The notes beneath the pieces are model-generated. The model made no database searches. It saw nothing but the letters and a program-made list of their open reading frames with translations, and was not told the DNA's origin. Positions 1 through 64,000 of a DNA stretch of 64,000 nucleotides are shown here, in pieces; the first letter of the stretch is position 1; each line of letters starts with the position of its first letter. The DNA comes from Lachnospiraceae bacterium (GTDB lineage Bacteria; Bacillota; Clostridia; Lachnospirales; Lachnospiraceae): positions 1-64,000 of the forward strand of contig SVEE01000003.1 of assembly GCA_015057525.1 (NCBI GenBank), read 5' to 3'. The translations under genes and the position numbers were made by a program.

Positions 1-149
1 TTATAATTACTGTCCTTACTTACTGTTTTGTGTTTCCATTCTTGGAATAAGGATTTTAGTAAAATCCTCTGAAAATCTCTTAAAGAATTTTCAGGGTTAA
101 CATGTTATTAAGTTGTCAAATGTTCTTATTGTACTGCTACCAGTACTAG

Positions 150-235
150 CGGAGAGGATGGGATTCGAACCCATGTGCCCGTGAAGGCAAACGGTTTTCA
201 AGACCGCCTCGTTATGACCACTTCGATACCTCTCC
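150..235 (-). tRNA. tRNA-Ser (anticodon UGA)
   Basis: On the minus strand this reads as a class II tRNA. The acceptor stem pairs GGAGAGG (5' end at 235) with CCTCTCC (157-151), the T arm contains GGTTCGAATCC, and a variable arm is present, as expected for serine tRNAs. The anticodon loop CTTGAAA gives anticodon TGA, which reads UCN codons. The discriminator is G at 150 and the CCA end is not encoded. It follows ispD in the same direction but has its own promoter. Confidence 0.95.
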
Positions 236-289
236 ATAACAAGCTATATGCTGTATTTTGTTGTGACGCTTTTCGTCAGCGACTTGTTC

Positions 290-318
290 ATCTTAACAAA
301 ATATAACTGCATTGTCAA
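290..318 (-). promoter_or_regulatory. sigma-A promoter of tRNA-Ser
   Basis: On the minus strand TTGACA (318-313) is followed by a 17-nt spacer and TAAGAT (295-290). The -35 box overlaps the stop codon of ispD, so the tRNA can be transcribed independently of the upstream operon. Confidence 0.6.
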
Positions 319-1040
319 CAGCTTTTTTTAATTTTTTTAAAGAATTTTTCAACTAATTTTTCTGCGATTTCCATGTCATCAGGGGTTGTAATTTTTATGT
401 TTTCGTATGCTCCAAAAATGATTTTTGAATTAACCCCAGTATATTGTTCAACCAACATTGTATCATCTGTTATATTGTGGTTGCTATCTTTTTCAAACTC
501 TCCATAGGCCTTTAATATAAGGTTCAACATGAAGGTTTGAGGTGTTTGAATCTGATATAAAAAATTTCTGTTAGGCGTTTCTACCGAAAAACCATTTTCA
601 TCTATAATTTTTATGGTATCCTTTACCGGTACGCCTACAGAACAGGCTCCATATTTTTTTGCAGCCATAACAGAATCATTTATCATAGTTTCTGTTATGA
701 ACGGTCTTGCTCCATCATGTATCAAGACTATATCTTCTTCCTTGTCTATATTTTTTGACAACAAAGAAAGACCGGCATGGACTGAATCATATCTTTCCCT
801 ACCGCCTGGAATAATATTCATTATTTTTTTGAGTTTATTCTTTTCTACTATTTCTGTTCTACAATATTCTATATCCTCTTCCTTAGTGACTAATATTATT
901 TTATCTACCAAAGGAGATTCCTCGAATACCTTTAAGGAATAATATAGAACTTCTTTATCTCTAATTTTTAAGAACTGTTTCGCAGTTTGGGAGTTCATTC
1001 GTTTACCACTCCCTGCAGCGAGCACTATAGCACTTGTCAT
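315..1040 (-). CDS. ispD: 2-C-methyl-D-erythritol 4-phosphate cytidylyltransferase (IspD)
   Basis: IspD transfers CMP from CTP to methylerythritol phosphate, the third step of the non-mevalonate (MEP) isoprenoid pathway, in the cytoplasm. The 241-residue length is normal for the family. The N-terminal nucleotide-binding signature LAAGSGKRM, the HDGARPF motif near the middle and the ITDDTMLVE segment towards the C-terminus are all present. The start codon overlaps the stop of tsaD (TAATG), implying translational coupling. It is the last protein gene of the long minus-strand cluster. Confidence 0.95.
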   Translation of the reverse strand: MTSAIVLAAGSGKRMNSQTAKQFLKIRDKEVLYYSLKVFEESPLVDKIILVTKEEDIEYCRTEIVEKNKLKKIMNIIPGGRERYDSVHAGLSLLSKNIDKEEDIVLIHDGARPFITETMINDSVMAAKKYGACSVGVPVKDTIKIIDENGFSVETPNRNFLYQIQTPQTFMLNLILKAYGEFEKDSNHNITDDTMLVEQYTGVNSKIIFGAYENIKITTPDDMEIAEKLVEKFFKKIKKSC

Positions 1041-2062
1041 TAATTGCTCCTTTCACCTATCTTAAGGTTTGGTATAGCATTTAAATCCCATCCATGTCTT
1101 GTTCCATTAATATATTCATGGTAACCCATAACACCAATCATAGCTGCATTATCTGTGCAATATATAGGTGATGGATAATAAAATTCTATACCAGCCTTTT
1201 CGCAAGCCTTCTTCATATTTTCTCTCAAGGATGTATTTGACGCAACCCCACCTGCAAGCGCAAGCTTTGCGCACCCAAAATCCTTAGAAGCTCTGACAGA
1301 GTTGTCTGTAATAACATCTATCACTGCCTGCTGGAAAGAAGCAGCCACATCTGCTTTGTTGATTTCTATTTTCTTCATCTCGCATCCATTGAGATAATTA
1401 AGTACCGCTGATTTTAATCCACTAAAAGAAAAATCATATGGTGCATCTTCCATATATGCTCTTGGGAAATCAATAGCCTCTGGGTTGCCCTCTTTGGAAA
1501 GCTTATCAACCTTAGGACCACCAGGATATCCAAGCCCAATAGCTCTTGCCACCTTATCAAATGCTTCACCAGCTGCATCATCCCTAGTTCTTCCTACTAT
1601 TTCAAATTCATTGTAATCCTTAACATATACAAGGTGGGAATGTCCTCCTGAAGCAACCATACACATAAAAGGCGGCTTCAATTCCTCGTGTTCAATGTAG
1701 TTGGCCGCAATATGTCCTTCTATATGATGCACTCCAATTAAAGGTTTCTTCTTAGCATACGCTATAGATTTAGCTGCACTTACGCCCACCAAAAGAGCAC
1801 CTACAAGACCTGGTCCATAGGTTACTGCTATCGCATCTATGTCATCCCAAGTTACTTCAGCCTCATCTATGGCAGCCTGTATAACCTGATTGATTTTCTC
1901 AACATGTTTTCGAGAAGCTATTTCAGGCACAACTCCTCCGTACATTTTATGTAATTCTATCTGAGAGTATATTACGTTTGATTTGACCTGTTTTCCATCT
2001 ACAACAACTGCCGCTGCTGTTTCATCACAGGATGATTCTATTGCTAAAATTGTTGTGCTCAT
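1040..2062 (-). CDS. tsaD: tRNA threonylcarbamoyladenosine transferase TsaD
   Basis: TsaD (Kae1/Gcp family) transfers the threonylcarbamoyl group to A37 of ANN-decoding tRNAs, working with TsaB and TsaE. The 340-residue protein has the ESSCDET start motif, the metal-binding H-x3-H in [11 protein letters not shown], the ASGGHSHL segment and the C-terminal ALAGGVASN and CTDNAAM motifs. tsaB, tsaE and rimI are a few genes upstream in the same direction; TsaC, which makes the intermediate, is not in this window. It starts 1 bp after a small membrane-protein gene. Confidence 0.97.
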
Positions 2063-2063
2063 T

Positions 2064-2648
2064 TTATTCTCCCATCTTCGACTCGCCCCATGCTAAAATT
2101 TTCCATTGGCCGCCTTCATCAACTAAAACATACTGTTCATATAAATATCCCATGCTATCTTCTGTTTGAACAGTTATCGTCACTTCAAGAGTAGCCATAT
2201 CTACACCATTCTGGGTATAATACTCTATTTGGCTCGCCTCCGGAAGTTGATAAGATTTGTATACATATTCTTCCTTCTTTGATGCTTCTATGCTTTTTTT
2301 CAATGCCACCAACACATCATTTTCAGGATTAATCGCGAGTAAATCTGCCGAATACAAACATCTAACCTGCTGATTCATCACCACTAATTCATCATCCGTA
2401 AGTTCTGCTCCGTAAAATTGTTTGAAATATCTGTTGTGAAGCTTAACAACATCTCTAGGAGTTTTTGGATATTCTCCTACCATATCATAATTCATTAGCT
2501 GTGCTATCTCGTCTTCCTGAGTTTTTGTTCTTTCTATGGAGGATTTATTGCTAAGATGATTAAAATAGAAAAGCACAATAACAACTAAAAATATGGCTAT
2601 AATAACAGTTTTTATCCCTGAGCTATTTTTCTTTTTATCTTTATCCAT
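2064..2648 (-). CDS. membrane-anchored protein of unknown function
   Basis: I do not recognise a named family with confidence. The 194-residue protein begins with a short charged segment ([10 protein letters not shown]), followed by one hydrophobic helix at about residues 13-29, and then a soluble, probably extracellular domain rich in acidic residues. The C-terminal half, including the segment [12 protein letters not shown], resembles the small alpha+beta NTF2/SnoaL-like folds seen in secreted firmicute proteins, but that is a guess. It sits between rnz and tsaD with almost no spacing, so it is probably co-transcribed with the t6A cluster. Confidence 0.7.
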
Positions 2649-2684
2649 GTTTCATCCTCCTACGTATTAATCTGCTGTAATAAT

Positions 2685-3593
2685 TTATTCTTCAAACTTT
2701 AATTCTACACTGGCTAAATCCTTAGGAATTACTGTATCCGGGAAAATAGTTTTTATCTTATCGTAATAATCATATGGTCTTGCTGTAGCAGGGCTGTAAT
2801 GGGTAAGCCACATTTCTTTAACCTCTGCACGTTTAGCTAGATTGGCTGCTTCCATCATCGTCATATGCTTGTGTTCCTTTGCCTTATCTAGCTTATCCTC
2901 TTCTCCATACATACCTTCGCATATAAACAAGTCCGCATCTTTAGCATTATCAGCTATGGAATCTATTGGTCTGGTATCTGTACAATAAGTAATCTTAAGA
3001 CCCTTTCTACTCTCACCCATTACCATATCACTGGTATAAGTATTTCCTTCGTATTCAACCATCTCTCCTTTTTGGAGCAAACTCCAGAAATTAACAGGAA
3101 GTCCAAGTCCCTTTGCCTTAGCCACGTCAAACTTACCCGCCCTATCTAAAACAATATTATACCCATAGCAGGTAACTCGATGATTAACTCTAAAGGCCTC
3201 CAGCTTAAGTCCACATATTTCTATCTGATTAAAATCCTTTTCTAATTCAATAAACTTTATATCAAAAGGCAACTCAGGAGCAATAATACGAAGAGAGTTC
3301 ACAACCTTAGCAAGTCCCTTAGGACCTACCATGGTAAGAGGTTCTGTTCTCTCTGCATTGCCCATTGTAAGAAGAAGTCCTGGCAATCCACTTATGTGAT
3401 CCGCATGAAAATGTGTTATGCATATCACATCTATGGGTTTAAAGCTCCATCCCTTTTGCCTTATTTGATTTTGGGTTCCTTCGCCACAATCAATTAATAT
3501 ATTGCTGCCGTTATATCTAAGCATCAATGATGTAAGCGCTCTATATGGTAATGGAAGCATTCCTCCCGTTCCCAGCAAACATACATCTATCAT
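2685..3593 (-). CDS. rnz: ribonuclease Z
   Basis: RNase Z is a metallo-beta-lactamase-fold endonuclease that removes the 3' trailer of tRNA precursors lacking an encoded CCA, which fits the tRNA-Ser here. The 302-residue protein carries the zinc motif THFHADHISGLPG, the downstream YCTDTRP aspartate, and the conserved H in LTHYSPA near the C-terminus. The length is typical of the short bacterial form. It lies within the tRNA-maturation cluster between a zinc-knuckle gene and the membrane protein. Confidence 0.95.
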   Translation of the reverse strand: MIDVCLLGTGGMLPLPYRALTSLMLRYNGSNILIDCGEGTQNQIRQKGWSFKPIDVICITHFHADHISGLPGLLLTMGNAERTEPLTMVGPKGLAKVVNSLRIIAPELPFDIKFIELEKDFNQIEICGLKLEAFRVNHRVTCYGYNIVLDRAGKFDVAKAKGLGLPVNFWSLLQKGEMVEYEGNTYTSDMVMGESRKGLKITYCTDTRPIDSIADNAKDADLFICEGMYGEEDKLDKAKEHKHMTMMEAANLAKRAEVKEMWLTHYSPATARPYDYYDKIKTIFPDTVIPKDLASVELKFEE

Positions 3594-3609
3594 ATCCTCT
3601 ACCCCTATT

Positions 3610-3837
3610 CTATAATAACTCTATAGTATCCGTAACCTCTACAGGAATTTTAAACTCTTCTATCATTTTGTCAAAGCATTCCTCACATATAGTAAAGTTA
3701 CATGTTTTTCCATCCTTCTTAGAAAAGTAACCCCATGCCTTAGTTACCTCGAGAAAATCCTGCTTAATTACTCCATTTTCTCTTTTCATTTGCTTTCCAC
3801 ATTTATTGCAACTTATCTGATTTAAATCCTTAAACAT
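3610..3837 (-). CDS. small Cys-rich, probably zinc-binding protein
   Basis: A 75-residue protein with an N-terminal C-x2-C (C10, C13) and a second group C46, C51, C54, giving a plausible treble-clef or rubredoxin-like zinc site. No enzyme family is recognised. A ribosome binding site (GGAGGATAT) precedes the start. It lies between rimI and rnz in the same direction, so it is probably part of the operon. Confidence 0.75.
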   Translation of the reverse strand: MFKDLNQISCNKCGKQMKRENGVIKQDFLEVTKAWGYFSKKDGKTCNFTICEECFDKMIEEFKIPVEVTDTIELL

Positions 3838-3918
3838 AATATCCTCCTTAGCATGTACGTTTCTGCATAAACATTATAACGGAGTATACCATATTGTTAA
3901 ATATGAAAAATAAGTCAT

Positions 3919-4470
3919 TTACCTGTTATTTTTTGGCACATATTCGTATATAATGCCATCTTCTTCAGGAGCCTTATAATATAATCTTCTTTTTGCAAAA
4001 TCTTTGTATCCGTACTTTTCATAGAGTCCTATTGCCACTAAGTTTGACTGCCTTACTTCAAGAAGACCTCTACAATCATGAGAATTCAAATACTCAAGAT
4101 AATATTCCAAAAGCATTTTGCCAATTCCACAACCTCTTTGCCCTTCCTTTGTTGCTATTCTAAGAAGTTCAGATTCTCCAGCCACAAAGCTAGCCACAAT
4201 ATAGCCTACACATTGATTTGAAAATGTAATCCCCAAAGCAAGATTTACAATATTTTCTTTCATGTGTATTATTTGACCTTGTCTGTACATTCTGGTTTGA
4301 ACTGACACATAACCATCACCGCATCCTGTACTGTCAAAAAATACAGCTATTATCATGTTGTAATCATACTTGAGAGTTTCTCTCAAACTTTCTATTGACC
4401 AGGCATCAGAAAATGTTTCTTTTTCTATTTGAACTATTTGACCTAGACAATTTTCATATTCATCTGCCAT
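3919..4470 (-). CDS. rimI: ribosomal-protein S18 alanine N-acetyltransferase-like GNAT (RimI)
   Basis: GNAT-fold acetyltransferase. The acetyl-CoA loop is visible as ATKEGQRGCGIGKMLLEY, followed by LEVRQSNLVAIGLYEKYGY, the hallmark of RimI. At 183 residues it is longer than the usual ~150, because of an insertion around residues 47-80 (DSTGCGDGYVSVQTRMYRQG region) between strand 2 and the conserved core. RimI acetylates ribosomal S18 in E. coli and is commonly linked to tsaB and tsaD in Firmicutes, as it is here, where its substrate is less certain. Confidence 0.88.
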   Translation of the reverse strand: MADEYENCLGQIVQIEKETFSDAWSIESLRETLKYDYNMIIAVFFDSTGCGDGYVSVQTRMYRQGQIIHMKENIVNLALGITFSNQCVGYIVASFVAGESELLRIATKEGQRGCGIGKMLLEYYLEYLNSHDCRGLLEVRQSNLVAIGLYEKYGYKDFAKRRLYYKAPEEDGIIYEYVPKNNR

Positions 4471-4483
4471 TCCTATTATCCTT

Positions 4484-5200
4484 CTATTTACCTTCCGAGT
4501 TTAGTTTTTCTTCTCGTTCTCTCTCCGCCTGGGATTTTCTCAAGTATACTGGCTTATGTTCTGCTGCATCTTCATATACTCCCTGAGCAAAATATCTTCC
4601 ACCAAGTGTCGCTACAGCACCTGCTCTTTGTCTATTAATGTGAGCTGGCGCATAAGAGTGGTCACAAGTAATTTTATCCTCTATAACATTCTTATAAACA
4701 GGAACACCATCTCCTAAAAATATTACTGGCTTTCCTATCACGTTTAGTTCCTCGACCAATTCTCCAATATCCATAGCATCCTGATTTTTAATCACCTGCA
4801 TATTTCCATTGTCAAACTTATATAATCCTGTGTAAACCTGACTACGTCTTGCATCCATGATTGGACAAACTATACTATCTCCCGTCATACAAAGGTTATA
4901 GGCAAGTGCATGACACGTCGGGACAGAAACCACTGGCTTATCAAGAGCAAGGCCAAGCCCCTTAACAGTAGCCGAACCTATTCTTAACCCAGTAAAAGAA
5001 CCGGGACCTGCTGCCACAGCAATTGCATCGATATCCTGTAAATCTATTTCTGCCATATTTACTATTTCATCCAACATAGGTAGCAATGTCTGGGAATGAG
5101 TTTTTTTGTAGTTGACTGAATATTCAGCAACCATTATTTCATCCTGCACAAGTGCAACACTTGCAACCATGCCTGAGCTATCAACACCTAATATTTTCAT
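4484..5200 (-). CDS. tsaB: t6A biosynthesis protein TsaB
   Basis: TsaB is the catalytically inactive ASKHA-fold paralogue of TsaD that scaffolds the t6A complex. The N-terminal KILGVDSSGMVASVAL and the AVAAGPGSFTGLRIG signature are diagnostic. The length of 238 residues is normal. It begins 2 bp after the tsaE stop codon. The last ~35 residues are highly charged (KSQAEREREEKLNSEGK) and lie beyond the usual end of the fold. Confidence 0.95.
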   Translation of the reverse strand: MKILGVDSSGMVASVALVQDEIMVAEYSVNYKKTHSQTLLPMLDEIVNMAEIDLQDIDAIAVAAGPGSFTGLRIGSATVKGLGLALDKPVVSVPTCHALAYNLCMTGDSIVCPIMDARRSQVYTGLYKFDNGNMQVIKNQDAMDIGELVEELNVIGKPVIFLGDGVPVYKNVIEDKITCDHSYAPAHINRQRAGAVATLGGRYFAQGVYEDAAEHKPVYLRKSQAEREREEKLNSEGK

Positions 5201-5202
5201 CT

Positions 5203-5637
5203 CTAAAACCTTTCAATAGTTATAGTTCTGTAATCAAATCCTTTTTCCGGATTTTTTTCTATAGTGACCTTATTGTAATGAGTGGGCAAAATATCTTTGA
5301 TGAGTTCTGCCCATTCTATAAGGCATACACCTTCTCCATCTATTAAGTCGTAGTATCCTATTTCATCCATCTCATCATCGCTACCAATGCGATACACATC
5401 AAAATGATAAAAAGGAAGTGTTCCTTCATGATACTCCTTAAGTATAGTAAATGTAGGGCTGCTTATAGGTTCATCAATCATGAGACCTGCTCCAAATCCT
5501 TGAGAAAAAACTGTCTTGCCTGTTCCCAAATCCCCATAAAGACAATATACTTCTCCCGGCTTAGCCATCTTGGCTAGCTCGCTGCCTATATTAAATGTAT
5601 CATCTGCACTAAAGCTCTCTTTATATTCCTTTTCCAC
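5203..5637 (-). CDS. tsaE: t6A biosynthesis ATPase TsaE
   Basis: TsaE is the small P-loop ATPase of the threonylcarbamoyl transfer complex. The Walker A sequence GDLGTGKTVFSQG, the SSPTFTILKEY segment and the FDVYRIG/WAELI motifs match the family, and 144 residues is the expected size. The gene overlaps the end of the upstream YcxB-like gene by 17 bp and is followed within 2 bp by tsaB. Confidence 0.95.
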   Translation of the reverse strand: MEKEYKESFSADDTFNIGSELAKMAKPGEVYCLYGDLGTGKTVFSQGFGAGLMIDEPISSPTFTILKEYHEGTLPFYHFDVYRIGSDDEMDEIGYYDLIDGEGVCLIEWAELIKDILPTHYNKVTIEKNPEKGFDYRTITIERF

Positions 5638-6160
5638 TTTGATACTCCTTTAAATTTCTGCTGATTTGAGGCTTGTACTCAGCTGTAAACTGAACCACAG
5701 CAGCAAGAATTTTCCCTTTGTCATCCCCTAAGGCCGATAAAGGAATTACACAAGCATGCACTCTGCTTGTATATATTGCAAGAATCTTATTGGTTAACAA
5801 TATTCTGCAAATGTGCTTCCAAGGAAGATTCTGTTCTAAATCTCCTTGTTTTAACAAAATACCCTTGTCCCCAAAGGTATACTCTATAGGTTTCTTATAT
5901 GACTCACTAAGCTTTAACTGTTTAAAGGTTCTAAATGCAAGCATAAGCGGATTAATAACAGTAAATAGTAACGCAATTGTGGCAAATGCAAACTTGTGAC
6001 CACGAGATAGTTCTGACCACTTAGCAACCAAGACAACTGCTGCAACCACACTTAAACCAAGGCTAACAACTCCAGCCATATTTCTATAGTTAGTATTAAT
6101 TACGTAATTATATAATGGACCAAATTCCATTTTGACCTGTTTAGTTTTCGATTCTACCAT
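5621..6160 (-). CDS. YcxB-like membrane protein
   Basis: A 179-residue protein with two predicted transmembrane helices at about residues 27-46 and 57-75, followed by a cytoplasmic domain containing TFGDKGILLKQGDLEQNLPWKHI and YTSRVHACVIPLSAL. This combination of two helices and a small PH-like beta domain is typical of the YcxB family, whose function is unknown. It is in an operon with tsaE, which its 3' end overlaps. Confidence 0.75.
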   Translation of the reverse strand: MVESKTKQVKMEFGPLYNYVINTNYRNMAGVVSLGLSVVAAVVLVAKWSELSRGHKFAFATIALLFTVINPLMLAFRTFKQLKLSESYKKPIEYTFGDKGILLKQGDLEQNLPWKHICRILLTNKILAIYTSRVHACVIPLSALGDDKGKILAAVVQFTAEYKPQISRNLKEYQSGKGI

Positions 6161-6171
6161 TGCAAACCTCT

Positions 6172-6654
6172 CTATAATTCAAAAGCTATCTGCTTATGAG
6201 AATTTTCGTAAAGCCTGTACTTTATTCCAGCAAGATCAAACATTCTTTTAGATGCGATTGTGCTTTCTGTATCACCATATTTATCTGACATATAAATTAT
6301 TTCGGATATACCACTTTGAATAATAGCTTTTGCACATTCATTACATGGAAACAATGTAACATAGCATCTAGCGCCTTTAAGATTACCACTTCCACGGTAA
6401 TTAAGTATTGCATTAAGCTCTGCGTGGCATACAAACAAATACTTGCTCTCTAAAGCCGCGCCTTCTCTCGCCCAAGGCATATTATCATCATCACATCCAG
6501 ATGGCATACCATTATATCCCATAGATAAAATACGATTATCCTGATCAACTATACAAGCTCCAACCTGTGTACTAGGATCCTTGCTTCTCTGAGCAGACAT
6601 TATGGCTATCCCCATAAAATATTGATCCCATGTTATATAATCTGATCTTTTCAA
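6172..6654 (-). CDS. dCMP/cytidine deaminase family protein (ComEB-like)
   Basis: Zinc-dependent deaminase of 160 residues. The zinc/catalytic motif CHAELNAI (H-A-E) and the second motif FPCNECAKAI (P-C-x2-C) are intact. The N-terminus WDQYFMGIAIMSAQRSKDPSTQVG is the typical start of dCMP deaminases, which supply dUMP for thymidylate synthesis. B. subtilis ComEB is the closest family I recall. It is the first gene of the minus-strand tsaE/tsaB cluster; an AAGGAGATG ribosome binding site precedes it. Confidence 0.9.
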   Translation of the reverse strand: MKRSDYITWDQYFMGIAIMSAQRSKDPSTQVGACIVDQDNRILSMGYNGMPSGCDDDNMPWAREGAALESKYLFVCHAELNAILNYRGSGNLKGARCYVTLFPCNECAKAIIQSGISEIIYMSDKYGDTESTIASKRMFDLAGIKYRLYENSHKQIAFEL

Positions 6655-6725
6655 AATGTTTCATCTCCTTAAACATCAAACAATTTATCAAATGCTAAAA
6701 TGTGTAAAACACTCTCTTTAAATAA

Positions 6726-6767
6726 AATACAGTTGTATCTGCAAAAAAGCGCAAACACAACTGTATT
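6726..6767 (-). terminator. terminator after lysC
   Basis: AATACAGTTGT and ACAACTGTATT pair with further pairing towards the loop; on the minus strand the stem is followed by TTATTT. It lies immediately downstream of lysC and would end the secA-to-lysC transcript. Confidence 0.65.
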
Positions 6768-6790
6768 CTAACATATTATTTGTTTATAGT

Positions 6791-7996
6791 CTAGTTATCC
6801 CCAAGACTAAACTTTTCATGAACAGCAGCCATAGCCCTCTCCATGTTCGCCTCGTTGATAAGTACTGTAACTCTAATTTCTGAAGTAGAAATCATTCTGA
6901 TATTGATATTCTCATCATAAAGTGCCTCAAACATCTTTGCTGCAACACCTGCATTACTCTGCATACCTGCACCTACGATTGAAACCTTAGCAACCTTCTT
7001 GTTAAGGTCAATGCTCTCAAAGTTGTTGAAGTTCTCATTGATTACCTTAACTGCTTCATCAGCATTCTCCTCACTACATGTGAAGCTGATATCCTTAGTT
7101 CCCTCTCTACCAACTGACTGAAGAATCATATCTACATTTATGTTGTGCTTAGCAAGGCTGTTGAATAACTTAAATGCAACACCTGGCTCATCCTTTAATC
7201 CTACTATAGCAACTCTTGCTGTATCTGCATCTCCTGCAACACCACTAACAAGCATTTTTTCCATTTTAGCGCCCTCCTTAACGACTGTTCCTTCTGTAGT
7301 ATTTAAGCTTGAACGTACAACAAGCTGTACGCCAAATTTCTTTGCTAACTCTACTGAGCGGTTGTGAAGCACGCCTGCTCCAAGTGTAGCAAGCTCAAGC
7401 ATCTCGTCATATGTTACTGCATCAAGCTTACGTGCATTCTTAACCTTACGTGGATCTGCTGTATATACACCATCAACATCAGTGTAAATCTCACATTTGT
7501 CTGCATGAAGCGCAGCAGCTAAAGCAACAGCAGTTGTATCCGAACCACCTCTTCCAAGAGTAGTGTAATCATCATATTTGTTTACACCCTGGAATCCAGT
7601 AATAACAACAATCTTTCTTTGTTCAAGCTCATGTCTGATTCTCTCTGTATCTATACGCTTAAGTCTTGCATTTCCATAGTTTGATGTGGAATGCATTGCA
7701 ACCTGGAATGCATTAAGAGAAACTGCTGGAACACCAAGCTTATTCATAGCCATAGCCATTAAAGCTACCGACATCTGCTCACCAATTGTGAAAAGCATAT
7801 CCATCTCTCTCTTAGGTGGAATTTCATTAATGTCTTTTGCCATTGAAATAAGTTCGTCAGTGTATTTACCCATAGCAGATAAAACAACTACTACATCATT
7901 TCCCTTCTGGTAATCCTCGATGCATCTTCTGGCAACGTTAAAAATTCTTTCTTTGTTGGCAACCGAAGTACCGCCAAACTTTTTTACTACTAGCAT
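6791..7996 (-). CDS. lysC: aspartate kinase
   Basis: Phosphorylates aspartate, the first step towards lysine, threonine and methionine. The 401-residue protein starts with the kinase signature VKKFGGTSVA. It contains TLGRGGSDTTAVALAAAL and YTDVDGVYTADPR, then two C-terminal ACT domains (from about residue 265), which usually confer feedback inhibition by lysine and/or threonine. It is the last gene of a hom, phosphoglycerate-mutase-like, lysC series, so it is likely tied to threonine production. Confidence 0.96.
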   Translation of the reverse strand: MLVVKKFGGTSVANKERIFNVARRCIEDYQKGNDVVVVLSAMGKYTDELISMAKDINEIPPKREMDMLFTIGEQMSVALMAMAMNKLGVPAVSLNAFQVAMHSTSNYGNARLKRIDTERIRHELEQRKIVVITGFQGVNKYDDYTTLGRGGSDTTAVALAAALHADKCEIYTDVDGVYTADPRKVKNARKLDAVTYDEMLELATLGAGVLHNRSVELAKKFGVQLVVRSSLNTTEGTVVKEGAKMEKMLVSGVAGDADTARVAIVGLKDEPGVAFKLFNSLAKHNINVDMILQSVGREGTKDISFTCSEENADEAVKVINENFNNFESIDLNKKVAKVSIVGAGMQSNAGVAAKMFEALYDENINIRMISTSEIRVTVLINEANMERAMAAVHEKFSLGDN

Positions 7997-8024
7997 TTTG
8001 TCCTCCTAATAAGTTTCATGCAAA

Positions 8025-9227
8025 TTATTTTTCGAAAAGGATATCTATTAACTTATGGCCTTCTGGCACAAACTTGCCACCAGCCTTTGCATCCTTTTCG
8101 TTATATTTTAAAACAGATTCTTTGTGAGCAGTACTGTCATACAACAAATATGGAACCGGATCACTTGAATGTGTTCTAAGTACAATTGGAGTTGGATGGT
8201 CTGGAAGCACAAGCATTCTAAAATCTTCACCTCTAGCCTCAAACTCTTCTACCACAGTTTTAATAACCTGGTCATCTAAAAACTCAATAGCCTGGATTTT
8301 TCTCTCCATACTTCCCTGATGCCCCATTTCATCTGGAGCCTCAACATGAATATATGCAAAATCATATCCATCGTCAAGAAGTGCTTTCACTGCTGCGTCA
8401 GCCTTTCCCTTGTAATTAGTATGAAGACCGCCATTAGCTCCTGGAACTTCAATATTAGTAAGACCTGCACCTACAGCTATACCCTTTAATAGGTCTACTG
8501 CAGATATCATAACACCCTTCTTATTATTCTTCTCTTCAAAGGAAGAAAGGGCTGGTCTTGTTCCTGCACCCCAGAACCAAATAGAGTTTGCAGGGTTAAG
8601 TCCATTTTTCTTTCTCTCTATGTTAATAGGATGATTAGCTAAAATATCATAGCTCTTCTTCATCATTTCACGAAGCTTCTCGTCTTCTGGAAGATATTCT
8701 CCAATAACCTTTGTGAGTATATCATGTGGAGGCGTAAGTGGCAACACTTTTCCATTTTTCCATATTGTTAAATGTCTATAGCTTGTTCCTACATAATATT
8801 TGTATTCATCATCTTCAAGTGCATCCTTCACTGCCTGAAGAAGAACCGCCGCATCCTCAGTTGATATTTCACCTGAGCTATGGTCAATAATAGTTTTCTT
8901 CTCGTACTCTTCCTCATCTTCACTTAATGTAACTATATTACATCTAAATGAAATATCTGTTGTTTCCATGTCTACACCTATACTTAATGCTTCAAGTGGT
9001 GAACGACCTGAATAATATATCTTTGGGTCATAACCAATAACCGAAAGATTAGCAGTGTCACTTCCCGGACTCATTCCCTCAGGAATAGTGTGCACAAGTC
9101 CAACTTCTGAAAGAGGTGCCAAACGATCTAAGGTCTCTGTCTTGGCATATTCAAGAGGTGTCTTTCCTCCTATTTCATCAAGAGGGTAATCTGCCATACC
9201 ATCTCCAAGAACTACAACATATTTCAT
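8025..9227 (-). CDS. phosphoglycerate-mutase-like protein; candidate homoserine kinase (ThrB2 type)
   Basis: The 400-residue protein belongs to the archaeal-type cofactor-independent phosphoglycerate mutase family (ApgM, alkaline phosphatase fold). Supporting motifs are MKYVVVLGDGMADYP, PGSDTANLSVIGYDP with the active-site serine, HVEAPDEMGHQG and LPDHPTP. I chose the ATG at 9227 because GGAGGA lies 7 bp upstream; an in-frame TTG at 9245 has no such support. It lies between hom and lysC with no thrB in sight. Members of this family in that position have been shown genetically to act as homoserine kinase in Bacteroides and Desulfovibrio, so I favour that role over glycolysis; this is inference. 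Confidence 0.8.
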   Translation of the reverse strand: MKYVVVLGDGMADYPLDEIGGKTPLEYAKTETLDRLAPLSEVGLVHTIPEGMSPGSDTANLSVIGYDPKIYYSGRSPLEALSIGVDMETTDISFRCNIVTLSEDEEEYEKKTIIDHSSGEISTEDAAVLLQAVKDALEDDEYKYYVGTSYRHLTIWKNGKVLPLTPPHDILTKVIGEYLPEDEKLREMMKKSYDILANHPINIERKKNGLNPANSIWFWGAGTRPALSSFEEKNNKKGVMISAVDLLKGIAVGAGLTNIEVPGANGGLHTNYKGKADAAVKALLDDGYDFAYIHVEAPDEMGHQGSMERKIQAIEFLDDQVIKTVVEEFEARGEDFRMLVLPDHPTPIVLRTHSSDPVPYLLYDSTAHKESVLKYNEKDAKAGGKFVPEGHKLIDILFEK

Positions 9228-9251
9228 GTCAATTTCCTCCGTCAATCCTCT

Positions 9252-10457
9252 TTATAATGTTGTTCTCAATCTATAAATAACATCTAATGTCTTTGCTTTC
9301 TCGTTGAAAGAGCCTTCGCTAATCACATTAGTAAGGAATGCTTTCTCACCATCAATACCTGCATCAACGTAATCTACATCACCAAATGCAGCTTTGATAG
9401 CTTCCTCTGTATTAGTATCCTTAACTCTAACTAGATATCTACACTCAAAGTTGTTAAAATCACCAAGAGTAACTTTCTCTTCTTCCCAGATTGTCATGAT
9501 GTTTGTTCCCTGATGTTTTACAGCATCTACTACATCAGAAACAACAGCACTTGCTGTAGGAAGCTTTCCAGCACCCTTACCATAGAACATAGTATCACCA
9601 AGCATATTACCATTTATAAATATGCCGTTAAACACTCCACTTACATTAAAGAGTGGGTGCTCATCGCCAATTATAAATGGTGAAACCATAGAATATACAG
9701 TTCCATCCTTAAATATACTCTTTCCAAGCAACTTGATAGTACCACCAAGAGCCTTAGCATATTTAATTTCTGCTCCTGTTATCTTAGTTATACCCTCTGT
9801 ATATATATCTTCAAAGTCAACCTGTTTTCCACAAACAAGTGATGTAAGAATCGCAATTTTTCTACATGCATCGTATCCTTCAACATCTGCTTCAGGATTT
9901 CTCTCTGCATATCCCTTTTCCTGTGCTCTCTTTAATACAGTATCAAAATCAGAGCCTTCATCAAACATCTTAGTAAGGATGTAGTTAGTTGTTCCATTTA
10001 GGATTCCTGTTATCTCTGTGAATTCATCTGCAGTAAGCGACTGATTAAGTGGTCTGATTATTGGAATTCCACCACCAACGCTGGCTTCAAAAAGATAGTT
10101 AACATTATGTTCCTTAGCAATCTTAAGAAGCTCTGCACCATGAGAAGCAACAAGTTCCTTGTTAGATGAAGCAACTGTCTTTCCTGCCTCAAGAGCACTC
10201 TTAGTAAACTGGTAAGCAGGGTTAAGACCACCCATAACCTCAACAACAATATCTACCTCTGGGTCATTCAAAATAATATTGTAATCATGAACCAAAATAT
10301 CCTGAACAGGGTCCCCTGGAAAATCTCTTAAGTCAAGAACATACTTAACGTTGATTTCCTTACCTGCTCTCTTATTTACGTTGCTTTGGTTTGTTTTTAT
10401 TACTTCTACGACTCCAGAACCTACAGTGCCGTATCCAAGTACCGCGATGTTTATCAT
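9252..10457 (-). CDS. hom: homoserine dehydrogenase
   Basis: Reduces aspartate semialdehyde to homoserine. The 401-residue protein shows the NAD(P)-binding GYGTVGSGVVEV, the substrate domain with VASNKELVASHG and EASVGGGIPIIRPL, the ILNGTTNYILTKM signature and ERNPEADVEGYDACRK. The C-terminal ACT-like region is short. It is separated from cheW by 19 bp and from the mutase-like gene by 24 bp, arguing for one transcript that supplies the threonine branch. Confidence 0.96.
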   Translation of the reverse strand: MINIAVLGYGTVGSGVVEVIKTNQSNVNKRAGKEINVKYVLDLRDFPGDPVQDILVHDYNIILNDPEVDIVVEVMGGLNPAYQFTKSALEAGKTVASSNKELVASHGAELLKIAKEHNVNYLFEASVGGGIPIIRPLNQSLTADEFTEITGILNGTTNYILTKMFDEGSDFDTVLKRAQEKGYAERNPEADVEGYDACRKIAILTSLVCGKQVDFEDIYTEGITKITGAEIKYAKALGGTIKLLGKSIFKDGTVYSMVSPFIIGDEHPLFNVSGVFNGIFINGNMLGDTMFYGKGAGKLPTASAVVSDVVDAVKHQGTNIMTIWEEEKVTLGDFNNFECRYLVRVKDTNTEEAIKAAFGDVDYVDAGIDGEKAFLTNVISEGSFNEKAKTLDVIYRLRTTL

Positions 10458-10476
10458 TTTCGTCTCTCCTCTTTAT

Positions 10477-10971
10477 TTAGTCTTCTTCTGTTTCAGGACT
10501 TTCTAAAGCCACAGAAACATCTTCAAATTCACTATCTGACATAAGCTTATCAATATTAACACTTATAACAATATCTGCATTGCCATCAGTAACTGAATCT
10601 ATTTTTAAAACACTCTCAAGGCAGCCTGTGTCCTCATTCCTAACAACAGGAGGCATTTCCTTAATATTTGTTTCCGGCACATCCATAATTCCTAATACCT
10701 GATCAACCTCAAACGCTATGCTCATACCGTGAGTCTCAGCAATAAGAAGTTGTCTTGTACTAGACATTGAACTATCATACATGCCAAATTTAGCCTTTAA
10801 ATCATATATAGGAATAACAGTATTTCTAAGATGAATTATACCCTTAATATACTGAACCCCTACAGGTATAGGTACAACGTTATACACTTCCTCAATACTG
10901 CTAATCTTTGTAAGCTGCATTCCATATTTTTGTTCATCTAAAAGAAATAAAATATATCTTGTTTCTGCCAT
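10477..10971 (-). CDS. cheW: chemotaxis coupling protein CheW
   Basis: CheW links chemoreceptors to the CheA kinase. The 164-residue sequence has the typical beta-barrel pattern: YILFLLDEQKYGMQLTKI, VPIPVGVQYIKGIIHLRNTVIPIYDL, and DQVLGIMDVPE. An acidic C-terminal tail (about 15 residues, VALESPETEED) is appended. It is an orphan copy, between prfB and hom, with no other che genes in the window. It indicates a chemotactic lineage. Confidence 0.93.
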   Translation of the reverse strand: MAETRYILFLLDEQKYGMQLTKISSIEEVYNVVPIPVGVQYIKGIIHLRNTVIPIYDLKAKFGMYDSSMSSTRQLLIAETHGMSIAFEVDQVLGIMDVPETNIKEMPPVVRNEDTGCLESVLKIDSVTDGNADIVISVNIDKLMSDSEFEDVSVALESPETEED

Positions 10972-11017
10972 AATACCTCTCCTTATCTAAACATGTATCA
11001 CAGAGTAACAACAAATG

Positions 11018-12140
11018 TTATTCTTCGCCTAAGTTAGTTTTGTTAATCCACTTCAAGTAAGCATTAATGAATGGGTCTATATATCCATCTAGAACGGATT
11101 GGGCATTGCCCACTTCCTGATTAGTACGATGATCCTTAACCATAGTATATGGCTGCAAAACATAAGATCTTATCTGGCTACCCCATCCATTATCCGTAAC
11201 CTCTCCACGGATATCTGATATCTTATCAAGATTTTCTTGTTGCTTGATAAGATACAACTTGGACATTAACATTTTCATAGCTTTATCTTTATTACTATGC
11301 TGAGATCTTTCATTTTGACACTGAACAACAACACCCGTAGGTATATGGGTTATTCGTATGGCTGACTCTGTCTTGTTGACATGCTGTCCACCTGCTCCAC
11401 TGGAGCGATAGGTGTCAATCTTAAGATCATCATCATTAATTTCTATCTCTATATTATCTTCCAACTCTGGCATTACATCAACAGATGCAAAAGAGGTCTG
11501 TCTCTTACCAGCTGCGTTGAAAGGAGATATTCTTACTAATCTGTGTACACCTTTTTCTGATTTCAAATAACCGTATGCATTGAAACCATTAACCTGAAAG
11601 GTAACAGATTTTATTCCTGCTTCTTCACCATCCAAATAATCCAGCACCTCAACGTTAAAACCTTTCTTGTTACACCATCTGGTAAACATTCGATATAACA
11701 TTTCGGACCAATCACAGGACTCAGTTCCCCCTGTTCCTGCGTGGATAGTTACAACTGCATTATTAGCATCGAATTCTCCGGACAAAAGAGTTTTTATTCT
11801 GAACTCTTCGAAGGCAAGCTTAAAATTCTCACTAGCTTCCTCGATTTCGTTCACAAGTTCCTGATCATCTTCCTCCTCAGCCATCTCAATAAGAGTCTCT
11901 ATATCCTCGAAAGAAGTTTTTATCTGTTGGAACTCTTCAATGGTTCCCTTTAGTCCCTTGAGTTCTTTCATAACCTTCTGACTTTCGTCCACATCGTCCC
12001 AAAAGCCCGGACCTTCCATCATAGCTTCCAGTTCGCTTATACGGGTCTCCTTGCCAGAAACGTCAAAGTGAATCCCTCACTTCATTAAGTGGTGACTTGT
12101 ATTCATTTATCATGAACTTATACTGATCAAGTTCTATCAC
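11018..12140 (-). CDS. prfB: peptide chain release factor 2, programmed +1 frameshift
   Basis: RF2 recognises UGA and UAA stops. The main frame contains the GGQ peptidyl-hydrolysis motif (SSGAGGQHVNKTES) and the SPFNAAGKRQTSF segment. The gene starts at a GTG at 12140 preceded by AGGTGAT, and the first 25 codons end in an in-frame TGA (12065-12063). The site reads AGGGATTCACTTTGAC, with an internal Shine-Dalgarno-like AGGGA and the slippery CTT before TGA. A +1 shift continues the protein (SL then DVSGKETRISELEAMM) to a total of 373 residues. This is the standard RF2 autoregulatory site, so the gene is intact. Confidence 0.97.
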
Positions 12141-12182
12141 TTATAATCACCTACACTTTTATTGATAATATTTAGGCAAATA

Positions 12183-14750
12183 TTATTTACCACAACACAT
12201 TTTATATTTCTTTCCACTTCCGCATGGACATGGATCATTTCTGCCTATCTTGGCGCTTTCTCTCTTAACAGGACCTCTCTTAGCAGATTCATCTCTATTA
12301 GTTCCTGTTACCTTAGCCACCTCTTCACGTTCAACCTTCTGTTCAATCTTAACATGAAGAATCATTCTTACAGTATCCTCGCGAATTGATGCTGTCATCT
12401 CGTTGAACATATCATATCCAGCAAACTTGTACTCTACAAGTGGGTCCTTGCTACCATATGACTGAAGTGAAATTCCTTGTCTGAGCTGTACCATATCATC
12501 AATATGAGCCATCCACTTCTTGTCAATAACCTTAAGAAGAACCACTCTTTCTATTTCTCTCATATGCTCAGCATCTGGAAATTCTGTTTCTTTATTTTCG
12601 TATATCTTTGCAGCCTCTTCTTTAAGTCTCTGCTTGAACTCCTTGAGGTTACTTGTCTTTTTCTCTTTATCTGTAAGCTCAATCTTCTCAAATGGAACAA
12701 TAGGAATGAGGAGTCTGTTAAGCTCTTCTATCTCCCATTCACTTGAAGAAAGGTCTGAAGAACAAGTCTTGTCAATATAGTTCTCCACTGTATCTAAAAC
12801 CATTTTGAAGACAACATCTCTCATGCTCTCTCCATCGAGAACTCTCTTTCTTTCTGCATAGATAACTTCTCGCTGTTCATTATTAACCTGATCATATTCA
12901 AGAAGGTTCTTTCTAATCGCAAAGTTGTTGGACTCGATCTTCTTCTGAGCCTTCTCAATAAAGCTTGTTATTGTCTTATGCTGAATTTCCTCACCATCAG
13001 GAATCTTAAGTGCATCATAAACCGCCTTTACTTTCTCAGAACCAAAAAGACGCATTAAGCTATCATCAAGAGAAAGATAGAACTTAGATTCACCTGGATC
13101 TCCCTGACGACCTGCACGTCCACGAAGCTGATTATCAATTCTTCGTGATTCATGTCTCTCTGTACCAATTATTTTAAGTCCGCCAATCTCAGCAACGCCT
13201 TCACCAAGTTTAATATCAGTACCACGACCTGCCATGTTAGTTGCAATAGTAACAGCACCCATCTGTCCTGCATCTGCTACAATTTCAGCCTCCATCTCAT
13301 GGAACTTCGCATTGAGGACCTTATGCTGAATACCTCTCTTAGAAAATAACTTACTTAATTCCTCTGAAGACTCGATTGTTGTTGTACCAACAAGAACTGG
13401 CTGTCCCTTCTGATTAGCCTCAACGACAGAGTTAACAATAGCCTCGTATTTTTCTCTCTTTGTCTTAAATACTGAATCCTGATGGTCGATTCTCTGAACA
13501 GGAAGATTAGTAGGAACTACGACTACGTCCATTCCATAAATCTCTCTAAATTCGTTCTCCTCTGTTAAGGCTGTACCTGTCATACCAGCTTTCTTCTTAT
13601 ACTTGTTAAAGAAGTTCTGGAATGTAATTGTAGCAAGAGTTCTGCTCTCTCTCTTAACCTTAACATTTTCCTTAGCCTCAATCGCCTGATGCAAACCATC
13701 AGAAAAACGTCTACCAGGCATGATACGTCCAGTAAACTCATCTACAATAAGAACCTCTTCGTCCTTAACAACGTAGTCCTTATCCTTATGCATAAGAGCA
13801 TGTGCTCTAAGTGCCATAATCATATTGTGCTGAATATCTATGTTCTCAGCATCTGAATAGTTCTCTATATGGAAGAACTGCTCTACTTCTTTAACCCCCT
13901 GTGCAGTAAGTACAACCTGTCTATCCTTCTCATTAACAAGGTAATCTCCATCTTCCTCAACCTGAGTACCCATGATAGCATCCATCTTGCTTATTTCCAT
14001 AGACGCAGTTCCACGTTTCATTCTTCTTGCAAGATAGTCACACATCTTATAAAGATCAGTGGACTTACCGCTCTGTCCAGAAATAATAAGCGGTGTTCTA
14101 GCCTCATCAATAAGAACAGAGTCAACCTCATCCACGATAGCATAGTTAAGCTCTCTCTGTACCAACTGCTCCTTATATATAACCATGTTATCTCTAAGAT
14201 AATCGAAACCTAACTCATTGTTAGTAATGTATGTTATGTCACAGTTATACGCTTCTCTTCTCTCATCCTTCTTGTAGTGATTAAGTACAACACCTACCTT
14301 AAGTCCAAGAAACTCATGTACCTGTCCCATCCACTCAGCATCACGCTTCGCAAGATATTCGTTAACTGTAACTACATGTACCCCCTTGCCTTCGAGAGCA
14401 TTAAGATATGCTGGAAGTGTACACACAAGTGTCTTACCTTCACCTGTTCTCATTTCAGGAATACGTCCCTGATGAAGAATTACACCACCAATAAGCTGCA
14501 CTCTATAATGCTTCATATTAAGTACTCTTGATGCTGCTTCTCTAACAACAGCAAAAGCCTCAACAAGAATATCATCCAAGGTTTCACCATCTGCTAATCT
14601 CTTTTTGAACTCCTCAGTTTTTGCTTTCAATTCCTCATCTGAAAGTTTCTGCATAGCTTCATCAAGAGCTTCAATCTTATCCACTATAGGATATATCTTC
14701 TTAAGTTCCTTCTCACTATGTGTGCCAAATACTTTTTCAAATAGGCCCAT
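12183..14750 (-). CDS. secA: protein translocase ATPase SecA
   Basis: Motor ATPase that drives preproteins through SecYEG. The 855-residue protein has Walker [10 protein letters not shown], the DEAD-like [17 protein letters not shown], the helicase motifs [10 protein letters not shown] and [13 protein letters not shown], and a C-terminal SEC-C zinc motif ([13 protein letters not shown]). The start is set at the ATG at 14750 (MGLFEKVFG) because GGAGG lies 5 bp upstream; an in-frame upstream ATG lacks a site. The order hpf, secA, prfB is common in Clostridia. Confidence 0.98.
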
Positions 14751-14874
14751 AATTACCTCCAACCAACCTTCCATATATAGGAAAGCTTATATATTTAAAA
14801 TAATAAATTAACAATACAGTTATTGCATCATACCCCTTAATATAACACTATTCAAGTTCTAACGCAAGAAAAAA

Positions 14875-14902
14875 AAGGAGCTACGATAAATCGTAACTCC
14901 TT
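14875..14902 (-). terminator. terminator after hpf
   Basis: On the minus strand AAGGAGTTACGA, loop TTTA, TCGTAGCTCCTT is followed by a run of T (complement of A at 14869-14876). One G-U pair interrupts a 12-bp stem. It separates hpf from secA transcription. Confidence 0.8.
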
Positions 14903-14916
14903 ATAAGTCATAAGTC

Positions 14917-15444
14917 TTAGAACTCTGGCTCGATAAGTCCGTATGTACTTCCCTTACGCTTGTATACTACGTTAACCTCATCTGTCTCAGCATTTCTGAA
15001 TACGAAGAAGTTATGTCCAAGAAGTTCCATCTGTACACATGCATCCTCTGGATACATTGGCTTAACAGCGAATCTCTTACTTCTGATAATCTTTACTTCC
15101 TCCTCATCATCCTCATCGATATCAAAGAAATCATTCTGGATAAATGCTGCGTTCTGTTCTTTGTCTACTATCTTTTTCTTATAGCGTGTAACCTGACGCT
15201 CAATAACCTCAACTACTAAATCTATAGATACATACATATCATCGCTAGCCTGTTCTGCTCTAACGATATGTCCTTTCATAGGAATTGTAACCTCGATTTT
15301 CTGTCTTTCTTTCTCTACGGAAAGAGTTACCTGTACATCAGTATCTTCTACGAAGAATTTTTCTAACCTCCCGAGTTTGTCGTAAATAGCAGTCTTAAGA
15401 CCTTCTGTAACCTCGATGTTTTTGCCGCTTATGATGTAATTCAT
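14917..15444 (-). CDS. hpf: ribosome hibernation promotion factor, long form
   Basis: Long-form HPF binds the 30S decoding region and dimerises ribosomes in stationary phase. Residues 1-100 form the S30AE domain (MNYIISGKNIEVTEGLK, RLEKFFVEDTDVQVTLSVEK). An acidic linker with DIDEDDEEE follows, then the C-terminal dimerisation domain (KRFAVKPMYPEDACVQMELLG, FFVFRNAETDEVNVVYKR). The ATG at 15444 has AAGGAG upstream, giving 175 residues; the longer in-frame start at 15480 does not. Confidence 0.95.
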   Translation of the reverse strand: MNYIISGKNIEVTEGLKTAIYDKLGRLEKFFVEDTDVQVTLSVEKERQKIEVTIPMKGHIVRAEQASDDMYVSIDLVVEVIERQVTRYKKKIVDKEQNAAFIQNDFFDIDEDDEEEVKIIRSKRFAVKPMYPEDACVQMELLGHNFFVFRNAETDEVNVVYKRKGSTYGLIEPEF

Positions 15445-15654
15445 ATGCCCCACTCCTTTTTGGTCAAACTCATGTGCCACAAAAGTGATACATTGAAGAT
15501 ATTATAGCATATATATAGTTATTTTGGAAGATTTTTTTGCGATATTATACAAAACAAACTCATTTTTCTAAAATTCGTTATGCAATTTAGCCAACACATT
15601 TAGTATCCTTATTAATTCATATGCTTTCTGAAGCAATTTCATATAAATAAATAA

Positions 15655-15680
15655 AAGAGCTGCCAAAGAAGACAGCTCTT
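15655..15680 (-). terminator. terminator after NlpC/P60 gene
   Basis: On the minus strand AAGAGCTGTC, loop TTCTTT, GGCAGCTCTT is followed by TTATTTATTTAT. The stem is 10 bp with one G-U pair. Confidence 0.7.
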
Positions 15681-15711
15681 CACACATTATAGGAAGCTTA
15701 TAATGTAATAA

Positions 15712-16947
15712 TTAATATATAATTCTAGTTGCTTTACATGGTGTACTATAGTACATATCAGCAATTATAATACCTGTTCTACTTGTACTAGCATGAACTA
15801 TCTGTCCATTACCAATATAAAGACCAACATGGTCAATGGAACCTGTTCCATGATCATAGAATATAAGGTCTCCTGGCTGAACAGCTGTTAAAGCTACCTC
15901 TGCACCAACTGTTGCCTGTACATCTGCTGTTCTTGGAATTGAATATCCAAAGTCAGCATAAACTCTCATAACAAATCCCGAACAGTCCGCACCTTCTGTT
16001 AAGCTTGTACCACCGTATACATATGGATTACCAACAAACTGCACAGCATAGTTAGCAACCTCTACACCAAGCTCAGAATATGGCACATCTGTTGCAGGTG
16101 GGTTAACAGGAGTTGTATCTGCAGTAGGAGTTTGTGGTTTCTCAACAACCTTTGCATTTACTGTATTATAAGAAATAATAATGTAATCATTCTTTACAAA
16201 TCCTGAAATAGAATCACTTACTTTAATGTTTGTCCACTCAGCACCTATATTAATAATATCGTACTTAGAACCCTGAGAAACATTTGTTAATACATCACTA
16301 GTTTCACTAGCCGCTAATCTTACTCGAAGGGAAGCTGTATTAATTTCAACAACCTGTTTAAGATTAGATGCTGCATACGAAGCTGCATCACTACCAAACT
16401 TCATGAACTCATTCTTGATGTATCCTCTTACTCCACCCGAAGAAACAAGGGACCATTCAGAACCCTTCTCTTCCACTATAACAAGTCCATTATTATCTAT
16501 AGTACCAACAACACTTGAATCAGTACCTGCAGCCTCTCTTATATTTACATAGCTACCAGTAACCACTATAGCTTTATTATCAAAATAATCTGCTGCAACT
16601 GTAAGTGTTGGCTGAACATCATCTTGAGTTTCTTCTGTTGTCTCCTCTGTTGTCTCCTCTGTTGTCTCTTCAGTTGATTCTTCTGTTGTTTCTTCTGTTG
16701 TCTCTTCTGCATCAAGTGGTGTAGACAATGCTGCTGGAAGCGAGTCTGTTGCAACCTGCATCTCGTCCATCTGTCCAAACTCCATTCCACCATTTACTGC
16801 TATATATCTGTCAATAGCTGATGTAATACTAACATTCTCATCGCTATAATATGTTTGCTCTGCCTGTGCTGAATATGTACAAAGCGTTCCCATGAACATA
16901 GTTGTTGTCAAACATAAGGCCAACCATTTCTTAGATGGCTTTATCAT
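15712..16947 (-). CDS. secreted NlpC/P60 peptidoglycan endopeptidase with SH3 domains
   Basis: A 411-residue exported hydrolase. It has a signal peptide with a likely cut after AQA at residue 29 and a Thr/Glu-rich low-complexity stretch at about residues 80-110. Two bacterial SH3 domains follow (GSYVNIREAAGTDSSVVG and NTASLRVRLAASETSDVL), then a Pro/Thr linker and a C-terminal NlpC/P60 domain. The catalytic Cys lies in GADCSGFVMR and the His in DHVGLYIGNGQIVHAS. The family cleaves the D-gamma-Glu to meso-diaminopimelate bond of stem peptides. It is monocistronic, with a consensus promoter and WalR-like repeats at the start site. Confidence 0.93.
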   Translation of the reverse strand: MIKPSKKWLALCLTTTMFMGTLCTYSAQAEQTYYSDENVSITSAIDRYIAVNGGMEFGQMDEMQVATDSLPAALSTPLDAEETTEETTEESTEETTEETTEETTEETQDDVQPTLTVAADYFDNKAIVVTGSYVNIREAAGTDSSVVGTIDNNGLVIVEEKGSEWSLVSSGGVRGYIKNEFMKFGSDAASYAASNLKQVVEINTASLRVRLAASETSDVLTNVSQGSKYDIINIGAEWTNIKVSDSISGFVKNDYIIISYNTVNAKVVEKPQTPTADTTPVNPPATDVPYSELGVEVANYAVQFVGNPYVYGGTSLTEGADCSGFVMRVYADFGYSIPRTADVQATVGAEVALTAVQPGDLIFYDHGTGSIDHVGLYIGNGQIVHASTSRTGIIIADMYYSTPCKATRIIY

Positions 16948-16983
16948 AATATTACCTCCAATCTGTGTAACAAAACTGTAATT

Positions 16984-17010
16984 GTTACAAAATTGTTACA
17001 ATTTGTTACA
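16984..17010 (-). promoter_or_regulatory. three TGTAAC repeats resembling WalR (YycF) boxes
   Basis: On the minus strand TGTAAC occurs at 17010-17005, 17000-16995 and 16989-16984, with 4-nt and 5-nt spacers. The second pair fits the WalR consensus TGTWAH-N5-TGTWAH exactly. A fourth copy on the opposite strand is at 16966-16971. They begin at the predicted transcription start of the NlpC/P60 gene, a position that would favour repression. Confidence 0.5.
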
Positions 17011-17015
17011 GTCAC

Positions 17016-17044
17016 ATTATAACCATTGTTATTATTATTGTCAA
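17016..17044 (-). promoter_or_regulatory. consensus sigma-A promoter of NlpC/P60 gene
   Basis: On the minus strand TTGACA (17044-17039), a 17-nt spacer and TATAAT (17021-17016) match the consensus at all twelve positions. Confidence 0.85.
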
Positions 17045-17125
17045 CCGATTTAAGGAAATATTTTTGTTTCCACAGTTTTTTCACATTTATCTAATTGAAT
17101 AAATATTAACTTTTTTATATATGTC

Positions 17126-17154
17126 TTGCTTATTTTTATATTATCAGTTAAAAT
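17126..17154 (+). promoter_or_regulatory. sigma-A-like promoter of the yjfB-like gene
   Basis: TTGCTT (17126-17131), 17-nt spacer, TAAAAT (17149-17154), about 40 bp before the start codon. No sigma-D/FliA-type motif was seen. Confidence 0.5.
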
Positions 17155-17194
17155 TAAAGCGTACGAACAAATTAAATTTACAAGGGTGATGGGT

Positions 17195-17380
17195 ATGACT
17201 ATAGGTACAACTAGTTTACTACCGAGTCCAGGCGTTGACACTAAAAACATGAATCCGATAGATATATCAGTCCTGAAAAGGTCATTAAGTTCAGCAGAAA
17301 CGAGTGCGGAAATGCTAACGAGGATGATGGAAACTGGAGTACGCCCCTACATAGGTTCTAATATTGATGTCAGAGTCTAG
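17195..17380 (+). CDS. YjfB-like putative motility protein
   Basis: A 61-residue protein. The central ISVLKRSLSSAETSAEMLTRMM and C-terminal IGSNIDVRV follow the pattern of the YjfB family (helix then a short GxxIDxxV tail), which is sigma-D dependent in B. subtilis but has no known biochemical function. The ATG at 17195 follows AAGGGTGAT; an in-frame ATG two codons earlier (17189) cannot be excluded. It converges on the amidase gene with only 4 bp between the stop codons and has its own promoter and terminator. Confidence 0.65.
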   Translation: MTIGTTSLLPSPGVDTKNMNPIDISVLKRSLSSAETSAEMLTRMMETGVRPYIGSNIDVRV

Positions 17381-17384
17381 CTTT

Positions 17385-18080
17385 TTAGTATGTCGACGTG
17401 ATAGCAGTTGCTACAGCAACTGCTATCTTTTTTTGATAATTTAAATCACACAATTTCTCAGCCTCAGCCGGACAGCTCATAAAACCACATTCTATAATGA
17501 CTCCCGGACAAGTTGTTTTACTTAATATGTAGTAATCGTTTCCTTCTTTAATCTTTCTATCATTTTCAGAATCTACACTTTTAACAAACTCATTTTGGAT
17601 AATCTGCGCCAATTCTTTACTTTCATCAGATGTCCCATTATAAAACACTTGTGCGCCAGAAACACTTGGGTCAGAAAAACTATTTTGATGAATACTTATC
17701 ATGCATGTGGGATTTATATCATTTATTATTTCAGCTCTTTTTTTCATATCAGAACTCTTTTTATTTGTAGCACCATCAACAGCAAGACATATATCTGTGT
17801 CTCTTGTCATAATTACCGTAACACCCATTTTTTCTAATTCTTCCTTCAACAACAATGCAATTTCCAAATTAATGTCCTTCTCCAATACTCCATCCTTACT
17901 AACTTTTCCCGGATCATTACCTCCATGTCCTGGATCAATTACCACCACCAATTTATTTTCCTTTTTTAGATTTTTTCCTTGACCTATATAACCATTCAGA
18001 ATCATTGCACAAAACAAAATCGCAAAGCATATCCATAAATACGAATAATACTTTGCGATTATTTTTTTAATGTTTTTCAT
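17385..18080 (-). CDS. N-acetylmuramoyl-L-alanine amidase (Amidase_3, CwlD-like)
   Basis: Zinc amidase that cuts the lactyl-peptide bond of peptidoglycan. The 231-residue protein has an N-terminal membrane helix (about residues 12-31). The zinc and catalytic motifs are VVIDPGHGGNDPG, MISIHQNS and VIIECGFMS. The size and anchor resemble CwlD, which works in spore cortex formation, but other small amidases are possible. Its last codons (AVAVATAIT) also form the terminator hairpin of the convergent yjfB-like gene. Confidence 0.88.
   Translation of the reverse strand: MKNIKKIIAKYYSYLWICFAILFCAMILNGYIGQGKNLKKENKLVVVIDPGHGGNDPGKVSKDGVLEKDINLEIALLLKEELEKMGVTVIMTRDTDICLAVDGATNKKSSDMKKRAEIINDINPTCMISIHQNSFSDPSVSGAQVFYNGTSDESKELAQIIQNEFVKSVDSENDRKIKEGNDYYILSKTTCPGVIIECGFMSCPAEAEKLCDLNYQKKIAVAVATAITSTY
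17400..17434 (+). terminator. terminator of yjfB-like gene, inside the amidase coding region
   Basis: GATAGCAGTTGC (17400-17411), loop TACA, GCAACTGCTATC (17416-17427), then seven T (17428-17434). The 12-bp stem is perfect and lies in the 3' end of the convergent amidase gene. Confidence 0.85.
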
Positions 18081-18145
18081 ATTAACTTCCTATATATCAT
18101 ATCTATATATAAATATGATTATAGAAAATTAATTATTCAATACTT

Positions 18146-18913
18146 TTAAAACTCTCCACTATCCTTAAGACGTTGACGTTCTTTTTTCATAGCTCCAAGA
18201 ATAATTTCTCGTGCCTCAATAGCTTGAGCTTTAGTAGCTTCCGGAACATCCTTTAACACATAATCCATGCCCATCTTATCATATTTTTCCTTACCCATAT
18301 TGTGGTATGGAAGTACATCTAAAGCCTTAACATGCTTAAACTGAGCTATAAACGTACCTAAACGTTCCAAATACTCAGGAATATATGTTATACCAGGCAC
18401 AAGAACGTGTCTAATCCATATCTCCTTCTCCTGCTCATCAAGAAACTTAAGAAAATCAAATATATTGTCGCAAGGCTGACCAGTAAGTTTTTTATGCTCC
18501 ACTGGGTCAATATGCTTAATATCTAGCATTATCAAATCAGTTGCCTTCATAAGTCTCTCATATTTTGCAAGGATCTCTGGTTTATTTCTTCTAAACTGAA
18601 TTCCTGACGTATCAAGACATGTGTGAATATCCCTTTTCTTAGCTTCCTCAAAAAGTTCTGTCACGAAATCTATCTGTAGTAGTGGTTCTCCACCTGTAAC
18701 AGTAAGACCGCCCCCCTTAAGAAACGGCTTATATCTCTCATAATCATCAAGAATCTCCTCAACTGTCTTAGTCTCGCCACCCTTCATTAACCATGTATCC
18801 GGGTTATGGCAATACATACAACGCATAGGACAACCCTTAACAAACACGACATATCTGATTCCAGGTCCATCCACAGTACCAAACGTCTCTATAGAATGTA
18901 TCATACCTTCCAT
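18146..18913 (-). CDS. pflA: pyruvate formate-lyase activating enzyme
   Basis: Radical-SAM enzyme that abstracts hydrogen from the active-site glycine of pyruvate formate-lyase. The 255-residue protein has the N-terminal IETFGTVDGPGIRYVVFVKG, the cluster motif C-x3-C-x2-C (CPMRCMYCHNP), and GGLTVTGGEPLLQ. Its size matches single-cluster PflA enzymes. It is transcribed from its own promoter, separated from the pfl operon by a large palindromic element. In this genome its substrate glycine is on a separate small protein rather than on the lyase core. Confidence 0.96.
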   Translation of the reverse strand: MEGMIHSIETFGTVDGPGIRYVVFVKGCPMRCMYCHNPDTWLMKGGETKTVEEILDDYERYKPFLKGGGLTVTGGEPLLQIDFVTELFEEAKKRDIHTCLDTSGIQFRRNKPEILAKYERLMKATDLIMLDIKHIDPVEHKKLTGQPCDNIFDFLKFLDEQEKEIWIRHVLVPGITYIPEYLERLGTFIAQFKHVKALDVLPYHNMGKEKYDKMGMDYVLKDVPEATKAQAIEAREIILGAMKKERQRLKDSGEF

Positions 18914-18958
18914 ATTATCTATCTCCTAACGTAAAATTATCTTTCAAAAACCTCTCAT

Positions 18959-18988
18959 ATTATACCACAAAAATCTTTACATATACAA
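18959..18988 (-). promoter_or_regulatory. promoter of pflA (extended -10)
   Basis: On the minus strand TTGTAT (18988-18983), 18-nt spacer, TATAAT (18964-18959) preceded by TGG, an extended -10. It gives a short leader before pflA. Confidence 0.65.
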
Positions 18989-19014
18989 CCAGTCACCAAA
19001 AAATACCAACCTCC

Positions 19015-19427
19015 CTTATATCCCCCATAATGTATTTTACACACCTCCCCTCATTTAATCATAGCTACGAGGAATAATAAAAATAATAAATGTGTTCAAA
19101 AACACGCTCTCGCTTGGACGAAACGCAGCGGTACTAAGTCTTCAGAAACCACCTGTAAGAATAAAAATGTGCACCGAAAACTGTTCTAGAAACGCCGGCA
19201 CTTAACGCACGAAAGATGACACGTTTTTTATGTCATCTTTCGTGCGTTTACGTACCGTTGCGTTTCGCCCAAGCGAGAGCGTGTTTTCGGGCACATTTAT
19301 TATTCTACAGGTGGTTTCTGAAGACTAAGTGCCGGCGTTTCTAGAACAGTTTTTGATACACATTTTTATTCTCGTAGCTATGATTATATGAGGGGAGGGA
19401 GATAGAGTAAATCAGGGGGGATATAAG
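19015..19427. repeat. rearranged palindromic element (modules A-B-C-D-E/E'-B'-C'-D'-A')
   Basis: About 400 bp made almost wholly of inverted repeats. Outer arms A 19044-19071 and A' 19371-19398 differ at 1 of 28 bases, and weaker similarity extends to 19015 and 19427. Inner hairpin E 19204-19221 and E' 19231-19248 is perfect over 18 bp with a 9-nt loop. Between them B (19082-19134) matches B' (19252-19304) at 48 of 53 positions. C (19133-19157) matches C' (19306-19330) at 24 of 25. D (19159-19204) matches D' (19326-19371) at 43 of 46. B, C and D recur in the same order on the right, not reversed, so their pairings cross. No coding region is seen. It could be a MITE-like or REP-like dispersed element. 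Confidence 0.9.
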
Positions 19428-19461
19428 TGGGGTGCTGTAGCTAAGTGGTGGGGAATGAAAA

Positions 19462-19489
19462 AAGGGTACTTCCATTTGGAAGTACCCTT
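19462..19489 (-). terminator. terminator of the pfl operon
   Basis: On the minus strand AAGGGTACTTCC, loop AAAT, GGAAGTACCCTT is followed by TTTTTT. The 12-bp stem is perfect. It ends the core/69-residue/82-residue transcript. Confidence 0.85.
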
Positions 19490-19512
19490 GGTTAGTCTTT
19501 TATTGGTCTAAA

Positions 19513-19761
19513 TTACATAGACTGGATTGACTCATGGAATGTACGTGAGATTACGTCATTCTGCTGCTCCTCTGTTAACTTGATGAAGTTAACTGCGTAT
19601 CCTGATACACGGATAGTGAGCTGTGGATAATTCTCTGGATGCTTCTGAGCATCTAAAAGAGTATCTCTGTTGTATACGTTTACGTTGAGGTGGTGTCCGC
19701 CTTTTTCTGCGTAACCATCTAACATACTTACTAAGTTATCGATCTGCTGTGTACTAGCCAT
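19513..19761 (-). CDS. separate glycyl-radical subunit of pyruvate formate-lyase (GrcA-like)
   Basis: An 82-residue protein corresponding to the C-terminal domain of a normal pyruvate formate-lyase. Residues 7-29 match the linker ([15 protein letters not shown]), then [20 protein letters not shown] and RVSGYAV with the radical glycine at G54, ending in [18 protein letters not shown]. It has its own strong GGAGG site and ATG, so it is made as a free polypeptide. It resembles the standalone GrcA/YfiD cofactor, but here the adjacent lyase core lacks any glycyl domain, so it should be an obligatory subunit rather than a spare part. Confidence 0.9.
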
Positions 19762-19796
19762 TTTAATATCCTCCTAATATAATTATATGATTGGAA

Positions 19797-20006
19797 TTAA
19801 TCCTCAAATGCATCGTCGATACCGTCATGTAATGTAGGCACGGCACATGCAAGGTTACCCTTGGCACAATCTATACAACCCATAGTTTCTAATGAGTTTC
19901 CTTCTTGATCAGGGTCATAGGACACATTAATGTGTCCATGACCTTCTGAAACCATACCATCTAACATTGCTACGATATCATCAACATTATTTAAACCGTT
20001 ATCCAT
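19797..20006 (-). CDS. small Cys-containing paralogue of the glycyl-radical subunit
   Basis: A 69-residue protein between the lyase core and the glycyl subunit. Residues 8-29 (VDDIVAMLDGM, GHGHINVS) clearly match residues 7-29 of the 82-residue neighbour ([19 protein letters not shown]). The RVSGYAV loop is absent. Its second half carries C44-x2-C47-x6-C54 (CIDCAKGNLAC) and an acidic end. It has its own start preceded by AAAGGATGG, 18 bp after the core stop. The shared linker suggests it docks on the lyase core; the cysteines could bind metal, form a disulfide or act in repair. Function unknown. Confidence 0.75.
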   Translation of the reverse strand: MDNGLNNVDDIVAMLDGMVSEGHGHINVSYDPDQEGNSLETMGCIDCAKGNLACAVPTLHDGIDDAFED

Positions 20007-20023
20007 CTAAACCATCCTTTAAA

Positions 20024-22078
20024 TTAGTCAAGCTTAAGATCAACGTCAAGGTCACCAGCGAATACCTGGTCTTCCTTACCAAGTGCTCCAGGGATGATAG
20101 AGAATGTATTTGAAATACCATCCTGTGAATCCATGAATGGAAGCTTTGCTACTGATGAGAGTGAAGCTAACGCACCGTTAGTATCTCTCTTGTGCATTGG
20201 GTTAGCACCAGGAGCGAATGGCTGTCCGTGCTTTCTACCACATGGAGTATCACCTGTGTTCTTACCGTAAGTTACGTTTGAAGTAATTGTAAGAACTGAC
20301 ATTGTTGGGAATCCATCTCTGTATACGTGATGCTTTCTGATCTTGTTCATGAATGTTGAAACAAGGTCAGCTGCGATTGAGTCAACTCTGTCATCGTTGT
20401 TACCATACTTAGGGAAATCTCCCTCAGTCTCATAGCTAACTACGATACCCTGCTCGTTTCTTACTGTCTTAACCTTAGCATACTTGATAGCTGAAAGTGA
20501 GTCAGCTACAACTGAAAGACCTGCAACACCTGTTGCGAAGTATCTTCTAACATCTCTGTCATGAAGAGCCATCTGAATTCTCTCGTATGCATATTTATCA
20601 TGCATGTAGTGGATGATGTTAAGCGCGCTTACATATACACGTGCTAACCACTCCATCATATCATCATATTTTTCCATAACCTCATCAAAGTCAAGGTACT
20701 CTGATGTAATTGGTCTATACTTAGGACCTACCTGTACACCTGTACACTCATCAACACCACCGTTGATAGCATAAAGGAGACATTTTGCAAGGTTAGCTCT
20801 AGCTCCGAAGAACTGCATTTCCTTACCAACTCTCATTGAAGATACACAACAAGCGATTGCGTAATCATCACCATGAGTTACTCTCATTAAGTCATCATTC
20901 TCATACTGGATAGATGAAGACTTGATAGACATCTTAGCACAGTACTGCTTCCAGTTGATTGGAAGTCTTGTAGACCAGAGAACTGTTAAGTTTGGCTCTG
21001 GAGCTGCACCTAAGTTGTCAAGTGTGTGAAGATATCTGAATGACATCTTTGTTACAAGTGGACGGCCATCAATACCAACACCACCAAGTGACTCAGTTAC
21101 CCATACTGGATCTCCTGAGAATAACTGATTGTACTCTGGAGTACGAGCAAACTTAACAATACGAAGCTTCATAATGAAGTGATCGATAAACTCCTGAATC
21201 TGCTCCTCTGTAAATGTACCGTTAGCTAAATCTCTCTCTGCGTAGCAATCTAAGAATGTAGAAGTACGTCCAAGTGACATTGCTGCACCGTTCTGCTCCT
21301 TAACTGCTCCGAGGTATCCAAAGTAAACTGCCTGAATAGCTTCCTTTACGTTAGTAGCTGGCTTAGAAATATCAATTCCGTAAGCTGCTGCCATCTGCTT
21401 TAACTCACCAAGAGCTCTGATCTGCTCAGAAATCTCTTCTCTTAATCTGATTACGTGATCTGTATATACGTTACCGAAAGAATCCTTCTGTTTCTTCTTA
21501 TCAGCAACTAAGAAATCAATACCGTAAAGAGCTACTCTTCTGTAGTCACCGATGATACGGCCACGTCCGTAAGCATCTGGAAGTCCTGTAATGATGTGGT
21601 TTGTACGACATTTTCTGATTTCTTCATCATAAACATCGAATACACCTGCGTTATGAGTCTTTCTGTGTGTAGTGAAGAACTCAACAACTTCTGGGTCTAC
21701 TTTATAACCATTGTCTTCGCAAGCCTTCATAGCCATACGAATACCACCGTATACATTCATTCCTCTCTTGAAAGGCTTATCAGTCTGAACACCAACGATT
21801 GTCTCTTTATCCTTATCGAGGTAACCTGCACCGTGTGAAGTAAGAGTTGAAACAACCTTAGTATCCATATCAAGAACACCGCCTGCTTCTCTTTCCTTCT
21901 TAGAAAGGTCAAGTACCATCTGCCATAAATCCTTAGTATTCTGAGTTGGCTCTGCTAAGAAAGAATCATCTCCCTCATATGGGTGATAGTTCTTCTGAAT
22001 GAAATCTCTAACCTCGATTTCTTTCTGCCACTTACCGCCTACAAAGCCGTTCCAGCCTTCTGCTTCCATCTTAAACAT
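20024..22078 (-). CDS. pyruvate formate-lyase core lacking the glycyl-radical domain
   Basis: Converts pyruvate and CoA to acetyl-CoA and formate. The catalytic cysteine pair is present in IACCVSSM, and the family motifs [27 protein letters not shown] and [12 protein letters not shown] are intact. The ATG at 22078 (MFKMEAEGW) follows AAGGAGGAG. The chain stops after 684 residues, a dozen residues beyond ALGKED, whereas full-length enzymes of about 750-760 residues continue into the linker and glycyl domain. A clean stop, a new ribosome binding site and separate starts downstream argue against a sequencing frameshift. First gene of a three-gene operon. Confidence 0.95.
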
Positions 22079-22216
22079 TGTAAAAAACTCCTCCTTTTTT
22101 CTATCCACACGACGTACCAATGCGGATTTATATTACTTTAAAAATAAGTATCACTTAACTGTGGAAATCTATGATTTTTATGTTTCAAAAATCATCTTGT
22201 TTCCTACTGTGATTAT

Positions 22217-22245
22217 ATTATAATTTTAAATTGTATACACGTCAA
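22217..22245 (-). promoter_or_regulatory. promoter of the pfl operon with TGTATACA in the spacer
   Basis: On the minus strand TTGACG (22245-22240), 17-nt spacer, TATAAT (22222-22217). The palindrome TGTATACA (22232-22239) occupies the spacer next to the -35 box, as an operator would. Confidence 0.75.
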
Positions 22246-22277
22246 CGAATTACGAGCAAATTTTTGTACTTTTTTCG

Positions 22278-22312
22278 ATACACAGATTGTATACAGTATA
22301 CAATCTGTGTAT
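22278..22312. promoter_or_regulatory. 35-bp perfect palindrome upstream of the pfl promoter
   Basis: Arms of 17 bp (22278-22294 and 22296-22312) flank one central base. The core TTGTATAC-A-GTATACAA repeats the GTATAC found in the pfl promoter spacer. It begins 10 bp after the stop of the kinase gene, but no T run follows on either strand, so an operator is likelier than a terminator. Confidence 0.7.
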
Positions 22313-22322
22313 TCTTAAAAAT

Positions 22323-24968
22323 TTACTTATCAATCAAATAATTGTATATATATTCATCGTTCTCAAGTAACATTGACGTAGCCGACATATCTCTCCAGAA
22401 TGAGCAGTCTGTTATGAAATATTCTCCTGAACTATCAGGTTCTGCATAAAATTCTGCTCTTACGCAACACTCATCTGTTGGATAAAACACCTCAAACAAT
22501 ACATAACCATCATATTCTGTATATGCTTTGTAATTTTCCGATATATCCCAGAATAAATCCTGAACATCATAAAGTGAATCACCTATTGTTACATTGCCTG
22601 GCATTATCATTTCATCTATTTCTGTTCCAATCGGTGCATAAATATAGTCTACATAAAGATTCTCTAGACCTACGTTATGTATTGAATAATTATTGATATA
22701 TACATACATAATAGTATCGCCATTAGACATTGTTGTGTACATCTGCTCACATGGCCTCAATGTATCTACTTCATCTACAAAACTCCAACCATTTGCAATA
22801 AGAACAGACACCGGAATAGGAACCTTATAGTTAGTTCCTAACAGGCTAACTACGCTATCAAATCTATCTACTGTTGCCTCTGGTGCTTCATAAGAGGAAA
22901 GCTGCGGAAGCGTATCTACATATTCTGTGCTAGGAAAAACTTCTGCTCCATCTGGTGCCTCAAGGCAACAGTAAAGTACACTTTTACAGCTACCATCTTC
23001 ATCATCATATCCAAATTCAATAAATCCATTGCCAGAACCTAAATATATCTTCTTATAATCAAAATCATCAATAACATCAGGCTCTCCATATATTGCTTCT
23101 ATTTCTGCCATACTTGAAGATGGAGTTGAACCATTCATATCAAAACGTGGACCAGCGGGAAGCTCAATGTAATATTCTGACTCATAACTGTAATGCCAAA
23201 AATCAGCATATCTTATTCCTATTACATGGCATTCATCTGCAGTTTTAGCTTCCGATGAAAAATTTGCAATTAACAATCCATAATCTGCGTTATCATCCAT
23301 GCAGGTAATTTCTCTAATTTCCCCACTTCCTAAAGTGAATTTTTCACCATTAGATTCCCAACCGTTATTTATCCATTCAGTATAAGTCATAGGGAACTGG
23401 TATATATCTCCACCAATGGAAACCTTAAATTCTTCCCAGTTTGAACCTAATTCGGCATTGTATTCAATTGCTGGTTCCTCTTCAGTAGAAGCCTCCGTAG
23501 TTGGCGCCTCTGTAGTAGGTGCTTCTGTTACATCCTGTTCATCATCATCTCTGCCTTGTGTTGATTCCGCAACTTCTCTTGTAGATTTATCATCATCCTT
23601 CTTAGATGAATTTATTGCAACAACCGCAATTACACCAACAACAAGTATCCCTACAATAACTAAAATTAATGGTAAGAAACTTGTTCTCTTTGGCTCATTA
23701 TACCTTTGATTATTTGCTTGTGCAGGATTTGCATTCTGAAAACTCATTTGATTCTGAGCTGTATTAGCTGTTCCCCAAGCTGGTGCCTGTGGTGTAACTT
23801 GTCCCTGCATAGGCTGATTAACAAGAACTGTATTTCCACTTTGAGGATGACCTGTATAGCCAGCCTGAGAACTCATAGGCTGAGTCTGTTGCACACCAGT
23901 AAATCCTGTCTGAGACTGTACATTATAGCCGGCCTGTCCCACAGCATTAGCATTTAACAAAACTGTTGCCTGTTCGGAAACATCATCTGTGGTTGCTCCG
24001 TTATACAAAGCATCCTTTAACTGACCTAAATTCTGATATCTATCCTCAATACGTGGTGCAAGTCCCTTATTTAATACTCTTTCTGTATTTGGGGAAATGC
24101 TAATACCACATGCAGATGGTGACACGTATGTATCTTCCGACATTCTTTCTATGCTGTTTGGTGGTATATTTCCTGTTAACATCTTATACATAGTTGCACA
24201 AAGGCTATATACATCTGTCCATGGTCCTTGTTTACCCTTACCATAGTACTGTTCTTGTGGTGCATATCCATGCTTTAATATAACAGTATATGTTTGGTCT
24301 CCTTCTAACGACTGTCCACGAACCGATCCAAAGTCAATAAGCTTAATCTTACCGTCTTTACCAACCATTATGTTGTCAGGGCTTATATCTCTGTGAACCA
24401 TACCCTTTTCATGAACTTGCTGTAAAGACTCTATAATCGGTTTCATATGAGAAAGAACTTCCGCCTCACTCATCTTTCCACCCAAATTATTTAAATGGGC
24501 TTTTAGTGTTATTCCATCTACATACTCCATAACCATATACGCAGTCTCATTGGCATAGAAAAAGTCCTTAACTGATACAATACCTGGAAGGTTATAAAAT
24601 TTAGACAAATTCTTAGCTTCATCCACATATCTCTTTAAACCTTTATCGTACATGTCTTGGTTTGAGCCAGTTACAGATATATTAGTTGTAGTCTCCTTTG
24701 TTGTATCTCTAAAAACAAAGGCTCCTGGATAATACTCCTTAATCGCTATAAGCGTCTCAAGATTCATGTCCCAGCCAAGATATGTGATTCCAAATCCTCC
24801 CATACCTAATGTACGGCCAAGCATGTATTTCCCTTCCAAAATAGTGAAAGGTGGTAAAGCGTTTTCAGGCATTTTGTAGCCTTCTATATTAAAGCCACAG
24901 TGTCCGCACACTGCCTCACCACTATGTGGTTTAAAACAGTTAGGACATTTGTCAAAACGTTCTATCAT
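22323..24968 (-). CDS. Zn-ribbon Ser/Thr protein kinase with membrane anchor and extracytoplasmic domain
   Basis: An 881-residue Hanks-type kinase. It has an N-terminal zinc ribbon (C8, C11, C21, C24) and a kinase domain at about residues 48-320 with the glycine loop GRTLGMGGFG, the ATP lysine in IAIKEYYP, HRDISPDN and DFGSVRG. A Gln/Pro-rich linker of about 100 residues leads to one membrane helix (LPLILVIVGILVVGVIAVVAI) and a Thr/Glu stretch, then about 380 extracytoplasmic residues. The outer part contains two similar segments (SNWEEFKVSIGG..YQFPM and FDSVVSLLGTNYKVPIPVS). No PASTA repeats are seen. The ATG at 24968 follows GGAGG. Ligand and targets are unknown. Confidence 0.9.
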   Translation of the reverse strand: MIERFDKCPNCFKPHSGEAVCGHCGFNIEGYKMPENALPPFTILEGKYMLGRTLGMGGFGITYLGWDMNLETLIAIKEYYPGAFVFRDTTKETTTNISVTGSNQDMYDKGLKRYVDEAKNLSKFYNLPGIVSVKDFFYANETAYMVMEYVDGITLKAHLNNLGGKMSEAEVLSHMKPIIESLQQVHEKGMVHRDISPDNIMVGKDGKIKLIDFGSVRGQSLEGDQTYTVILKHGYAPQEQYYGKGKQGPWTDVYSLCATMYKMLTGNIPPNSIERMSEDTYVSPSACGISISPNTERVLNKGLAPRIEDRYQNLGQLKDALYNGATTDDVSEQATVLLNANAVGQAGYNVQSQTGFTGVQQTQPMSSQAGYTGHPQSGNTVLVNQPMQGQVTPQAPAWGTANTAQNQMSFQNANPAQANNQRYNEPKRTSFLPLILVIVGILVVGVIAVVAINSSKKDDDKSTREVAESTQGRDDDEQDVTEAPTTEAPTTEASTEEEPAIEYNAELGSNWEEFKVSIGGDIYQFPMTYTEWINNGWESNGEKFTLGSGEIREITCMDDNADYGLLIANFSSEAKTADECHVIGIRYADFWHYSYESEYYIELPAGPRFDMNGSTPSSSMAEIEAIYGEPDVIDDFDYKKIYLGSGNGFIEFGYDDEDGSCKSVLYCCLEAPDGAEVFPSTEYVDTLPQLSSYEAPEATVDRFDSVVSLLGTNYKVPIPVSVLIANGWSFVDEVDTLRPCEQMYTTMSNGDTIMYVYINNYSIHNVGLENLYVDYIYAPIGTEIDEMIMPGNVTIGDSLYDVQDLFWDISENYKAYTEYDGYVLFEVFYPTDECCVRAEFYAEPDSSGEYFITDCSFWRDMSATSMLLENDEYIYNYLIDK

Positions 24969-25186
24969 AATAACTTCCTCCAAAACATTATTAATAAAAT
25001 TATAAATCTCGGCGTTTTTATTGTCAATTCATTATACATCAACATTTTATCATATTATTTGCACATTATGTATTATTTGCTAAAAGCAATATTGATTTTT
25101 TGAATTTATAAAACATAGACATTTTTACTTCATTTGTGTTATACTAGCTTTGCTATTTTAAGCAATCAATAAGGAGGAATTTATAA

Positions 25187-25402
25187 ATGGCAAAGCAAGT
25201 AACAAAAAATATGTTAATTCATGAGATAATCGAAGTTGATCCAGGTAATGCAGCAATTCTTATGGCTTCAGGTATGCACTGTGTTGGTTGCCCATCAGCA
25301 GCAATGGAATCATTAGAAGAAGCTTGTATGGTGCATGGAATGGACGTGGATGAAGTAATCACATCTATCAACGACTATTTAAGCAAAAAAGAAGCTAATT
25401 AA
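25187..25402 (+). CDS. DUF1858 redox-disulfide domain protein
   Basis: A 71-residue protein of the DUF1858 family. The pattern IHEIIEVDPGNAAILMASGMHCVGCPSA contains the C-x2-C pair (C-V-G-C) typical of these small domains, which often accompany hybrid-cluster proteins. The exact role is unknown. It has a strong AAGGAGG site and a plausible promoter (TAGACA, 18-nt spacer, TATACT) and is followed 36 bp later by a membrane-protein gene. Confidence 0.9.
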   Translation: MAKQVTKNMLIHEIIEVDPGNAAILMASGMHCVGCPSAAMESLEEACMVHGMDVDEVITSINDYLSKKEAN

Positions 25403-25438
25403 TCGCTTTCTTTTTTCATATTTTCGAGGAGGGATTTT

Positions 25439-26128
25439 ATGTCTAGTTCAAGAGAACGTTATGAGGAGAGACAATATCTCCATCAGGGTGAAGTGGAAGT
25501 TGCACCAGAAATTTATAATCTTATTATAGGTGGTGTGCTTTTATACGGATTTCTTGTTAACTGTTTTATGGTAGCTTTTTGTTCAGATGCCGCATTAAGC
25601 TTAATGGATAATTATGCATTATTCTTAATCGGATACATTGTAATGATAATCGTTGGTTCCCTTATGATTCATGGTTCCAAGAATCCTGTAGTGAGTTTTA
25701 TAGGATACAACTTTATTGTTGTTCCTTTAGGATTAGTTCTTACAGTTGTAATTAATGCATATGCTTCAATCGGCCTAAGTTCAATCATTGTAACTGCATT
25801 TGCAATTACGGCTGTTGTTACTTTAGTCATGATGTTTGTATCATCGCTTTTCCCAAGCTTTTTCTTAAGCATTGGAAAAACACTTTGTTTATCACTTATT
25901 GTAACTATTGTAATCGAATTATTATGTCTTTTATTTAATATACCACTTGGTATAATCGACGGTATAGTCGTATTAATTTTCTGTGGATATGTTGGATATG
26001 ACTGGGCTAGAGCTAATACATGTGCCAAGACTGTTGACAATGCAGTTGATAACGCATCTGAATTATATGTTGATATCATAAATCTTTTCTTAAGAATCTT
26101 AAGAATTCTCGCAAGATCACGCGACTAG
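25439..26128 (+). CDS. Bax inhibitor-1/YbhL family integral membrane protein
   Basis: A 229-residue protein with seven hydrophobic helices and a short cytoplasmic N-terminus. The C-terminal signature GYDWARA and SELYVDIINLFLRILRIL is characteristic of bacterial BI-1/YetJ/YbhL proteins, some of which behave as pH-sensitive calcium leak channels. The likely operon partner is the DUF1858 gene upstream. Confidence 0.85.
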   Translation: MSSSRERYEERQYLHQGEVEVAPEIYNLIIGGVLLYGFLVNCFMVAFCSDAALSLMDNYALFLIGYIVMIIVGSLMIHGSKNPVVSFIGYNFIVVPLGLVLTVVINAYASIGLSSIIVTAFAITAVVTLVMMFVSSLFPSFFLSIGKTLCLSLIVTIVIELLCLLFNIPLGIIDGIVVLIFCGYVGYDWARANTCAKTVDNAVDNASELYVDIINLFLRILRILARSRD

Positions 26129-26145
26129 TTATAATCGATAGACAC

Positions 26146-26173
26146 AAAAAGAGGACCTTCGGTCCTCTTTTTT
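26146..26173. terminator. bidirectional terminator between BI-1 gene and mecA
   Basis: AAAAAGAGGAC, loop CTTCGG (a C-UUCG-G tetraloop), GTCCTCTTTTTT. Runs of A and T on both sides allow it to serve the convergent genes on both strands. Confidence 0.85.
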
Positions 26174-26927
26174 ATATTTCTGATAAAGTCTGAAGAGCAT
26201 TACCATCAATAATAATTTTAAAATGTTCTTCCATATGACTTGGTGTAGCATAGGTTGCGCGGATTCTATTACCATACTCGCCAATAATATTACAAGCACG
26301 AGTAAACTCTCCGTCAGTATTTTTATCCTTGGTTATATATAGATAAAATCTGCTGTCTCTTGGATTCTTATACAGCGTATTCTCACCTGTATAAATATTC
26401 TTAACATGCTTAGCAGATATTATAACCTGATCAAGATTCTTAAATGCAAATACCCTAAAAACATTCTGTAATTGTTCAGGAGCTGGAGCTACTGGCATAT
26501 TAGGCGTCTTAGGAATTCTTCCCCCACCAAGTGCAGAAAGACCTTCTGCCAAGCTACCAAGAGCTTCAATCAAGCTATCAGTGGGCTGTGTGTGTTCATC
26601 CTCGTCATCTTCATCACTATGGCTGTCATCCTCCACAGCATGTTTTGTAAATCTTGAAAATCTTGCATCTAATTCGTCTGGATCTTCCACCTTAGTAATT
26701 ATTAAAACAAGACACTCTGGAGAAACTGGTATAGCTTCTATCATAAGTGGAATGTTATCCACTTCAAATCCTAATTCTGTTGATGCCTGCTGCATCAATT
26801 CGCGAAATAATTCTTTCGCCTTATCAGTACCGTATGCTAACTCTGTCAAAAGAAGTTCCTTGTCTGCCAAGTCTGCTTTATAAAGTGTACATCTTATTTG
26901 ATTTTCACTTAATCTTTCTATTTTCAT
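26172..26927 (-). CDS. mecA: adaptor protein MecA
   Basis: MecA-type adaptors deliver substrates to the ClpCP protease. The 251-residue protein has the N-terminal recognition domain (MKIERLSENQIRCTLYKADL, ELMQQASTELGFEV). An acidic, His-containing linker (about residues 105-120) is followed by the C-terminal ClpC-binding domain (FRVFAFKNLDQVIISAKHV, YYLYI-like RFYLYITKD, NIIGEYGNRI). The ATG at 26927 follows AAGGAGTG; an in-frame GTG three codons upstream is less likely. Confidence 0.9.
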   Translation of the reverse strand: MKIERLSENQIRCTLYKADLADKELLLTELAYGTDKAKELFRELMQQASTELGFEVDNIPLMIEAIPVSPECLVLIITKVEDPDELDARFSRFTKHAVEDDSHSDEDDEDEHTQPTDSLIEALGSLAEGLSALGGGRIPKTPNMPVAPAPEQLQNVFRVFAFKNLDQVIISAKHVKNIYTGENTLYKNPRDSRFYLYITKDKNTDGEFTRACNIIGEYGNRIRATYATPSHMEEHFKIIIDGNALQTLSEI

Positions 26928-26960
26928 AACAGTCACTCCTTCTTCTAAAAAGTTATTAAT

Positions 26961-26988
26961 AGTTTATCACAAAAATTAATAGTGTAAA
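26961..26988 (-). promoter_or_regulatory. possible promoter of mecA
   Basis: On the minus strand TTTACA (26988-26983), 16-nt spacer, TAAACT (26966-26961). Moderate match only, in a very AT-rich setting. Confidence 0.4.
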
Positions 26989-27370
26989 GATAATTCTTAT
27001 TTTTTTCACATTTTATTTCATGGAATTTATGAAAAAATCTTGCAATTTCTATACAAATATTGTAGATTCTTCTTATACAAATATCGGAAAAATAATAGGT
27101 ATTCTTTAATTCTTATATTATTTATTAATCTGTGGTTTTCCACATACTTTCCAATATAATTAAAATTTAAACATTTTATTTAAGCATTATTTTATTTTTT
27201 ACTAATACTATGCCTTTTATTATTCCATATTTGTAAATTGGCATATCATTTTAAGGAATATTTTCAAAATATATCACAAATCCTTATGTCTTTAAAATAT
27301 GATATGCAAAAAGGAAAGCAAGGTGATGCCCTAAATTATTAGATCATAATGCATAGCAAAACACAAAAAA
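26989..27370. other. AT-rich intergenic region without a gene
   Basis: No supported coding region or RNA gene is seen in these roughly 380 bp between the ferredoxin 3' end and mecA. There is a near-duplicate TATACAAATAT (about 27051 and 27076) and an imperfect inverted repeat from GCATATCAT (27241) to ATGATATGC (27299-27307). No riboswitch motif was recognised. Confidence 0.5.
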
Positions 27371-27397
27371 AAGGAGTTTGCATAGCAAACTCCTTTT
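27371..27397 (-). terminator. terminator after ferredoxin gene
   Basis: AAGGAGTTTGC, loop ATA, GCAAACTCCTT; on the minus strand the stem is followed by eight T. The 11-bp stem is perfect. Confidence 0.85.
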
Positions 27398-27410
27398 ATC
27401 TTGATGTGGA

Positions 27411-27581
27411 TTACTCCTCTGAAATTGCACCTGTTGGGCAAGTACCTGCACATGCTCCACATGAAATACAAGTATCTGCATCAATTTCAAACTTGCCATC
27501 ACCCTCAGAAATTGCACCTACAGGACAAGCACCTGCACATGCTCCACAGCTAACACAGCTATCTCCGATTACGTATGCCAT
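27411..27581 (-). CDS. 2[4Fe-4S] ferredoxin
   Basis: A 56-residue clostridial-type ferredoxin with two C-x2-C-x2-C-x3-C-P motifs (CVSCGACAGACP and CISCGACAGTCP). The ATG at 27581 follows GGAGG; a longer reading frame upstream has no such site. It is an electron carrier suited to a hydrogenase-containing fermenter. It stands alone, with its own terminator. Confidence 0.96.
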   Translation of the reverse strand: MAYVIGDSCVSCGACAGACPVGAISEGDGKFEIDADTCISCGACAGTCPTGAISEE

Positions 27582-27685
27582 ATCTATATCCTCCTTAAGT
27601 ATCTTTTTGATAAAAATTATCACTAGGCATATTGTATAGCATTTTTTATTATATATCAAGTGTTTTTTTATCGAGGAATTTATTG

Positions 27686-28489
27686 CTATAATTTGTTGCT
27701 ATTTTGCCCTTTTGAATAAAATTTAATGAGTATATCTGCAATACATTTAGGCCAAAACTTTCTGAACATACTGTAATCCTCAGGGGTTCTTCCATCTCCC
27801 TCTCCAATTACATTAGAGGTTTCAGAATCTTCGTGAACTCTATGTCCCATAACTGGTTTTGTCACATAACAAAAGGCTCCCTTGAGCTTGGAATATTTCT
27901 CCCATGCTTCCCAATCAAGACTAGCCTTATTGCCTACTGAGAAAGGCTCTTTAGGAAGTCTTTTTCTTACAAATGTAACAGACGGGCAACATATTCCACA
28001 ACCGAAAGAAAGAGACAATCTTCTAAGGAACTTGCTATTCCATGTAAATGATGGTACTACAGGAAGCAGTAACAATCTTTTTATTCTAAGCAATGTATTA
28101 CTAAACACCTTTTTACCTGCTCTAATCTCATAATATGTGGAATGGGCTAAAATAGGGTCTTTCTTTTTATTTAGTGCCACCAATATCAATTCCAAATAAT
28201 TGGTATCATATATGTCATCCTGATGAGCTATTGTCACAAGCTCTGTAGTAGCCTTACTATATCCAAAATTCCAATCAGTAGCTATCCCTGGTGGATTGCC
28301 GTTTACAAAAAGCTCTAACTCATACTGCTTTGCAACTTCTTCGATATATTCATTAGGAGTCGACGTTGCAACAATGATTCTATTGCTTTTTACATTCTGT
28401 TTAAGCAATGATTCTATACACTTTTTTAAATATGGACTTTTCTTGTATGCACATACAACAAAGGTATGGTCTGCACCTGTATATTTCAT
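27686..28489 (-). CDS. glycosyltransferase family 2
   Basis: A 267-residue GT-A fold enzyme. Visible are the N-terminal FVVCAYKKSPYLKKCIESLLKQ, a DWNFGYSKA segment and the metal-binding motif HQDDIY (D-x-D variant). The donor and acceptor cannot be told. It overlaps the DUF2304 gene by one base and forms a three-gene unit with a second family 2 enzyme, probably for a cell-surface polysaccharide or lipid. Confidence 0.85.
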   Translation of the reverse strand: MKYTGADHTFVVCAYKKSPYLKKCIESLLKQNVKSNRIIVATSTPNEYIEEVAKQYELELFVNGNPPGIATDWNFGYSKATTELVTIAHQDDIYDTNYLELILVALNKKKDPILAHSTYYEIRAGKKVFSNTLLRIKRLLLLPVVPSFTWNSKFLRRLSLSFGCGICCPSVTFVRKRLPKEPFSVGNKASLDWEAWEKYSKLKGAFCYVTKPVMGHRVHEDSETSNVIGEGDGRTPEDYSMFRKFWPKCIADILIKFYSKGQNSNKL

Positions 28490-28890
28490 TATTTTTCTCC
28501 ATCGTTAGTAGCATCTTTATTCTGCTCATCTTTATAAACAATTTTTTCTAAATCTCTGATTCGTTTTTCCAACATAGCCTGTGTCTGAGTCAACGTTCTT
28601 ATTCTGTCACTTTGTCCTGAAGCAATAGAGGTAAGAGAAAGTATTATTATAAGCAAGAAGCATACACCTATAAAAAATACGGCATTTGTCTCTGAATATA
28701 TTCCCATGAGGTTGGTAAAAAAACGTATAACCTGTGGAAACAAAGCACAGAACAATAATACAATTCCACTGGCAAACCACACAAGAGAATACTTAAGGCT
28801 CATGCGTCCCTTCTTCATAAGGACACCAATCAATAGGATGTAAAGTAAAACTGCTATAAGCAAAAGCATTCTAAATAAATCTGTCATCAT
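28489..28890 (-). CDS. DUF2304 membrane protein
   Basis: A 133-residue protein with three hydrophobic helices (about residues 4-25, 34-53, 70-90) followed by a coiled-coil tail (RIRTLTQTQAMLEKRIRDLEKIV). DUF2304 proteins commonly accompany dolichol-phosphate-type glycosyltransferases, as here. GGAGG lies 9 bp before the first ATG. Confidence 0.85.
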   Translation of the reverse strand: MMTDLFRMLLLIAVLLYILLIGVLMKKGRMSLKYSLVWFASGIVLLFCALFPQVIRFFTNLMGIYSETNAVFFIGVCFLLIIILSLTSIASGQSDRIRTLTQTQAMLEKRIRDLEKIVYKDEQNKDATNDGEK

Positions 28891-28896
28891 AGCTTT

Positions 28897-29598
28897 TTAC
28901 CTCCATCTTTTTCCTACTAATTTGTATATTAATATGGCAAGAGTAACCTTAACCATATAGTAAACGGACTTAAAAGAACTTATAGAGGAAACCCCTGCTG
29001 TTCTTTCGTTCATCACCACAGGAACCTCCTTAATCCTAAACCCACTTACGCTTGTGGCGATAATTGCTTCAGGCTCTGGGTAATCCTGCGCGTAATAATT
29101 AGAAAAAAATTCTATAACCGGTCTTGATGCTGCTCTAAAACCACTAGTGGCATCTGTAACCTTAACTTTACCGCAAATTCTTAGCACTGCGCCAAGAACA
29201 TTTATTCCAAATCTTCTCATAAACGAAGTCTGAAAGCCTTCTTTATTAATGAAACGAGAACCAATAACCAAATCCGCCTCGCCATCCTCAATAGGCTTTA
29301 TAATATCTTTAATATACTCTGCATTATGCTGACCATCACCATCAAACTGAATCGCAATGTCGTAGCCATTTTCCATGGCATATTTATAACCGGTTTGCAT
29401 ACCACCACCTATACCGAGATTAATAGGAAGGGATACAAAATTATAGCCATTTTCCTTACAAATCTTTGCTGTATCATCTTTTGAGCAGTCATTAATAATG
29501 ACGTAATCAACAAATGGACAGGTTGTTGTAAGAGTAGTAACTGTATTAACAATATTTTCCGCCTCATTGTAGGCTGGTATTATCACTAAAGTTCTCAT
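28897..29598 (-). CDS. polyprenyl-phosphate glycosyltransferase (family 2, DPM1-like)
   Basis: A 233-residue enzyme with VIIPAYNEAENI, the INDCSKDDTA segment, IQFDGDGQHNAEYI with the D-G-D metal site, and VIGSRFI. These match the dolichol/undecaprenyl-phosphate mannose or glucose synthases. One hydrophobic segment lies near the C-terminus. It is the first gene of the glycosyltransferase unit, 6 bp before the DUF2304 gene. Confidence 0.88.
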   Translation of the reverse strand: MRTLVIIPAYNEAENIVNTVTTLTTTCPFVDYVIINDCSKDDTAKICKENGYNFVSLPINLGIGGGMQTGYKYAMENGYDIAIQFDGDGQHNAEYIKDIIKPIEDGEADLVIGSRFINKEGFQTSFMRRFGINVLGAVLRICGKVKVTDATSGFRAASRPVIEFFSNYYAQDYPEPEAIIATSVSGFRIKEVPVVMNERTAGVSSISSFKSVYYMVKVTLAILIYKLVGKRWR

Positions 29599-29650
29599 AA
29601 TTCCTCACATTTTATCCATAATGTATTTAAATAATTTCCTATGAATGAAT

Positions 29651-29682
29651 CAAGCTCAGTGAAAAAGCTTTCACTGAGCTTG
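29651..29682. repeat. 14-bp perfect hairpin between hydF and the glycosyltransferase genes
   Basis: CAAGCTCAGTGAAA, loop AAGC, TTTCACTGAGCTTG. No T run follows on either strand, so a canonical intrinsic terminator is not supported. It could be a processing or regulatory structure in the leader of the glycosyltransferase transcript. Confidence 0.6.
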
Positions 29683-29752
29683 ATTATAAACATACCACAT
29701 ATAAAAGTCAATTTAAAATAGGATATATTGTTGTCTATAAATATATCTTGTT

Positions 29753-30955
29753 TTATTTATATTTTCCATTAAATATTTCCAGAGACCTTGTAAGAATTCC
29801 CTGAGTCATAGCAATGACAGTCCCATAATTTGTAAATGGTATTCCTTGGTCGTTAGCACACTTCATACGATATTGAACCTCACGTTCATTCAAGTTACAG
29901 CCCCCACAGTGAATAACCACCTTATATTCCGACAAATCCTCTGGAAATGTTCCGCCTGAGCTAAACTCATATACAAGCTTTTTTCCGGTATATTCCTCCA
30001 GCCATTTTGGTAACTTAACCGTACCAATATCACCACATTGTCTGTGATGAGTACAGCCCTCGCTAATAAGCACCCTGTCACCTTCCTGTAAATTATCTAT
30101 AGCAATAGCTGCATCCACAGCAGATGCAAGAAAGCCTTTGTATCTCGCCATAAGTATAGAAAATGATGTAAGGGGAATATCACTAGGTGTACTTTTTGAC
30201 ACCACGTTAAACGCCTGACTATCAGTTATTATCATACGTGGCTTTTTGTTTAATATTTTTAAAGTTCGCTCCACTTCGTTTTCTTTTATGACAACGGAAG
30301 TGGCTCCTGCCTCAAGCAAATCTCTTATGGTTTGCTGCTGTGGAAGAATAAGCCTTCCCTTTGGAGCTGCTGAGTCTATTGGGGTAACTAATACAACTAC
30401 ATCTCCCGGCAAAACCAAATCCTTCACAAGACATTTTTCATCTCCCAGGTCTGCCATAAGAGCTATCTTTTCTTTAAGCTGGTCTATATTCTTCATATCA
30501 GTGGCACTTACAAGCACAGCATTTTCCTCGCCTGAAAGCTTAATCATTGTCTTCACATCTATAAGGTCACACTTGTTATAAACTATGAAATAATTTATAT
30601 TTTTCTGTTTGAATATTTCTATTAATTGATTATCTACAGAGGACATTCCTTCAGTAGCATCAACAACAAGTACTGCCACATCAGTTTTGTTTAACACCTG
30701 TTTTGTTTTTTTGATGCGGAGTTCACCCAAACTTCCTTCATCGTCAAATCCAGGAGTATCTATTATTAGCACTGGGCCTATGGGAAGTAACTCCATAGCC
30801 TTTGTAACAGGATCGGTAGTAGTTCCTTTTACATCTGACACTACAGATAATTCCTGATTAGTTATTGCATTTACAACACTTGACTTACCTGCATTCCTTC
30901 TTCCGAAAAAACCAATATGTATTCTGTTTGCTGATGGTGTTGAATTTAAACTCAT
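29753..30955 (-). CDS. hydF: [FeFe]-hydrogenase H-cluster maturation GTPase HydF
   Basis: HydF is the scaffold on which the 2Fe subcluster is assembled before transfer to the hydrogenase. The 400-residue protein has an N-terminal GTPase domain (Walker A GRRNAGKSSV, DTPGFDDEG, NKCD) and a C-terminal iron-sulfur domain with CTHHRQC and HCGGCN ligands. hydG is 3 kb upstream on the same strand; hydE and the hydrogenase itself are not in the window. Confidence 0.96.
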   Translation of the reverse strand: MSLNSTPSANRIHIGFFGRRNAGKSSVVNAITNQELSVVSDVKGTTTDPVTKAMELLPIGPVLIIDTPGFDDEGSLGELRIKKTKQVLNKTDVAVLVVDATEGMSSVDNQLIEIFKQKNINYFIVYNKCDLIDVKTMIKLSGEENAVLVSATDMKNIDQLKEKIALMADLGDEKCLVKDLVLPGDVVVLVTPIDSAAPKGRLILPQQQTIRDLLEAGATSVVIKENEVERTLKILNKKPRMIITDSQAFNVVSKSTPSDIPLTSFSILMARYKGFLASAVDAAIAIDNLQEGDRVLISEGCTHHRQCGDIGTVKLPKWLEEYTGKKLVYEFSSGGTFPEDLSEYKVVIHCGGCNLNEREVQYRMKCANDQGIPFTNYGTVIAMTQGILTRSLEIFNGKYK

Positions 30956-30985
30956 GGCACGTACCTCCCGACATAAATATTTAGC

Positions 30986-32242
30986 TTAATTTTCTTCATT
31001 AATATACTGCATAAGGAACAATTCTGCTTCCTCGTTATTTATGTGACAATTTTCTGTGTATCCTCCTCTTAAGTCTCCAACTACTTCCATAGTGCTACCC
31101 TCTTCCATAACTGCATAACAATCCTTTATGTTTATATAAGCAGAAGAACCAACTAAAGCTCCAACCTTTAATTGTCCCACAACAACTCCCGACACGCAGC
31201 AATTAGTCATATCAAATTTTTCACCGCTATTAATATTATCACCTAATATTCCACCTACATAATATTTACCCTCAATGTAGCAGTCAATAAGAGCAAAATC
31301 ATGTATTTCAAAATTTTGTAATGTCCTTCCAAACATACCTAAATCAGACTGATCCGGTGCCGAAATATGCATGTTATATATGGCGTGACCATTGCCATAA
31401 AACTTTCCCTCAAAAGGAAAGTCCTTCCACATATAGCCATCATCAGCAGGGTAATACCAGCCTATAGGTGCCCATTCATAACCTTCCAAATCTAAATCAG
31501 CATCAAGATAAATATTACATCCCAAAAAGCTTCTACCCTCATTTACAAGCTTAACTAAACCTGCCAATTGTTCAATAGTTGTTATATGGTATTCTCCTGC
31601 CTCGTCGTAAATAGACGTGTCTGCAAGAGCCTCGATGTCCTCATAGGCAAATTCATTATGCCAATGGCAGTCTGGTTCCATCATTGTATTCTCATACACA
31701 TAGGTTCCATTCCATACGGCCTCCCATGTGGCCATGTCCTCAAATATATATGTCCCAAATTCATCTACATAAACAGAAAGTTCGTTATTTTCATAGTCTG
31801 TTTCATAATCAAACACAGTCTCATACCACTGTTCTGCTTCGTTGTACCACAAAATCCCTAAATCACTCTCATCACAACTAAGCTTTGACTCATCATAAAC
31901 AAAAACTAACTTTAGCTTCCCATTAACTTCGTCTTCTGAATAACTTGCCACTTCTATAGGAACGCCTACCATTCCTACTACATCTCGAGACATATAATCA
32001 ATATCATATGTGTTCCTTATGTAATATCCATCAACGTTTCCTTCTAACCTTGCCTCCACCATCGCTGGCTTATCTTCTTCATCAACTGTCACTAAATGAT
32101 CCGAGTAATCATAATACTCACTGTAACCGTCATCATATTCATAATCATCAAAAGATTCATAATATCCGAACAAAGCCATAAACCAACTAAAAAAAATCGA
32201 AATAAGTATCCATAACAAATTTCCGCTACCCATAGTTTGCAT
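30986..32242 (-). CDS. membrane-anchored surface protein with GLUG-like repeats
   Basis: A 418-residue protein with an N-terminal hydrophobic helix (about residues 7-24) and a Tyr/Asp-rich segment (about residues 27-48). About 330 extracytoplasmic residues follow. The C-terminal half has beta-helix-like pieces such as YYVGGILGDN, VVGQLKVGALVGSS and YGNGHAIYNMHI, which resemble GLUG motifs of adhesion-type proteins. I chose the ATG at 32242 preceded by GGGGGG; an ATG five codons earlier lacks a site. Function unknown; possibly cell-surface binding. Confidence 0.7.
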   Translation of the reverse strand: MQTMGSGNLLWILISIFFSWFMALFGYYESFDDYEYDDGYSEYYDYSDHLVTVDEEDKPAMVEARLEGNVDGYYIRNTYDIDYMSRDVVGMVGVPIEVASYSEDEVNGKLKLVFVYDESKLSCDESDLGILWYNEAEQWYETVFDYETDYENNELSVYVDEFGTYIFEDMATWEAVWNGTYVYENTMMEPDCHWHNEFAYEDIEALADTSIYDEAGEYHITTIEQLAGLVKLVNEGRSFLGCNIYLDADLDLEGYEWAPIGWYYPADDGYMWKDFPFEGKFYGNGHAIYNMHISAPDQSDLGMFGRTLQNFEIHDFALIDCYIEGKYYVGGILGDNINSGEKFDMTNCCVSGVVVGQLKVGALVGSSAYINIKDCYAVMEEGSTMEVVGDLRGGYTENCHINNEEAELFLMQYINEEN

Positions 32243-32364
32243 ATTAATCCCCCCCATTAATAAATCTTTTTATTATTTTATCATATAGTCATTTTTATGG
32301 CAAAATATTAAAGATAAATGTACATAAGAAATACCCTGAATTAATCCAAAAAGCCGTTACTGGG

Positions 32365-32433
32365 ATGAGTGAATTATCCCACGAGGATTTATTACTTATA
32401 TTAAATCTAATTAACAGATTAAAACAAAAATAA
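32365..32433 (+). pseudogene. possible remnant of a regulator gene (C-terminal fragment)
   Basis: A 22-codon frame from ATG reads MSELSHEDLLLILNLINRLK, ending at TAA 32431-32433. The frame stays open upstream without a start (PELIQKAVTGMSELSHED). Pieces like this end many XRE-type regulators, so it may be a decayed gene end. Too short to be certain. Confidence 0.25.
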
Positions 32434-32439
32434 AACAAT

Positions 32440-33285
32440 TTAAAAAATAATTAAGTCATACGAATATTTTTGTTCCCCAGTTATTTCCTTAACTTTACTA
32501 TCCCTAAACTCACTTGTCACAATTTCCACACCAGTATATCCTGACTCTTCTACCTCAGAACAACTTCTACCTGAGCCTATTGAATCATAGTACATATTTG
32601 TCTCTATAAAATAAAAGTCTGTTATATATTCTATATCTGCACCATTAATCTTAAACAAATGTTGTTCACTATATGCTGCTCCACTACTTCCACTATTATC
32701 TATAACACCATTTGAATAAATAGTATATCTGCTCCTTGACCAACCATAGAAAATATTTACAGGTGCATCCGCACATATAGTATATAGGGCTAGAACATTT
32801 CCATCGTTTATATTACCAATCAATAACTCTTTAATACCATTTCCATCTATATCATACAATCCATATCCAATAGAGCCCGTTCCTGACACCATGGTTATTT
32901 CACCCTTACAGCAGCTTTCTCTATAATCCTCATAATGAAGTTCCACATCCTCAGATGTAGCAAGGTATCTATATTCCTCAATAATGGATGCATAAATATC
33001 TTCTTCTGTTAACACAGGCACTTGTATGCCACTCATTTCAGTTGTATTTTCTGTTGTTATTTCCTCTGTAGAAATTATTTGTTCAATTGTCTCATTTTCC
33101 GTTGTTTCGTTCATTCCACTTCCATGAAACTCGTCGCCATTTGTATTTATATCATCTTCAAAAAGAGCATCTTCATAGGACGCTACATCTTCTATAGGTG
33201 TAGTATCCTCTGTTACATCCTTATCCTTGCAAGCGCAACATGCAACAGAACAAAACAACAGCAAAACTATAAGTTTATTTTTCAT
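32440..33285 (-). CDS. putative lipoprotein
   Basis: A 281-residue exported protein. The N-terminus KNKLIVLLLFCSVACCAC has a lipobox-like end with several candidate cysteines, followed by a Thr/Glu/Asp-rich linker of about 75 residues. A C-terminal domain includes YGLYDIDGNGIKELLIGN, a calcium-binding-like DxDxNG loop often seen in secreted firmicute proteins. The ATG at 33285 follows AAGGGAAAG. Function unknown. Confidence 0.75.
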   Translation of the reverse strand: MKNKLIVLLLFCSVACCACKDKDVTEDTTPIEDVASYEDALFEDDINTNGDEFHGSGMNETTENETIEQIISTEEITTENTTEMSGIQVPVLTEEDIYASIIEEYRYLATSEDVELHYEDYRESCCKGEITMVSGTGSIGYGLYDIDGNGIKELLIGNINDGNVLALYTICADAPVNIFYGWSRSRYTIYSNGVIDNSGSSGAAYSEQHLFKINGADIEYITDFYFIETNMYYDSIGSGRSCSEVEESGYTGVEIVTSEFRDSKVKEITGEQKYSYDLIIF

Positions 33286-33313
33286 TAACGCTTTCCCTTT
33301 CATATGTTTATAT

Positions 33314-33347
33314 AAAAAGAATACCTGCTGTAGCAGGTATTCTTTTT
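33314..33347 (-). terminator. terminator after the acidic membrane protein gene
   Basis: AAAAAGAATACCTGC, loop TGTA, GCAGGTATTCTTTTT; 15-bp perfect stem with T run on both strands. Confidence 0.85.
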
Positions 33348-33359
33348 GTTAACCATTAA

Positions 33360-33800
33360 TTATTTATTTTTTTCTTCACTCTTGTAAATATGCTCAAGTA
33401 AATTCATCTGGTATCTTGCCATATACTCTGAGTTAAGGCTTAAATTGTAAAGTACAAGTTCAAGCTTCTCGTAAATCTCACAAGCAACCAAAAGTACAAC
33501 AGCTGGAATTAAGTCTTTAGCTAATCCAAAGAGGAATTCAACTGCTGTAATGAAATCTACATCAATTGTATTTTTATTAATGAACTGAACAATACTGAAT
33601 ATTGCGTAACCCACCATAAATATAACAGTAATTGCTTCTATTGGATTATCAAAAAGCGAAAACTCGTGTTCACGATATTCTCCAACTTCCTCTTCAATAT
33701 CCTCTATATCATCCTCGAAGTCGTATTCATCTTCTGCTTCTTCAGTTACAGCATCTTCTACAACTTCTTCTACTTCTTCGTTCTTGATATCTTTTGCCAT
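33360..33800 (-). CDS. small membrane protein with acidic N-terminus
   Basis: A 146-residue protein. Residues 1-45 are extremely acidic (Glu/Asp runs), followed by two hydrophobic helices (IEAITVIFMVGYAIFSIVQF and LIPAVVLLVACEIYEKL regions) and a basic C-terminus. No family recognised. It lies just downstream of hydG on the same strand, with its own strong terminator. Confidence 0.7.
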   Translation of the reverse strand: MAKDIKNEEVEEVVEDAVTEEAEDEYDFEDDIEDIEEEVGEYREHEFSLFDNPIEAITVIFMVGYAIFSIVQFINKNTIDVDFITAVEFLFGLAKDLIPAVVLLVACEIYEKLELVLYNLSLNSEYMARYQMNLLEHIYKSEEKNK

Positions 33801-33864
33801 GTTAAATACCTCCCATAAAATATATGTCTAGAGTAACATATTAAACAATATTTTACAATCAAAA

Positions 33865-35283
33865 TTAAAATCTAAAGTCTCTTATTCCCTGTTCGATTTT
33901 AGCAAGATTATCTTTGCAAATTTCTCTAACCTTTTCCTTAGGAATATTCTGAAGTTCTGCTTGTATAAGTGCCTCTCCAATACGTTTTGTATCTTCTGAT
34001 GCGTAATCTATCAAATACTCCTTAAGAGTCATGAGGGCGTTTGGATGGCAGCAATTCTGAATCTGACCTGATTTACAAAGGCTCATAAATCTGTCCCCTG
34101 TTCTTCCTTCTCTATAGCAAGCAGTACAAAAACTTGGAATATAACCCATTTCCATAAGCCATTTTACAACCTCATCAAGTGTACGTTTATCACTTACGTC
34201 AAACTGCTCCGAATTTTCCTCTTCAGGTTCTGGTTCACAATATCCACCTACGCTAGTTCGTGAAGCGCCACTAATTTGTGAAACACCTAACTTGATAACC
34301 TTCTCTCTTACAGACTGACTCTCTCTTGTAGAAATAATCATACCAGTATACGGAACACTGATACGAATAAGTGCACATATTTTAGCAAATGTTTCATCAT
34401 CAATTCCGTTATCAAAGGCAGAAGGATCAATATCATCTGCTCTCTTTATTCTTGGAACACTTATAGTGTGTGGACCAACCCCATGAACAGCCTCAAGGTG
34501 TTCTGCATGCATAAGAAGTCCAGCAAACTCATACTTATAGAGTTCAAGTCCAAACAAAACTCCAAGACCAACATCATCTATTCCACCTTCCATGGCTCTA
34601 TCCATGGCCTCTGTATGGTATGCATAGTTACTCTTAGGTCCATATGGGTGAAGCTTCTCATAGCTTTCCTTATTGTAAGTTTCCTGGAATAATATATATG
34701 TTCCAATTCCTGCTTCCTTAAGCATTCTATATTCTTCAACAGAAGTGGCAGCAATATTAACATTAACTCGTCTAATTGCTCCGTTCTTATGTTTGATGCT
34801 ATATATAGTCTTAATGCACTCTAAAATATATTCAATAGGATTGTTCTTAGGGTCCTCACCTGCCTCAAGTGCAAGACGCTTGTGTCCCATATCCTGAAGT
34901 GCAGTAACTTCCTTTATAATCTCTTCCTGTGTGAGTTTCTTTCTAGCTATATGCTTATTCTTAATATGATATGGACAATACACACATCCATTTATACAAT
35001 AATTGGACAAATAAAGTGGTGCAAACATGACAATACGATTGCCGTAAAAATCCTTCTTTATTTGCTCCGCCAAAGCGTACATTTCCTCGACCTTTTCTTT
35101 GTTATCACATGCAAGCAAGACAGATGCCTCTCTGTGAGAAAGACCCTTTCGCTCCTTAGCCTTCTCCAAAATGGAATCAATCAATTCCTTATTGTCTTTG
35201 TTAGCTTCAGCATATTCCAACGTATCTAATATTTCTTGATTATCGATAAACTCCTCTGCCTTAAGTGACTTTGGATTGTACAT
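33865..35283 (-). CDS. hydG: [FeFe]-hydrogenase maturation radical SAM tyrosine lyase HydG
   Basis: HydG cleaves tyrosine to give the CO and CN ligands of the H-cluster. The 472-residue protein has the radical-SAM motif C-x3-C-x2-C (CINGCVYC) preceded by MFAPLYLSNY. The C-terminal cluster motif is CTACYREGRTGDRFM. Length and motifs match HydG rather than the related ThiH. The neighbouring HD-domain gene is upstream. Confidence 0.96.
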   Translation of the reverse strand: MYNPKSLKAEEFIDNQEILDTLEYAEANKDNKELIDSILEKAKERKGLSHREASVLLACDNKEKVEEMYALAEQIKKDFYGNRIVMFAPLYLSNYCINGCVYCPYHIKNKHIARKKLTQEEIIKEVTALQDMGHKRLALEAGEDPKNNPIEYILECIKTIYSIKHKNGAIRRVNVNIAATSVEEYRMLKEAGIGTYILFQETYNKESYEKLHPYGPKSNYAYHTEAMDRAMEGGIDDVGLGVLFGLELYKYEFAGLLMHAEHLEAVHGVGPHTISVPRIKRADDIDPSAFDNGIDDETFAKICALIRISVPYTGMIISTRESQSVREKVIKLGVSQISGASRTSVGGYCEPEPEEENSEQFDVSDKRTLDEVVKWLMEMGYIPSFCTACYREGRTGDRFMSLCKSGQIQNCCHPNALMTLKEYLIDYASEDTKRIGEALIQAELQNIPKEKVREICKDNLAKIEQGIRDFRF

Positions 35284-35335
35284 AGCATTTCCTTCTTCCT
35301 GAATATATTTTTAGTAACGAAATTACCACCTAATA

Positions 35336-35998
35336 TTATACCATAATTTGATTATTAATTACGAGTTTAAATTTAACTTCTAATTTTTCCGCTGCAGTTT
35401 TACACAGATTCATACGACCAAGAAAAATCTGAAAATAATCCATGACCTGACAAATATCTGTATCTACCAAAAGAGATAATGTAACTGTCTTATTAGCCTT
35501 ATCTACCTCAAGTTTCTGTTCCTTAACAGCATAATTTACTCTGTCATGAATATCTGCCTTGATGTCCGCAGTAGCACGCACACGACTTTCTCTTACATCA
35601 GACTTGTCTGCAATAATAAGAGCCGCCGCAATAGGATTTACAGGGTATGCAGTAGACTCATCATGATTACCAATAGCTGCAACAATCTTAGCTATATCTT
35701 CATCATCTGCACCTATCTTATCAAGAATACGAAAAGCCATAACAGCACCACTTTGTGCATGGTCAATACGATTCACCACGTTACCTATGTCGTGCATATA
35801 TCCGGCAATCTTAGCAAGTTCTATAGTTTCCTCATCGTAATCAAGCTCACTTAAAATAAATCCTGTATCACAGGCAACCTTGCCTACATGAGCAAAGCTA
35901 TGCTCAGTAAAACCCAAAGCCTTAAGATTCTCATCAGCCTGTTTGATATATGTGTTTATTGTTTCATTTTTCTTAATCTCTTCGTATGTTATTTTCAT
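35336..35998 (-). CDS. HD-domain phosphohydrolase
   Basis: A 220-residue protein with HSFAHVGKVA, GYMHDIGNV (the HD motif) and NHDEST, a metal-dependent phosphohydrolase pattern of the HDIG type. Substrate unknown; nucleotides or cyclic nucleotides are typical. It ends a possible transcript with pyk, whose stop is 3 bp upstream of its start. Confidence 0.85.
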   Translation of the reverse strand: MKITYEEIKKNETINTYIKQADENLKALGFTEHSFAHVGKVACDTGFILSELDYDEETIELAKIAGYMHDIGNVVNRIDHAQSGAVMAFRILDKIGADDEDIAKIVAAIGNHDESTAYPVNPIAAALIIADKSDVRESRVRATADIKADIHDRVNYAVKEQKLEVDKANKTVTLSLLVDTDICQVMDYFQIFLGRMNLCKTAAEKLEVKFKLVINNQIMV

Positions 35999-36001
35999 AT
36001 A

Positions 36002-37420
36002 TTATTCTACTACCTGAACCTTTAACATATTAGTGTTACCTGATACTCCAAGGGGAACACCAGCACCAACAACAACAGTATCTCCAACACTGAGTAGTCC
36101 CTGTTTCTTTCCTGACTCAACAGCATGATCAAACAATTCAAAAATCTCATTCTTCTCTTCAAGATGTACAGGTGTTACACCCCATGACATATTAAGCTGT
36201 CTGTAAGCCTTATCACTTGTTGTACCTGCAATAATATTACAACAAGGTCTATACTTAGAAATATTTCTAGCTGAACGACCAGACTTGGTAACGATTACAA
36301 TTGCGCTTGCATTTAAATCCATAGCAGTAGTACATGCAGCATGACAAACCGCATCTGTTACGTTCTGATTAGCCTTTCTCTCATAGTGGAAAAATCTCTT
36401 GCGATAATCAATATCTCTCTCTGTTCTCTCAGCAATGCGAACCATAGTTTGAACTGATTCCACAGGATAAAGACCAGCAGCAGTCTCACCTGAAAGCATG
36501 ATTGCACTTGTTCCATCATAGATAGCATTGGCAACATCAGTAGTCTCCGCTCTAGTAGGTCTAGGATTCTTCATCATTGAATCAAGCATCTGAGTTGCAG
36601 TAATAACCTGCTTACCTGCATTGTAAACCTTTCTGATAATCATCTTCTGAACAACTGGAACTTCCTCGCCCGGAATCTCAACTCCCATATCGCCACGAGC
36701 AACCATGATACCATCTGATACATATATAATATCATCAATATGATTAACACCCTCTGAGTTCTCAATCTTAGATATGATATTGATTTTCTCTCCACCATTC
36801 TCATCCAAAAGCTGTCTGATTTCTAAAACATCTCTTGCACTTCTTACAAATGAAGCTGCAATAAAATCTACATCCTCCTTGATTCCAAAAAGAATATCAT
36901 CTATATCTTTCTGACTCATATATGGCATATTAAGGTGAACTCCTGGAACATTGATTCCCTTATGATTAGAAACAAATCCTCCATTCTTAACTACGCAGAG
37001 AATATCCTCATCATTAATAGCCTTAACCTCCATCTCAATAAGACCATCGTCAATGAGAATTCTAGTTCCTTCCTCTACATCCTTATATAACTCCTTATAT
37101 GTGATAGAACAAATAGTGCTATCTCCAATTAAATCTCTTGTGGTAAGAGTAAAGAACTGTCCTTCCTTAACCTCAACCTTACCACCTTCGAAATCCTTTG
37201 TTCTTATCTCAGGTCCTTTAGTATCAAGCAAAATTGCAACAGGAATACCAAGCTCTGAACGAAGCTTCTTTACCATATCCATTCTTCTTTTTTGCTCTTC
37301 ATGTGTTCCATGAGAGAAATTCAAACGTGCTACATTCATTCCTTCCTCCATCAAAGTGCGAAGAATCTCCTCATTATCTGTAGCTGGTCCAAGTGTACAT
37401 ACAATCTTTGTCTTTCTCAT
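36002..37420 (-). CDS. pyk: pyruvate kinase
   Basis: Transfers phosphate from phosphoenolpyruvate to ADP, the last step of glycolysis, and so feeds pyruvate formate-lyase. The 472-residue protein begins RKTKIVCTLGPATDN. It contains the signature ISKIENSEGV with the catalytic lysine, MVARGDMGVEIP, TATQMLDSM and MLSGETAAG. It ends near VQVVE without the extra PEP-synthase-like C-terminal domain found in Bacillus enzymes. Confidence 0.97.
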   Translation of the reverse strand: MRKTKIVCTLGPATDNEEILRTLMEEGMNVARLNFSHGTHEEQKRRMDMVKKLRSELGIPVAILLDTKGPEIRTKDFEGGKVEVKEGQFFTLTTRDLIGDSTICSITYKELYKDVEEGTRILIDDGLIEMEVKAINDEDILCVVKNGGFVSNHKGINVPGVHLNMPYMSQKDIDDILFGIKEDVDFIAASFVRSARDVLEIRQLLDENGGEKINIISKIENSEGVNHIDDIIYVSDGIMVARGDMGVEIPGEEVPVVQKMIIRKVYNAGKQVITATQMLDSMMKNPRPTRAETTDVANAIYDGTSAIMLSGETAAGLYPVESVQTMVRIAERTERDIDYRKRFFHYERKANQNVTDAVCHAACTTAMDLNASAIVIVTKSGRSARNISKYRPCCNIIAGTTSDKAYRQLNMSWGVTPVHLEEKNEIFELFDHAVESGKKQGLLSVGDTVVVGAGVPLGVSGNTNMLKVQVVE

Positions 37421-37668
37421 GACTAAACCTCTCTTTTTTATTTAAAAATCCCTTTTCATATTTTCATATAATAATACATTTTAATAGGAAAAAACTCTTC
37501 CCCATTATTATGCCATCAGTATACTCTTATGACCTAAGAAAATCAATATACATAGTATTGGTTTTTACGTCATTTTTCGCAAAAACTTTGTTAAATATTT
37601 CTATCTTACTCTTTCAAAATAAAGATAAAAATGGTATTATAAATTAAGTATATAGTGGAGGTCATCTT

Positions 37669-38268
37669 ATGAACGATCCATATAATAATTTCTTTATAAA
37701 AGCAAAACAAACTGTATATAAATGGTGGTGTGTAATTTATAAGCCCGTTTATAAACTTACACATAACGGATATTGGCCTGCAGAGAAGGAACCAGGATAT
37801 ACACCTCCTGCTGAAGATTCTAAGCAGAAGGACTTGGCGGTTCAAATGGCCGCCCAGATTATGGCCACAAAACAGGATTCTGTTAATGATTTAGTGTTGC
37901 AAGCAGCAGGCGGCAATGATGAACCTGATTTTGACACCTCAAATGTAGATGCTGACACCTTGGCTCGTGCTGAAGAAATCATGGCACGACTCAACAAAGA
38001 AGCCGCTGAAGACGAAGCAAAAAAGCAGGCAGAGATTGACCAGGCAAAACAAGACGCCATGAAGGCTGCCGATGAACAAGCTCGTTTAGCTGAAATAATG
38101 AAGGCAAACCAAGTCGATATATCCGCATTTATTGAAGAAGGCAAAGAAAGCCAAGCTGCTGAGCAAAAGAAACTTGACCAAATCATGAAAGCTAATCAGG
38201 TAGATATATCCGCTTTCATTGCAGAAGGCAAAGAAAAGCAAAAAGAAAACAACTACACTATATCCTAA
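37669..38268 (+). CDS. unrecognised protein with duplicated C-terminal motif
   Basis: A 199-residue cytoplasmic protein. The N-terminal 40 residues are aromatic and basic (VYKWWCVIYKPVYKLTHNGYW). A long charged helix rich in Ala, Glu and Lys follows (about residues 95-145), then two copies of IMKANQVDISAFIxEGKE at about residues 144-161 and 171-188. No family recognised. GGAGG precedes the start, and a lipoprotein gene follows 18 bp later in the same direction. Confidence 0.75.
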   Translation: MNDPYNNFFIKAKQTVYKWWCVIYKPVYKLTHNGYWPAEKEPGYTPPAEDSKQKDLAVQMAAQIMATKQDSVNDLVLQAAGGNDEPDFDTSNVDADTLARAEEIMARLNKEAAEDEAKKQAEIDQAKQDAMKAADEQARLAEIMKANQVDISAFIEEGKESQAAEQKKLDQIMKANQVDISAFIAEGKEKQKENNYTIS

Positions 38269-38286
38269 TATACAAGGAGGAACCTT

Positions 38287-38793
38287 ATGATTAATAAAAA
38301 GCCTAATCATAAATATATAATTTTAAGTGTGCTAATACTTACGATGCTTACATCACTTTGTGGATGTTCCACAGACCCACATAATTTTTCAACCGGTGAT
38401 TTGACAATCACATTGACTAAGCAATTTACTGAAGAGAAAAAAGATGGATTTAATATGTATTTAGAGAGTGATAATGTTCTTTTCTCTGCCATCGAAGAAA
38501 CCATCGAAGAATTGCAAGCTGCCGGATACGAATACCTATCATTACAGGATTATTGCACAGAGCTTTTATCATCAAACAAGCTCCCAGAGGCATCACTTGT
38601 TAAAAGGGATAACTACTATTACTTCACCAACGAAAAAGTAATTTCAAACGTAAGTTACACATACGTTCATTGTGTATATATGGGTAACAGTTCTTATTGG
38701 TTATGCGAGTTCGTATGCAAAACTAAAGACTACAAGAAATTCCAGGACGATATTTTAGGTTGGGCTGATTCTGTAGTAATAGATTTAAAGTAA
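38287..38793 (+). CDS. putative lipoprotein
   Basis: A 168-residue protein with a signal sequence ending in the lipobox LCGC (lipidated Cys at about residue 27), then a small globular domain. The segment GDLTITLTKQFTEE begins the mature part. No family recognised. It ends at a strong bidirectional terminator and probably shares a transcript with the preceding gene. Confidence 0.8.
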   Translation: MINKKPNHKYIILSVLILTMLTSLCGCSTDPHNFSTGDLTITLTKQFTEEKKDGFNMYLESDNVLFSAIEETIEELQAAGYEYLSLQDYCTELLSSNKLPEASLVKRDNYYYFTNEKVISNVSYTYVHCVYMGNSSYWLCEFVCKTKDYKKFQDDILGWADSVVIDLK

Positions 38794-38807
38794 TTAATAT
38801 TTCTTAT

Positions 38808-38843
38808 AAAAAAAGGATGTGCATGTTTGCACATCCTTTTTTT
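38808..38843. terminator. bidirectional terminator
   Basis: AAAAAAAGGATGTGC, loop ATGTTT, GCACATCCTTTTTTT, serving the convergent lipoprotein and Zn-ribbon genes. Confidence 0.85.
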
Positions 38844-38847
38844 ATTT

Positions 38848-39669
38848 TTACATAATTCCCTGGTATACATACCATTCACCATCAAGCATGATGCAGATAA
38901 AATCTTCTGTAGACTCATCTGACTCGCTATATTCTTCATAGCTTAATGTTATTTCTGCTGTAACCTCTGCAGTATAAGCCTTTTCGATATCTACTTCCTC
39001 ACCATAATAATCTTCGATTTCCTCAACTAAATCATCCATATCCTCAGCTTTCATCTTTTCTACCTCTTCAATGGACACAAGCTCAATTTCAAAGCCCATC
39101 CACTCAAGGTATTCAAAAGTTTCATCATAATCATCTTTCGTATAGTCCAAGAAATCAGGTGATACAGAAGCGAGATATTCCGAATCGCCATCATTCATAG
39201 CCTTAACACTTTTTTCTATTAATTCTTCTACCTCTTTTTTCTCTTTTGCTAATAATTCTTTAGCCTTTTTCTCCTTTTGTGCTTTTACTATCATAGGAAT
39301 ACAAACAGCTGCAATTATGACAACTACCAAAATTATTACTACCGCTATTATAATTCCCTTTTTACTTTTATTAGCAGCCCCCATAGATTGAACATTCATA
39401 ACAGGCTGCCCATAGCCCATCTGTTGTTGTCCTCCCATTACAGGCTGTCCATAGCCCATCTGTGGTTGTTCTCCCATGGCAGGTTGTCCATAGCCCATCT
39501 GTGGTTGTTCTCCCATGGCAGGTTGTCCATAGCCCATCTGTGGTTGTTCTCCCATGACAGGTTGTCCATAGCCCATTTGTGGTTGCACCATTGGGAAAGC
39601 ACTTCCACAGGTTGTACAACTCATGTTCATATCATCGTTCATTGTCCCACAAGTATTACATATTTTCAT
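38848..39669 (-). CDS. Zn-ribbon, GYGQP-repeat, single-TM protein
   Basis: A 273-residue protein with an N-terminal zinc ribbon (CNTCGTMN, CTTCGSAF). Five tandem 13-residue repeats of the type QMGYGQPxMGEQP follow at about residues 31-95, then one membrane helix (about residues 107-130). A Lys/Glu-rich coiled region and a C-terminal domain end in GEWYVYQGIM. The architecture matches three other Zn-ribbon proteins in the window. Function unknown. It overlaps the upstream small membrane gene by 14 bp. Confidence 0.85.
   Translation of the reverse strand: MKICNTCGTMNDDMNMSCTTCGSAFPMVQPQMGYGQPVMGEQPQMGYGQPAMGEQPQMGYGQPAMGEQPQMGYGQPVMGGQQQMGYGQPVMNVQSMGAANKSKKGIIIAVVIILVVVIIAAVCIPMIVKAQKEKKAKELLAKEKKEVEELIEKSVKAMNDGDSEYLASVSPDFLDYTKDDYDETFEYLEWMGFEIELVSIEEVEKMKAEDMDDLVEEIEDYYGEEVDIEKAYTAEVTAEITLSYEEYSESDESTEDFICIMLDGEWYVYQGIM
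39397..39591 (-). repeat. 39-bp tandem repeat within a coding region
   Basis: About five copies of a 39-bp unit encoding MGYGQPxMGEQPQ, nearly identical in the middle copies. The number may vary between strains by slippage. Confidence 0.85.
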
Positions 39670-39937
39670 CTGTTTCTCCTCCTTTTACTTTGTCGTTTGC
39701 TTTATCTGTTTCATCATCTTGAAATAAAGAATCATCAAACTTATATTTATCCCCTGCAAAAGCCAAATAAGTAACATAAAAAATAATCGGAATTGATACC
39801 ACAGTCAAAATTGTAAATATGTTGTGTTTTACAGTACCTGACTTTACAGTGAGCATCATATAAACAGAATATATAAGTACAGCCAACATAACAAAATCAA
39901 CAAACACGACGATTAATGCCTTTTTGACTTTATTCAT
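39656..39937 (-). CDS. small two-helix membrane protein
   Basis: A 93-residue protein with hydrophobic helices at about residues 8-29 and 39-61 and a highly charged C-terminal tail (DDSLFQDDETDKAND). No family recognised. Its 3' end overlaps the Zn-ribbon gene by 14 bp, so the two are probably translated together. Confidence 0.7.
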   Translation of the reverse strand: MNKVKKALIVVFVDFVMLAVLIYSVYMMLTVKSGTVKHNIFTILTVVSIPIIFYVTYLAFAGDKYKFDDSLFQDDETDKANDKVKGGETDENM

Positions 39938-39966
39938 TAACAGTTTCTCCTTTAAAACATATGGAT

Positions 39967-40824
39967 TTATTCTGTAGGAACCAGATTCTTTAAGCTGATA
40001 TCCATAATTGGTGCAGAATAAGTTATAGCACCAGATGAAACAAAATCAACTCCAATATCTGCAATTTCCTTAAGTCTGTCTTTTGTTACATTACCAGAGC
40101 ACTCTGTCTGGGCTCTTCCAGCAACTCTCTTAACAGCCTCTCTCATAGTATTGTTATCCATGTTGTCAAGCATAATAATGTCTGCACCCGATTCTATTGC
40201 TTCATCCAACTGCTCAAGAGTTTCAACCTCAACCTCTATCTTTCTAACAAATGGAGCATAGTCTCTTGCCATAGAAACTGCCTTAGTAATGCTTCCTGCA
40301 GCACCAATATGATTATCCTTAATTAGGATTCCATCTGACAGATTATATCTGTGATTTGTTCCTCCACCAACCTTTACCGCATATTTCTCGAAAGGTCTCA
40401 TATTTGGAGTTGTTTTTCTAGTATCTAAAAGTTTTGTCTTTGTTCCTACTAAAACATCAGCCGCTTCCTTTGTAAATGTAGCAATTCCACTCATGCGCTG
40501 AAGATAATTAAGTGCTGTACGTTCTCCTGAAAGAAGGGCACGAATATCACCCTTGATTATTCCCATGAGCTGACCTTTTTTTACAAAATCTCCATCCTTA
40601 AGTTCTGTTTCAAAGCAAGCTGTATCATCAAGAAGCTCAAAAGTTCTTCTAAACACATCTAATCCACATATTATACCATCCTGCTTACATATAAGCTCAG
40701 CCTTTCCTTGACGTGCTTCTGGCATTATTGCATTAGTTGTTACATCCTCACTAGTGATGTCCTCTCTCAAAGCATTCATTATGTACTCATCAATATTAAC
40801 TCTCGCTGTTACACCATTTATCAT
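39967..40824 (-). CDS. nadC: nicotinate-nucleotide pyrophosphorylase (carboxylating)
   Basis: Converts quinolinate and PRPP to nicotinate mononucleotide in NAD synthesis. The 285-residue protein shows EDITSEDVTT, LDTRKTTPNMRPFEKYAVKVGG and NHRYNLSDGILIKDNH, plus IMLDNM and VSSGAIT near the end. The start overlaps the end of nadB by 29 bp, and AAGGGA lies 12 bp upstream. No nadA is found in the window. Confidence 0.96.
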   Translation of the reverse strand: MINGVTARVNIDEYIMNALREDITSEDVTTNAIMPEARQGKAELICKQDGIICGLDVFRRTFELLDDTACFETELKDGDFVKKGQLMGIIKGDIRALLSGERTALNYLQRMSGIATFTKEAADVLVGTKTKLLDTRKTTPNMRPFEKYAVKVGGGTNHRYNLSDGILIKDNHIGAAGSITKAVSMARDYAPFVRKIEVEVETLEQLDEAIESGADIIMLDNMDNNTMREAVKRVAGRAQTECSGNVTKDRLKEIADIGVDFVSSGAITYSAPIMDISLKNLVPTE

Positions 40825-42133
40825 AAAATTTTTCGTCCCTTCTTTTTATCTCTTCTAATATAATAGTTTTATTATCCTTTTCCCATGCTTCAACATCCTC
40901 ATATGCCTTAAGATTAACTGTTGGTTTATCAAGGGAAACGCCATCAATCTCTTCCGTAATAATCCAACCCGCTCTCTCCGAAAATACCAAGCTTTCTAAA
41001 AGCGAATTGCTGGCAAGACGATTTGCACCATGAACTCCATTACAGGCAGTCTCTCCCACGGCAAATAGATTACTTACCGATGTTCTTCCATATGTATCTG
41101 TCATTATTCCACCCATAAGATAATGCTGGGCTGGTGTTACTGGTATATCCTGACAAGAAAGATCATACCCCACCTCTAAGCAATGTCTATATATATTAGG
41201 GAAACGTCTTAAAATTTCATCCTTCGGCATATGCTTAATAGAGAGCATAACATATGGTCGACCGTCCTTCTTCATCTGCTTACGAATTTCTTCAGTTACA
41301 ACATCTCTTGGAAGAAGTTCATCTACAAATCTCTCTCCATCCTTATTAAGAAGAATACCACCTTCACCTCTTACAGACTCAGATATAAGAAACTTTCTAT
41401 TAGCATCTTTCTCATACAGACTAGTAGGATGTATCTGAATGTAATTGATATTTTCAAGTTCCACATTATGTCTTAATGCAAGGGCAAAGCTATCACCTGT
41501 AATATGTCTGAAATTAGTGGAATGTGCAAACAGACCGCCTATGCCTCCTGTTGCAAGAATAGTTTCCTTGGCATATACCGCCTTAACCGTATCCTCCCAG
41601 GCAATGATAATACCTTTACATGAATTACCTTCTATAATCAAGTCAAGCATTTTTGTATATTCACAAAGAGTAATATTATCTCTTTCTCTAACATTATTGA
41701 GAAGCTTATTAGTAATTTCCTTACCAGTAACATCCTTATGATGAAGAATTCTATATGTTGAATGCGCACCTTCTCTTGTATACTCAAATGTACCATCCTT
41801 ATTAATATCAAACTCAACACCATAATCAATAAGCCTCTCCATAATCATAGGAGAATTCTCTATCATTACCCTTACAGTATCCTCGTTATTCTCATATCTT
41901 CCAGCCCTCAAAGTATCTTCAAGAAATGCATCAAAATCAGAAGGCTCTTTCAAAGTACATATACCACCCTGAGCAAGATATGAATCACTGTTTTTTATCT
42001 TGTCCTTAGATATCATAAGTATTTTATATTTTGGCGATATTGACAAAGCAGAAAAAAGCCCTGCTACACCAGTACCCACTATAATTACATCATAACTATC
42101 TAATACATTAATTTTTGTGTCTATTGTTTCCAC
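40796..42133 (-). CDS. nadB: L-aspartate oxidase
   Basis: Oxidises aspartate to iminoaspartate with FAD, the first step of NAD synthesis. Motifs: YDVIIVGTGVAGLFSAL, SYLAQGGIC, HHKDVTGKEI, ATGGIGGLF, IQIHPTSLY, QHYLMGGIMTDTYGRTS and GVHGANRLASNSLLE. The proposed start is a GTG at 42133 with GAGG 9 bp upstream, giving 445 residues. An in-frame ATG at 42178 gives a longer form but has no ribosome binding site. The protein is short at the C-terminus compared with the ~540-residue E. coli enzyme, as in other Clostridia. Confidence 0.92.
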   Translation of the reverse strand: METIDTKINVLDSYDVIIVGTGVAGLFSALSISPKYKILMISKDKIKNSDSYLAQGGICTLKEPSDFDAFLEDTLRAGRYENNEDTVRVMIENSPMIMERLIDYGVEFDINKDGTFEYTREGAHSTYRILHHKDVTGKEITNKLLNNVRERDNITLCEYTKMLDLIIEGNSCKGIIIAWEDTVKAVYAKETILATGGIGGLFAHSTNFRHITGDSFALALRHNVELENINYIQIHPTSLYEKDANRKFLISESVRGEGGILLNKDGERFVDELLPRDVVTEEIRKQMKKDGRPYVMLSIKHMPKDEILRRFPNIYRHCLEVGYDLSCQDIPVTPAQHYLMGGIMTDTYGRTSVSNLFAVGETACNGVHGANRLASNSLLESLVFSERAGWIITEEIDGVSLDKPTVNLKAYEDVEAWEKDNKTIILEEIKRRDEKFYDKWCNSES

Positions 42134-42200
42134 TTTTTTAATCCTCGTAGTAAAAAATGATGACATTTTCTTATTCATTTTTAAGAAAACATACACTATA

Positions 42201-42229
42201 ATAATCTCATAAAGTATTTGTAATGTCAA
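42201..42229 (-). promoter_or_regulatory. promoter of nadBC
   Basis: On the minus strand TTGACA (42229-42224), 17-nt spacer, GATTAT (42206-42201). It interleaves with the divergent murC promoter. Confidence 0.5.
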
Positions 42230-42245
42230 TTAATTGTGCTATACT
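42218..42245 (+). promoter_or_regulatory. promoter of murC
   Basis: TTGTAA (42218-42223), 16-nt spacer, TATACT (42240-42245) with TGC just before it (extended -10). Confidence 0.55.
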
Positions 42246-42276
42246 ACTATACATATTAAATAGAAAGGTGATTAAC

Positions 42277-43659
42277 ATGTACAAAGTAGATTTTAACAAA
42301 CCTTGCCGAGTTTACTTTATGGGAATTGGTGGCATAAGCATGAGTGGTCTTGCAGAAATTCTTCTCAAAGCCGGCTTTACAGTTTCAGGCTCAGACATAA
42401 AAGAATCTGACGTAACCAAAACCCTCGAAGCTTGTGGCGCACAGGTAAATATCGGGCAGGTTGCTTCTAATATAACTGACAACATTGATTTAGTTGTTTA
42501 CACCGCTGCAATCAGCAAAGATAACGAAGAGTTTATAGAAGTCCAAAAACGCAACATTCCTATGTTGACTCGAGCTCAGCTCTTAGGACAAATCATGAGC
42601 AACTACAAATACGGTATCGCAATAAGTGGAACTCACGGTAAAACCACAACCACATCTATGATGTCCCACGTTCTTTTACAGGCAGGTACTGACCCAACTA
42701 TAACTATTGGCGGAATGCTTGATATAATAGGTGGAAACATAAGAGTTGGACAGTCTGAATACTTCGTTACAGAAGCCTGTGAATACACTAACAGCTATCA
42801 CGAGTTTAATCCTTATATAAGTATTATCTTAAATGTAGACGAAGATCATCTAGACTTTTTCAGTGGTATAGACGAGATTGTTCAATCATTTAAAACTTTT
42901 GCCGAAAAACTCCCTAATGATGGTTTATTGGTAATCAATGGTGACATGGAACACAAAGACACTATTATTTCTGACCTTAATTGTGCCATCTATACATTTG
43001 GATTAAACCCAGATAATAAGTACAGTGCTACAGATATAACATTTGATAACATGGGGCATCCTACATATACATTAGTAGTTGACGGAGAAGAAAGAGACAC
43101 CATTACTCTTCACTCTACAGGAATTCACAATGTTGTAAATTCATTGTCCGTTATTGCTGTTTCAGATTTCCTTGGAATAGATATAGAGCACGCCAAAAAG
43201 GGGTTCATCTCATGCACAAGTGCAAAGAGACGTTTTGAACACAAAGGTGTTACTTCTGAAGGTGTAATTGTAATCGATGATTATGCACATCACCCAACAG
43301 AGATAGCAGCAACATTGACTGCAGCAAAAAACACACCACACAATGAAATATGGTGCGTCTTCCAACCACACACCTACACTAGAACCTTTGCATTGTTAGA
43401 TAAATTCGCTGAAAGCTTATCTGCTTGCGACCATGTTATTCTTGCTGACATATATGCTGCAAGAGAGAAAGACACTGGCAAAGTTTCCTCAAAAGACCTT
43501 GCTGATAAGATAAATGCAATAGGTGGTAACGCAGAGTACATTGGTGACTTTTTGTCAATAGAAAATTTCCTACAAAAAAATTGCAAAAAAAATGATTTGT
43601 TGATAACTATGGGAGCCGGAAACGTTGATTTTATTGGAGAAAGCATCCTAAAAAAATAA
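42277..43659 (+). CDS. murC: UDP-N-acetylmuramate--L-alanine ligase
   Basis: Adds L-alanine to UDP-MurNAc in peptidoglycan synthesis. The 460-residue protein has the N-terminal MGIGGISMSGLAEIL, the ATP motif GTHGKTTTTSM, the central EACEYTNSY and NVDEDHLDFF, and the C-terminal DDYAHHPTEI and FQPHTYTR. The ATG at 42277 follows AAAGGTGAT; an upstream in-frame start has no site. It is transcribed away from nadB and just upstream of DnaA boxes. Confidence 0.97.
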   Translation: MYKVDFNKPCRVYFMGIGGISMSGLAEILLKAGFTVSGSDIKESDVTKTLEACGAQVNIGQVASNITDNIDLVVYTAAISKDNEEFIEVQKRNIPMLTRAQLLGQIMSNYKYGIAISGTHGKTTTTSMMSHVLLQAGTDPTITIGGMLDIIGGNIRVGQSEYFVTEACEYTNSYHEFNPYISIILNVDEDHLDFFSGIDEIVQSFKTFAEKLPNDGLLVINGDMEHKDTIISDLNCAIYTFGLNPDNKYSATDITFDNMGHPTYTLVVDGEERDTITLHSTGIHNVVNSLSVIAVSDFLGIDIEHAKKGFISCTSAKRRFEHKGVTSEGVIVIDDYAHHPTEIAATLTAAKNTPHNEIWCVFQPHTYTRTFALLDKFAESLSACDHVILADIYAAREKDTGKVSSKDLADKINAIGGNAEYIGDFLSIENFLQKNCKKNDLLITMGAGNVDFIGESILKK

Positions 43660-43677
43660 TTATCCACATTATCCACA
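43660..43677 (+). promoter_or_regulatory. two abutting DnaA boxes (pair 1)
   Basis: TTATCCACA at 43660-43668 and again at 43669-43677, both perfect and in the same orientation, directly after the murC stop codon. Confidence 0.8.
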
Positions 43678-43678
43678 A

Positions 43679-43711
43679 GACCATCGCCACTTAAATATGG
43701 TGATGGTCTTT
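43679..43711 (+). terminator. terminator of murC
   Basis: GACCATCGCCA and TGGTGATGGTC pair over 11 bp with one G-U, followed by TTTGTT. It lies between the two DnaA-box pairs. Confidence 0.65.
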
Positions 43712-43801
43712 GTTATTCACGTTTACATAATTCATATGACAATTTAGCATTTATCAAGGCATAACTAAGTTGCAATAATTTATGGTAACTGAGTATCAAC
43801 A

Positions 43802-43819
43802 TTATCCACATTATCCACA
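43802..43819 (+). promoter_or_regulatory. two abutting DnaA boxes (pair 2)
   Basis: TTATCCACA at 43802-43810 and 43811-43819, in the same orientation as pair 1 and 142 bp from it, ending 35 bp before the -35 box of the dnaD operon. A weaker TTATTCACG lies at 43713. Confidence 0.8.
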
Positions 43820-43854
43820 ATTTTACAACAAAGCTCTACAGAAAAGATGTTCGG

Positions 43855-43882
43855 TTGAAATATAAAATTTCTATGTTATAAT
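43855..43882 (+). promoter_or_regulatory. promoter of dnaD-dnaC operon
   Basis: TTGAAA (43855-43860), 16-nt spacer, TATAAT (43877-43882). Confidence 0.65.
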
Positions 43883-43917
43883 TCATTTTGCATTAGCAAA
43901 AAAGGGGACGAGTTACT

Positions 43918-45087
43918 ATGAAAACTATAACTATTTCAACCGAAAATAGTGAGACTTACTCTTCGATTTCTAACTTCTTCATAGACTATTATATGACAGA
44001 AGCAAACGGCGAATTTGTTAAGGTTTATCTTTATCTTGTAAGACTACTTAACAGCAATTCAAATGTTACCGTGGCAGAAATCGCAGACCATTTTAATCTT
44101 ACAGAAAACGATATTTGTCGTGCGATTAAATATTGGATTTCCAGAGATGTTTTAAAATTACATTATGATGGAAAAGGTCGACTTAATGGTATAGTACTTC
44201 TTCCACTTCATCCACCAAAAGATTTCAAACTTCAGGCAGATGTAGTTTCTATATTAAGAAAAGATATAGAAGATGTAGAAGATAAGGAAGAACATATGGA
44301 AGAACATATGGATAAACCTGTTTCTACTCCTAATATACAGGTAGTGCCAGAGTTACAGAATATACCAGCCACATCTATGGAACTTGCTGCACCAGCAAAG
44401 CCAAAGTTTACACAGGTTGACTTCGATAATAAGTTGAAGGATGATGATTGGCAAGATATTGTATACCAGGTAGAAACCCTCTTTGGAAAGCAAATTTCCA
44501 TGAGAGATTTACAGACATTATTATATATATATGATACTTTGGAATTTGATGTAGACTTATTCGAATACCTTATTGAATACTGTACAACCATGAACAAGAA
44601 AAACTGCAGATATATGGAAGCAGTAGCTATTGCTTGGTACAAGGATGGAATAAAAACTCGCCAGGATGCTAAAGAGCAGTCTAACATAACTTCTGGTATC
44701 GCCAAATCCTTATTTAAGCTTTTGGGCATTAGACGTTCTTATCCTACTAACATAGAGCAGGCATATATTAGCACATGGTCGAAGGATTTTGGATTTTCAC
44801 ATGAGCTCATAGAACTTGCATGTAACAAGGCCATTATGGCGAAGCCTAATTCTGCTAACTTCTCCTATATTAATGGAATCCTTGAAAATTGGAGCAAGAA
44901 CAATGTCAAGACAATTGAGGACGTAGAAAGACTTGATAAAGCATTTGCAGTTTCTCTTCAAAAATCACAAGGTTCTCGTATTGCAGGAACTAATAACGTA
45001 AGCAGTTTCAACAACTTCAAGCAAACAAAATTAGATGACGAGTTGGATGAAATGGAACAGCTTTTCCTTAAAGAGGTTAACCGCTAA
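43918..45087 (+). CDS. DnaD-domain replication initiation protein
   Basis: A 389-residue protein. Residues 1-100 form a winged-helix domain (VKVYLYLVRLLNSNSNVTVAEIADHFNLTENDI). An acidic linker of about 60 residues is followed by DnaB_2/DnaD-type helical domains (DDWQDIVYQVETLFGKQISMRDLQTLLYIYDTL, NCRYMEAVAIAWYKDGI, ANFSYINGILENW). In Firmicutes such proteins help remodel the origin and load the helicase. Its stop overlaps the start of the DnaC-like gene (TAATG), indicating coupled synthesis. Confidence 0.9.
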   Translation: MKTITISTENSETYSSISNFFIDYYMTEANGEFVKVYLYLVRLLNSNSNVTVAEIADHFNLTENDICRAIKYWISRDVLKLHYDGKGRLNGIVLLPLHPPKDFKLQADVVSILRKDIEDVEDKEEHMEEHMDKPVSTPNIQVVPELQNIPATSMELAAPAKPKFTQVDFDNKLKDDDWQDIVYQVETLFGKQISMRDLQTLLYIYDTLEFDVDLFEYLIEYCTTMNKKNCRYMEAVAIAWYKDGIKTRQDAKEQSNITSGIAKSLFKLLGIRRSYPTNIEQAYISTWSKDFGFSHELIELACNKAIMAKPNSANFSYINGILENWSKNNVKTIEDVERLDKAFAVSLQKSQGSRIAGTNNVSSFNNFKQTKLDDELDEMEQLFLKEVNR

Positions 45088-46103
45088 TGACTATTAATTC
45101 ACTTAGTATAACAGATATTTTACATAGCTATGAACGAACACGTTTAAACAACAAACGTATTCTCCAAGAGAGAAAAGACCACATATATTCACTTATTCCA
45201 CGAATAAGTGAAATCGATTCAAACTCAGCACTCTCCTATTTGGAAGCTGCAAAAAAAAGAGTCCTTGGGCAAGATGTGGACAGTTCATTTACAAGAGATA
45301 CCAGCAGTCTTAATAGACAGCTGAGCGACGAGAAAGCCAATCTACTTGTTCAGGCTGGTTATCCAGCTGATTATCTCGAACCAATATATACTTGCGCTAA
45401 ATGCCAAGATACAGGATATATTGGTCAGAATAAATGTAGCTGCTTTATTGAACACATAATAAATGCTTTATACCTTCAATCTAATCTCAAGAATGTTTTG
45501 GAGAAAGAGAATTTTGATACCTTTAACATGGAATACTATAGCAAGGACATTCCTTCAGACAAACAGTATTCCCCATATGACAACATTCAAAAGATTTTAG
45601 TTCGCTCCAAAGAGTTCATTGAAGCCTTTGATTCAAAAAAACAACCTAAAGAAAACCTATTGATTTATGGCGAAACTGGTCTTGGTAAGACATTTCTTAC
45701 TAACTGTATTGCCAAGGAAGTTCTTGATAAAGGGCACTCAGTTCTCTATCTTTCTGCCAACGAGCTTTTTGAGCAAGTTTTAGGTGGATATCTTATGAAT
45801 CAGAAAAACGAGCTTGAAGATTTATACAAATACATATATAATAGCGAATTGTTGATTATTGATGACTTAGGAACAGAACTTACCAATAATTTTGTTCTGT
45901 CTCAACTTTTTGAAATAATCAACCAAAGACACATCAGTGGTTTAGCAACTCTAATATCAACTAACCTTAGCATGAAACAGCTTAGAGATAAATATTCAGA
46001 GCGAATCATGTCAAGAATAGTAGCAAATTACACCGTATTTAACATATATGGTGATAATATAAGGTACCAAAAAAGAAAACAAGCAATTAATTCAATTACT
46101 TAA
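45087..46103 (+). CDS. DnaC/DnaI-type helicase loader ATPase
   Basis: A 338-residue AAA+ ATPase. An N-terminal helical part is followed by a Cys cluster (CAKCQDTGYIGQNKCSC), typical of loaders of this lineage. Walker A is IYGETGLGKTFLTN, Walker B LLIIDDLGTE, and the sensor region LISTNLSMKQL. It should load the DnaB helicase encoded about 13 kb downstream. It forms an operon with the DnaD-type gene and probably prs. Confidence 0.92.
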   Translation: MTINSLSITDILHSYERTRLNNKRILQERKDHIYSLIPRISEIDSNSALSYLEAAKKRVLGQDVDSSFTRDTSSLNRQLSDEKANLLVQAGYPADYLEPIYTCAKCQDTGYIGQNKCSCFIEHIINALYLQSNLKNVLEKENFDTFNMEYYSKDIPSDKQYSPYDNIQKILVRSKEFIEAFDSKKQPKENLLIYGETGLGKTFLTNCIAKEVLDKGHSVLYLSANELFEQVLGGYLMNQKNELEDLYKYIYNSELLIIDDLGTELTNNFVLSQLFEIINQRHISGLATLISTNLSMKQLRDKYSERIMSRIVANYTVFNIYGDNIRYQKRKQAINSIT

Positions 46104-46120
46104 AACATGGAGGAAAAATC

Positions 46121-47335
46121 ATGCCAGATTCAAGTAACCTTATTAATGTACCTGTGGGAAAACTGGGAATAATTCCTTTACAAAGTAGCATGCAACTTGG
46201 AGAAAAGGTTGATCGCTACATTGCCCGTTGGAGAAACGAAAGACATAACGAGCACAAGGACAGCATAACATTTGCCGGATACGAAAAGGATTCGTATATT
46301 TTAAAGTCCGCATGTCCACGTTTTGGTTCAGGAGAAGCAAAAGGAACTCTCTCTGAATCAGTTAGAGGAACCGACCTTTATCTCCTTGTAGACGTTGTTA
46401 ATCATAGTATCAAATACAAGATTTGTGGTCAGGAAAACATGATGTCACCTGATGACCACTATGCAGACCTCAAGAGAATTATCGCTGCAATCGGAGGAAA
46501 ATCAAATCATATTACAGTTATTATGCCATTCCTCTACGAAAGCAGACAGCATAAGCGTTCAGGAAGAGAGTCATTAGATTGTGCTCTCGCCCTTCAGGAA
46601 TTAGTTTCTATCGGTGTTGATAACATTATCACTTTCGATGCTCATGACCCAAGAGTACAGAATGCAATTCCTAGAAATGGTTTTGAGAATATCATGCCAA
46701 CATACCAATTCATTAAAACTTTACTCAAAACAACTCCTGATCTTACGTTAGATAATGATCATATGATGGTTATAAGCCCTGATGAAGGTGCAATGAACAG
46801 AGCTATCTATTTTGCAAACCACTTGGGTGTTGATGTGGGTATGTTCTACAAGAGAAGAGACTACTCTACTATTATAGATGGTAAGAATCCAATTGTTGCA
46901 CACGAGTTCTTAGGTGATTCTGTAGATGGTAAAGATGTAATCATTATGGATGACATGATAGCTTCAGGCGAAAGCATGTTAGACGTTGCAAGACAGCTTA
47001 AGAGCCGCAATGCAAGAAGAGTATACTGCCTTGCTACATTTGGTCTTTTCACAGCAGGTCTCGAAATATTCGATAAGGCATATGAAGAAGGCACTATTGA
47101 AAAGATTATTACAACTAACCTTACTTATCAGTTGCCAGAACTCTTTGATAAGCCATGGTATGAATCAGCAGATATGAGTAAGTACATTGCAATACTCATC
47201 GACCACTTGAATCACAATGCTTCAATCAGCAAACTTCTTGACCAGTCTGAACGTATTCAGGCTCGTATTCAGGAATATAAGGAGCATGGTACTATTTCAG
47301 ATAACTACCAGCCACCAAAAGTTGACGAGCAATAA
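46121..47335 (+). CDS. prs: ribose-phosphate pyrophosphokinase, long divergent form
   Basis: Makes PRPP from ribose 5-phosphate and ATP. Recognisable are VIMPFLYESRQHKR, the FDAHDPRVQNAIP region (the classical motif has DLH), VISPDEGAMNRA and the PRPP loop IIMDDMIASGESML. At 404 residues it is about 90 longer than the usual enzyme, with an extra N-terminus, a long region after the PRPP loop, and a charged tail. PRPP feeds nadC here, as well as purines and pyrimidines. It ends at a bidirectional terminator. Confidence 0.88.
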   Translation: MPDSSNLINVPVGKLGIIPLQSSMQLGEKVDRYIARWRNERHNEHKDSITFAGYEKDSYILKSACPRFGSGEAKGTLSESVRGTDLYLLVDVVNHSIKYKICGQENMMSPDDHYADLKRIIAAIGGKSNHITVIMPFLYESRQHKRSGRESLDCALALQELVSIGVDNIITFDAHDPRVQNAIPRNGFENIMPTYQFIKTLLKTTPDLTLDNDHMMVISPDEGAMNRAIYFANHLGVDVGMFYKRRDYSTIIDGKNPIVAHEFLGDSVDGKDVIIMDDMIASGESMLDVARQLKSRNARRVYCLATFGLFTAGLEIFDKAYEEGTIEKIITTNLTYQLPELFDKPWYESADMSKYIAILIDHLNHNASISKLLDQSERIQARIQEYKEHGTISDNYQPPKVDEQ

Positions 47336-47336
47336 T

Positions 47337-47366
47337 AAAAAGCGCATCCGTTAGTGATGCGCTTTT
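47337..47366. terminator. bidirectional terminator between prs and the ATPase gene
   Basis: AAAAAGCGCATC, loop CGTTAGT, GATGCGCTTTT; A and T runs on both sides serve the convergent genes. Confidence 0.8.
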
Positions 47367-47367
47367 C

Positions 47368-49113
47368 TTATGCAAGTTCTACATAATTATAATCCATATC
47401 TAAATCATCTAACATATCTCCTATACGAGAATTAGATGTCATAAGTATAATCTGCTCTGTATCAATAGTCTTAAGGCAATCTAATGTATTTACCAAACGA
47501 CGTTCATCATAATTAGTAAATATATCGTCTATGATAAGTGGCATTTTATCTCTACAAAGGAGTCTCGCAACACTAAGTCTAACTGCAAGATAAATTTGTT
47601 CTGTAGTACCTGCACTTAAATACTCCATTCTAACGTAGTTGTCGCCATCTTTAACCATAACATGTAATTTTTCATCTAAATATACATCCTGATATTTTCC
47701 ATCTGTTATCTTTGATACAATATCAGATATATTATCATTAATAAGGAAACCTAAATCCCCATGAATTTCAGCAGACATATCATTTATAGTGTTAATTGCG
47801 AGATTAATAGCATAGATTTCTTTCTCTAATTCATCTCGTTTTTTAGATGCAATAGCAAACTCCTCTTCCAATTCAAGCTTCCTATTCTTCTTATCCATTA
47901 ACTCTTTTTCTACAACCTTAAGTTCAGCCTTCTTATCTGCATATTCTGATGCAAAAGACATATCAATCTCAATTTCTTCATAGGTCTCATTTTTCTTCTC
48001 AAGTTCAAGAATAATACGTTTAAACTCTTCATCTGTTGGAGTTTTCACATCATCATCAAATACACCCTTTGCAAAAAGACCTTCCACAATGGTAACAACT
48101 ACAAAAAGAGCTGTACATATTATAAAGAGCTGTCTTACACCTTTCTCAAAAGGTAAAATATACACCATAGCCGCAATTACACCTACAACAAAAAATCCTG
48201 TAAGAATAATAAACCACAATTTATCGGTAAGCTTCTCTTCAGCCTTTTCACCTCTTGCTAGTTGAACATCTCTTATAGTCAATTTCTCTTCCGGCTTCTC
48301 TTCAACTTTTTCTTCTACCTTTACTTCAACCGTTTCTCCAGTTTCTTCCTTAGGTTGGTCAGAATTAGCATCATTTGTTGAAGTTTCCTGAATTGGGTCT
48401 ACAAGACGTCTCGCCTCTCTTTTTCTTCTAGCTGTCTCGATAGCAAATTCTTCATCAACTTCTTTTATCTTGTTGCGAATTTCTTTTAATTCCTGATCTA
48501 CATCCTTGTATTCATCAAGTTCATAAGAAATATCATCCAACTGCTTGTTAACTGCTCTGACATTATATTTACTTCTCTCTTCCTTTAATCTGTCAATAGC
48601 AGCTTCTTTGTCAATATCAGCCGAACCTGTAGTAGAAAGATTAGCAAGGTAATTGTTAAGTTCTCCTGCAAGTTCCTTGCCTGGAGCGGCACCATGTTCA
48701 CCTATGCATAGAGTATTAACATAGGTATTTTTATCAAGTTCAAACATAGTTCCGTGCAAACTATTTTTATTTTTTAACTTAACTTCTCTTCCAGCTTGAA
48801 CATCCATGACATTTAATTTTCTGTTATGTCGCAAAAAAGACCTTTCTACTAGAAAATTTTTACTGTCATTCTTTACATAAGCTTTACCTGAAAACCCTCT
48901 TCCATTCAATGGTTTTCTTAATTCGTAGTTATCCAATCTGGCACCAAGCCCACGAGATTTATCAATTCCATAAAGCATACCAACAATAAATTCCTTTATT
49001 GTTGTTTTACCTGCTTCATTTTCCCCATATATAAGGTTAACTCCTGGTTTTAACTCAATTTCTTTATTATTAAATTTTCCAAAATCTTTTAATAGTAATT
49101 TGTTAAGATACAT
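47368..49113 (-). CDS. Rad50/SbcC-like (YhaN-type) ATPase with internal membrane helices
   Basis: A 581-residue ATPase. The N-terminal half-site has LLLKDFGKFNNKEIEL and Walker A GENEAGKTT. The C-terminal half-site has the signature YLSAGTTEQIYLAVRLS and Walker B LIIDDIFTNYDE. Coiled-coil arms flank a central region at about residues 290-350 that contains two hydrophobic helices (WFIILTGFFVVGVIAAMVYI and FIICTALFVVVTIV). No C-x2-C zinc hook is present, which fits the YhaN type. It overlaps the upstream nuclease gene by one base. Likely DNA end processing. Confidence 0.85.
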   Translation of the reverse strand: MYLNKLLLKDFGKFNNKEIELKPGVNLIYGENEAGKTTIKEFIVGMLYGIDKSRGLGARLDNYELRKPLNGRGFSGKAYVKNDSKNFLVERSFLRHNRKLNVMDVQAGREVKLKNKNSLHGTMFELDKNTYVNTLCIGEHGAAPGKELAGELNNYLANLSTTGSADIDKEAAIDRLKEERSKYNVRAVNKQLDDISYELDEYKDVDQELKEIRNKIKEVDEEFAIETARRKREARRLVDPIQETSTNDANSDQPKEETGETVEVKVEEKVEEKPEEKLTIRDVQLARGEKAEEKLTDKLWFIILTGFFVVGVIAAMVYILPFEKGVRQLFIICTALFVVVTIVEGLFAKGVFDDDVKTPTDEEFKRIILELEKKNETYEEIEIDMSFASEYADKKAELKVVEKELMDKKNRKLELEEEFAIASKKRDELEKEIYAINLAINTINDMSAEIHGDLGFLINDNISDIVSKITDGKYQDVYLDEKLHVMVKDGDNYVRMEYLSAGTTEQIYLAVRLSVARLLCRDKMPLIIDDIFTNYDERRLVNTLDCLKTIDTEQIILMTSNSRIGDMLDDLDMDYNYVELA

Positions 49114-50180
49114 TAGTTATCTCCAGCTTCCAATAAAGCTTCTATTCCATATTTTAAAGCTTTCTTTCTGATTTCTTCATTCTCACTACTCTCTTCATCA
49201 GACAAAGCCTTTATAAATCTTCCTAAAAGATTATTTTCATTGCCTGAAAGAAGCTCATTCACGTCATAATCATACTGCGTCTTATCGATTATCTCATTAA
49301 TATTGTATCTTTTATTTAGTGCACTTAAATTAATCTGCAAATTGCTGTCAACTCTACCGCGAAGTAATACACGATAAATATTTTCCTTGCCAAGCTCCTT
49401 TATCTGAGCTTCAACCATATTGGAAATATCTGCACTTGAGTAATCTGTATTAAGGTCAAGAGCCATATTAATATAGCTACGCATATTACATGGAATCCAT
49501 TGGATTCTTGTCACACCATCATCGTTGACTTCTCCATATATATATCCTCTTTTACCTGTTTCTGTATAGTCTATAGGCTCAAGGGACCCTGCAAAAGCCA
49601 TCTTGTTTTTGAGAATGTGGGAAGGTTTGTGAATATGTCCCAAGGCTACATAATCAAATCCAAGGCGTGCTAACTTCTCTTTTGAAAATGGCATATGTGT
49701 TTTATCTCCACCATGTCCCAAAAGAATATTGTATGCACCCTCCTTGCCTGGTCTCAGCCTCTCAAGAATTCTCTCAGTATATTCCTGTTTACCATAACTA
49801 TATCCAGTTATACACACGTTCAAATCCTTCAAATAAGCATTAGTAGCTCTATCCCTAGGCATAAGAACTGTATCAGAAGAAAATTTAAAATTCTCCCATG
49901 GCGAATCAACCTCAATATAATCATGGTTACCTGCTATAATAACTGTTTTAGTTACAGAAAGTTTTCTTAACTGGAAATCTAAATTCTTAAGGTCTCTTTC
50001 TGTAGGCGGAGTATGGAATAAATCTCCAGCAATAAGCAGTAACTCAATTTTTTCCTCTTCACATATATTAATTATATTGCGAAAAGCATCATATATTTCA
50101 TCTGCTCTTTTGTCACTCCATGTTCTTCCTCTATCTGGCTTAACGCCCAAATGAACGTCAGCTATATGTATAAATCTCAT
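49113..50180 (-). CDS. Mre11/SbcD-like (YhaO-type) DNA exonuclease
   Basis: A 355-residue calcineurin-like nuclease. All the metal motifs are present: HIADVHLG, LIAGDLFH, IIAGNHDY, LLGHGGDKT and VALGHIHKP. The C-terminal part (about residues 235-355) is the capping and ATPase-binding region. It precedes and overlaps its ATPase partner gene, as in the yhaO-yhaN pair. Confidence 0.9.
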   Translation of the reverse strand: MRFIHIADVHLGVKPDRGRTWSDKRADEIYDAFRNIINICEEEKIELLLIAGDLFHTPPTERDLKNLDFQLRKLSVTKTVIIAGNHDYIEVDSPWENFKFSSDTVLMPRDRATNAYLKDLNVCITGYSYGKQEYTERILERLRPGKEGAYNILLGHGGDKTHMPFSKEKLARLGFDYVALGHIHKPSHILKNKMAFAGSLEPIDYTETGKRGYIYGEVNDDGVTRIQWIPCNMRSYINMALDLNTDYSSADISNMVEAQIKELGKENIYRVLLRGRVDSNLQINLSALNKRYNINEIIDKTQYDYDVNELLSGNENNLLGRFIKALSDEESSENEEIRKKALKYGIEALLEAGDN

Positions 50181-50260
50181 TTTTACACCTCAAATTTAAT
50201 CACACATTAAATACCCTCAACAAACCTAGGGCATTGACATAGCCATTATAATACGAAAAA

Positions 50261-50521
50261 TTACAATACGCAATGTTGATGTAAATATTTTTCCTTAGTA
50301 GCCAAACCGCCTCTAATGTGCCTTTCTGACTTGTTTATGTCAAGAACTTTTCGAGCTTCTTTGGCTAAATTGGAATCAATTTCCTCTAGTCTATCCGTAA
50401 CATCTTTGTGTACCGTAGACTTGGAAACGCCAAACTGCTTTGCTGCTTGACGAACCGTTGCATTATTGTCAATTATGTACTGACCTATGGATATAGCTCT
50501 TTCTTCAATATATTGTCTCAA
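50261..50521 (-). CDS. spoIIID: sporulation transcription factor SpoIIID
   Basis: An 86-residue helix-turn-helix regulator. The segment NATVRQAAKQFGVSKSTVHKD is the recognition motif, and KEARKVLDINKSERHIRGGLATKEKY is the conserved basic C-terminus. It controls mother-cell genes in the sigma-E regulon. Its presence suggests ability or ancestry of sporulation; no other sporulation gene is certain in the window. Confidence 0.95.
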   Translation of the reverse strand: MRQYIEERAISIGQYIIDNNATVRQAAKQFGVSKSTVHKDVTDRLEEIDSNLAKEARKVLDINKSERHIRGGLATKEKYLHQHCVL

Positions 50522-50589
50522 ACTGTAACCTCAAGAATGCTTGTTTTTACAGTTTATGCACAAATATTTTAAGGTAGTACATTCTAGTC

Positions 50590-51882
50590 CTAGTTATCAT
50601 CTAAATTGTTTGATGACGCCCCCTGATTACCGTCCTCTGGAGCCGGTACATCTTCAGTAGTATCTGGCGTTTCCTCTGTTGTTACATCTTCTTCTACATT
50701 TGGAGTTTCAGCAGAATTTGAACCTTCCCCAGCATTGGGAACTCCCTCTTCAGAAGATAAATCCTCATCAGTACTTGGTGCTTCCTCTGTAACAGTTTCT
50801 TCTGTTACTTGTTCTTCTGTCTCATCCTGTTCTGTAGAAGTAACATCTTCGCTCTCGCTCAAAGAATTTTCCTCAGTAGAAGTCTCTATGCTCACGCTAT
50901 CATCTTTGTCGTCTGATTTATTCTCTTTTAATTTGAGCCAAATTCCAAACACACTACCTGAAAGAATTAGAACTACGACAACTAAAATTACAGCTAATAT
51001 CTTTTTGCCACTTTTTTTCTCCTCTGGAGCCTCAACAATTCTTCCCTCTGTTACTCCCACGTTTACTCCCAAAGTCTTGTTGATTATCTTAACTGCCTCT
51101 TCCGTAATTCCTTTCTTGGTTGCATTTGTTCCCACTATATCAGCAATATAATGGGCACGCTGAATCGACTGTTTATCCTGTATCGTTAAGATACTTTCCC
51201 TAAAAGCCATCCATACAAGAGGAATTTCACTAAGACTTTTTAGTTCCTTGGTTGGTTCATCCTCTATTGTACTTTCTTCCTTGATAATGTTCTTTATTAC
51301 GTTGCGAATATCATTTATTCTACTCTTTACTGCCCCTTGAGAACAATTCATAGTCTCCGAAATATCTTTAATAGTCATGTTGGCATAATAAAAATATTGG
51401 GCAACTATATGATGCAAGTCGCTTAATTCCATAATTTTCCCATGTATGGCAAGTAATTTACTTTTGTCAGACATTATATCCTTTGAAAGAAAAGCTTCCT
51501 TGTCATCACTTGCCTTATCAAAGGAAATGTTTTTGTTAGATGACTCATCCTCAAAAGAAATAATTTCGAAATTATTCTTCTGAATGTATTTTAAAGCCAC
51601 ACTTGTAACAATTCTTGTAGCCCACATGTAGAAAGCTCTTGGTTCTCTAAGATTAGCCATATTGTTAAAAATCTGAATATATGACTCTTTGATTAGTTCA
51701 TCCATAACCGCTTCTCTAGCCGGATTCCTCTTCTTTGTCAAAAATTCCCCAACTGTATCATATAAAATCTTATATACAAAGTCAGCCGATAAATTAGTAA
51801 AGTTTTTACACATATCGTAATTGCCCACTAAAAGCTTCTGAGTTTCGATATATAATTGTTCATCATAGTTTTGATAAAACAT
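50590..51882 (-). CDS. membrane-anchored sigma-70-like protein
   Basis: A 430-residue protein. Residues 1-200 resemble an ECF sigma factor, with a weak region 2 (DELIKESYIQIFNNMANLREPRAFYMWATRIV) and a better region 4 (LSDLHHIVAQYFYYANMTIKDISETMNCSQGAVKSRI). One membrane helix (AVILVVVVLILSGSVFGIW, about residue 300) and an extracytoplasmic tail of about 115 residues rich in Glu, Thr and Ser follow. The ATG at 51882 follows AGGAGG. A sigma factor fused to a membrane and sensor segment would act without a separate anti-sigma factor; function unproven. Confidence 0.8.
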   Translation of the reverse strand: MFYQNYDEQLYIETQKLLVGNYDMCKNFTNLSADFVYKILYDTVGEFLTKKRNPAREAVMDELIKESYIQIFNNMANLREPRAFYMWATRIVTSVALKYIQKNNFEIISFEDESSNKNISFDKASDDKEAFLSKDIMSDKSKLLAIHGKIMELSDLHHIVAQYFYYANMTIKDISETMNCSQGAVKSRINDIRNVIKNIIKEESTIEDEPTKELKSLSEIPLVWMAFRESILTIQDKQSIQRAHYIADIVGTNATKKGITEEAVKIINKTLGVNVGVTEGRIVEAPEEKKSGKKILAVILVVVVLILSGSVFGIWLKLKENKSDDKDDSVSIETSTEENSLSESEDVTSTEQDETEEQVTEETVTEEAPSTDEDLSSEEGVPNAGEGSNSAETPNVEEDVTTEETPDTTEDVPAPEDGNQGASSNNLDDN

Positions 51883-52037
51883 AATTTCCTCCTGCGTTCT
51901 TGCCAAAAAGTCTGTTGCATATAGGCTCTAAAAAAGGCAAAACCTCTTACCATTGTACAATACAACAAAAATTCAGTCAATAATACGAAAATCCATTCAG
52001 CAAAAAATATTATTTTTTGCCGAATGGACTGTAAATG

Positions 52038-53429
52038 TTATTTTTCATCTCCAGATTTAACCACTATTTTCTCATTAATGCTCTTGTATACTACATCCTT
52101 CCATGTCTCTTTTGTTATAAGATGGGTTCGACCTATGTTTATTTTAATTCCTGCATGTGAAAGACCAGTAACTTCTATTAATGCATCTCTTCTTGCCGAG
52201 TCTATAGCAGCACCAACCTTGTTTAGCTGTTCATCTACGCTTTTTAATTCTGTAACCTTAATAACCTTAGCTCTAAAAATTTTCATACGGAGTGCTTCAG
52301 TCTCCTTAGTTCGCTTATTACCATCCAGGTTGTCATATACCTTAAGATTTTTATTTAACAGCTCTATTGTTTCAATGAGTTTCTCTCTTTCTTGCACAAG
52401 TGCGGTCTGTAACTCTAATTCCTCTTGAACTATTCCAGCCTGCAAGACTGTGAGAACACCCGTCTCGTTTCCTGCCTCTTTCACAATAACTCCCTGAACC
52501 CCAGTCACTATACCACCCACAACCAATCCTTTTCTAGAGCTAACTATTATTTTTTGTTTAGCTGTGACATCAGAATCAAGAATTGAATCTGCATAAACAT
52601 TACCACCAGCCTTTATTATGCAACGCTCAATAAAGCTACATACAACATCGCCTTTAGCTTCAATATCACATTTGTTACGTCCTTGTATTCCTTTTCTAAT
52701 CGTTATACTTCCACCAGCAGCTAAAATGCTTCCCCCAACATGTCCATGCACAAATATATTACCATCAGTAACAATAGACAATCCACTTCGCACATCGCCC
52801 ATTATTTCCACATCACCATTAAAGTTGATGTTTCCTTTCTCAATATCCAAATCTCCCTTTACAATATATATTTTATCAATCGTTATTCTGTTTTCATTTT
52901 TAACAATTCTGCCTCTGTAACAAGCGCGATACTCCCTTCCATCTTCGCTTGTGTAAAAACCCTTTCCACGCAGAGGTCTAAGTTCCTTACCCTTAACTGG
53001 TTGTAGCATCTCTGAAAATACAGTATATCCATATTCTCCTGCAGTAGGTGGAATATAAACAGCAAACAATTCATCCTTGTCAACCATAGCAAGTTTTAAA
53101 GAATTATAATAATCAACTGAACCATCTGGATTTATCACTGGCTTTGACTTAGAGTCCTCAATCATAACTGTATATTGATAAAATCCATCCTGACCATTAA
53201 CTGCTGGTTTACCTCTTGCTACAATAATCTCTTTACCGTATGCCACATGCTGCGAAAGTGCCTCTACAGACTCTCTGTTAATTCCCGCAGTGATACCATT
53301 TTCTCGAAGATATGACTCAATAAATTCAGGTGAAAAATATGGGGGCTCCTCACCTATAGGTTCTTTAATAGTTAGACTCACCCACATACGTTGGTCATCG
53401 ATTTTAAGTACTACCCAATCTTTCTCCAT
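52038..53429 (-). CDS. FapA/DUF342 family protein
   Basis: A 463-residue protein with the DUF342 beta-solenoid: repeated INFNGDVEIMGDVRSG, GNIFVHGHVGGSI, IEAKGDVVCSFIE and IIKAGGNVYADSIL. A C-terminal coiled coil follows (about residues 345-415). Members have been linked to flagellar assembly (FapA) in Vibrio, but in Firmicutes the role is less clear. It follows the FliM-motif protein gene in the same direction, after that gene's terminator. Confidence 0.85.
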   Translation of the reverse strand: MEKDWVVLKIDDQRMWVSLTIKEPIGEEPPYFSPEFIESYLRENGITAGINRESVEALSQHVAYGKEIIVARGKPAVNGQDGFYQYTVMIEDSKSKPVINPDGSVDYYNSLKLAMVDKDELFAVYIPPTAGEYGYTVFSEMLQPVKGKELRPLRGKGFYTSEDGREYRACYRGRIVKNENRITIDKIYIVKGDLDIEKGNINFNGDVEIMGDVRSGLSIVTDGNIFVHGHVGGSILAAGGSITIRKGIQGRNKCDIEAKGDVVCSFIERCIIKAGGNVYADSILDSDVTAKQKIIVSSRKGLVVGGIVTGVQGVIVKEAGNETGVLTVLQAGIVQEELELQTALVQEREKLIETIELLNKNLKVYDNLDGNKRTKETEALRMKIFRAKVIKVTELKSVDEQLNKVGAAIDSARRDALIEVTGLSHAGIKINIGRTHLITKETWKDVVYKSINEKIVVKSGDEK

Positions 53430-53461
53430 AGTATCACCCCTTTCTCATACTAAAGAAAAAA

Positions 53462-53481
53462 GGCCATACAAAAGTATGGCC
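53462..53481 (-). terminator. terminator between the FliM-motif protein gene and fapA
   Basis: On the minus strand GGCCATAC, loop TTTT, GTATGGCC, then TTTTTT. Read-through would be needed for co-transcription. Confidence 0.75.
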
Positions 53482-53487
53482 CATTGT

Positions 53488-54639
53488 TTATTGCATAGAC
53501 GCAAACAACGCAGCTATTTCATCAGCCGAAAGCTGTCTGTTCGGATCATCATTCATAGGTTCAGGAGCTGGTTCCTCCTTGATTTCTTCAACTGGTTCAG
53601 GTTCACTAGTTAAATTGTTAACAGAAGCAAACAATGCCGCAATCTCATCAGCAGAGAGTTGCTTGTTTGGATCGAAATCTGGTTCAGACTGTGTTTCAGG
53701 CTGTTTAGTTTCTGTTGCTGGAAAAGGAATTACATCTGCTGTAGCTGGTTCTGGTGTTACCTCAACCCTCTCACTTGCTTTTGCCTCATTATGAGTAAGA
53801 AGTGTATCTATAAAATCCTGTTCCATAGCCTCAGGATGTTCGAATATCTTGAAGTCATCCTGAGATTTAGCACGGCGTTCCTCCTTAGATGCCTCAAACA
53901 TAGCCTCAACTTCTTCATAAGAATATTTATCTAAAATATCGTCTTCGTCAATAACGGCTGGCACCTTAGTTTTACCTGTTATATCGTCATAATCTGATGT
54001 GCCATCAAACATATCTAAGGACTTTGAACCCTTTACATCTGATGATTTTCCATTAAAGCTGACTGGAACATTAAGCTCCATATCTAATACAGCCTGCTTA
54101 ATAGATGTCATTTCTCTGTTCATATCTGAAAGAGCCTTATTAAGTTCCAATATAGTTCCTACCAATTTTTCGTTGTTGTTCTGGTCATATTTTACCATCA
54201 CCTTGACAGCCTTGTTAACAGACTCAGATACCAATTGCTTAGTAGATTCACTGAGTTGGTTATAGCTATCCATATTTTGCTGAGCATTTTTACTACTAGT
54301 TTCTGCAAACTGCGAGATTGCTGAATTAGCCTTGCGAAGCTGTACATAAGAGGCCTTAGCAAGACGCTCCATATCTGAATTATCTGCATCCTGATTATTA
54401 AAACCTGCCATAGCACTCGCTACAGTCTCCGATATATAGTTCTGAATTTTCTTCTCCTTAGAAGAATGAAGCCCGATTATTCCATTAAGAAGTGCATAAA
54501 TAGAAACCACAAGGATAAGTGATACAATTCCAATATACACAGGCTCATCCTTATAGTTAAGAATACAATATATCCATGCGAGAAAAGCTGTAAAACTAAT
54601 CATACCCATGGTAACTATTCTCTTATATAAACTTCCCAT
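53488..54639 (-). CDS. two-helix membrane protein with repeated FliM-like SADEIAALF motifs
   Basis: A 383-residue protein. Two membrane helices lie near the N-terminus (about residues 9-27 and 34-54), then a coiled-coil region (about residues 60-200) and an acidic, Pro-rich tail. The tail holds two copies of QLSADEIAALFAS, one ending the protein and one about 50 residues earlier, and a weaker YSYEEVEAMFEAS further upstream. The motif resembles the LSQDEIDALL segment of FliM/FliY that binds phospho-CheY. No family was recognised. It could be a docking protein for a CheY-like regulator; this is inference. Confidence 0.75.
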   Translation of the reverse strand: MGSLYKRIVTMGMISFTAFLAWIYCILNYKDEPVYIGIVSLILVVSIYALLNGIIGLHSSKEKKIQNYISETVASAMAGFNNQDADNSDMERLAKASYVQLRKANSAISQFAETSSKNAQQNMDSYNQLSESTKQLVSESVNKAVKVMVKYDQNNNEKLVGTILELNKALSDMNREMTSIKQAVLDMELNVPVSFNGKSSDVKGSKSLDMFDGTSDYDDITGKTKVPAVIDEDDILDKYSYEEVEAMFEASKEERRAKSQDDFKIFEHPEAMEQDFIDTLLTHNEAKASERVEVTPEPATADVIPFPATETKQPETQSEPDFDPNKQLSADEIAALFASVNNLTSEPEPVEEIKEEPAPEPMNDDPNRQLSADEIAALFASMQ

Positions 54640-54769
54640 ATATGTAACCTCCTAATTATATCTGCAAAAATCGACACCTACAGATATAAACCCATAATTT
54701 ACCCTAATATTTTACCATATTATAGACGATAATACCAGTAGAAAATAAAACGAAAAAAACATAATATTG

Positions 54770-54798
54770 TTGATATTATGCAGATTCAAACGTATAAT
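54770..54798 (+). promoter_or_regulatory. promoter of the CARF-nuclease gene
   Basis: TTGATA (54770-54775), 17-nt spacer, TATAAT (54793-54798). Confidence 0.7.
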
Positions 54799-54831
54799 TA
54801 AATATATATCAAAACGGAAGATGGGGTGTCT

Positions 54832-56019
54832 ATGGAACAAACAAAAGTAATGGTTGAATTTTTCTCAGAAGAACCACTAGAAAACGTCATGGCAATGATT
54901 AAATATCAACCCGAAAAAATCATTTTTCTTGGTCACAAAGAGAATATGATTACCAAGAAAATCAATGACATAAGAGACTTTAGAAGTAGCCGTTGTCCTT
55001 CAACAGAGCTTGACTTTATTGAAGTGCCTAAAAACGACCTTAACGCGGCCATTGATATTATCTCCGAAATTATCAGAGAGTATCCTGGAATTAGATTCGA
55101 GCTTACAGGCGGAAGCGAATTAATACTTATAGCTCTTGGATGTATTGCTGCTCGCATGAATATTAGTAAACTCAGAATTGACCCATTTACCGGTAAAGAA
55201 ATCGACATAAAAGGTGATTTAGTTACAACCTCAGACTTCCACTACAAAATCAGCATAGCAGAAAATATTCTTCTTCATGGAGGAATTCTCACCAACAAAA
55301 CTGGCAGTTTTTGCGAGTGGAAATTCACTGACGATTTCAGAGAAGACATACGTATCATGTGGGATATTTGCAAAAAATATAAAGGTAATTGGAACAGACA
55401 CTGTGCCAGCATCGATGAACTTCGCAAGAGTGTTCAACACCAGCACGAGGGTTGGGAGGAGTTATATAAGAAGCCTCTAGGCGATGCAATAAGTCTTCTC
55501 AGAGATTTCAAGGAAGCAGGTTTAGTCAAGGATTATACAGAAACTGGCAAAATGGTAGTATTTAGATGGAAAAACCAGATGATTCGTAAGGTAATCGCAA
55601 AAGCAGGTAACATGCTGGAGCTTCACGTTTACGAAGTTGCTACTAGAGAAGACTACATTTTCACAGATGCAATTATAGGTGCACATATAGATTGGGACGG
55701 CGAGGTACATAGTTTATCACATCCGGGATACGACACCATGAACGAAATCGACGTCATACTTATGAAAGGGGTTTGCCCTATCTTTATCTCATGTAAAAGC
55801 GGTAAAGCTGGCGGTCACGCTCTTCACGAATTAGAAACTGTATCTAGAAAATTCGGTGGAAAATACGCTCACAAAGCTCTAGTCCTTGCTAGAGCCTGTG
55901 ATGACACAGTGGGCACTCAATATTTCAAACAAAGAGCAAGAGACATGGGCATCTGGATTATTGATGATGTATTCCGTCTCAGCGACGAACAATTAGCCAA
56001 CAAATTAAAGAGAATATAA
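54832..56019 (+). CDS. DUF1887 CARF-nuclease (Card1/Can2-like)
   Basis: A 395-residue protein with three parts. Residues 1-140 look like a CARF sensor domain (KIIFLGHKENM, FELTGGSELILIAL with T92-G-G). About residues 155-265 contain a winged-helix-like linker. The rest is a PD-(D/E)xK nuclease domain with E305-I-D307-V and ISCK (S320-x-K322). In Card1 the last motif is ExK; here Ser replaces Glu, which I recall as common in this subfamily. Card1 is activated by cyclic tetra-adenylate made by type III CRISPR systems. No cas gene or array is present here. The gene is monocistronic with its own promoter and terminator. Confidence 0.82.
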   Translation: MEQTKVMVEFFSEEPLENVMAMIKYQPEKIIFLGHKENMITKKINDIRDFRSSRCPSTELDFIEVPKNDLNAAIDIISEIIREYPGIRFELTGGSELILIALGCIAARMNISKLRIDPFTGKEIDIKGDLVTTSDFHYKISIAENILLHGGILTNKTGSFCEWKFTDDFREDIRIMWDICKKYKGNWNRHCASIDELRKSVQHQHEGWEELYKKPLGDAISLLRDFKEAGLVKDYTETGKMVVFRWKNQMIRKVIAKAGNMLELHVYEVATREDYIFTDAIIGAHIDWDGEVHSLSHPGYDTMNEIDVILMKGVCPIFISCKSGKAGGHALHELETVSRKFGGKYAHKALVLARACDDTVGTQYFKQRARDMGIWIIDDVFRLSDEQLANKLKRI

Positions 56020-56020
56020 A

Positions 56021-56057
56021 ATAATCGGAGCATCTACATGCTCCGGTTATTTTTTTG
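56021..56057 (+). terminator. terminator of the CARF-nuclease gene
   Basis: ATAATCGGAGCAT, loop CTAC, ATGCTCCGGTTAT, then a run of T; one G-U pair in a 13-bp stem. Confidence 0.8.
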
Positions 56058-56088
56058 CTATATATAACATATTATGTATTGATTCAAA

Positions 56089-57867
56089 ATGTCTGGAAGC
56101 ACAAATATGGATATTAACACTTCTCTAACTGCAGATTCCTGCACTTCGTATATATATTCCGAAGATGTTATTAATTATCTCATTAAGTATGATAACGATA
56201 TAGAACGAATAACAAATAATCTAAGTGTGGACTGTATTAATATAATAAACGACTTTTTTCTTGTTGCTTACAAAAAATTATCATATGACTCATCACTAAC
56301 GAATGAATATTTCAAATATGGATACAGTAATGTTCCAAAATGCTACGGATTAATGGATATTTCCGCCATATCGGATATAGGAGCTGATACTATAGAAAAC
56401 CTTCCTGGCCTTGGACTTACAGGAAACGGAACAATTATAGGATTTATCGACACAGGAATTGAGTATACCAATCCAGTTTTTAGAAATCCAAACGGTACTA
56501 CGAGAATAAAAGCTATATGGGATCAAAACGAAGTTGCTCTTGGAAAGGGTCCAAAAATATACGGATACGGAGCCGAATATTCCGAAGAAAAAATAAATCA
56601 AGCACTTGTCAGCGATTCACCCTTTGAAATAGTTCCACAGCGAGATGAAAATGGTCACGGTACATTTCTTGCCTCTGTTGCGGCCGGAAGCAGGGAACCC
56701 TCAGAACCTTTTCGTGGTGTTGCACCAAATTCAGATATACTGGTTGTAAAGCTCAAACCTGCAAAGGATAATTTGAAAAAATTAAACTTAATTAATGGAA
56801 ATATTCCCTGCTACTCTGAAGAGGATATAATGCTTGGTATAAAATATCTCATAGATAAAGCTACTATCTTAGGAAAACCTCTGATTATATGTCTGGGACT
56901 AGGCACTAATCAAGGAGATCACAATGGCAATACACACCTTGAACTTTATATTAATACATTTGTAAGTCTAAGAGGCGTATGTGTAGTATCTGCAGCAGGT
57001 AATGAACTGGGATACAGGAATCATTTTTTAGGTGGCATTATTAATCCTGAGCAAAATTCATCCGAACCCGTTGAAATCTCTGTTGAAAGTGATTCACATG
57101 GTTTTATCATGGAAATATGGGGCATTGCCCCTTCACTACTTAACATCTCTGTTGTTTCTCCCACTGGGGAAATTTTCGACGAAATTCCTGGTTTCCGCAA
57201 TGGCATAGCTCAATATGATTTTATATATGAGGGAACTTCACTTTTTATTTTAAATACATTTTCCGAACAAAATTCTGGAGACCAGGTCATAATACTTCGA
57301 TTTAGTAATCCTTCTCAAGGAATTTGGACAATTAACGTCACAGAATCTCTTGCATTTCTCGGGAATGGTTTTAATGCTTGGTTGCCTATCAACCAATTTA
57401 TCGATGGTAACATAAATTTTGTCCGTTCAAATCCCAATATAACAATCTGCTCCCCAGGAAATACCGCAGGTGTAATAACCGCAGCGGGATACAATCACTA
57501 TACAGGAGCGCTGTACACCTACTCAAGTAGAGGCTACACGAGAAAAGGGCGTATTAAGCCAGACATTACTGCACCTGCAGTAAATATACAGGGAGTATTT
57601 GCGTCCTCCTCAGTTACAGATACCGTTTTATACACAAGAAAAAGTGGTACATCTGTGGCCACCGCCCTCCTTGCCGGTGCATCAAGTCTTATAATGGAAT
57701 GGGCTATATATAAAAACAATTTTCCAAATGCTAATACCGAAACCATCAAACAATTCATTATTAGAGGTGCTAGATATGAGGCAGATATTGATTACCCAAA
57801 TCCTCTGTGGGGTTGGGGAGTTCTTGATTTACTTAATACCTTTGAAAATATTAGAGAGATTCAGTAG
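56089..57867 (+). CDS. S8 family subtilisin-like protease (Csp-like)
   Basis: A 592-residue protease with all three catalytic residues: D121 in GFIDTGIEY, H190 in ENGHGTFLASVAAG and S522 in SGTSVATALLAG. There is no signal peptide, and a jelly-roll-like insertion lies between His and Ser (about residues 320-455). This layout is that of the CspA/B/C and related clostridial proteases, some of which act in spore germination. The start is uncertain: the ATG at 56089 has no clear ribosome binding site, and the ATG at 56107 has GGAAG 7 bp upstream. Stands alone between two terminated genes. Confidence 0.85.
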   Translation: MSGSTNMDINTSLTADSCTSYIYSEDVINYLIKYDNDIERITNNLSVDCINIINDFFLVAYKKLSYDSSLTNEYFKYGYSNVPKCYGLMDISAISDIGADTIENLPGLGLTGNGTIIGFIDTGIEYTNPVFRNPNGTTRIKAIWDQNEVALGKGPKIYGYGAEYSEEKINQALVSDSPFEIVPQRDENGHGTFLASVAAGSREPSEPFRGVAPNSDILVVKLKPAKDNLKKLNLINGNIPCYSEEDIMLGIKYLIDKATILGKPLIICLGLGTNQGDHNGNTHLELYINTFVSLRGVCVVSAAGNELGYRNHFLGGIINPEQNSSEPVEISVESDSHGFIMEIWGIAPSLLNISVVSPTGEIFDEIPGFRNGIAQYDFIYEGTSLFILNTFSEQNSGDQVIILRFSNPSQGIWTINVTESLAFLGNGFNAWLPINQFIDGNINFVRSNPNITICSPGNTAGVITAAGYNHYTGALYTYSSRGYTRKGRIKPDITAPAVNIQGVFASSSVTDTVLYTRKSGTSVATALLAGASSLIMEWAIYKNNFPNANTETIKQFIIRGARYEADIDYPNPLWGWGVLDLLNTFENIREIQ

Positions 57868-57945
57868 ACATAATCAGATTTTTCTTGACATAAGTTTTTT
57901 TTGAAGTATATTTATATATAGAATAAATTATATGGAGGTAATGAG

Positions 57946-58914
57946 ATGATTTGTCCATCATGTCAATTTGATAACAAACCTGGTGTTGCGTTCTGTGCAA
58001 ACTGTGGAACAGCAATGCCTAAAGAAGATTCTGAAGAAAAAACAGTTATGATAAGTGAAGCTGATGCTGCTACACCGGCAGATGATAGTGAAGCTAATAC
58101 TACTGTATTAACAAGCGAATTAAAGGGTCCTGGACCAATTCCTGTTCCAAGTGCTCCTGCTCCTATGGGTGCTCCTACCCCTATGGGCGGACCTACTCCT
58201 ATGGGTGGACCTACTCCTATGGGCGGACCTGCTCCTATGGGTGCTCCTGCTCCTATGGGATTTGCTCCTGCTCCAACACCAGCTCCTGAGAAGAAAGAAA
58301 AAGCTTCTAAGGGTGGGGTTGGTACAAAAGTATATGTAGTTATTTCAATCATTCTCATTCTTGGTTTAGCTGGCGTATTAATATACGGAATAACTAAATT
58401 AAACGATACTAATGACAAACTTGATAAGGCTAACGATGATATTGCAACATTAACTGATGCTAAAGATGAACTCGCTTCTGACCTTGAAGCTGAGCAGGCT
58501 GCTTCAGCTACATATGCATCACAGATAGAGGAGTTAAACAATACAGTATCTTCTCTTGAAACAGAGAACGAAACACTTAGTTCATCTGTTGATGGCTACA
58601 GCGTATATGACAACTTAATTAATTTCTCAGATGCAGCTTCTTCAGGAGCTGAGTCAGAGTTCTTCGCAAGTCACACTGTTCTTCACCTTACAGATGCTTC
58701 CACACCTGTAAAGGTATACTTCCCAATCAAGGGTGGTACAGTTTACTACAAGGTTGATAACACATCCGTTGCTACATGTAAGTGGGATAGTGAATGGGTT
58801 AACGAAGCTGTTGCAACATTATACGTTTCTCCAGAGAGTTCAGGTAACACGGTCATTACACTTACTAACGACCAAAACACAAACACAATTAAGATTTACG
58901 TATACGTAGATTAG
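57946..58914 (+). CDS. Zn-ribbon, Pro/Gly-repeat, single-TM coiled-coil protein
   Basis: A 322-residue protein. The N-terminal zinc ribbon (CPSCQFDN, CANCGTAM) is followed by about seven GxPxPMG repeats at residues 68-105. One membrane helix (VYVVISIILILGLAGVLIYGI) leads to a long coiled coil (about residues 150-220) and a C-terminal beta domain (VKVYFPIKGGTVYYKVDN, VATLYVSPESSGNTVITL) resembling Ig-like surface domains. GGAGG precedes the ATG. Function unknown. Confidence 0.85.
   Translation: MICPSCQFDNKPGVAFCANCGTAMPKEDSEEKTVMISEADAATPADDSEANTTVLTSELKGPGPIPVPSAPAPMGAPTPMGGPTPMGGPTPMGGPAPMGAPAPMGFAPAPTPAPEKKEKASKGGVGTKVYVVISIILILGLAGVLIYGITKLNDTNDKLDKANDDIATLTDAKDELASDLEAEQAASATYASQIEELNNTVSSLETENETLSSSVDGYSVYDNLINFSDAASSGAESEFFASHTVLHLTDASTPVKVYFPIKGGTVYYKVDNTSVATCKWDSEWVNEAVATLYVSPESSGNTVITLTNDQNTNTIKIYVYVD
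58150..58262 (+). repeat. 15-bp tandem repeats within a coding region
   Basis: CCTATGGGTGGACCT-type units (variants with GGTGCTCCT) in tandem, encoding the GxPxPMG region of the Zn-ribbon protein. Confidence 0.8.
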
Positions 58915-58936
58915 TAGTAGCTAGACTTTAACAAAC

Positions 58937-58968
58937 AAAAAACCTGATGCATATGCATCAGGTTTTTT
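58937..58968. terminator. bidirectional terminator between Zn-ribbon gene and dnaB
   Basis: AAAAAACCTGATGC, loop ATAT, GCATCAGGTTTTTT; T runs on both strands. The right edge touches the dnaB stop codon. Confidence 0.85.
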
Positions 58969-60323
58969 TATTGCTGTGGTGGCTGATAATATTTTTCTGC
59001 ATCAGCAAACTTAGTGTATTTACCAAGCCATCTAAGGTCTATACTTCCTGTTTCACCACTACGCTGTTTAGCAACTATAATTTCAGCAGTCTGTGGTTTT
59101 GTTGTGGTTTCAGGATTATAGTACTCATCTCGATATATAAACATTACAACGTCGGCATCCTGCTCAATGGCTCCAGATTCACGGAGATCCGAAAGAACTG
59201 GTTTGTGGTCCGGTCTACTATCTACAGCACGGCTGAGCTGGGAAAGTGCAATGACAGGAATATTAAGCTCTCTTGCGATGTTCTTCAACGCACGAGAAAC
59301 TTCTGAAATAAACTGCTGTCTTGACTCGACTTGTCTACTTGAACTCATCAACTGTAGGTAGTCTAATATAATAAGACCAATATTGTGGTTCTGTTTTAGC
59401 TTTCTACATCTTGAACGAAGCTCTGAAATCGTAATGGCAGAATTATCGTCTATATAAAGAGGAGCCTTAGCTATAGCCTCTGTACTTTCGATAACCTTAT
59501 CCCAGTCATCATCAGAAAGATTACCTAACTTCATGCTCTTTGAATCTACCATAGCATCAATAGCAATCATACGAGAAACAAGTTGCTCCTTGCTCATCTC
59601 GAGAGAAAACAAGGCACATGGAGTGTTATGCATAACTGCTAAATCATGAGCAATATTTAATACAAATGCTGTCTTACCCATGGCAGGTCTGGCTGCTACA
59701 AGTAAAAGTTCTCCACCATGAAGTCCAGTAAGCATGTTGTCAAGGTCAGTAAAACCTGTTGCAAGACCAGTAACCTTACCTTTGTTACGCGCTGCTTCTT
59801 CAATTTCACCAATAACATTTATAACTATCTTATTAATCGGTGTTAAATCCGATGAACCATTTCTATTTTGAACCAAACGGAAAATATTTTGCTCCGCATC
59901 CTCTAAAATATGGTCTACCTTATCATTGGCAAGATAGCAATCCTTCGTAAGATTCTCGCTATACTTTATAAGTTTTCTAAGGAGAGATTTCTCCTGAACT
60001 ATATCTGCGTAATGCTTTGCATTAGCTGAGGTTGGAACAGCAGAAATAATCCCTGCAATAAAAGTAGGACTGCTTATTTCTTCTGGCACCTCTTTCATGC
60101 GCAAACGTTCATTCAACGTTACCATGTCTACCGGCTTTCCTTCGTTATAAAGCTCCACCATTGCCTCATATAAGATACCATACTGGGCATTATAGAAATC
60201 ATCCCTAGACAGAAGATCTGATATATCAGAAATCACATCTCTGTCCATAAGCATCGCACCGATTACTGATTGCTCTGCTTCCTTACTATGTGGTTGTATT
60301 CTTCTGATGCTATTCTCGTCCAT
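58968..60323 (-). CDS. dnaB: replicative DNA helicase DnaB
   Basis: Ring helicase of the replication fork. The 451-residue protein has the N-terminal domain (PHSKEAEQSVIGAMLMD) and the RecA-like domain with Walker A ARPAMGKTAFVLNIA. Further motifs are LGLIILDYLQLM-type (NIGLIILDYLQLM), LSQLSRAVDSR and SDLRESGAIEQDADVV. I take the second ATG (60323), which is 5 bp from GGAGG; the adjacent first ATG at 60326 is only 2 bp away. It follows rplI, the usual order in Firmicutes, often near the origin. Confidence 0.97.
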   Translation of the reverse strand: MDENSIRRIQPHSKEAEQSVIGAMLMDRDVISDISDLLSRDDFYNAQYGILYEAMVELYNEGKPVDMVTLNERLRMKEVPEEISSPTFIAGIISAVPTSANAKHYADIVQEKSLLRKLIKYSENLTKDCYLANDKVDHILEDAEQNIFRLVQNRNGSSDLTPINKIVINVIGEIEEAARNKGKVTGLATGFTDLDNMLTGLHGGELLLVAARPAMGKTAFVLNIAHDLAVMHNTPCALFSLEMSKEQLVSRMIAIDAMVDSKSMKLGNLSDDDWDKVIESTEAIAKAPLYIDDNSAITISELRSRCRKLKQNHNIGLIILDYLQLMSSSRQVESRQQFISEVSRALKNIARELNIPVIALSQLSRAVDSRPDHKPVLSDLRESGAIEQDADVVMFIYRDEYYNPETTTKPQTAEIIVAKQRSGETGSIDLRWLGKYTKFADAEKYYQPPQQ

Positions 60324-60381
60324 CATATCCTCCGTCGTGTGTCATATTTACTCTAAGTAAAATTTATTCCAAGTAAAACTA

Positions 60382-60831
60382 CTACTTCGCCTCAACAACC
60401 TTTACGTTGAATTTAGCAGTAACCTTTGTATGTAACTTAATATCAATAATTGTTGTTCCTATGCTCTTAATAGGGTCTTTGATAACTATCTTTTTCTTAT
60501 CAATTTCGTAGCCAAGCTGCTTCTTCATAGCCTCTGCTATTTCCTTAGATGAGATTGAACCAAATGTTCTTCCACCTTCTCCCACCTTCATAGTAAGAGT
60601 AATGCTCTCATCTTTAAGCTTATCTGCAAGTGCCTCTGCCTCAGCAAGCTTCTCAGCAGCCACCTTATCCTCATTGGCCTTTTTAAGCTTTAAATCATTT
60701 AAATTCTTAGGAGTTGCCTCAAGACCTAACTTCTTAGGCAAAACAAAATTTCTAGCGTATCCGTCTGACACGTCTACTATCTGATCCTTTTTTCCAAGAC
60801 TCTTAACGTCCTGAAGTAAAATAACCTTCAT
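60382..60831 (-). CDS. rplI: 50S ribosomal protein L9
   Basis: The 149-residue protein has the N-terminal signature [33 protein letters not shown], which binds 23S rRNA. A long connecting helix follows, then the C-terminal domain ([20 protein letters not shown]). GGAGGTATAGAT precedes the ATG. It lies between a Zn-ribbon gene and dnaB in one transcript direction. Confidence 0.98.
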
Positions 60832-60872
60832 ATCTATACCTCCGATTTATAAATTCAAAATATTATAATATA

Positions 60873-61892
60873 CTACTTCCACGAATCTTCCCATTCAGAA
60901 GCCTTATCACCCTGAACATATATATGTATTCTTAGTAAATGTTCTACATCCGTTCTGTCTTCTGGAACTAATGTGAAGTTTTTAAAAATAGCCATGTCTA
61001 TCTTTCCATCGATAAACTGAGTTCTTATGTCGCAGTATGCAAACATATTTAATACGTCGGGATTATTCTCCAAAAGTTTTCTTAGCTCTCCATCTGATAT
61101 ACCGATATAAAAACCTTCTACGTAATACTCAAAAAATCCGTCTACGTCATCCTCAATAATGTATTCTGAGCGTCTTGCTTCAGGACTACCTTCTGCTACC
61201 TCAAGCATATACGGAGCAACATCAAAAGTTCCTTCCTCATATACTCTCATACAGTCATCCAAATAATCATACACGTCAACATTACCATTTTCTGTGGCAA
61301 TCATCTGATTTTGCATCCAACCAACATATCCAGCTTCTCTAAGTTCTTCCTCCGTAGCAAAACCTGTTATACCATCTATCTCATATCCTTCCCTAAAGAA
61401 AAAAACCATTCCTTTATTACCACCCATATCCACAGGTTCAAGGTCAACCCAAGTAAAGGTGTCCAGCTGTTCAATCCCCACAGCTTCTTCTTCACCATCA
61501 GGACGGAATTGCAAACTGTATGAATCCGAAACAGATTGAAATACTACTCCACCTTGAATATCGTTGTAATCCTTTATTCCCTCTTCAACAGTAAACTCAT
61601 AAAACTCTCCATCCACTGTTATTCCCAGATTATTATCTTCACTGACTTCCTCTTCCTTATCCTTGCCAGCGAAAAATACAAAATATACCACCAGCCCAAT
61701 AACCAAAAGAGCAAGCGCAATCACTATTGGAATTATAATTTTTTTCTTTTTACTTTTTTGTGAAGAAACTTGTTCAATTGAGCCCTGTAACTCATTATTT
61801 GTGTAATCAAGTTGTCCCTGTTTCACTCCGCAAGAAGTACAAAATAAATCTGAATCTTCTAATTGCTGTCCACAACTACCACAGAATTTCAT
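60873..61892 (-). CDS. Zn-ribbon, single-TM protein
   Basis: A 339-residue protein with an N-terminal zinc ribbon (CGSCGQQL, CTSCGVKQ). A Lys-rich segment, one membrane helix (IIIPIVIALALLVIGLVVYFVFF) and about 260 extracytoplasmic residues without recognised domains follow. It is the fourth Zn-ribbon membrane protein in the window. It sits between gdpP and rplI, so it may be co-expressed with them. Confidence 0.85.
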   Translation of the reverse strand: MKFCGSCGQQLEDSDLFCTSCGVKQGQLDYTNNELQGSIEQVSSQKSKKKKIIIPIVIALALLVIGLVVYFVFFAGKDKEEEVSEDNNLGITVDGEFYEFTVEEGIKDYNDIQGGVVFQSVSDSYSLQFRPDGEEEAVGIEQLDTFTWVDLEPVDMGGNKGMVFFFREGYEIDGITGFATEEELREAGYVGWMQNQMIATENGNVDVYDYLDDCMRVYEEGTFDVAPYMLEVAEGSPEARRSEYIIEDDVDGFFEYYVEGFYIGISDGELRKLLENNPDVLNMFAYCDIRTQFIDGKIDMAIFKNFTLVPEDRTDVEHLLRIHIYVQGDKASEWEDSWK

Positions 61893-61913
61893 TTTATCCC
61901 TCCAAAAATTATA

Positions 61914-63959
61914 TTAAATATCGCCCTCTTTATACATTGTCTCTAAGAGCTCTTTAATCTGTATAATTGCCACGTCCGCTGTAAGTCCCTTAAGCTGTGC
62001 ACCTGCGATGTTAGCATGTCCACCGCCACCAAGTTTTTCCATGACAACCTGAACATTTACATCATCCACAGAACGGGCACTGACGTACACAACATCATCC
62101 TTCTCTGTTACAACAAATGAGGCTCTTACACCTTCAACATCAAGGAGCTCATTGGCCACCTTAGCCGCAACAACTGTTGGTGCATCGGAATCATCAGGCT
62201 TAACCTGCGATATAGCAAAGGCATCCATATATACCTCTGAATTCATAACACCTTCAGCAAGCTGTTTAAATGAATACATATCGCTTCTGAACATCTTTCT
62301 AACACGGACAACATCCGCACCAATACGTCTTAAATATGAGGCTGCCTCAAAGGTTCTTACACCTGTCTTTGTAAGGAAATTGTCTGTATCAATAACTATT
62401 CCCGCATACATTGCATCTGCCTCAAGAGGTCTTACCTTTACTTTCTCTTCAACATACTGTAGCATTTCCGCTACCATTTCACAGGCAGAAGATGCATATG
62501 GCTCAATATACGAAAGTGTAGCATTTTCAATAATGTCATTAGTTTGTCTGTGGTGGTCAAATACAACCACAGAATTAGCAAGCGTAAGTAATTCCTCACA
62601 CTCTGTCATAGTAGGTCTATTTACGTCCACAACTACAACCAAGGTATTTGCATTAACTTTGCCTATAGCCTCCTCACTGGAAATAATCATGTCATCTCCA
62701 TAGATACTGTTCCCCTTAAAACCACTGAGAACAGGTCTTATGGCAGATGTTACTTCGTTAATTACGATGTGAGCGTTTTTACCTAAAGTCTTAACAAGAC
62801 GATAAACACCAACTGCTGAACCAAATGAATCTGCATCCGGACGCTTATGTCCCATTATGATAACAGTATCCTTGTCCACCAGAAGTTCCTTAAATGCCTG
62901 AGCTTTAACTCTTGCTTTAACTCTTGTTGACTTCTCTGTTCCAGCACTCTTGCCTCCAAAATAGAAGGTCTTATCCCCTGATTTAAGCACTGCCTGGTCA
63001 CCACCTCTTGCAAGAGCAAGTCCTATGGCAACACGAGAATACTCATATGCTTCAGCAAAATTATTAGTGTCTGCTCCAATACCTATACTGAGTGTAATAG
63101 GAATTTCGTTACCTACATTTATACTTTTTACTTCATTTAAAATAGCAAACTTAGTCTCTCTAAGCTGTGGTAAAAACTTCTGCTGAAATACAAATAAATA
63201 TTTGTCCTTCTCTATTTTCTTACCAATTGCCTCAATAGTAGCAAGGTACATATTTATACGACGGTCAACCAAGGCCTCAACAAGAGAATGTCTTACTTCC
63301 TCAGTATTTTCCATAACCTCATCATAATTATCAATATAAAGAAGTCCAGCTACAAGTTTTTGTTCTTCGTTTTCTTTCTTGTAATGTTTTAATTCAGTTA
63401 TATCAAAAAGGTAAAGTGCAATTAATGCTTCTCCCTTTGGTGCTACTACAGTATCCTCATCTTCGAAAACTTCATCAAATGTAATTCTACGAATAAGAGC
63501 ATTGTAAGAAACCTCATTATATTCTAAATCCATATTCACAGTTTCCTCTGAATTGAGCACATCAGAACCAATAGTAGGGAAAAATGCCAATATATTCTTG
63601 CGAATTCTCTTCTTTGAGCCTTCACCTATAGCATCAATAAATAATTTGTTTCCCCATAAAATCTTGCCGTCTGTGTCAAGAAGAGCATAAGGCACAGCAA
63701 GCTCATTCAAAAGCTCCTTCTGTATCTGTCCCTGCTCTATTGCAAATCTTATAAGAGCTGGCATAATACCTGCTTTGGATACAAAGTAAACTACTAACTC
63801 TACTAAAATAACGACTGTTACAACAGTAGTAACAATAATGGCACTCTTTGTATCAACCAAAAACAGTAATCCACTTAGCACCATAAACACAATTGATATG
63901 AGCAATGGTGTAAGCAGAAATTTTTCCATTTTCTTTTTAAGAATCTTTTCGTTGTTCAT
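61914..63959 (-). CDS. gdpP: cyclic-di-AMP phosphodiesterase GdpP
   Basis: A 681-residue membrane enzyme with two N-terminal helices (about residues 14-33 and 38-60), a PAS-like domain, a degenerate GGDEF domain (about residues 175-300) and C-terminal DHH/DHHA1 domains. The DHH metal site shows GHKRPDADSFGSAVG, VVVDVNRP and VVFDHHRQ; the DHHA1 end has GGGGHANIAGAQ. It hydrolyses c-di-AMP to pApA, affecting potassium and cell-wall homeostasis. The order gdpP, (Zn-ribbon), rplI, dnaB is the usual firmicute arrangement with one inserted gene. Confidence 0.95.
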   Translation of the reverse strand: MNNEKILKKKMEKFLLTPLLISIVFMVLSGLLFLVDTKSAIIVTTVVTVVILVELVVYFVSKAGIMPALIRFAIEQGQIQKELLNELAVPYALLDTDGKILWGNKLFIDAIGEGSKKRIRKNILAFFPTIGSDVLNSEETVNMDLEYNEVSYNALIRRITFDEVFEDEDTVVAPKGEALIALYLFDITELKHYKKENEEQKLVAGLLYIDNYDEVMENTEEVRHSLVEALVDRRINMYLATIEAIGKKIEKDKYLFVFQQKFLPQLRETKFAILNEVKSINVGNEIPITLSIGIGADTNNFAEAYEYSRVAIGLALARGGDQAVLKSGDKTFYFGGKSAGTEKSTRVKARVKAQAFKELLVDKDTVIIMGHKRPDADSFGSAVGVYRLVKTLGKNAHIVINEVTSAIRPVLSGFKGNSIYGDDMIISSEEAIGKVNANTLVVVVDVNRPTMTECEELLTLANSVVVFDHHRQTNDIIENATLSYIEPYASSACEMVAEMLQYVEEKVKVRPLEADAMYAGIVIDTDNFLTKTGVRTFEAASYLRRIGADVVRVRKMFRSDMYSFKQLAEGVMNSEVYMDAFAISQVKPDDSDAPTVVAAKVANELLDVEGVRASFVVTEKDDVVYVSARSVDDVNVQVVMEKLGGGGHANIAGAQLKGLTADVAIIQIKELLETMYKEGDI

Positions 63960-64000
63960 AACTGAATCTCCATAATTCTAAAGCTTTACCCTATTTCTCC

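Follow-up and report, generated by a model that had tools for sequence, protein, structure and literature searches.

The window, by which we mean the whole 64,000-nucleotide stretch analyzed here (contig SVEE01000003.1 of a Lachnospiraceae bacterium), encodes what its sequence suggests is an obligatory multi-part pyruvate formate-lyase (PFL), a reading to which we assign a probability of about 0.7. The predicted enzyme would consist of a core with the catalytic cysteine pair, a separate glycyl radical subunit, GrcA3, activated by PflA, and a third subunit, which we call MID. In many gut anaerobes, PFL has an important part in fermentation. We regard this reading as the best explanation because of the complementarity of core and GrcA3, the single PFL found in the genome, the recurrence of the split, the homology between MID and GrcA3, the purifying selection on MID, and an either-or pattern in a cysteine element.

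Organization of the locus

All elements lie on the minus strand, with the transcription order PFL core, MID, GrcA3, terminator-like hairpin, and PflA:

22217..22245, minus strand: promoter-like site, by consensus match only, 5' of the core gene: TTGACG-17-TATAAT
20024..22078, minus strand: PFL core, 684 aa, with the catalytic Cys-Cys and without the glycyl domain (TIGR01255; PF02901 full length)
19797..20006, minus strand: MID, 69-aa third gene; GrcA3-like N-terminal half without the glycyl loop, followed by GCIDCAKGNLACAVPTLHDGIDD
19513..19761, minus strand: GrcA3, 82-aa glycyl radical subunit, G54 by homology (NF038360; PF01228 50-106)
19462..19489, minus strand: terminator-like hairpin, 12 bp, loop of 4, T run, directly 3' of GrcA3 (z -4.35)
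18146..18913, minus strand: PflA (radical SAM activase), 3' of the hairpin (TIGR02493, 293.6 bits; cut-off 231.75)

An earlier note on this DNA had described a two-part locus. Its coordinates hold, and it missed the third gene, MID, at 19797-20006; the range 19513-22078 takes in the core, MID, and GrcA3 genes. AGGAGG precedes the core ATG, and TAGGAGG lies upstream of the GrcA3 start, in agreement with the GGAGG site that the note had ascribed to the small gene. The hairpin is strong and would end one transcript of core, MID, and GrcA3. Promoter-like matches occur near the chance rate overall (19 found, against a mean of 16.6 in shuffles), and no RNA families were found in 17000-24000.

Core and GrcA3 are complementary parts of PFL

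The core keeps the Cys-Cys pair of IACCVSSM in its 684 residues and lacks the glycyl domain, both as the earlier note had stated; its chain does not stop just after ALGKED, as had been thought, but runs 14 residues further. In Pfam terms, the core covers positions 3-647 of the 647 of PF02901 and positions 1-50 of the 106 of PF01228, and the 82-aa GrcA3 covers positions 50-106 of the latter. The alignment to full-length PflB that the note had proposed as a check gives the same division: on E. coli PFL (1h16), the core corresponds to residues 8-682 and GrcA3 to residues 683-758. Since the one ends at 682 and the other starts at 683, the two are complementary and do not overlap. Furthermore, the core alone scores 1103.5 bits with TIGR01255, above the cut-off of 994.2, over profile positions 2-666 of 744. 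The glycyl radical domain is absent from the core chain, where positions 667-744 are missing; positions 665-744 are found on GrcA3. Collectively, the Pfam, TIGR01255, and 1h16 alignments agree that core and glycyl domain stand on separate genes and that the 82-residue protein supplies the missing part.

The Cys pair IACCVSSM and the activase PflA (TIGR02493), by which a PFL is recognized, are both present at the locus, whose enzyme is predicted to convert pyruvate and CoA to acetyl-CoA and formate. GrcA3 scores above the NF038360 cut-off (165.6 vs 158 bits) and below that of TIGR04365, the GrcA/YfiD model (95.9 vs 170 bits), of which it matches positions 65-126 only, with the N-terminal half missing. 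The presence of G54 in RVSGYAV was confirmed; this residue is invariant in 25 aligned GrcA3s and is the radical glycine by homology. GrcA3 dN/dS ranges from 0.045 to 0.174 in 13 pairs.

The split enzyme is the sole PFL found in the genome

One PF02901 place, the window core, is present in the genome (2.35 Mb, 97.3% complete), together with three PF01228 places: the core half, the GrcA3 half, and a protein on contig C6 that reads as NrdD beside NrdG. A complete one-chain PflB was not found in the assembled genome at this completeness; a complete second PflB elsewhere in the genome was what the earlier note had named as evidence against its view. With a sole PF02901 place in what is assembled of the genome, the note's proposal of an obligatory radical subunit is supported, and we consider it very likely that GrcA3 is a separate, obligatory part. 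The simple exchangeability proposed along with it cannot be assumed, because an E. coli core truncated at 695 shows very little binding or activation of YfiD, according to the accessible part of one report (PMC8683613).

It is highly improbable that GrcA3 serves as a spare in the manner of E. coli GrcA and that the truncated core is a degraded gene. GrcA3 is homologous to GrcA, as a spare part would be, but stand-alone GrcA3 recurs in at least 60 of 150 genera, the cores read end near the same place, and the small genes are under purifying selection. A degraded PFL was rejected, since the core is intact, exceeds the TIGR01255 cut-off, and is the only PFL found. A plain YfiD-type spare part was likewise rejected, as the genome, 97.3% complete, yielded no one-chain PFL.

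The split recurs across the family and class

NF038360 was run on 150 Lachnospiraceae genomes (one per genus), 299 phylum genomes, and 291 class genomes, and a stand-alone frame of <145 aa with >150 bits was counted as the split form. The survey of Lachnospiraceae, which the earlier note had suggested, found it in at least 60 of the 150 family genomes. The split form was also present in at least 18 of the 291 class genomes, in nine families (f1, f4, f14, f18, f21, f22, f53, f56, and f70), and in at least 2 of the 299 phylum genomes, namely the window's genome and its congener. The same split is found in the other searched genome of the genus (G236, L088). Among the matches listed, 57 of the 60 family genomes with stand-alone GrcA3 have no fused frame >100 bits; G085, G119, and G132 have one besides. 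As the split is repeated in congener, family, and class genomes, it is due neither to chance nor to an assembly or sequencing error, and a sequencing artefact was rejected on this ground. The phylum sample also holds small frames of 82-110 aa with only 70-79 bits (G568, G635, and G676), a more distant kind, and three further frames of 198-252 aa that match NF038360.

MID resembles a truncated GrcA3

MID was matched in 39 of the 150 family genomes: adjoining GrcA3 in 37, on another contig in G002, and in G006, a 67% complete genome in which GrcA3 was not found. The profile search gave a weaker, unlinked MID of 31 bits in G130, and in G300 MID follows GrcA3 (L091). A wider contig search with MID patterns gave 546 matching stretches; 537 of them were confirmed, and the best 80 of these were kept. 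Named carriers include Eubacterium ruminantium ATCC 17233 (L154) and Candidatus Galacturonibacter soehngenii.

Across 37 aligned MIDs, D16, G24, H25, and C47 are invariant, and the tail has the consensus TMGCxDCxxxxLACSVPTLxxGxDD. The profile of these sequences aligns with GrcA3 over MID residues 1-35 (hhalign probability 96.1, E 3.5e-9), and 32 of the 37 match NF038360 at E <= 0.1, with 8.6e-7 as the best NCBIfam match. MID therefore looks like a copy of GrcA3 that kept the N-terminal helix and strand region, lost the glycyl loop onward, and gained a new tail. Its dN/dS is 0.05-0.17 in the six pairs, out of 12, that gave a finite dS, dS being high throughout, and MID is under purifying selection. 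No PDB match was better than E 0.21, and no Pfam match of the 37 MIDs was better than E 0.01. AlphaFold gave a poor model of MID (mean pLDDT 59.1), in which a helix at 4-20 and strands at 26-29 and 38-41 are predicted at low confidence.

A cysteine element is usually carried by MID or by the core tail

Without MID, the core usually extends into a tail with cysteines, often in the same motif as in the MID tail, for example CGDMACKVPTLHKGID in L207 and CPDEACRIPNLMEGLD in L016. Every one of the 60 split family genera has MID or such a tail: 37 a linked MID, 2 an unlinked MID, and 21 a core tail with at least two Cys. In the genomes of these 21, the only places that the MID profile hits are the N-terminal half of GrcA3 and, for G092, the tail of the core itself. 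Cysteine occurs in 0 of 112 readable tails of MID-linked cores and in 1 of the 46 readable linkers of fused PFLs (from a set of 55 rows). Moreover, with a profile of the MID tail, 18 of 32 core tails outscore at least 198 of their own 200 shuffles, and MID-linked tails and fused linkers score at most -0.2 bits; 9 of the 32 have other Cys patterns (CACC, GCC) without a match to the motif. The 18 split genomes of the class sample comprise 9 with MID, 6 with a Cys tail, and 3 with neither (G303, G341, and G403), and the virus-borne core L264 has no Cys element. As these four lack it, the element is not strictly needed. Collectively, a Cys element, in MID or tail, is nearly, not wholly, universal in split PFLs.

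These counts draw on 149 split core rows, obtained after dropping cores with identical last 300 residues: 114 with linked MID, two dropped N-terminal fragments (L097, L233), and 33 without linked MID. One of the 33, L199, does have an overlapping MID, which leaves 32: 27 tails with at least two Cys, two with MID elsewhere (L073/G002, L022/G130), and three with neither element (L102/G303, L235/G403, L238/G341). The 32 profile-scored tails are a slightly different set, with L199 in and L238 (3-aa tail) out. L097 (G353) and L199 each have a stop within the core frame. The search with MID contributed 70 of the 114 rows with linked MID; MID played no part in choosing the 150-genome sample. The Cys criterion was chosen after the tails had been seen. 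Independent pairs contrasting MID with tail Cys number 3 on starred branches and 8 on all branches, too few for significance; in the three starred pairs the tail is, on average, opposite in 1.8 and without difference in 1.2 (median p 0.5). The either-or claim therefore rests on the counts, not on the independent-pair test.

Because MID copies just the N-terminal half of GrcA3, without the glycyl loop, it might be a radical-free decoy or cap that fills the GrcA3 slot with its own GrcA3-like helix and strand, shields the catalytic cysteines, and is displaced by GrcA3. The slot would perhaps be that of the dimer's second protomer, enforcing one radical per dimer. However, where MID is absent, the core bears a Cys tail and the operon does not repeat the GrcA3 N-terminal half, so that capping cannot be the shared function. 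In addition, half-site reactivity of E. coli PflB has been questioned in vivo, in the accessible text of a recent study (PMC12338860). We judge a decoy role unlikely.

A further candidate role is the binding of a metal or iron-sulfur cluster by MID or the Cys tail, as is known from small subunits of certain other glycyl radical enzymes; the bound metal or cluster would tune the storage of the radical or its protection from oxygen. Of the 114 MID frames, read from stop to stop, 79 have exactly three Cys, and 96 have a C..C pair. In contrast, one Cys only is invariant in the 37-row alignment, the spacing varies, many core tails have only two Cys, and MID is without a sequence relative in the PDB. 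The iron-sulfur small subunits of glycyl radical enzymes have no sequence relation to MID at PDB or Pfam level; a distant relation is possible. Cluster binding accordingly appears quite improbable.

One split with apparent re-fusions is the simplest history

In a tree of 127 cores, all split cores except L238 form one clade (SH-aLRT 99). Similarly, in a better supported tree of 65 cores, whose bootstrap is not quite settled, all split cores except L238 and L264 form one clade (99/93). The fused enzymes L065 and L066-L069 are nested in starred clades of otherwise split rows (51 rows, 99/93; 41 rows, 100/98) and carry 9 of 9 residues marking split cores. Their glycyl domains lie nearest GrcA3s or each other, in an alignment of 79 columns that is poorly resolved. 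The simplest account appears to be one split and two re-fusions, with the five nested fused enzymes as apparent re-fusions. Four of these five have no linker Cys, L066-L069 having a short linker; the linker of L065 is Cys-rich (CGCEEVTC), without a match to the MID-tail profile.

Several independent splits, with no re-fusion of L065 and L066-L069, would be the alternative. Counts of changes do not fix gain versus loss of fusion, and L238 (G341) and the virus-borne L264, whose cores are 83% identical, make up another split branch, whose link to fused enzymes is weak (89/72). Given this separate and weakly placed branch, a second origin of the split is possible. An AU test rejects the split rows as one clade without the five fused enzymes (p 0.010), a result that fits both re-fusion and repeated splits. 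Against repeated splitting stand the nested position of the five rows, subject to the bootstrap not being quite settled, their shared split-core residues, and, within the limits of the 79 poorly resolved columns, the affinity of their glycyl domains. We therefore hold repeated splitting to have a low probability. The genes around L238, apparently aro genes, place it on the chromosome. PflA columns differ between the split and fused sets, and phylogeny explains these differences equally well.

Second and virus-borne copies of GrcA3

At least 8 family genomes have a second stand-alone GrcA3; for G097, the two copies may be a single gene present at the ends of two contigs (distance 0.04). Seven such loci were read. 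Three are divergent to spoIIIAA (L078, L080, and L083), two follow a Crp-type regulator gene directly (L076 and L079), L082 lies near such a gene, and at L081 neither gene was seen beside GrcA3.

In IMG/VR, 79 places match the GrcA3 alignment, 18 of them (L259-L276) over nearly the full length, and 12 of these 18 come from records 67-333 kb long. Two pairs, L263/L276 and L270/L271, each seem to be one virus recorded twice. Most of the remaining 61 places align over residues 20-79 only, as would be expected of YfiD relatives in phages; among these 61, L305 is a fused 742-aa PFL frame. Among GenBank phage records, 1539 have GrcA3 matches, mostly those of enterobacterial phages. L264 carries a 680-aa split core, over the TIGR01255 cut-off at 1083 bits, beside a GrcA3 of 157.2 bits, just under the NF038360 cut-off of 158. 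In L262, NrdD, GrcA3, and an NrdG-like gene stand in a row. The viral origin of these copies rests on IMG/VR and on single markers, phrog_562 in L266 and phrog_487 in L262; the viral markers of the L264 record are not decisive, and terminase PF03237 (Terminase_6N) was found in 0 of 12 virus records. A search of viral contigs with close-relative patterns of MID gave 19 matches, none of them a relative.

A possible seating and activation mechanism

Oxygen cleavage of the glycyl chain is a known weakness of PFL, as described in the accessible part of PMC8683613. The same text reports that YfiD binding by the E. coli core 1-695 could not be measured, that the radical it forms with YfiD is 32-fold below that of a core ending before 734, that it is as active with YfiD as the wild type once activated, and that residues 696-733 are proposed as a recognition element. 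As the natural split core is without the 696-733 element, something may have to make up for its loss. The N-terminal half of MID copies the start of this element, and MID or the tail adjoins the junction in gene or chain.

In the proposed mechanism, GrcA3 would complete the barrel of the core and be exchangeable. MID or the Cys tail would dock at the core/GrcA3 junction and stand in for the 696-733 recognition element of E. coli PFL, which would allow GrcA3 to be seated and activated. The thiols of MID or the tail might make this seating redox-sensitive, or might quench the radical when oxygen comes. Taken on its own, a role of the Cys element in seating and activation is tentative, a plausible guess that we would not yet rely on. 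The AlphaFold model of the Cys-tail core L207 gives its tail a pLDDT of about 31, and with such weak models of MID and tail the docking place is not indicated. More speculative, and on balance doubtful, is a thiol gate, in which MID or the tail would seat a swappable, possibly phage-suppliable GrcA3 for PflA under reducing conditions, and the cysteines would release or quench it on contact with oxygen, with only the small part lost. A lower cost of oxygen damage, limited to a small protein, was the proposal of the earlier note and may hold.

Relation to known systems

The earlier note had held that a stand-alone glycyl protein was known only as the GrcA/YfiD spare. This has to be revised: NCBIfam already has GrcA3 (NF038360, type 'exception'), of which the window protein is a member and to which MID is weakly similar (best E 8.6e-7 in 37 MIDs). 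In addition, two PDB chains resemble, by sequence, PFL cores without the glycyl domain. These chains, 38la (687 aa) and 38lb (739 aa), both entered as 'Formate acetyltransferase', are the best PDB matches of the core. 38la ends in SLGKED at 687, and the natural tail-less cores G341 and L264 end in SLGKDD and SLGKDED; residues 692-699 of 38lb read GECDMCEM. GrcA3 matches neither chain at E <= 0.001. Given the NF038360 model and these structures, the split is not wholly new.

Among the titles and abstract openings listed by the literature search, which had most subscription papers and all preprints outside its scope, none names a natural split PFL. In the accessible portions of two gut genome papers (PMC7478625, PMC9403272), PFL comes up no more than briefly or within a reference, and the accessible text of a Fusobacterium review treats autonomous glycyl radical cofactors as repair parts of facultative anaerobes only (PMC12288474). 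We found no description of MID, the either-or Cys element, the apparent re-fusions, or a virus-borne split PFL.

A PFL in separate parts makes the seating of the radical domain, the access of PflA, and exchange testable with small operons, for which operons with MID, a Cys tail, or neither, apparent re-fusions, and virus-borne copies are natural controls. It also hints at a way in which anaerobes may produce a fragile catalyst and renew it. Carriers may be annotated as having a shortened PFL and a 'spare part', which would hide an obligatory subunit as well as a third, unnamed one.

Like GrcA/YfiD (TIGR04365; 6owr), GrcA3 is a stand-alone glycyl domain, predicted to complete a PFL core; unlike E. 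coli GrcA/YfiD, the window GrcA3 is encoded with the core, and no complete PFL was found for it to serve. The locus shares with one-chain PflB (TIGR01255; 1h16) the core family, the Cys-Cys pair, RVSGYAV, and the partner PflA, whereas its glycyl domain is on a separate gene and MID is an extra gene. Collectively, the split is real, commoner than the earlier note supposed, and partly known by name.

PFL and GrcA3 genes on virus records

Based on the IMG/VR virus records, a split PFL core with an adjoining gene for the radical subunit GrcA3 is present at locus L264 (1938-4228) and at loci L263 and L276 (near 5208 and 4758, respectively). The core frame of L263 and L276 is interrupted by an in-frame TGA, and the core of the window carries Trp at that position. 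Additionally, a 132-kb IMG/VR record contains a fused, one-chain PFL frame of 742 aa (L305, 2005-4231). On a 333-kb virus record, GrcA3 lies in the middle between NrdD and an NrdG-like gene (L262, 1806-4796).

GrcA3 and MID away from PFL

A second, PFL-unlinked GrcA3 gene is divergent to spoIIIAA in three genera (L078, L080, and L083), and a Crp-type regulator gene is located before or near other such solo genes (L076, L079, and L082). In the phylum genomes G568, G635, and G676, stand-alone frames of 82-110 aa match GrcA3 at just 70-79 bits.

MID, the 69-aa third gene of the split locus, also occurs without PFL close by (L056/L075 and L062/L074), where the neighboring gene putatively encodes either a protein of the CheC type or an ATPase of the MoxR type. 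Moreover, the AC-x-VPTL part is missing from the MID variants of L009 and L030, whose sequence stops directly behind the first CxxC.

Other genes of the window

15712-16947 (-): putatively secreted protein that contains an acidic TTEE repeat
25187-25402 (+): protein of 71 aa that contains the motif GMHCVGCPSA

The former presumably combines SH3-like and NlpC/P60-like parts, and the latter carries what we take to resemble a DUF1858-type domain.
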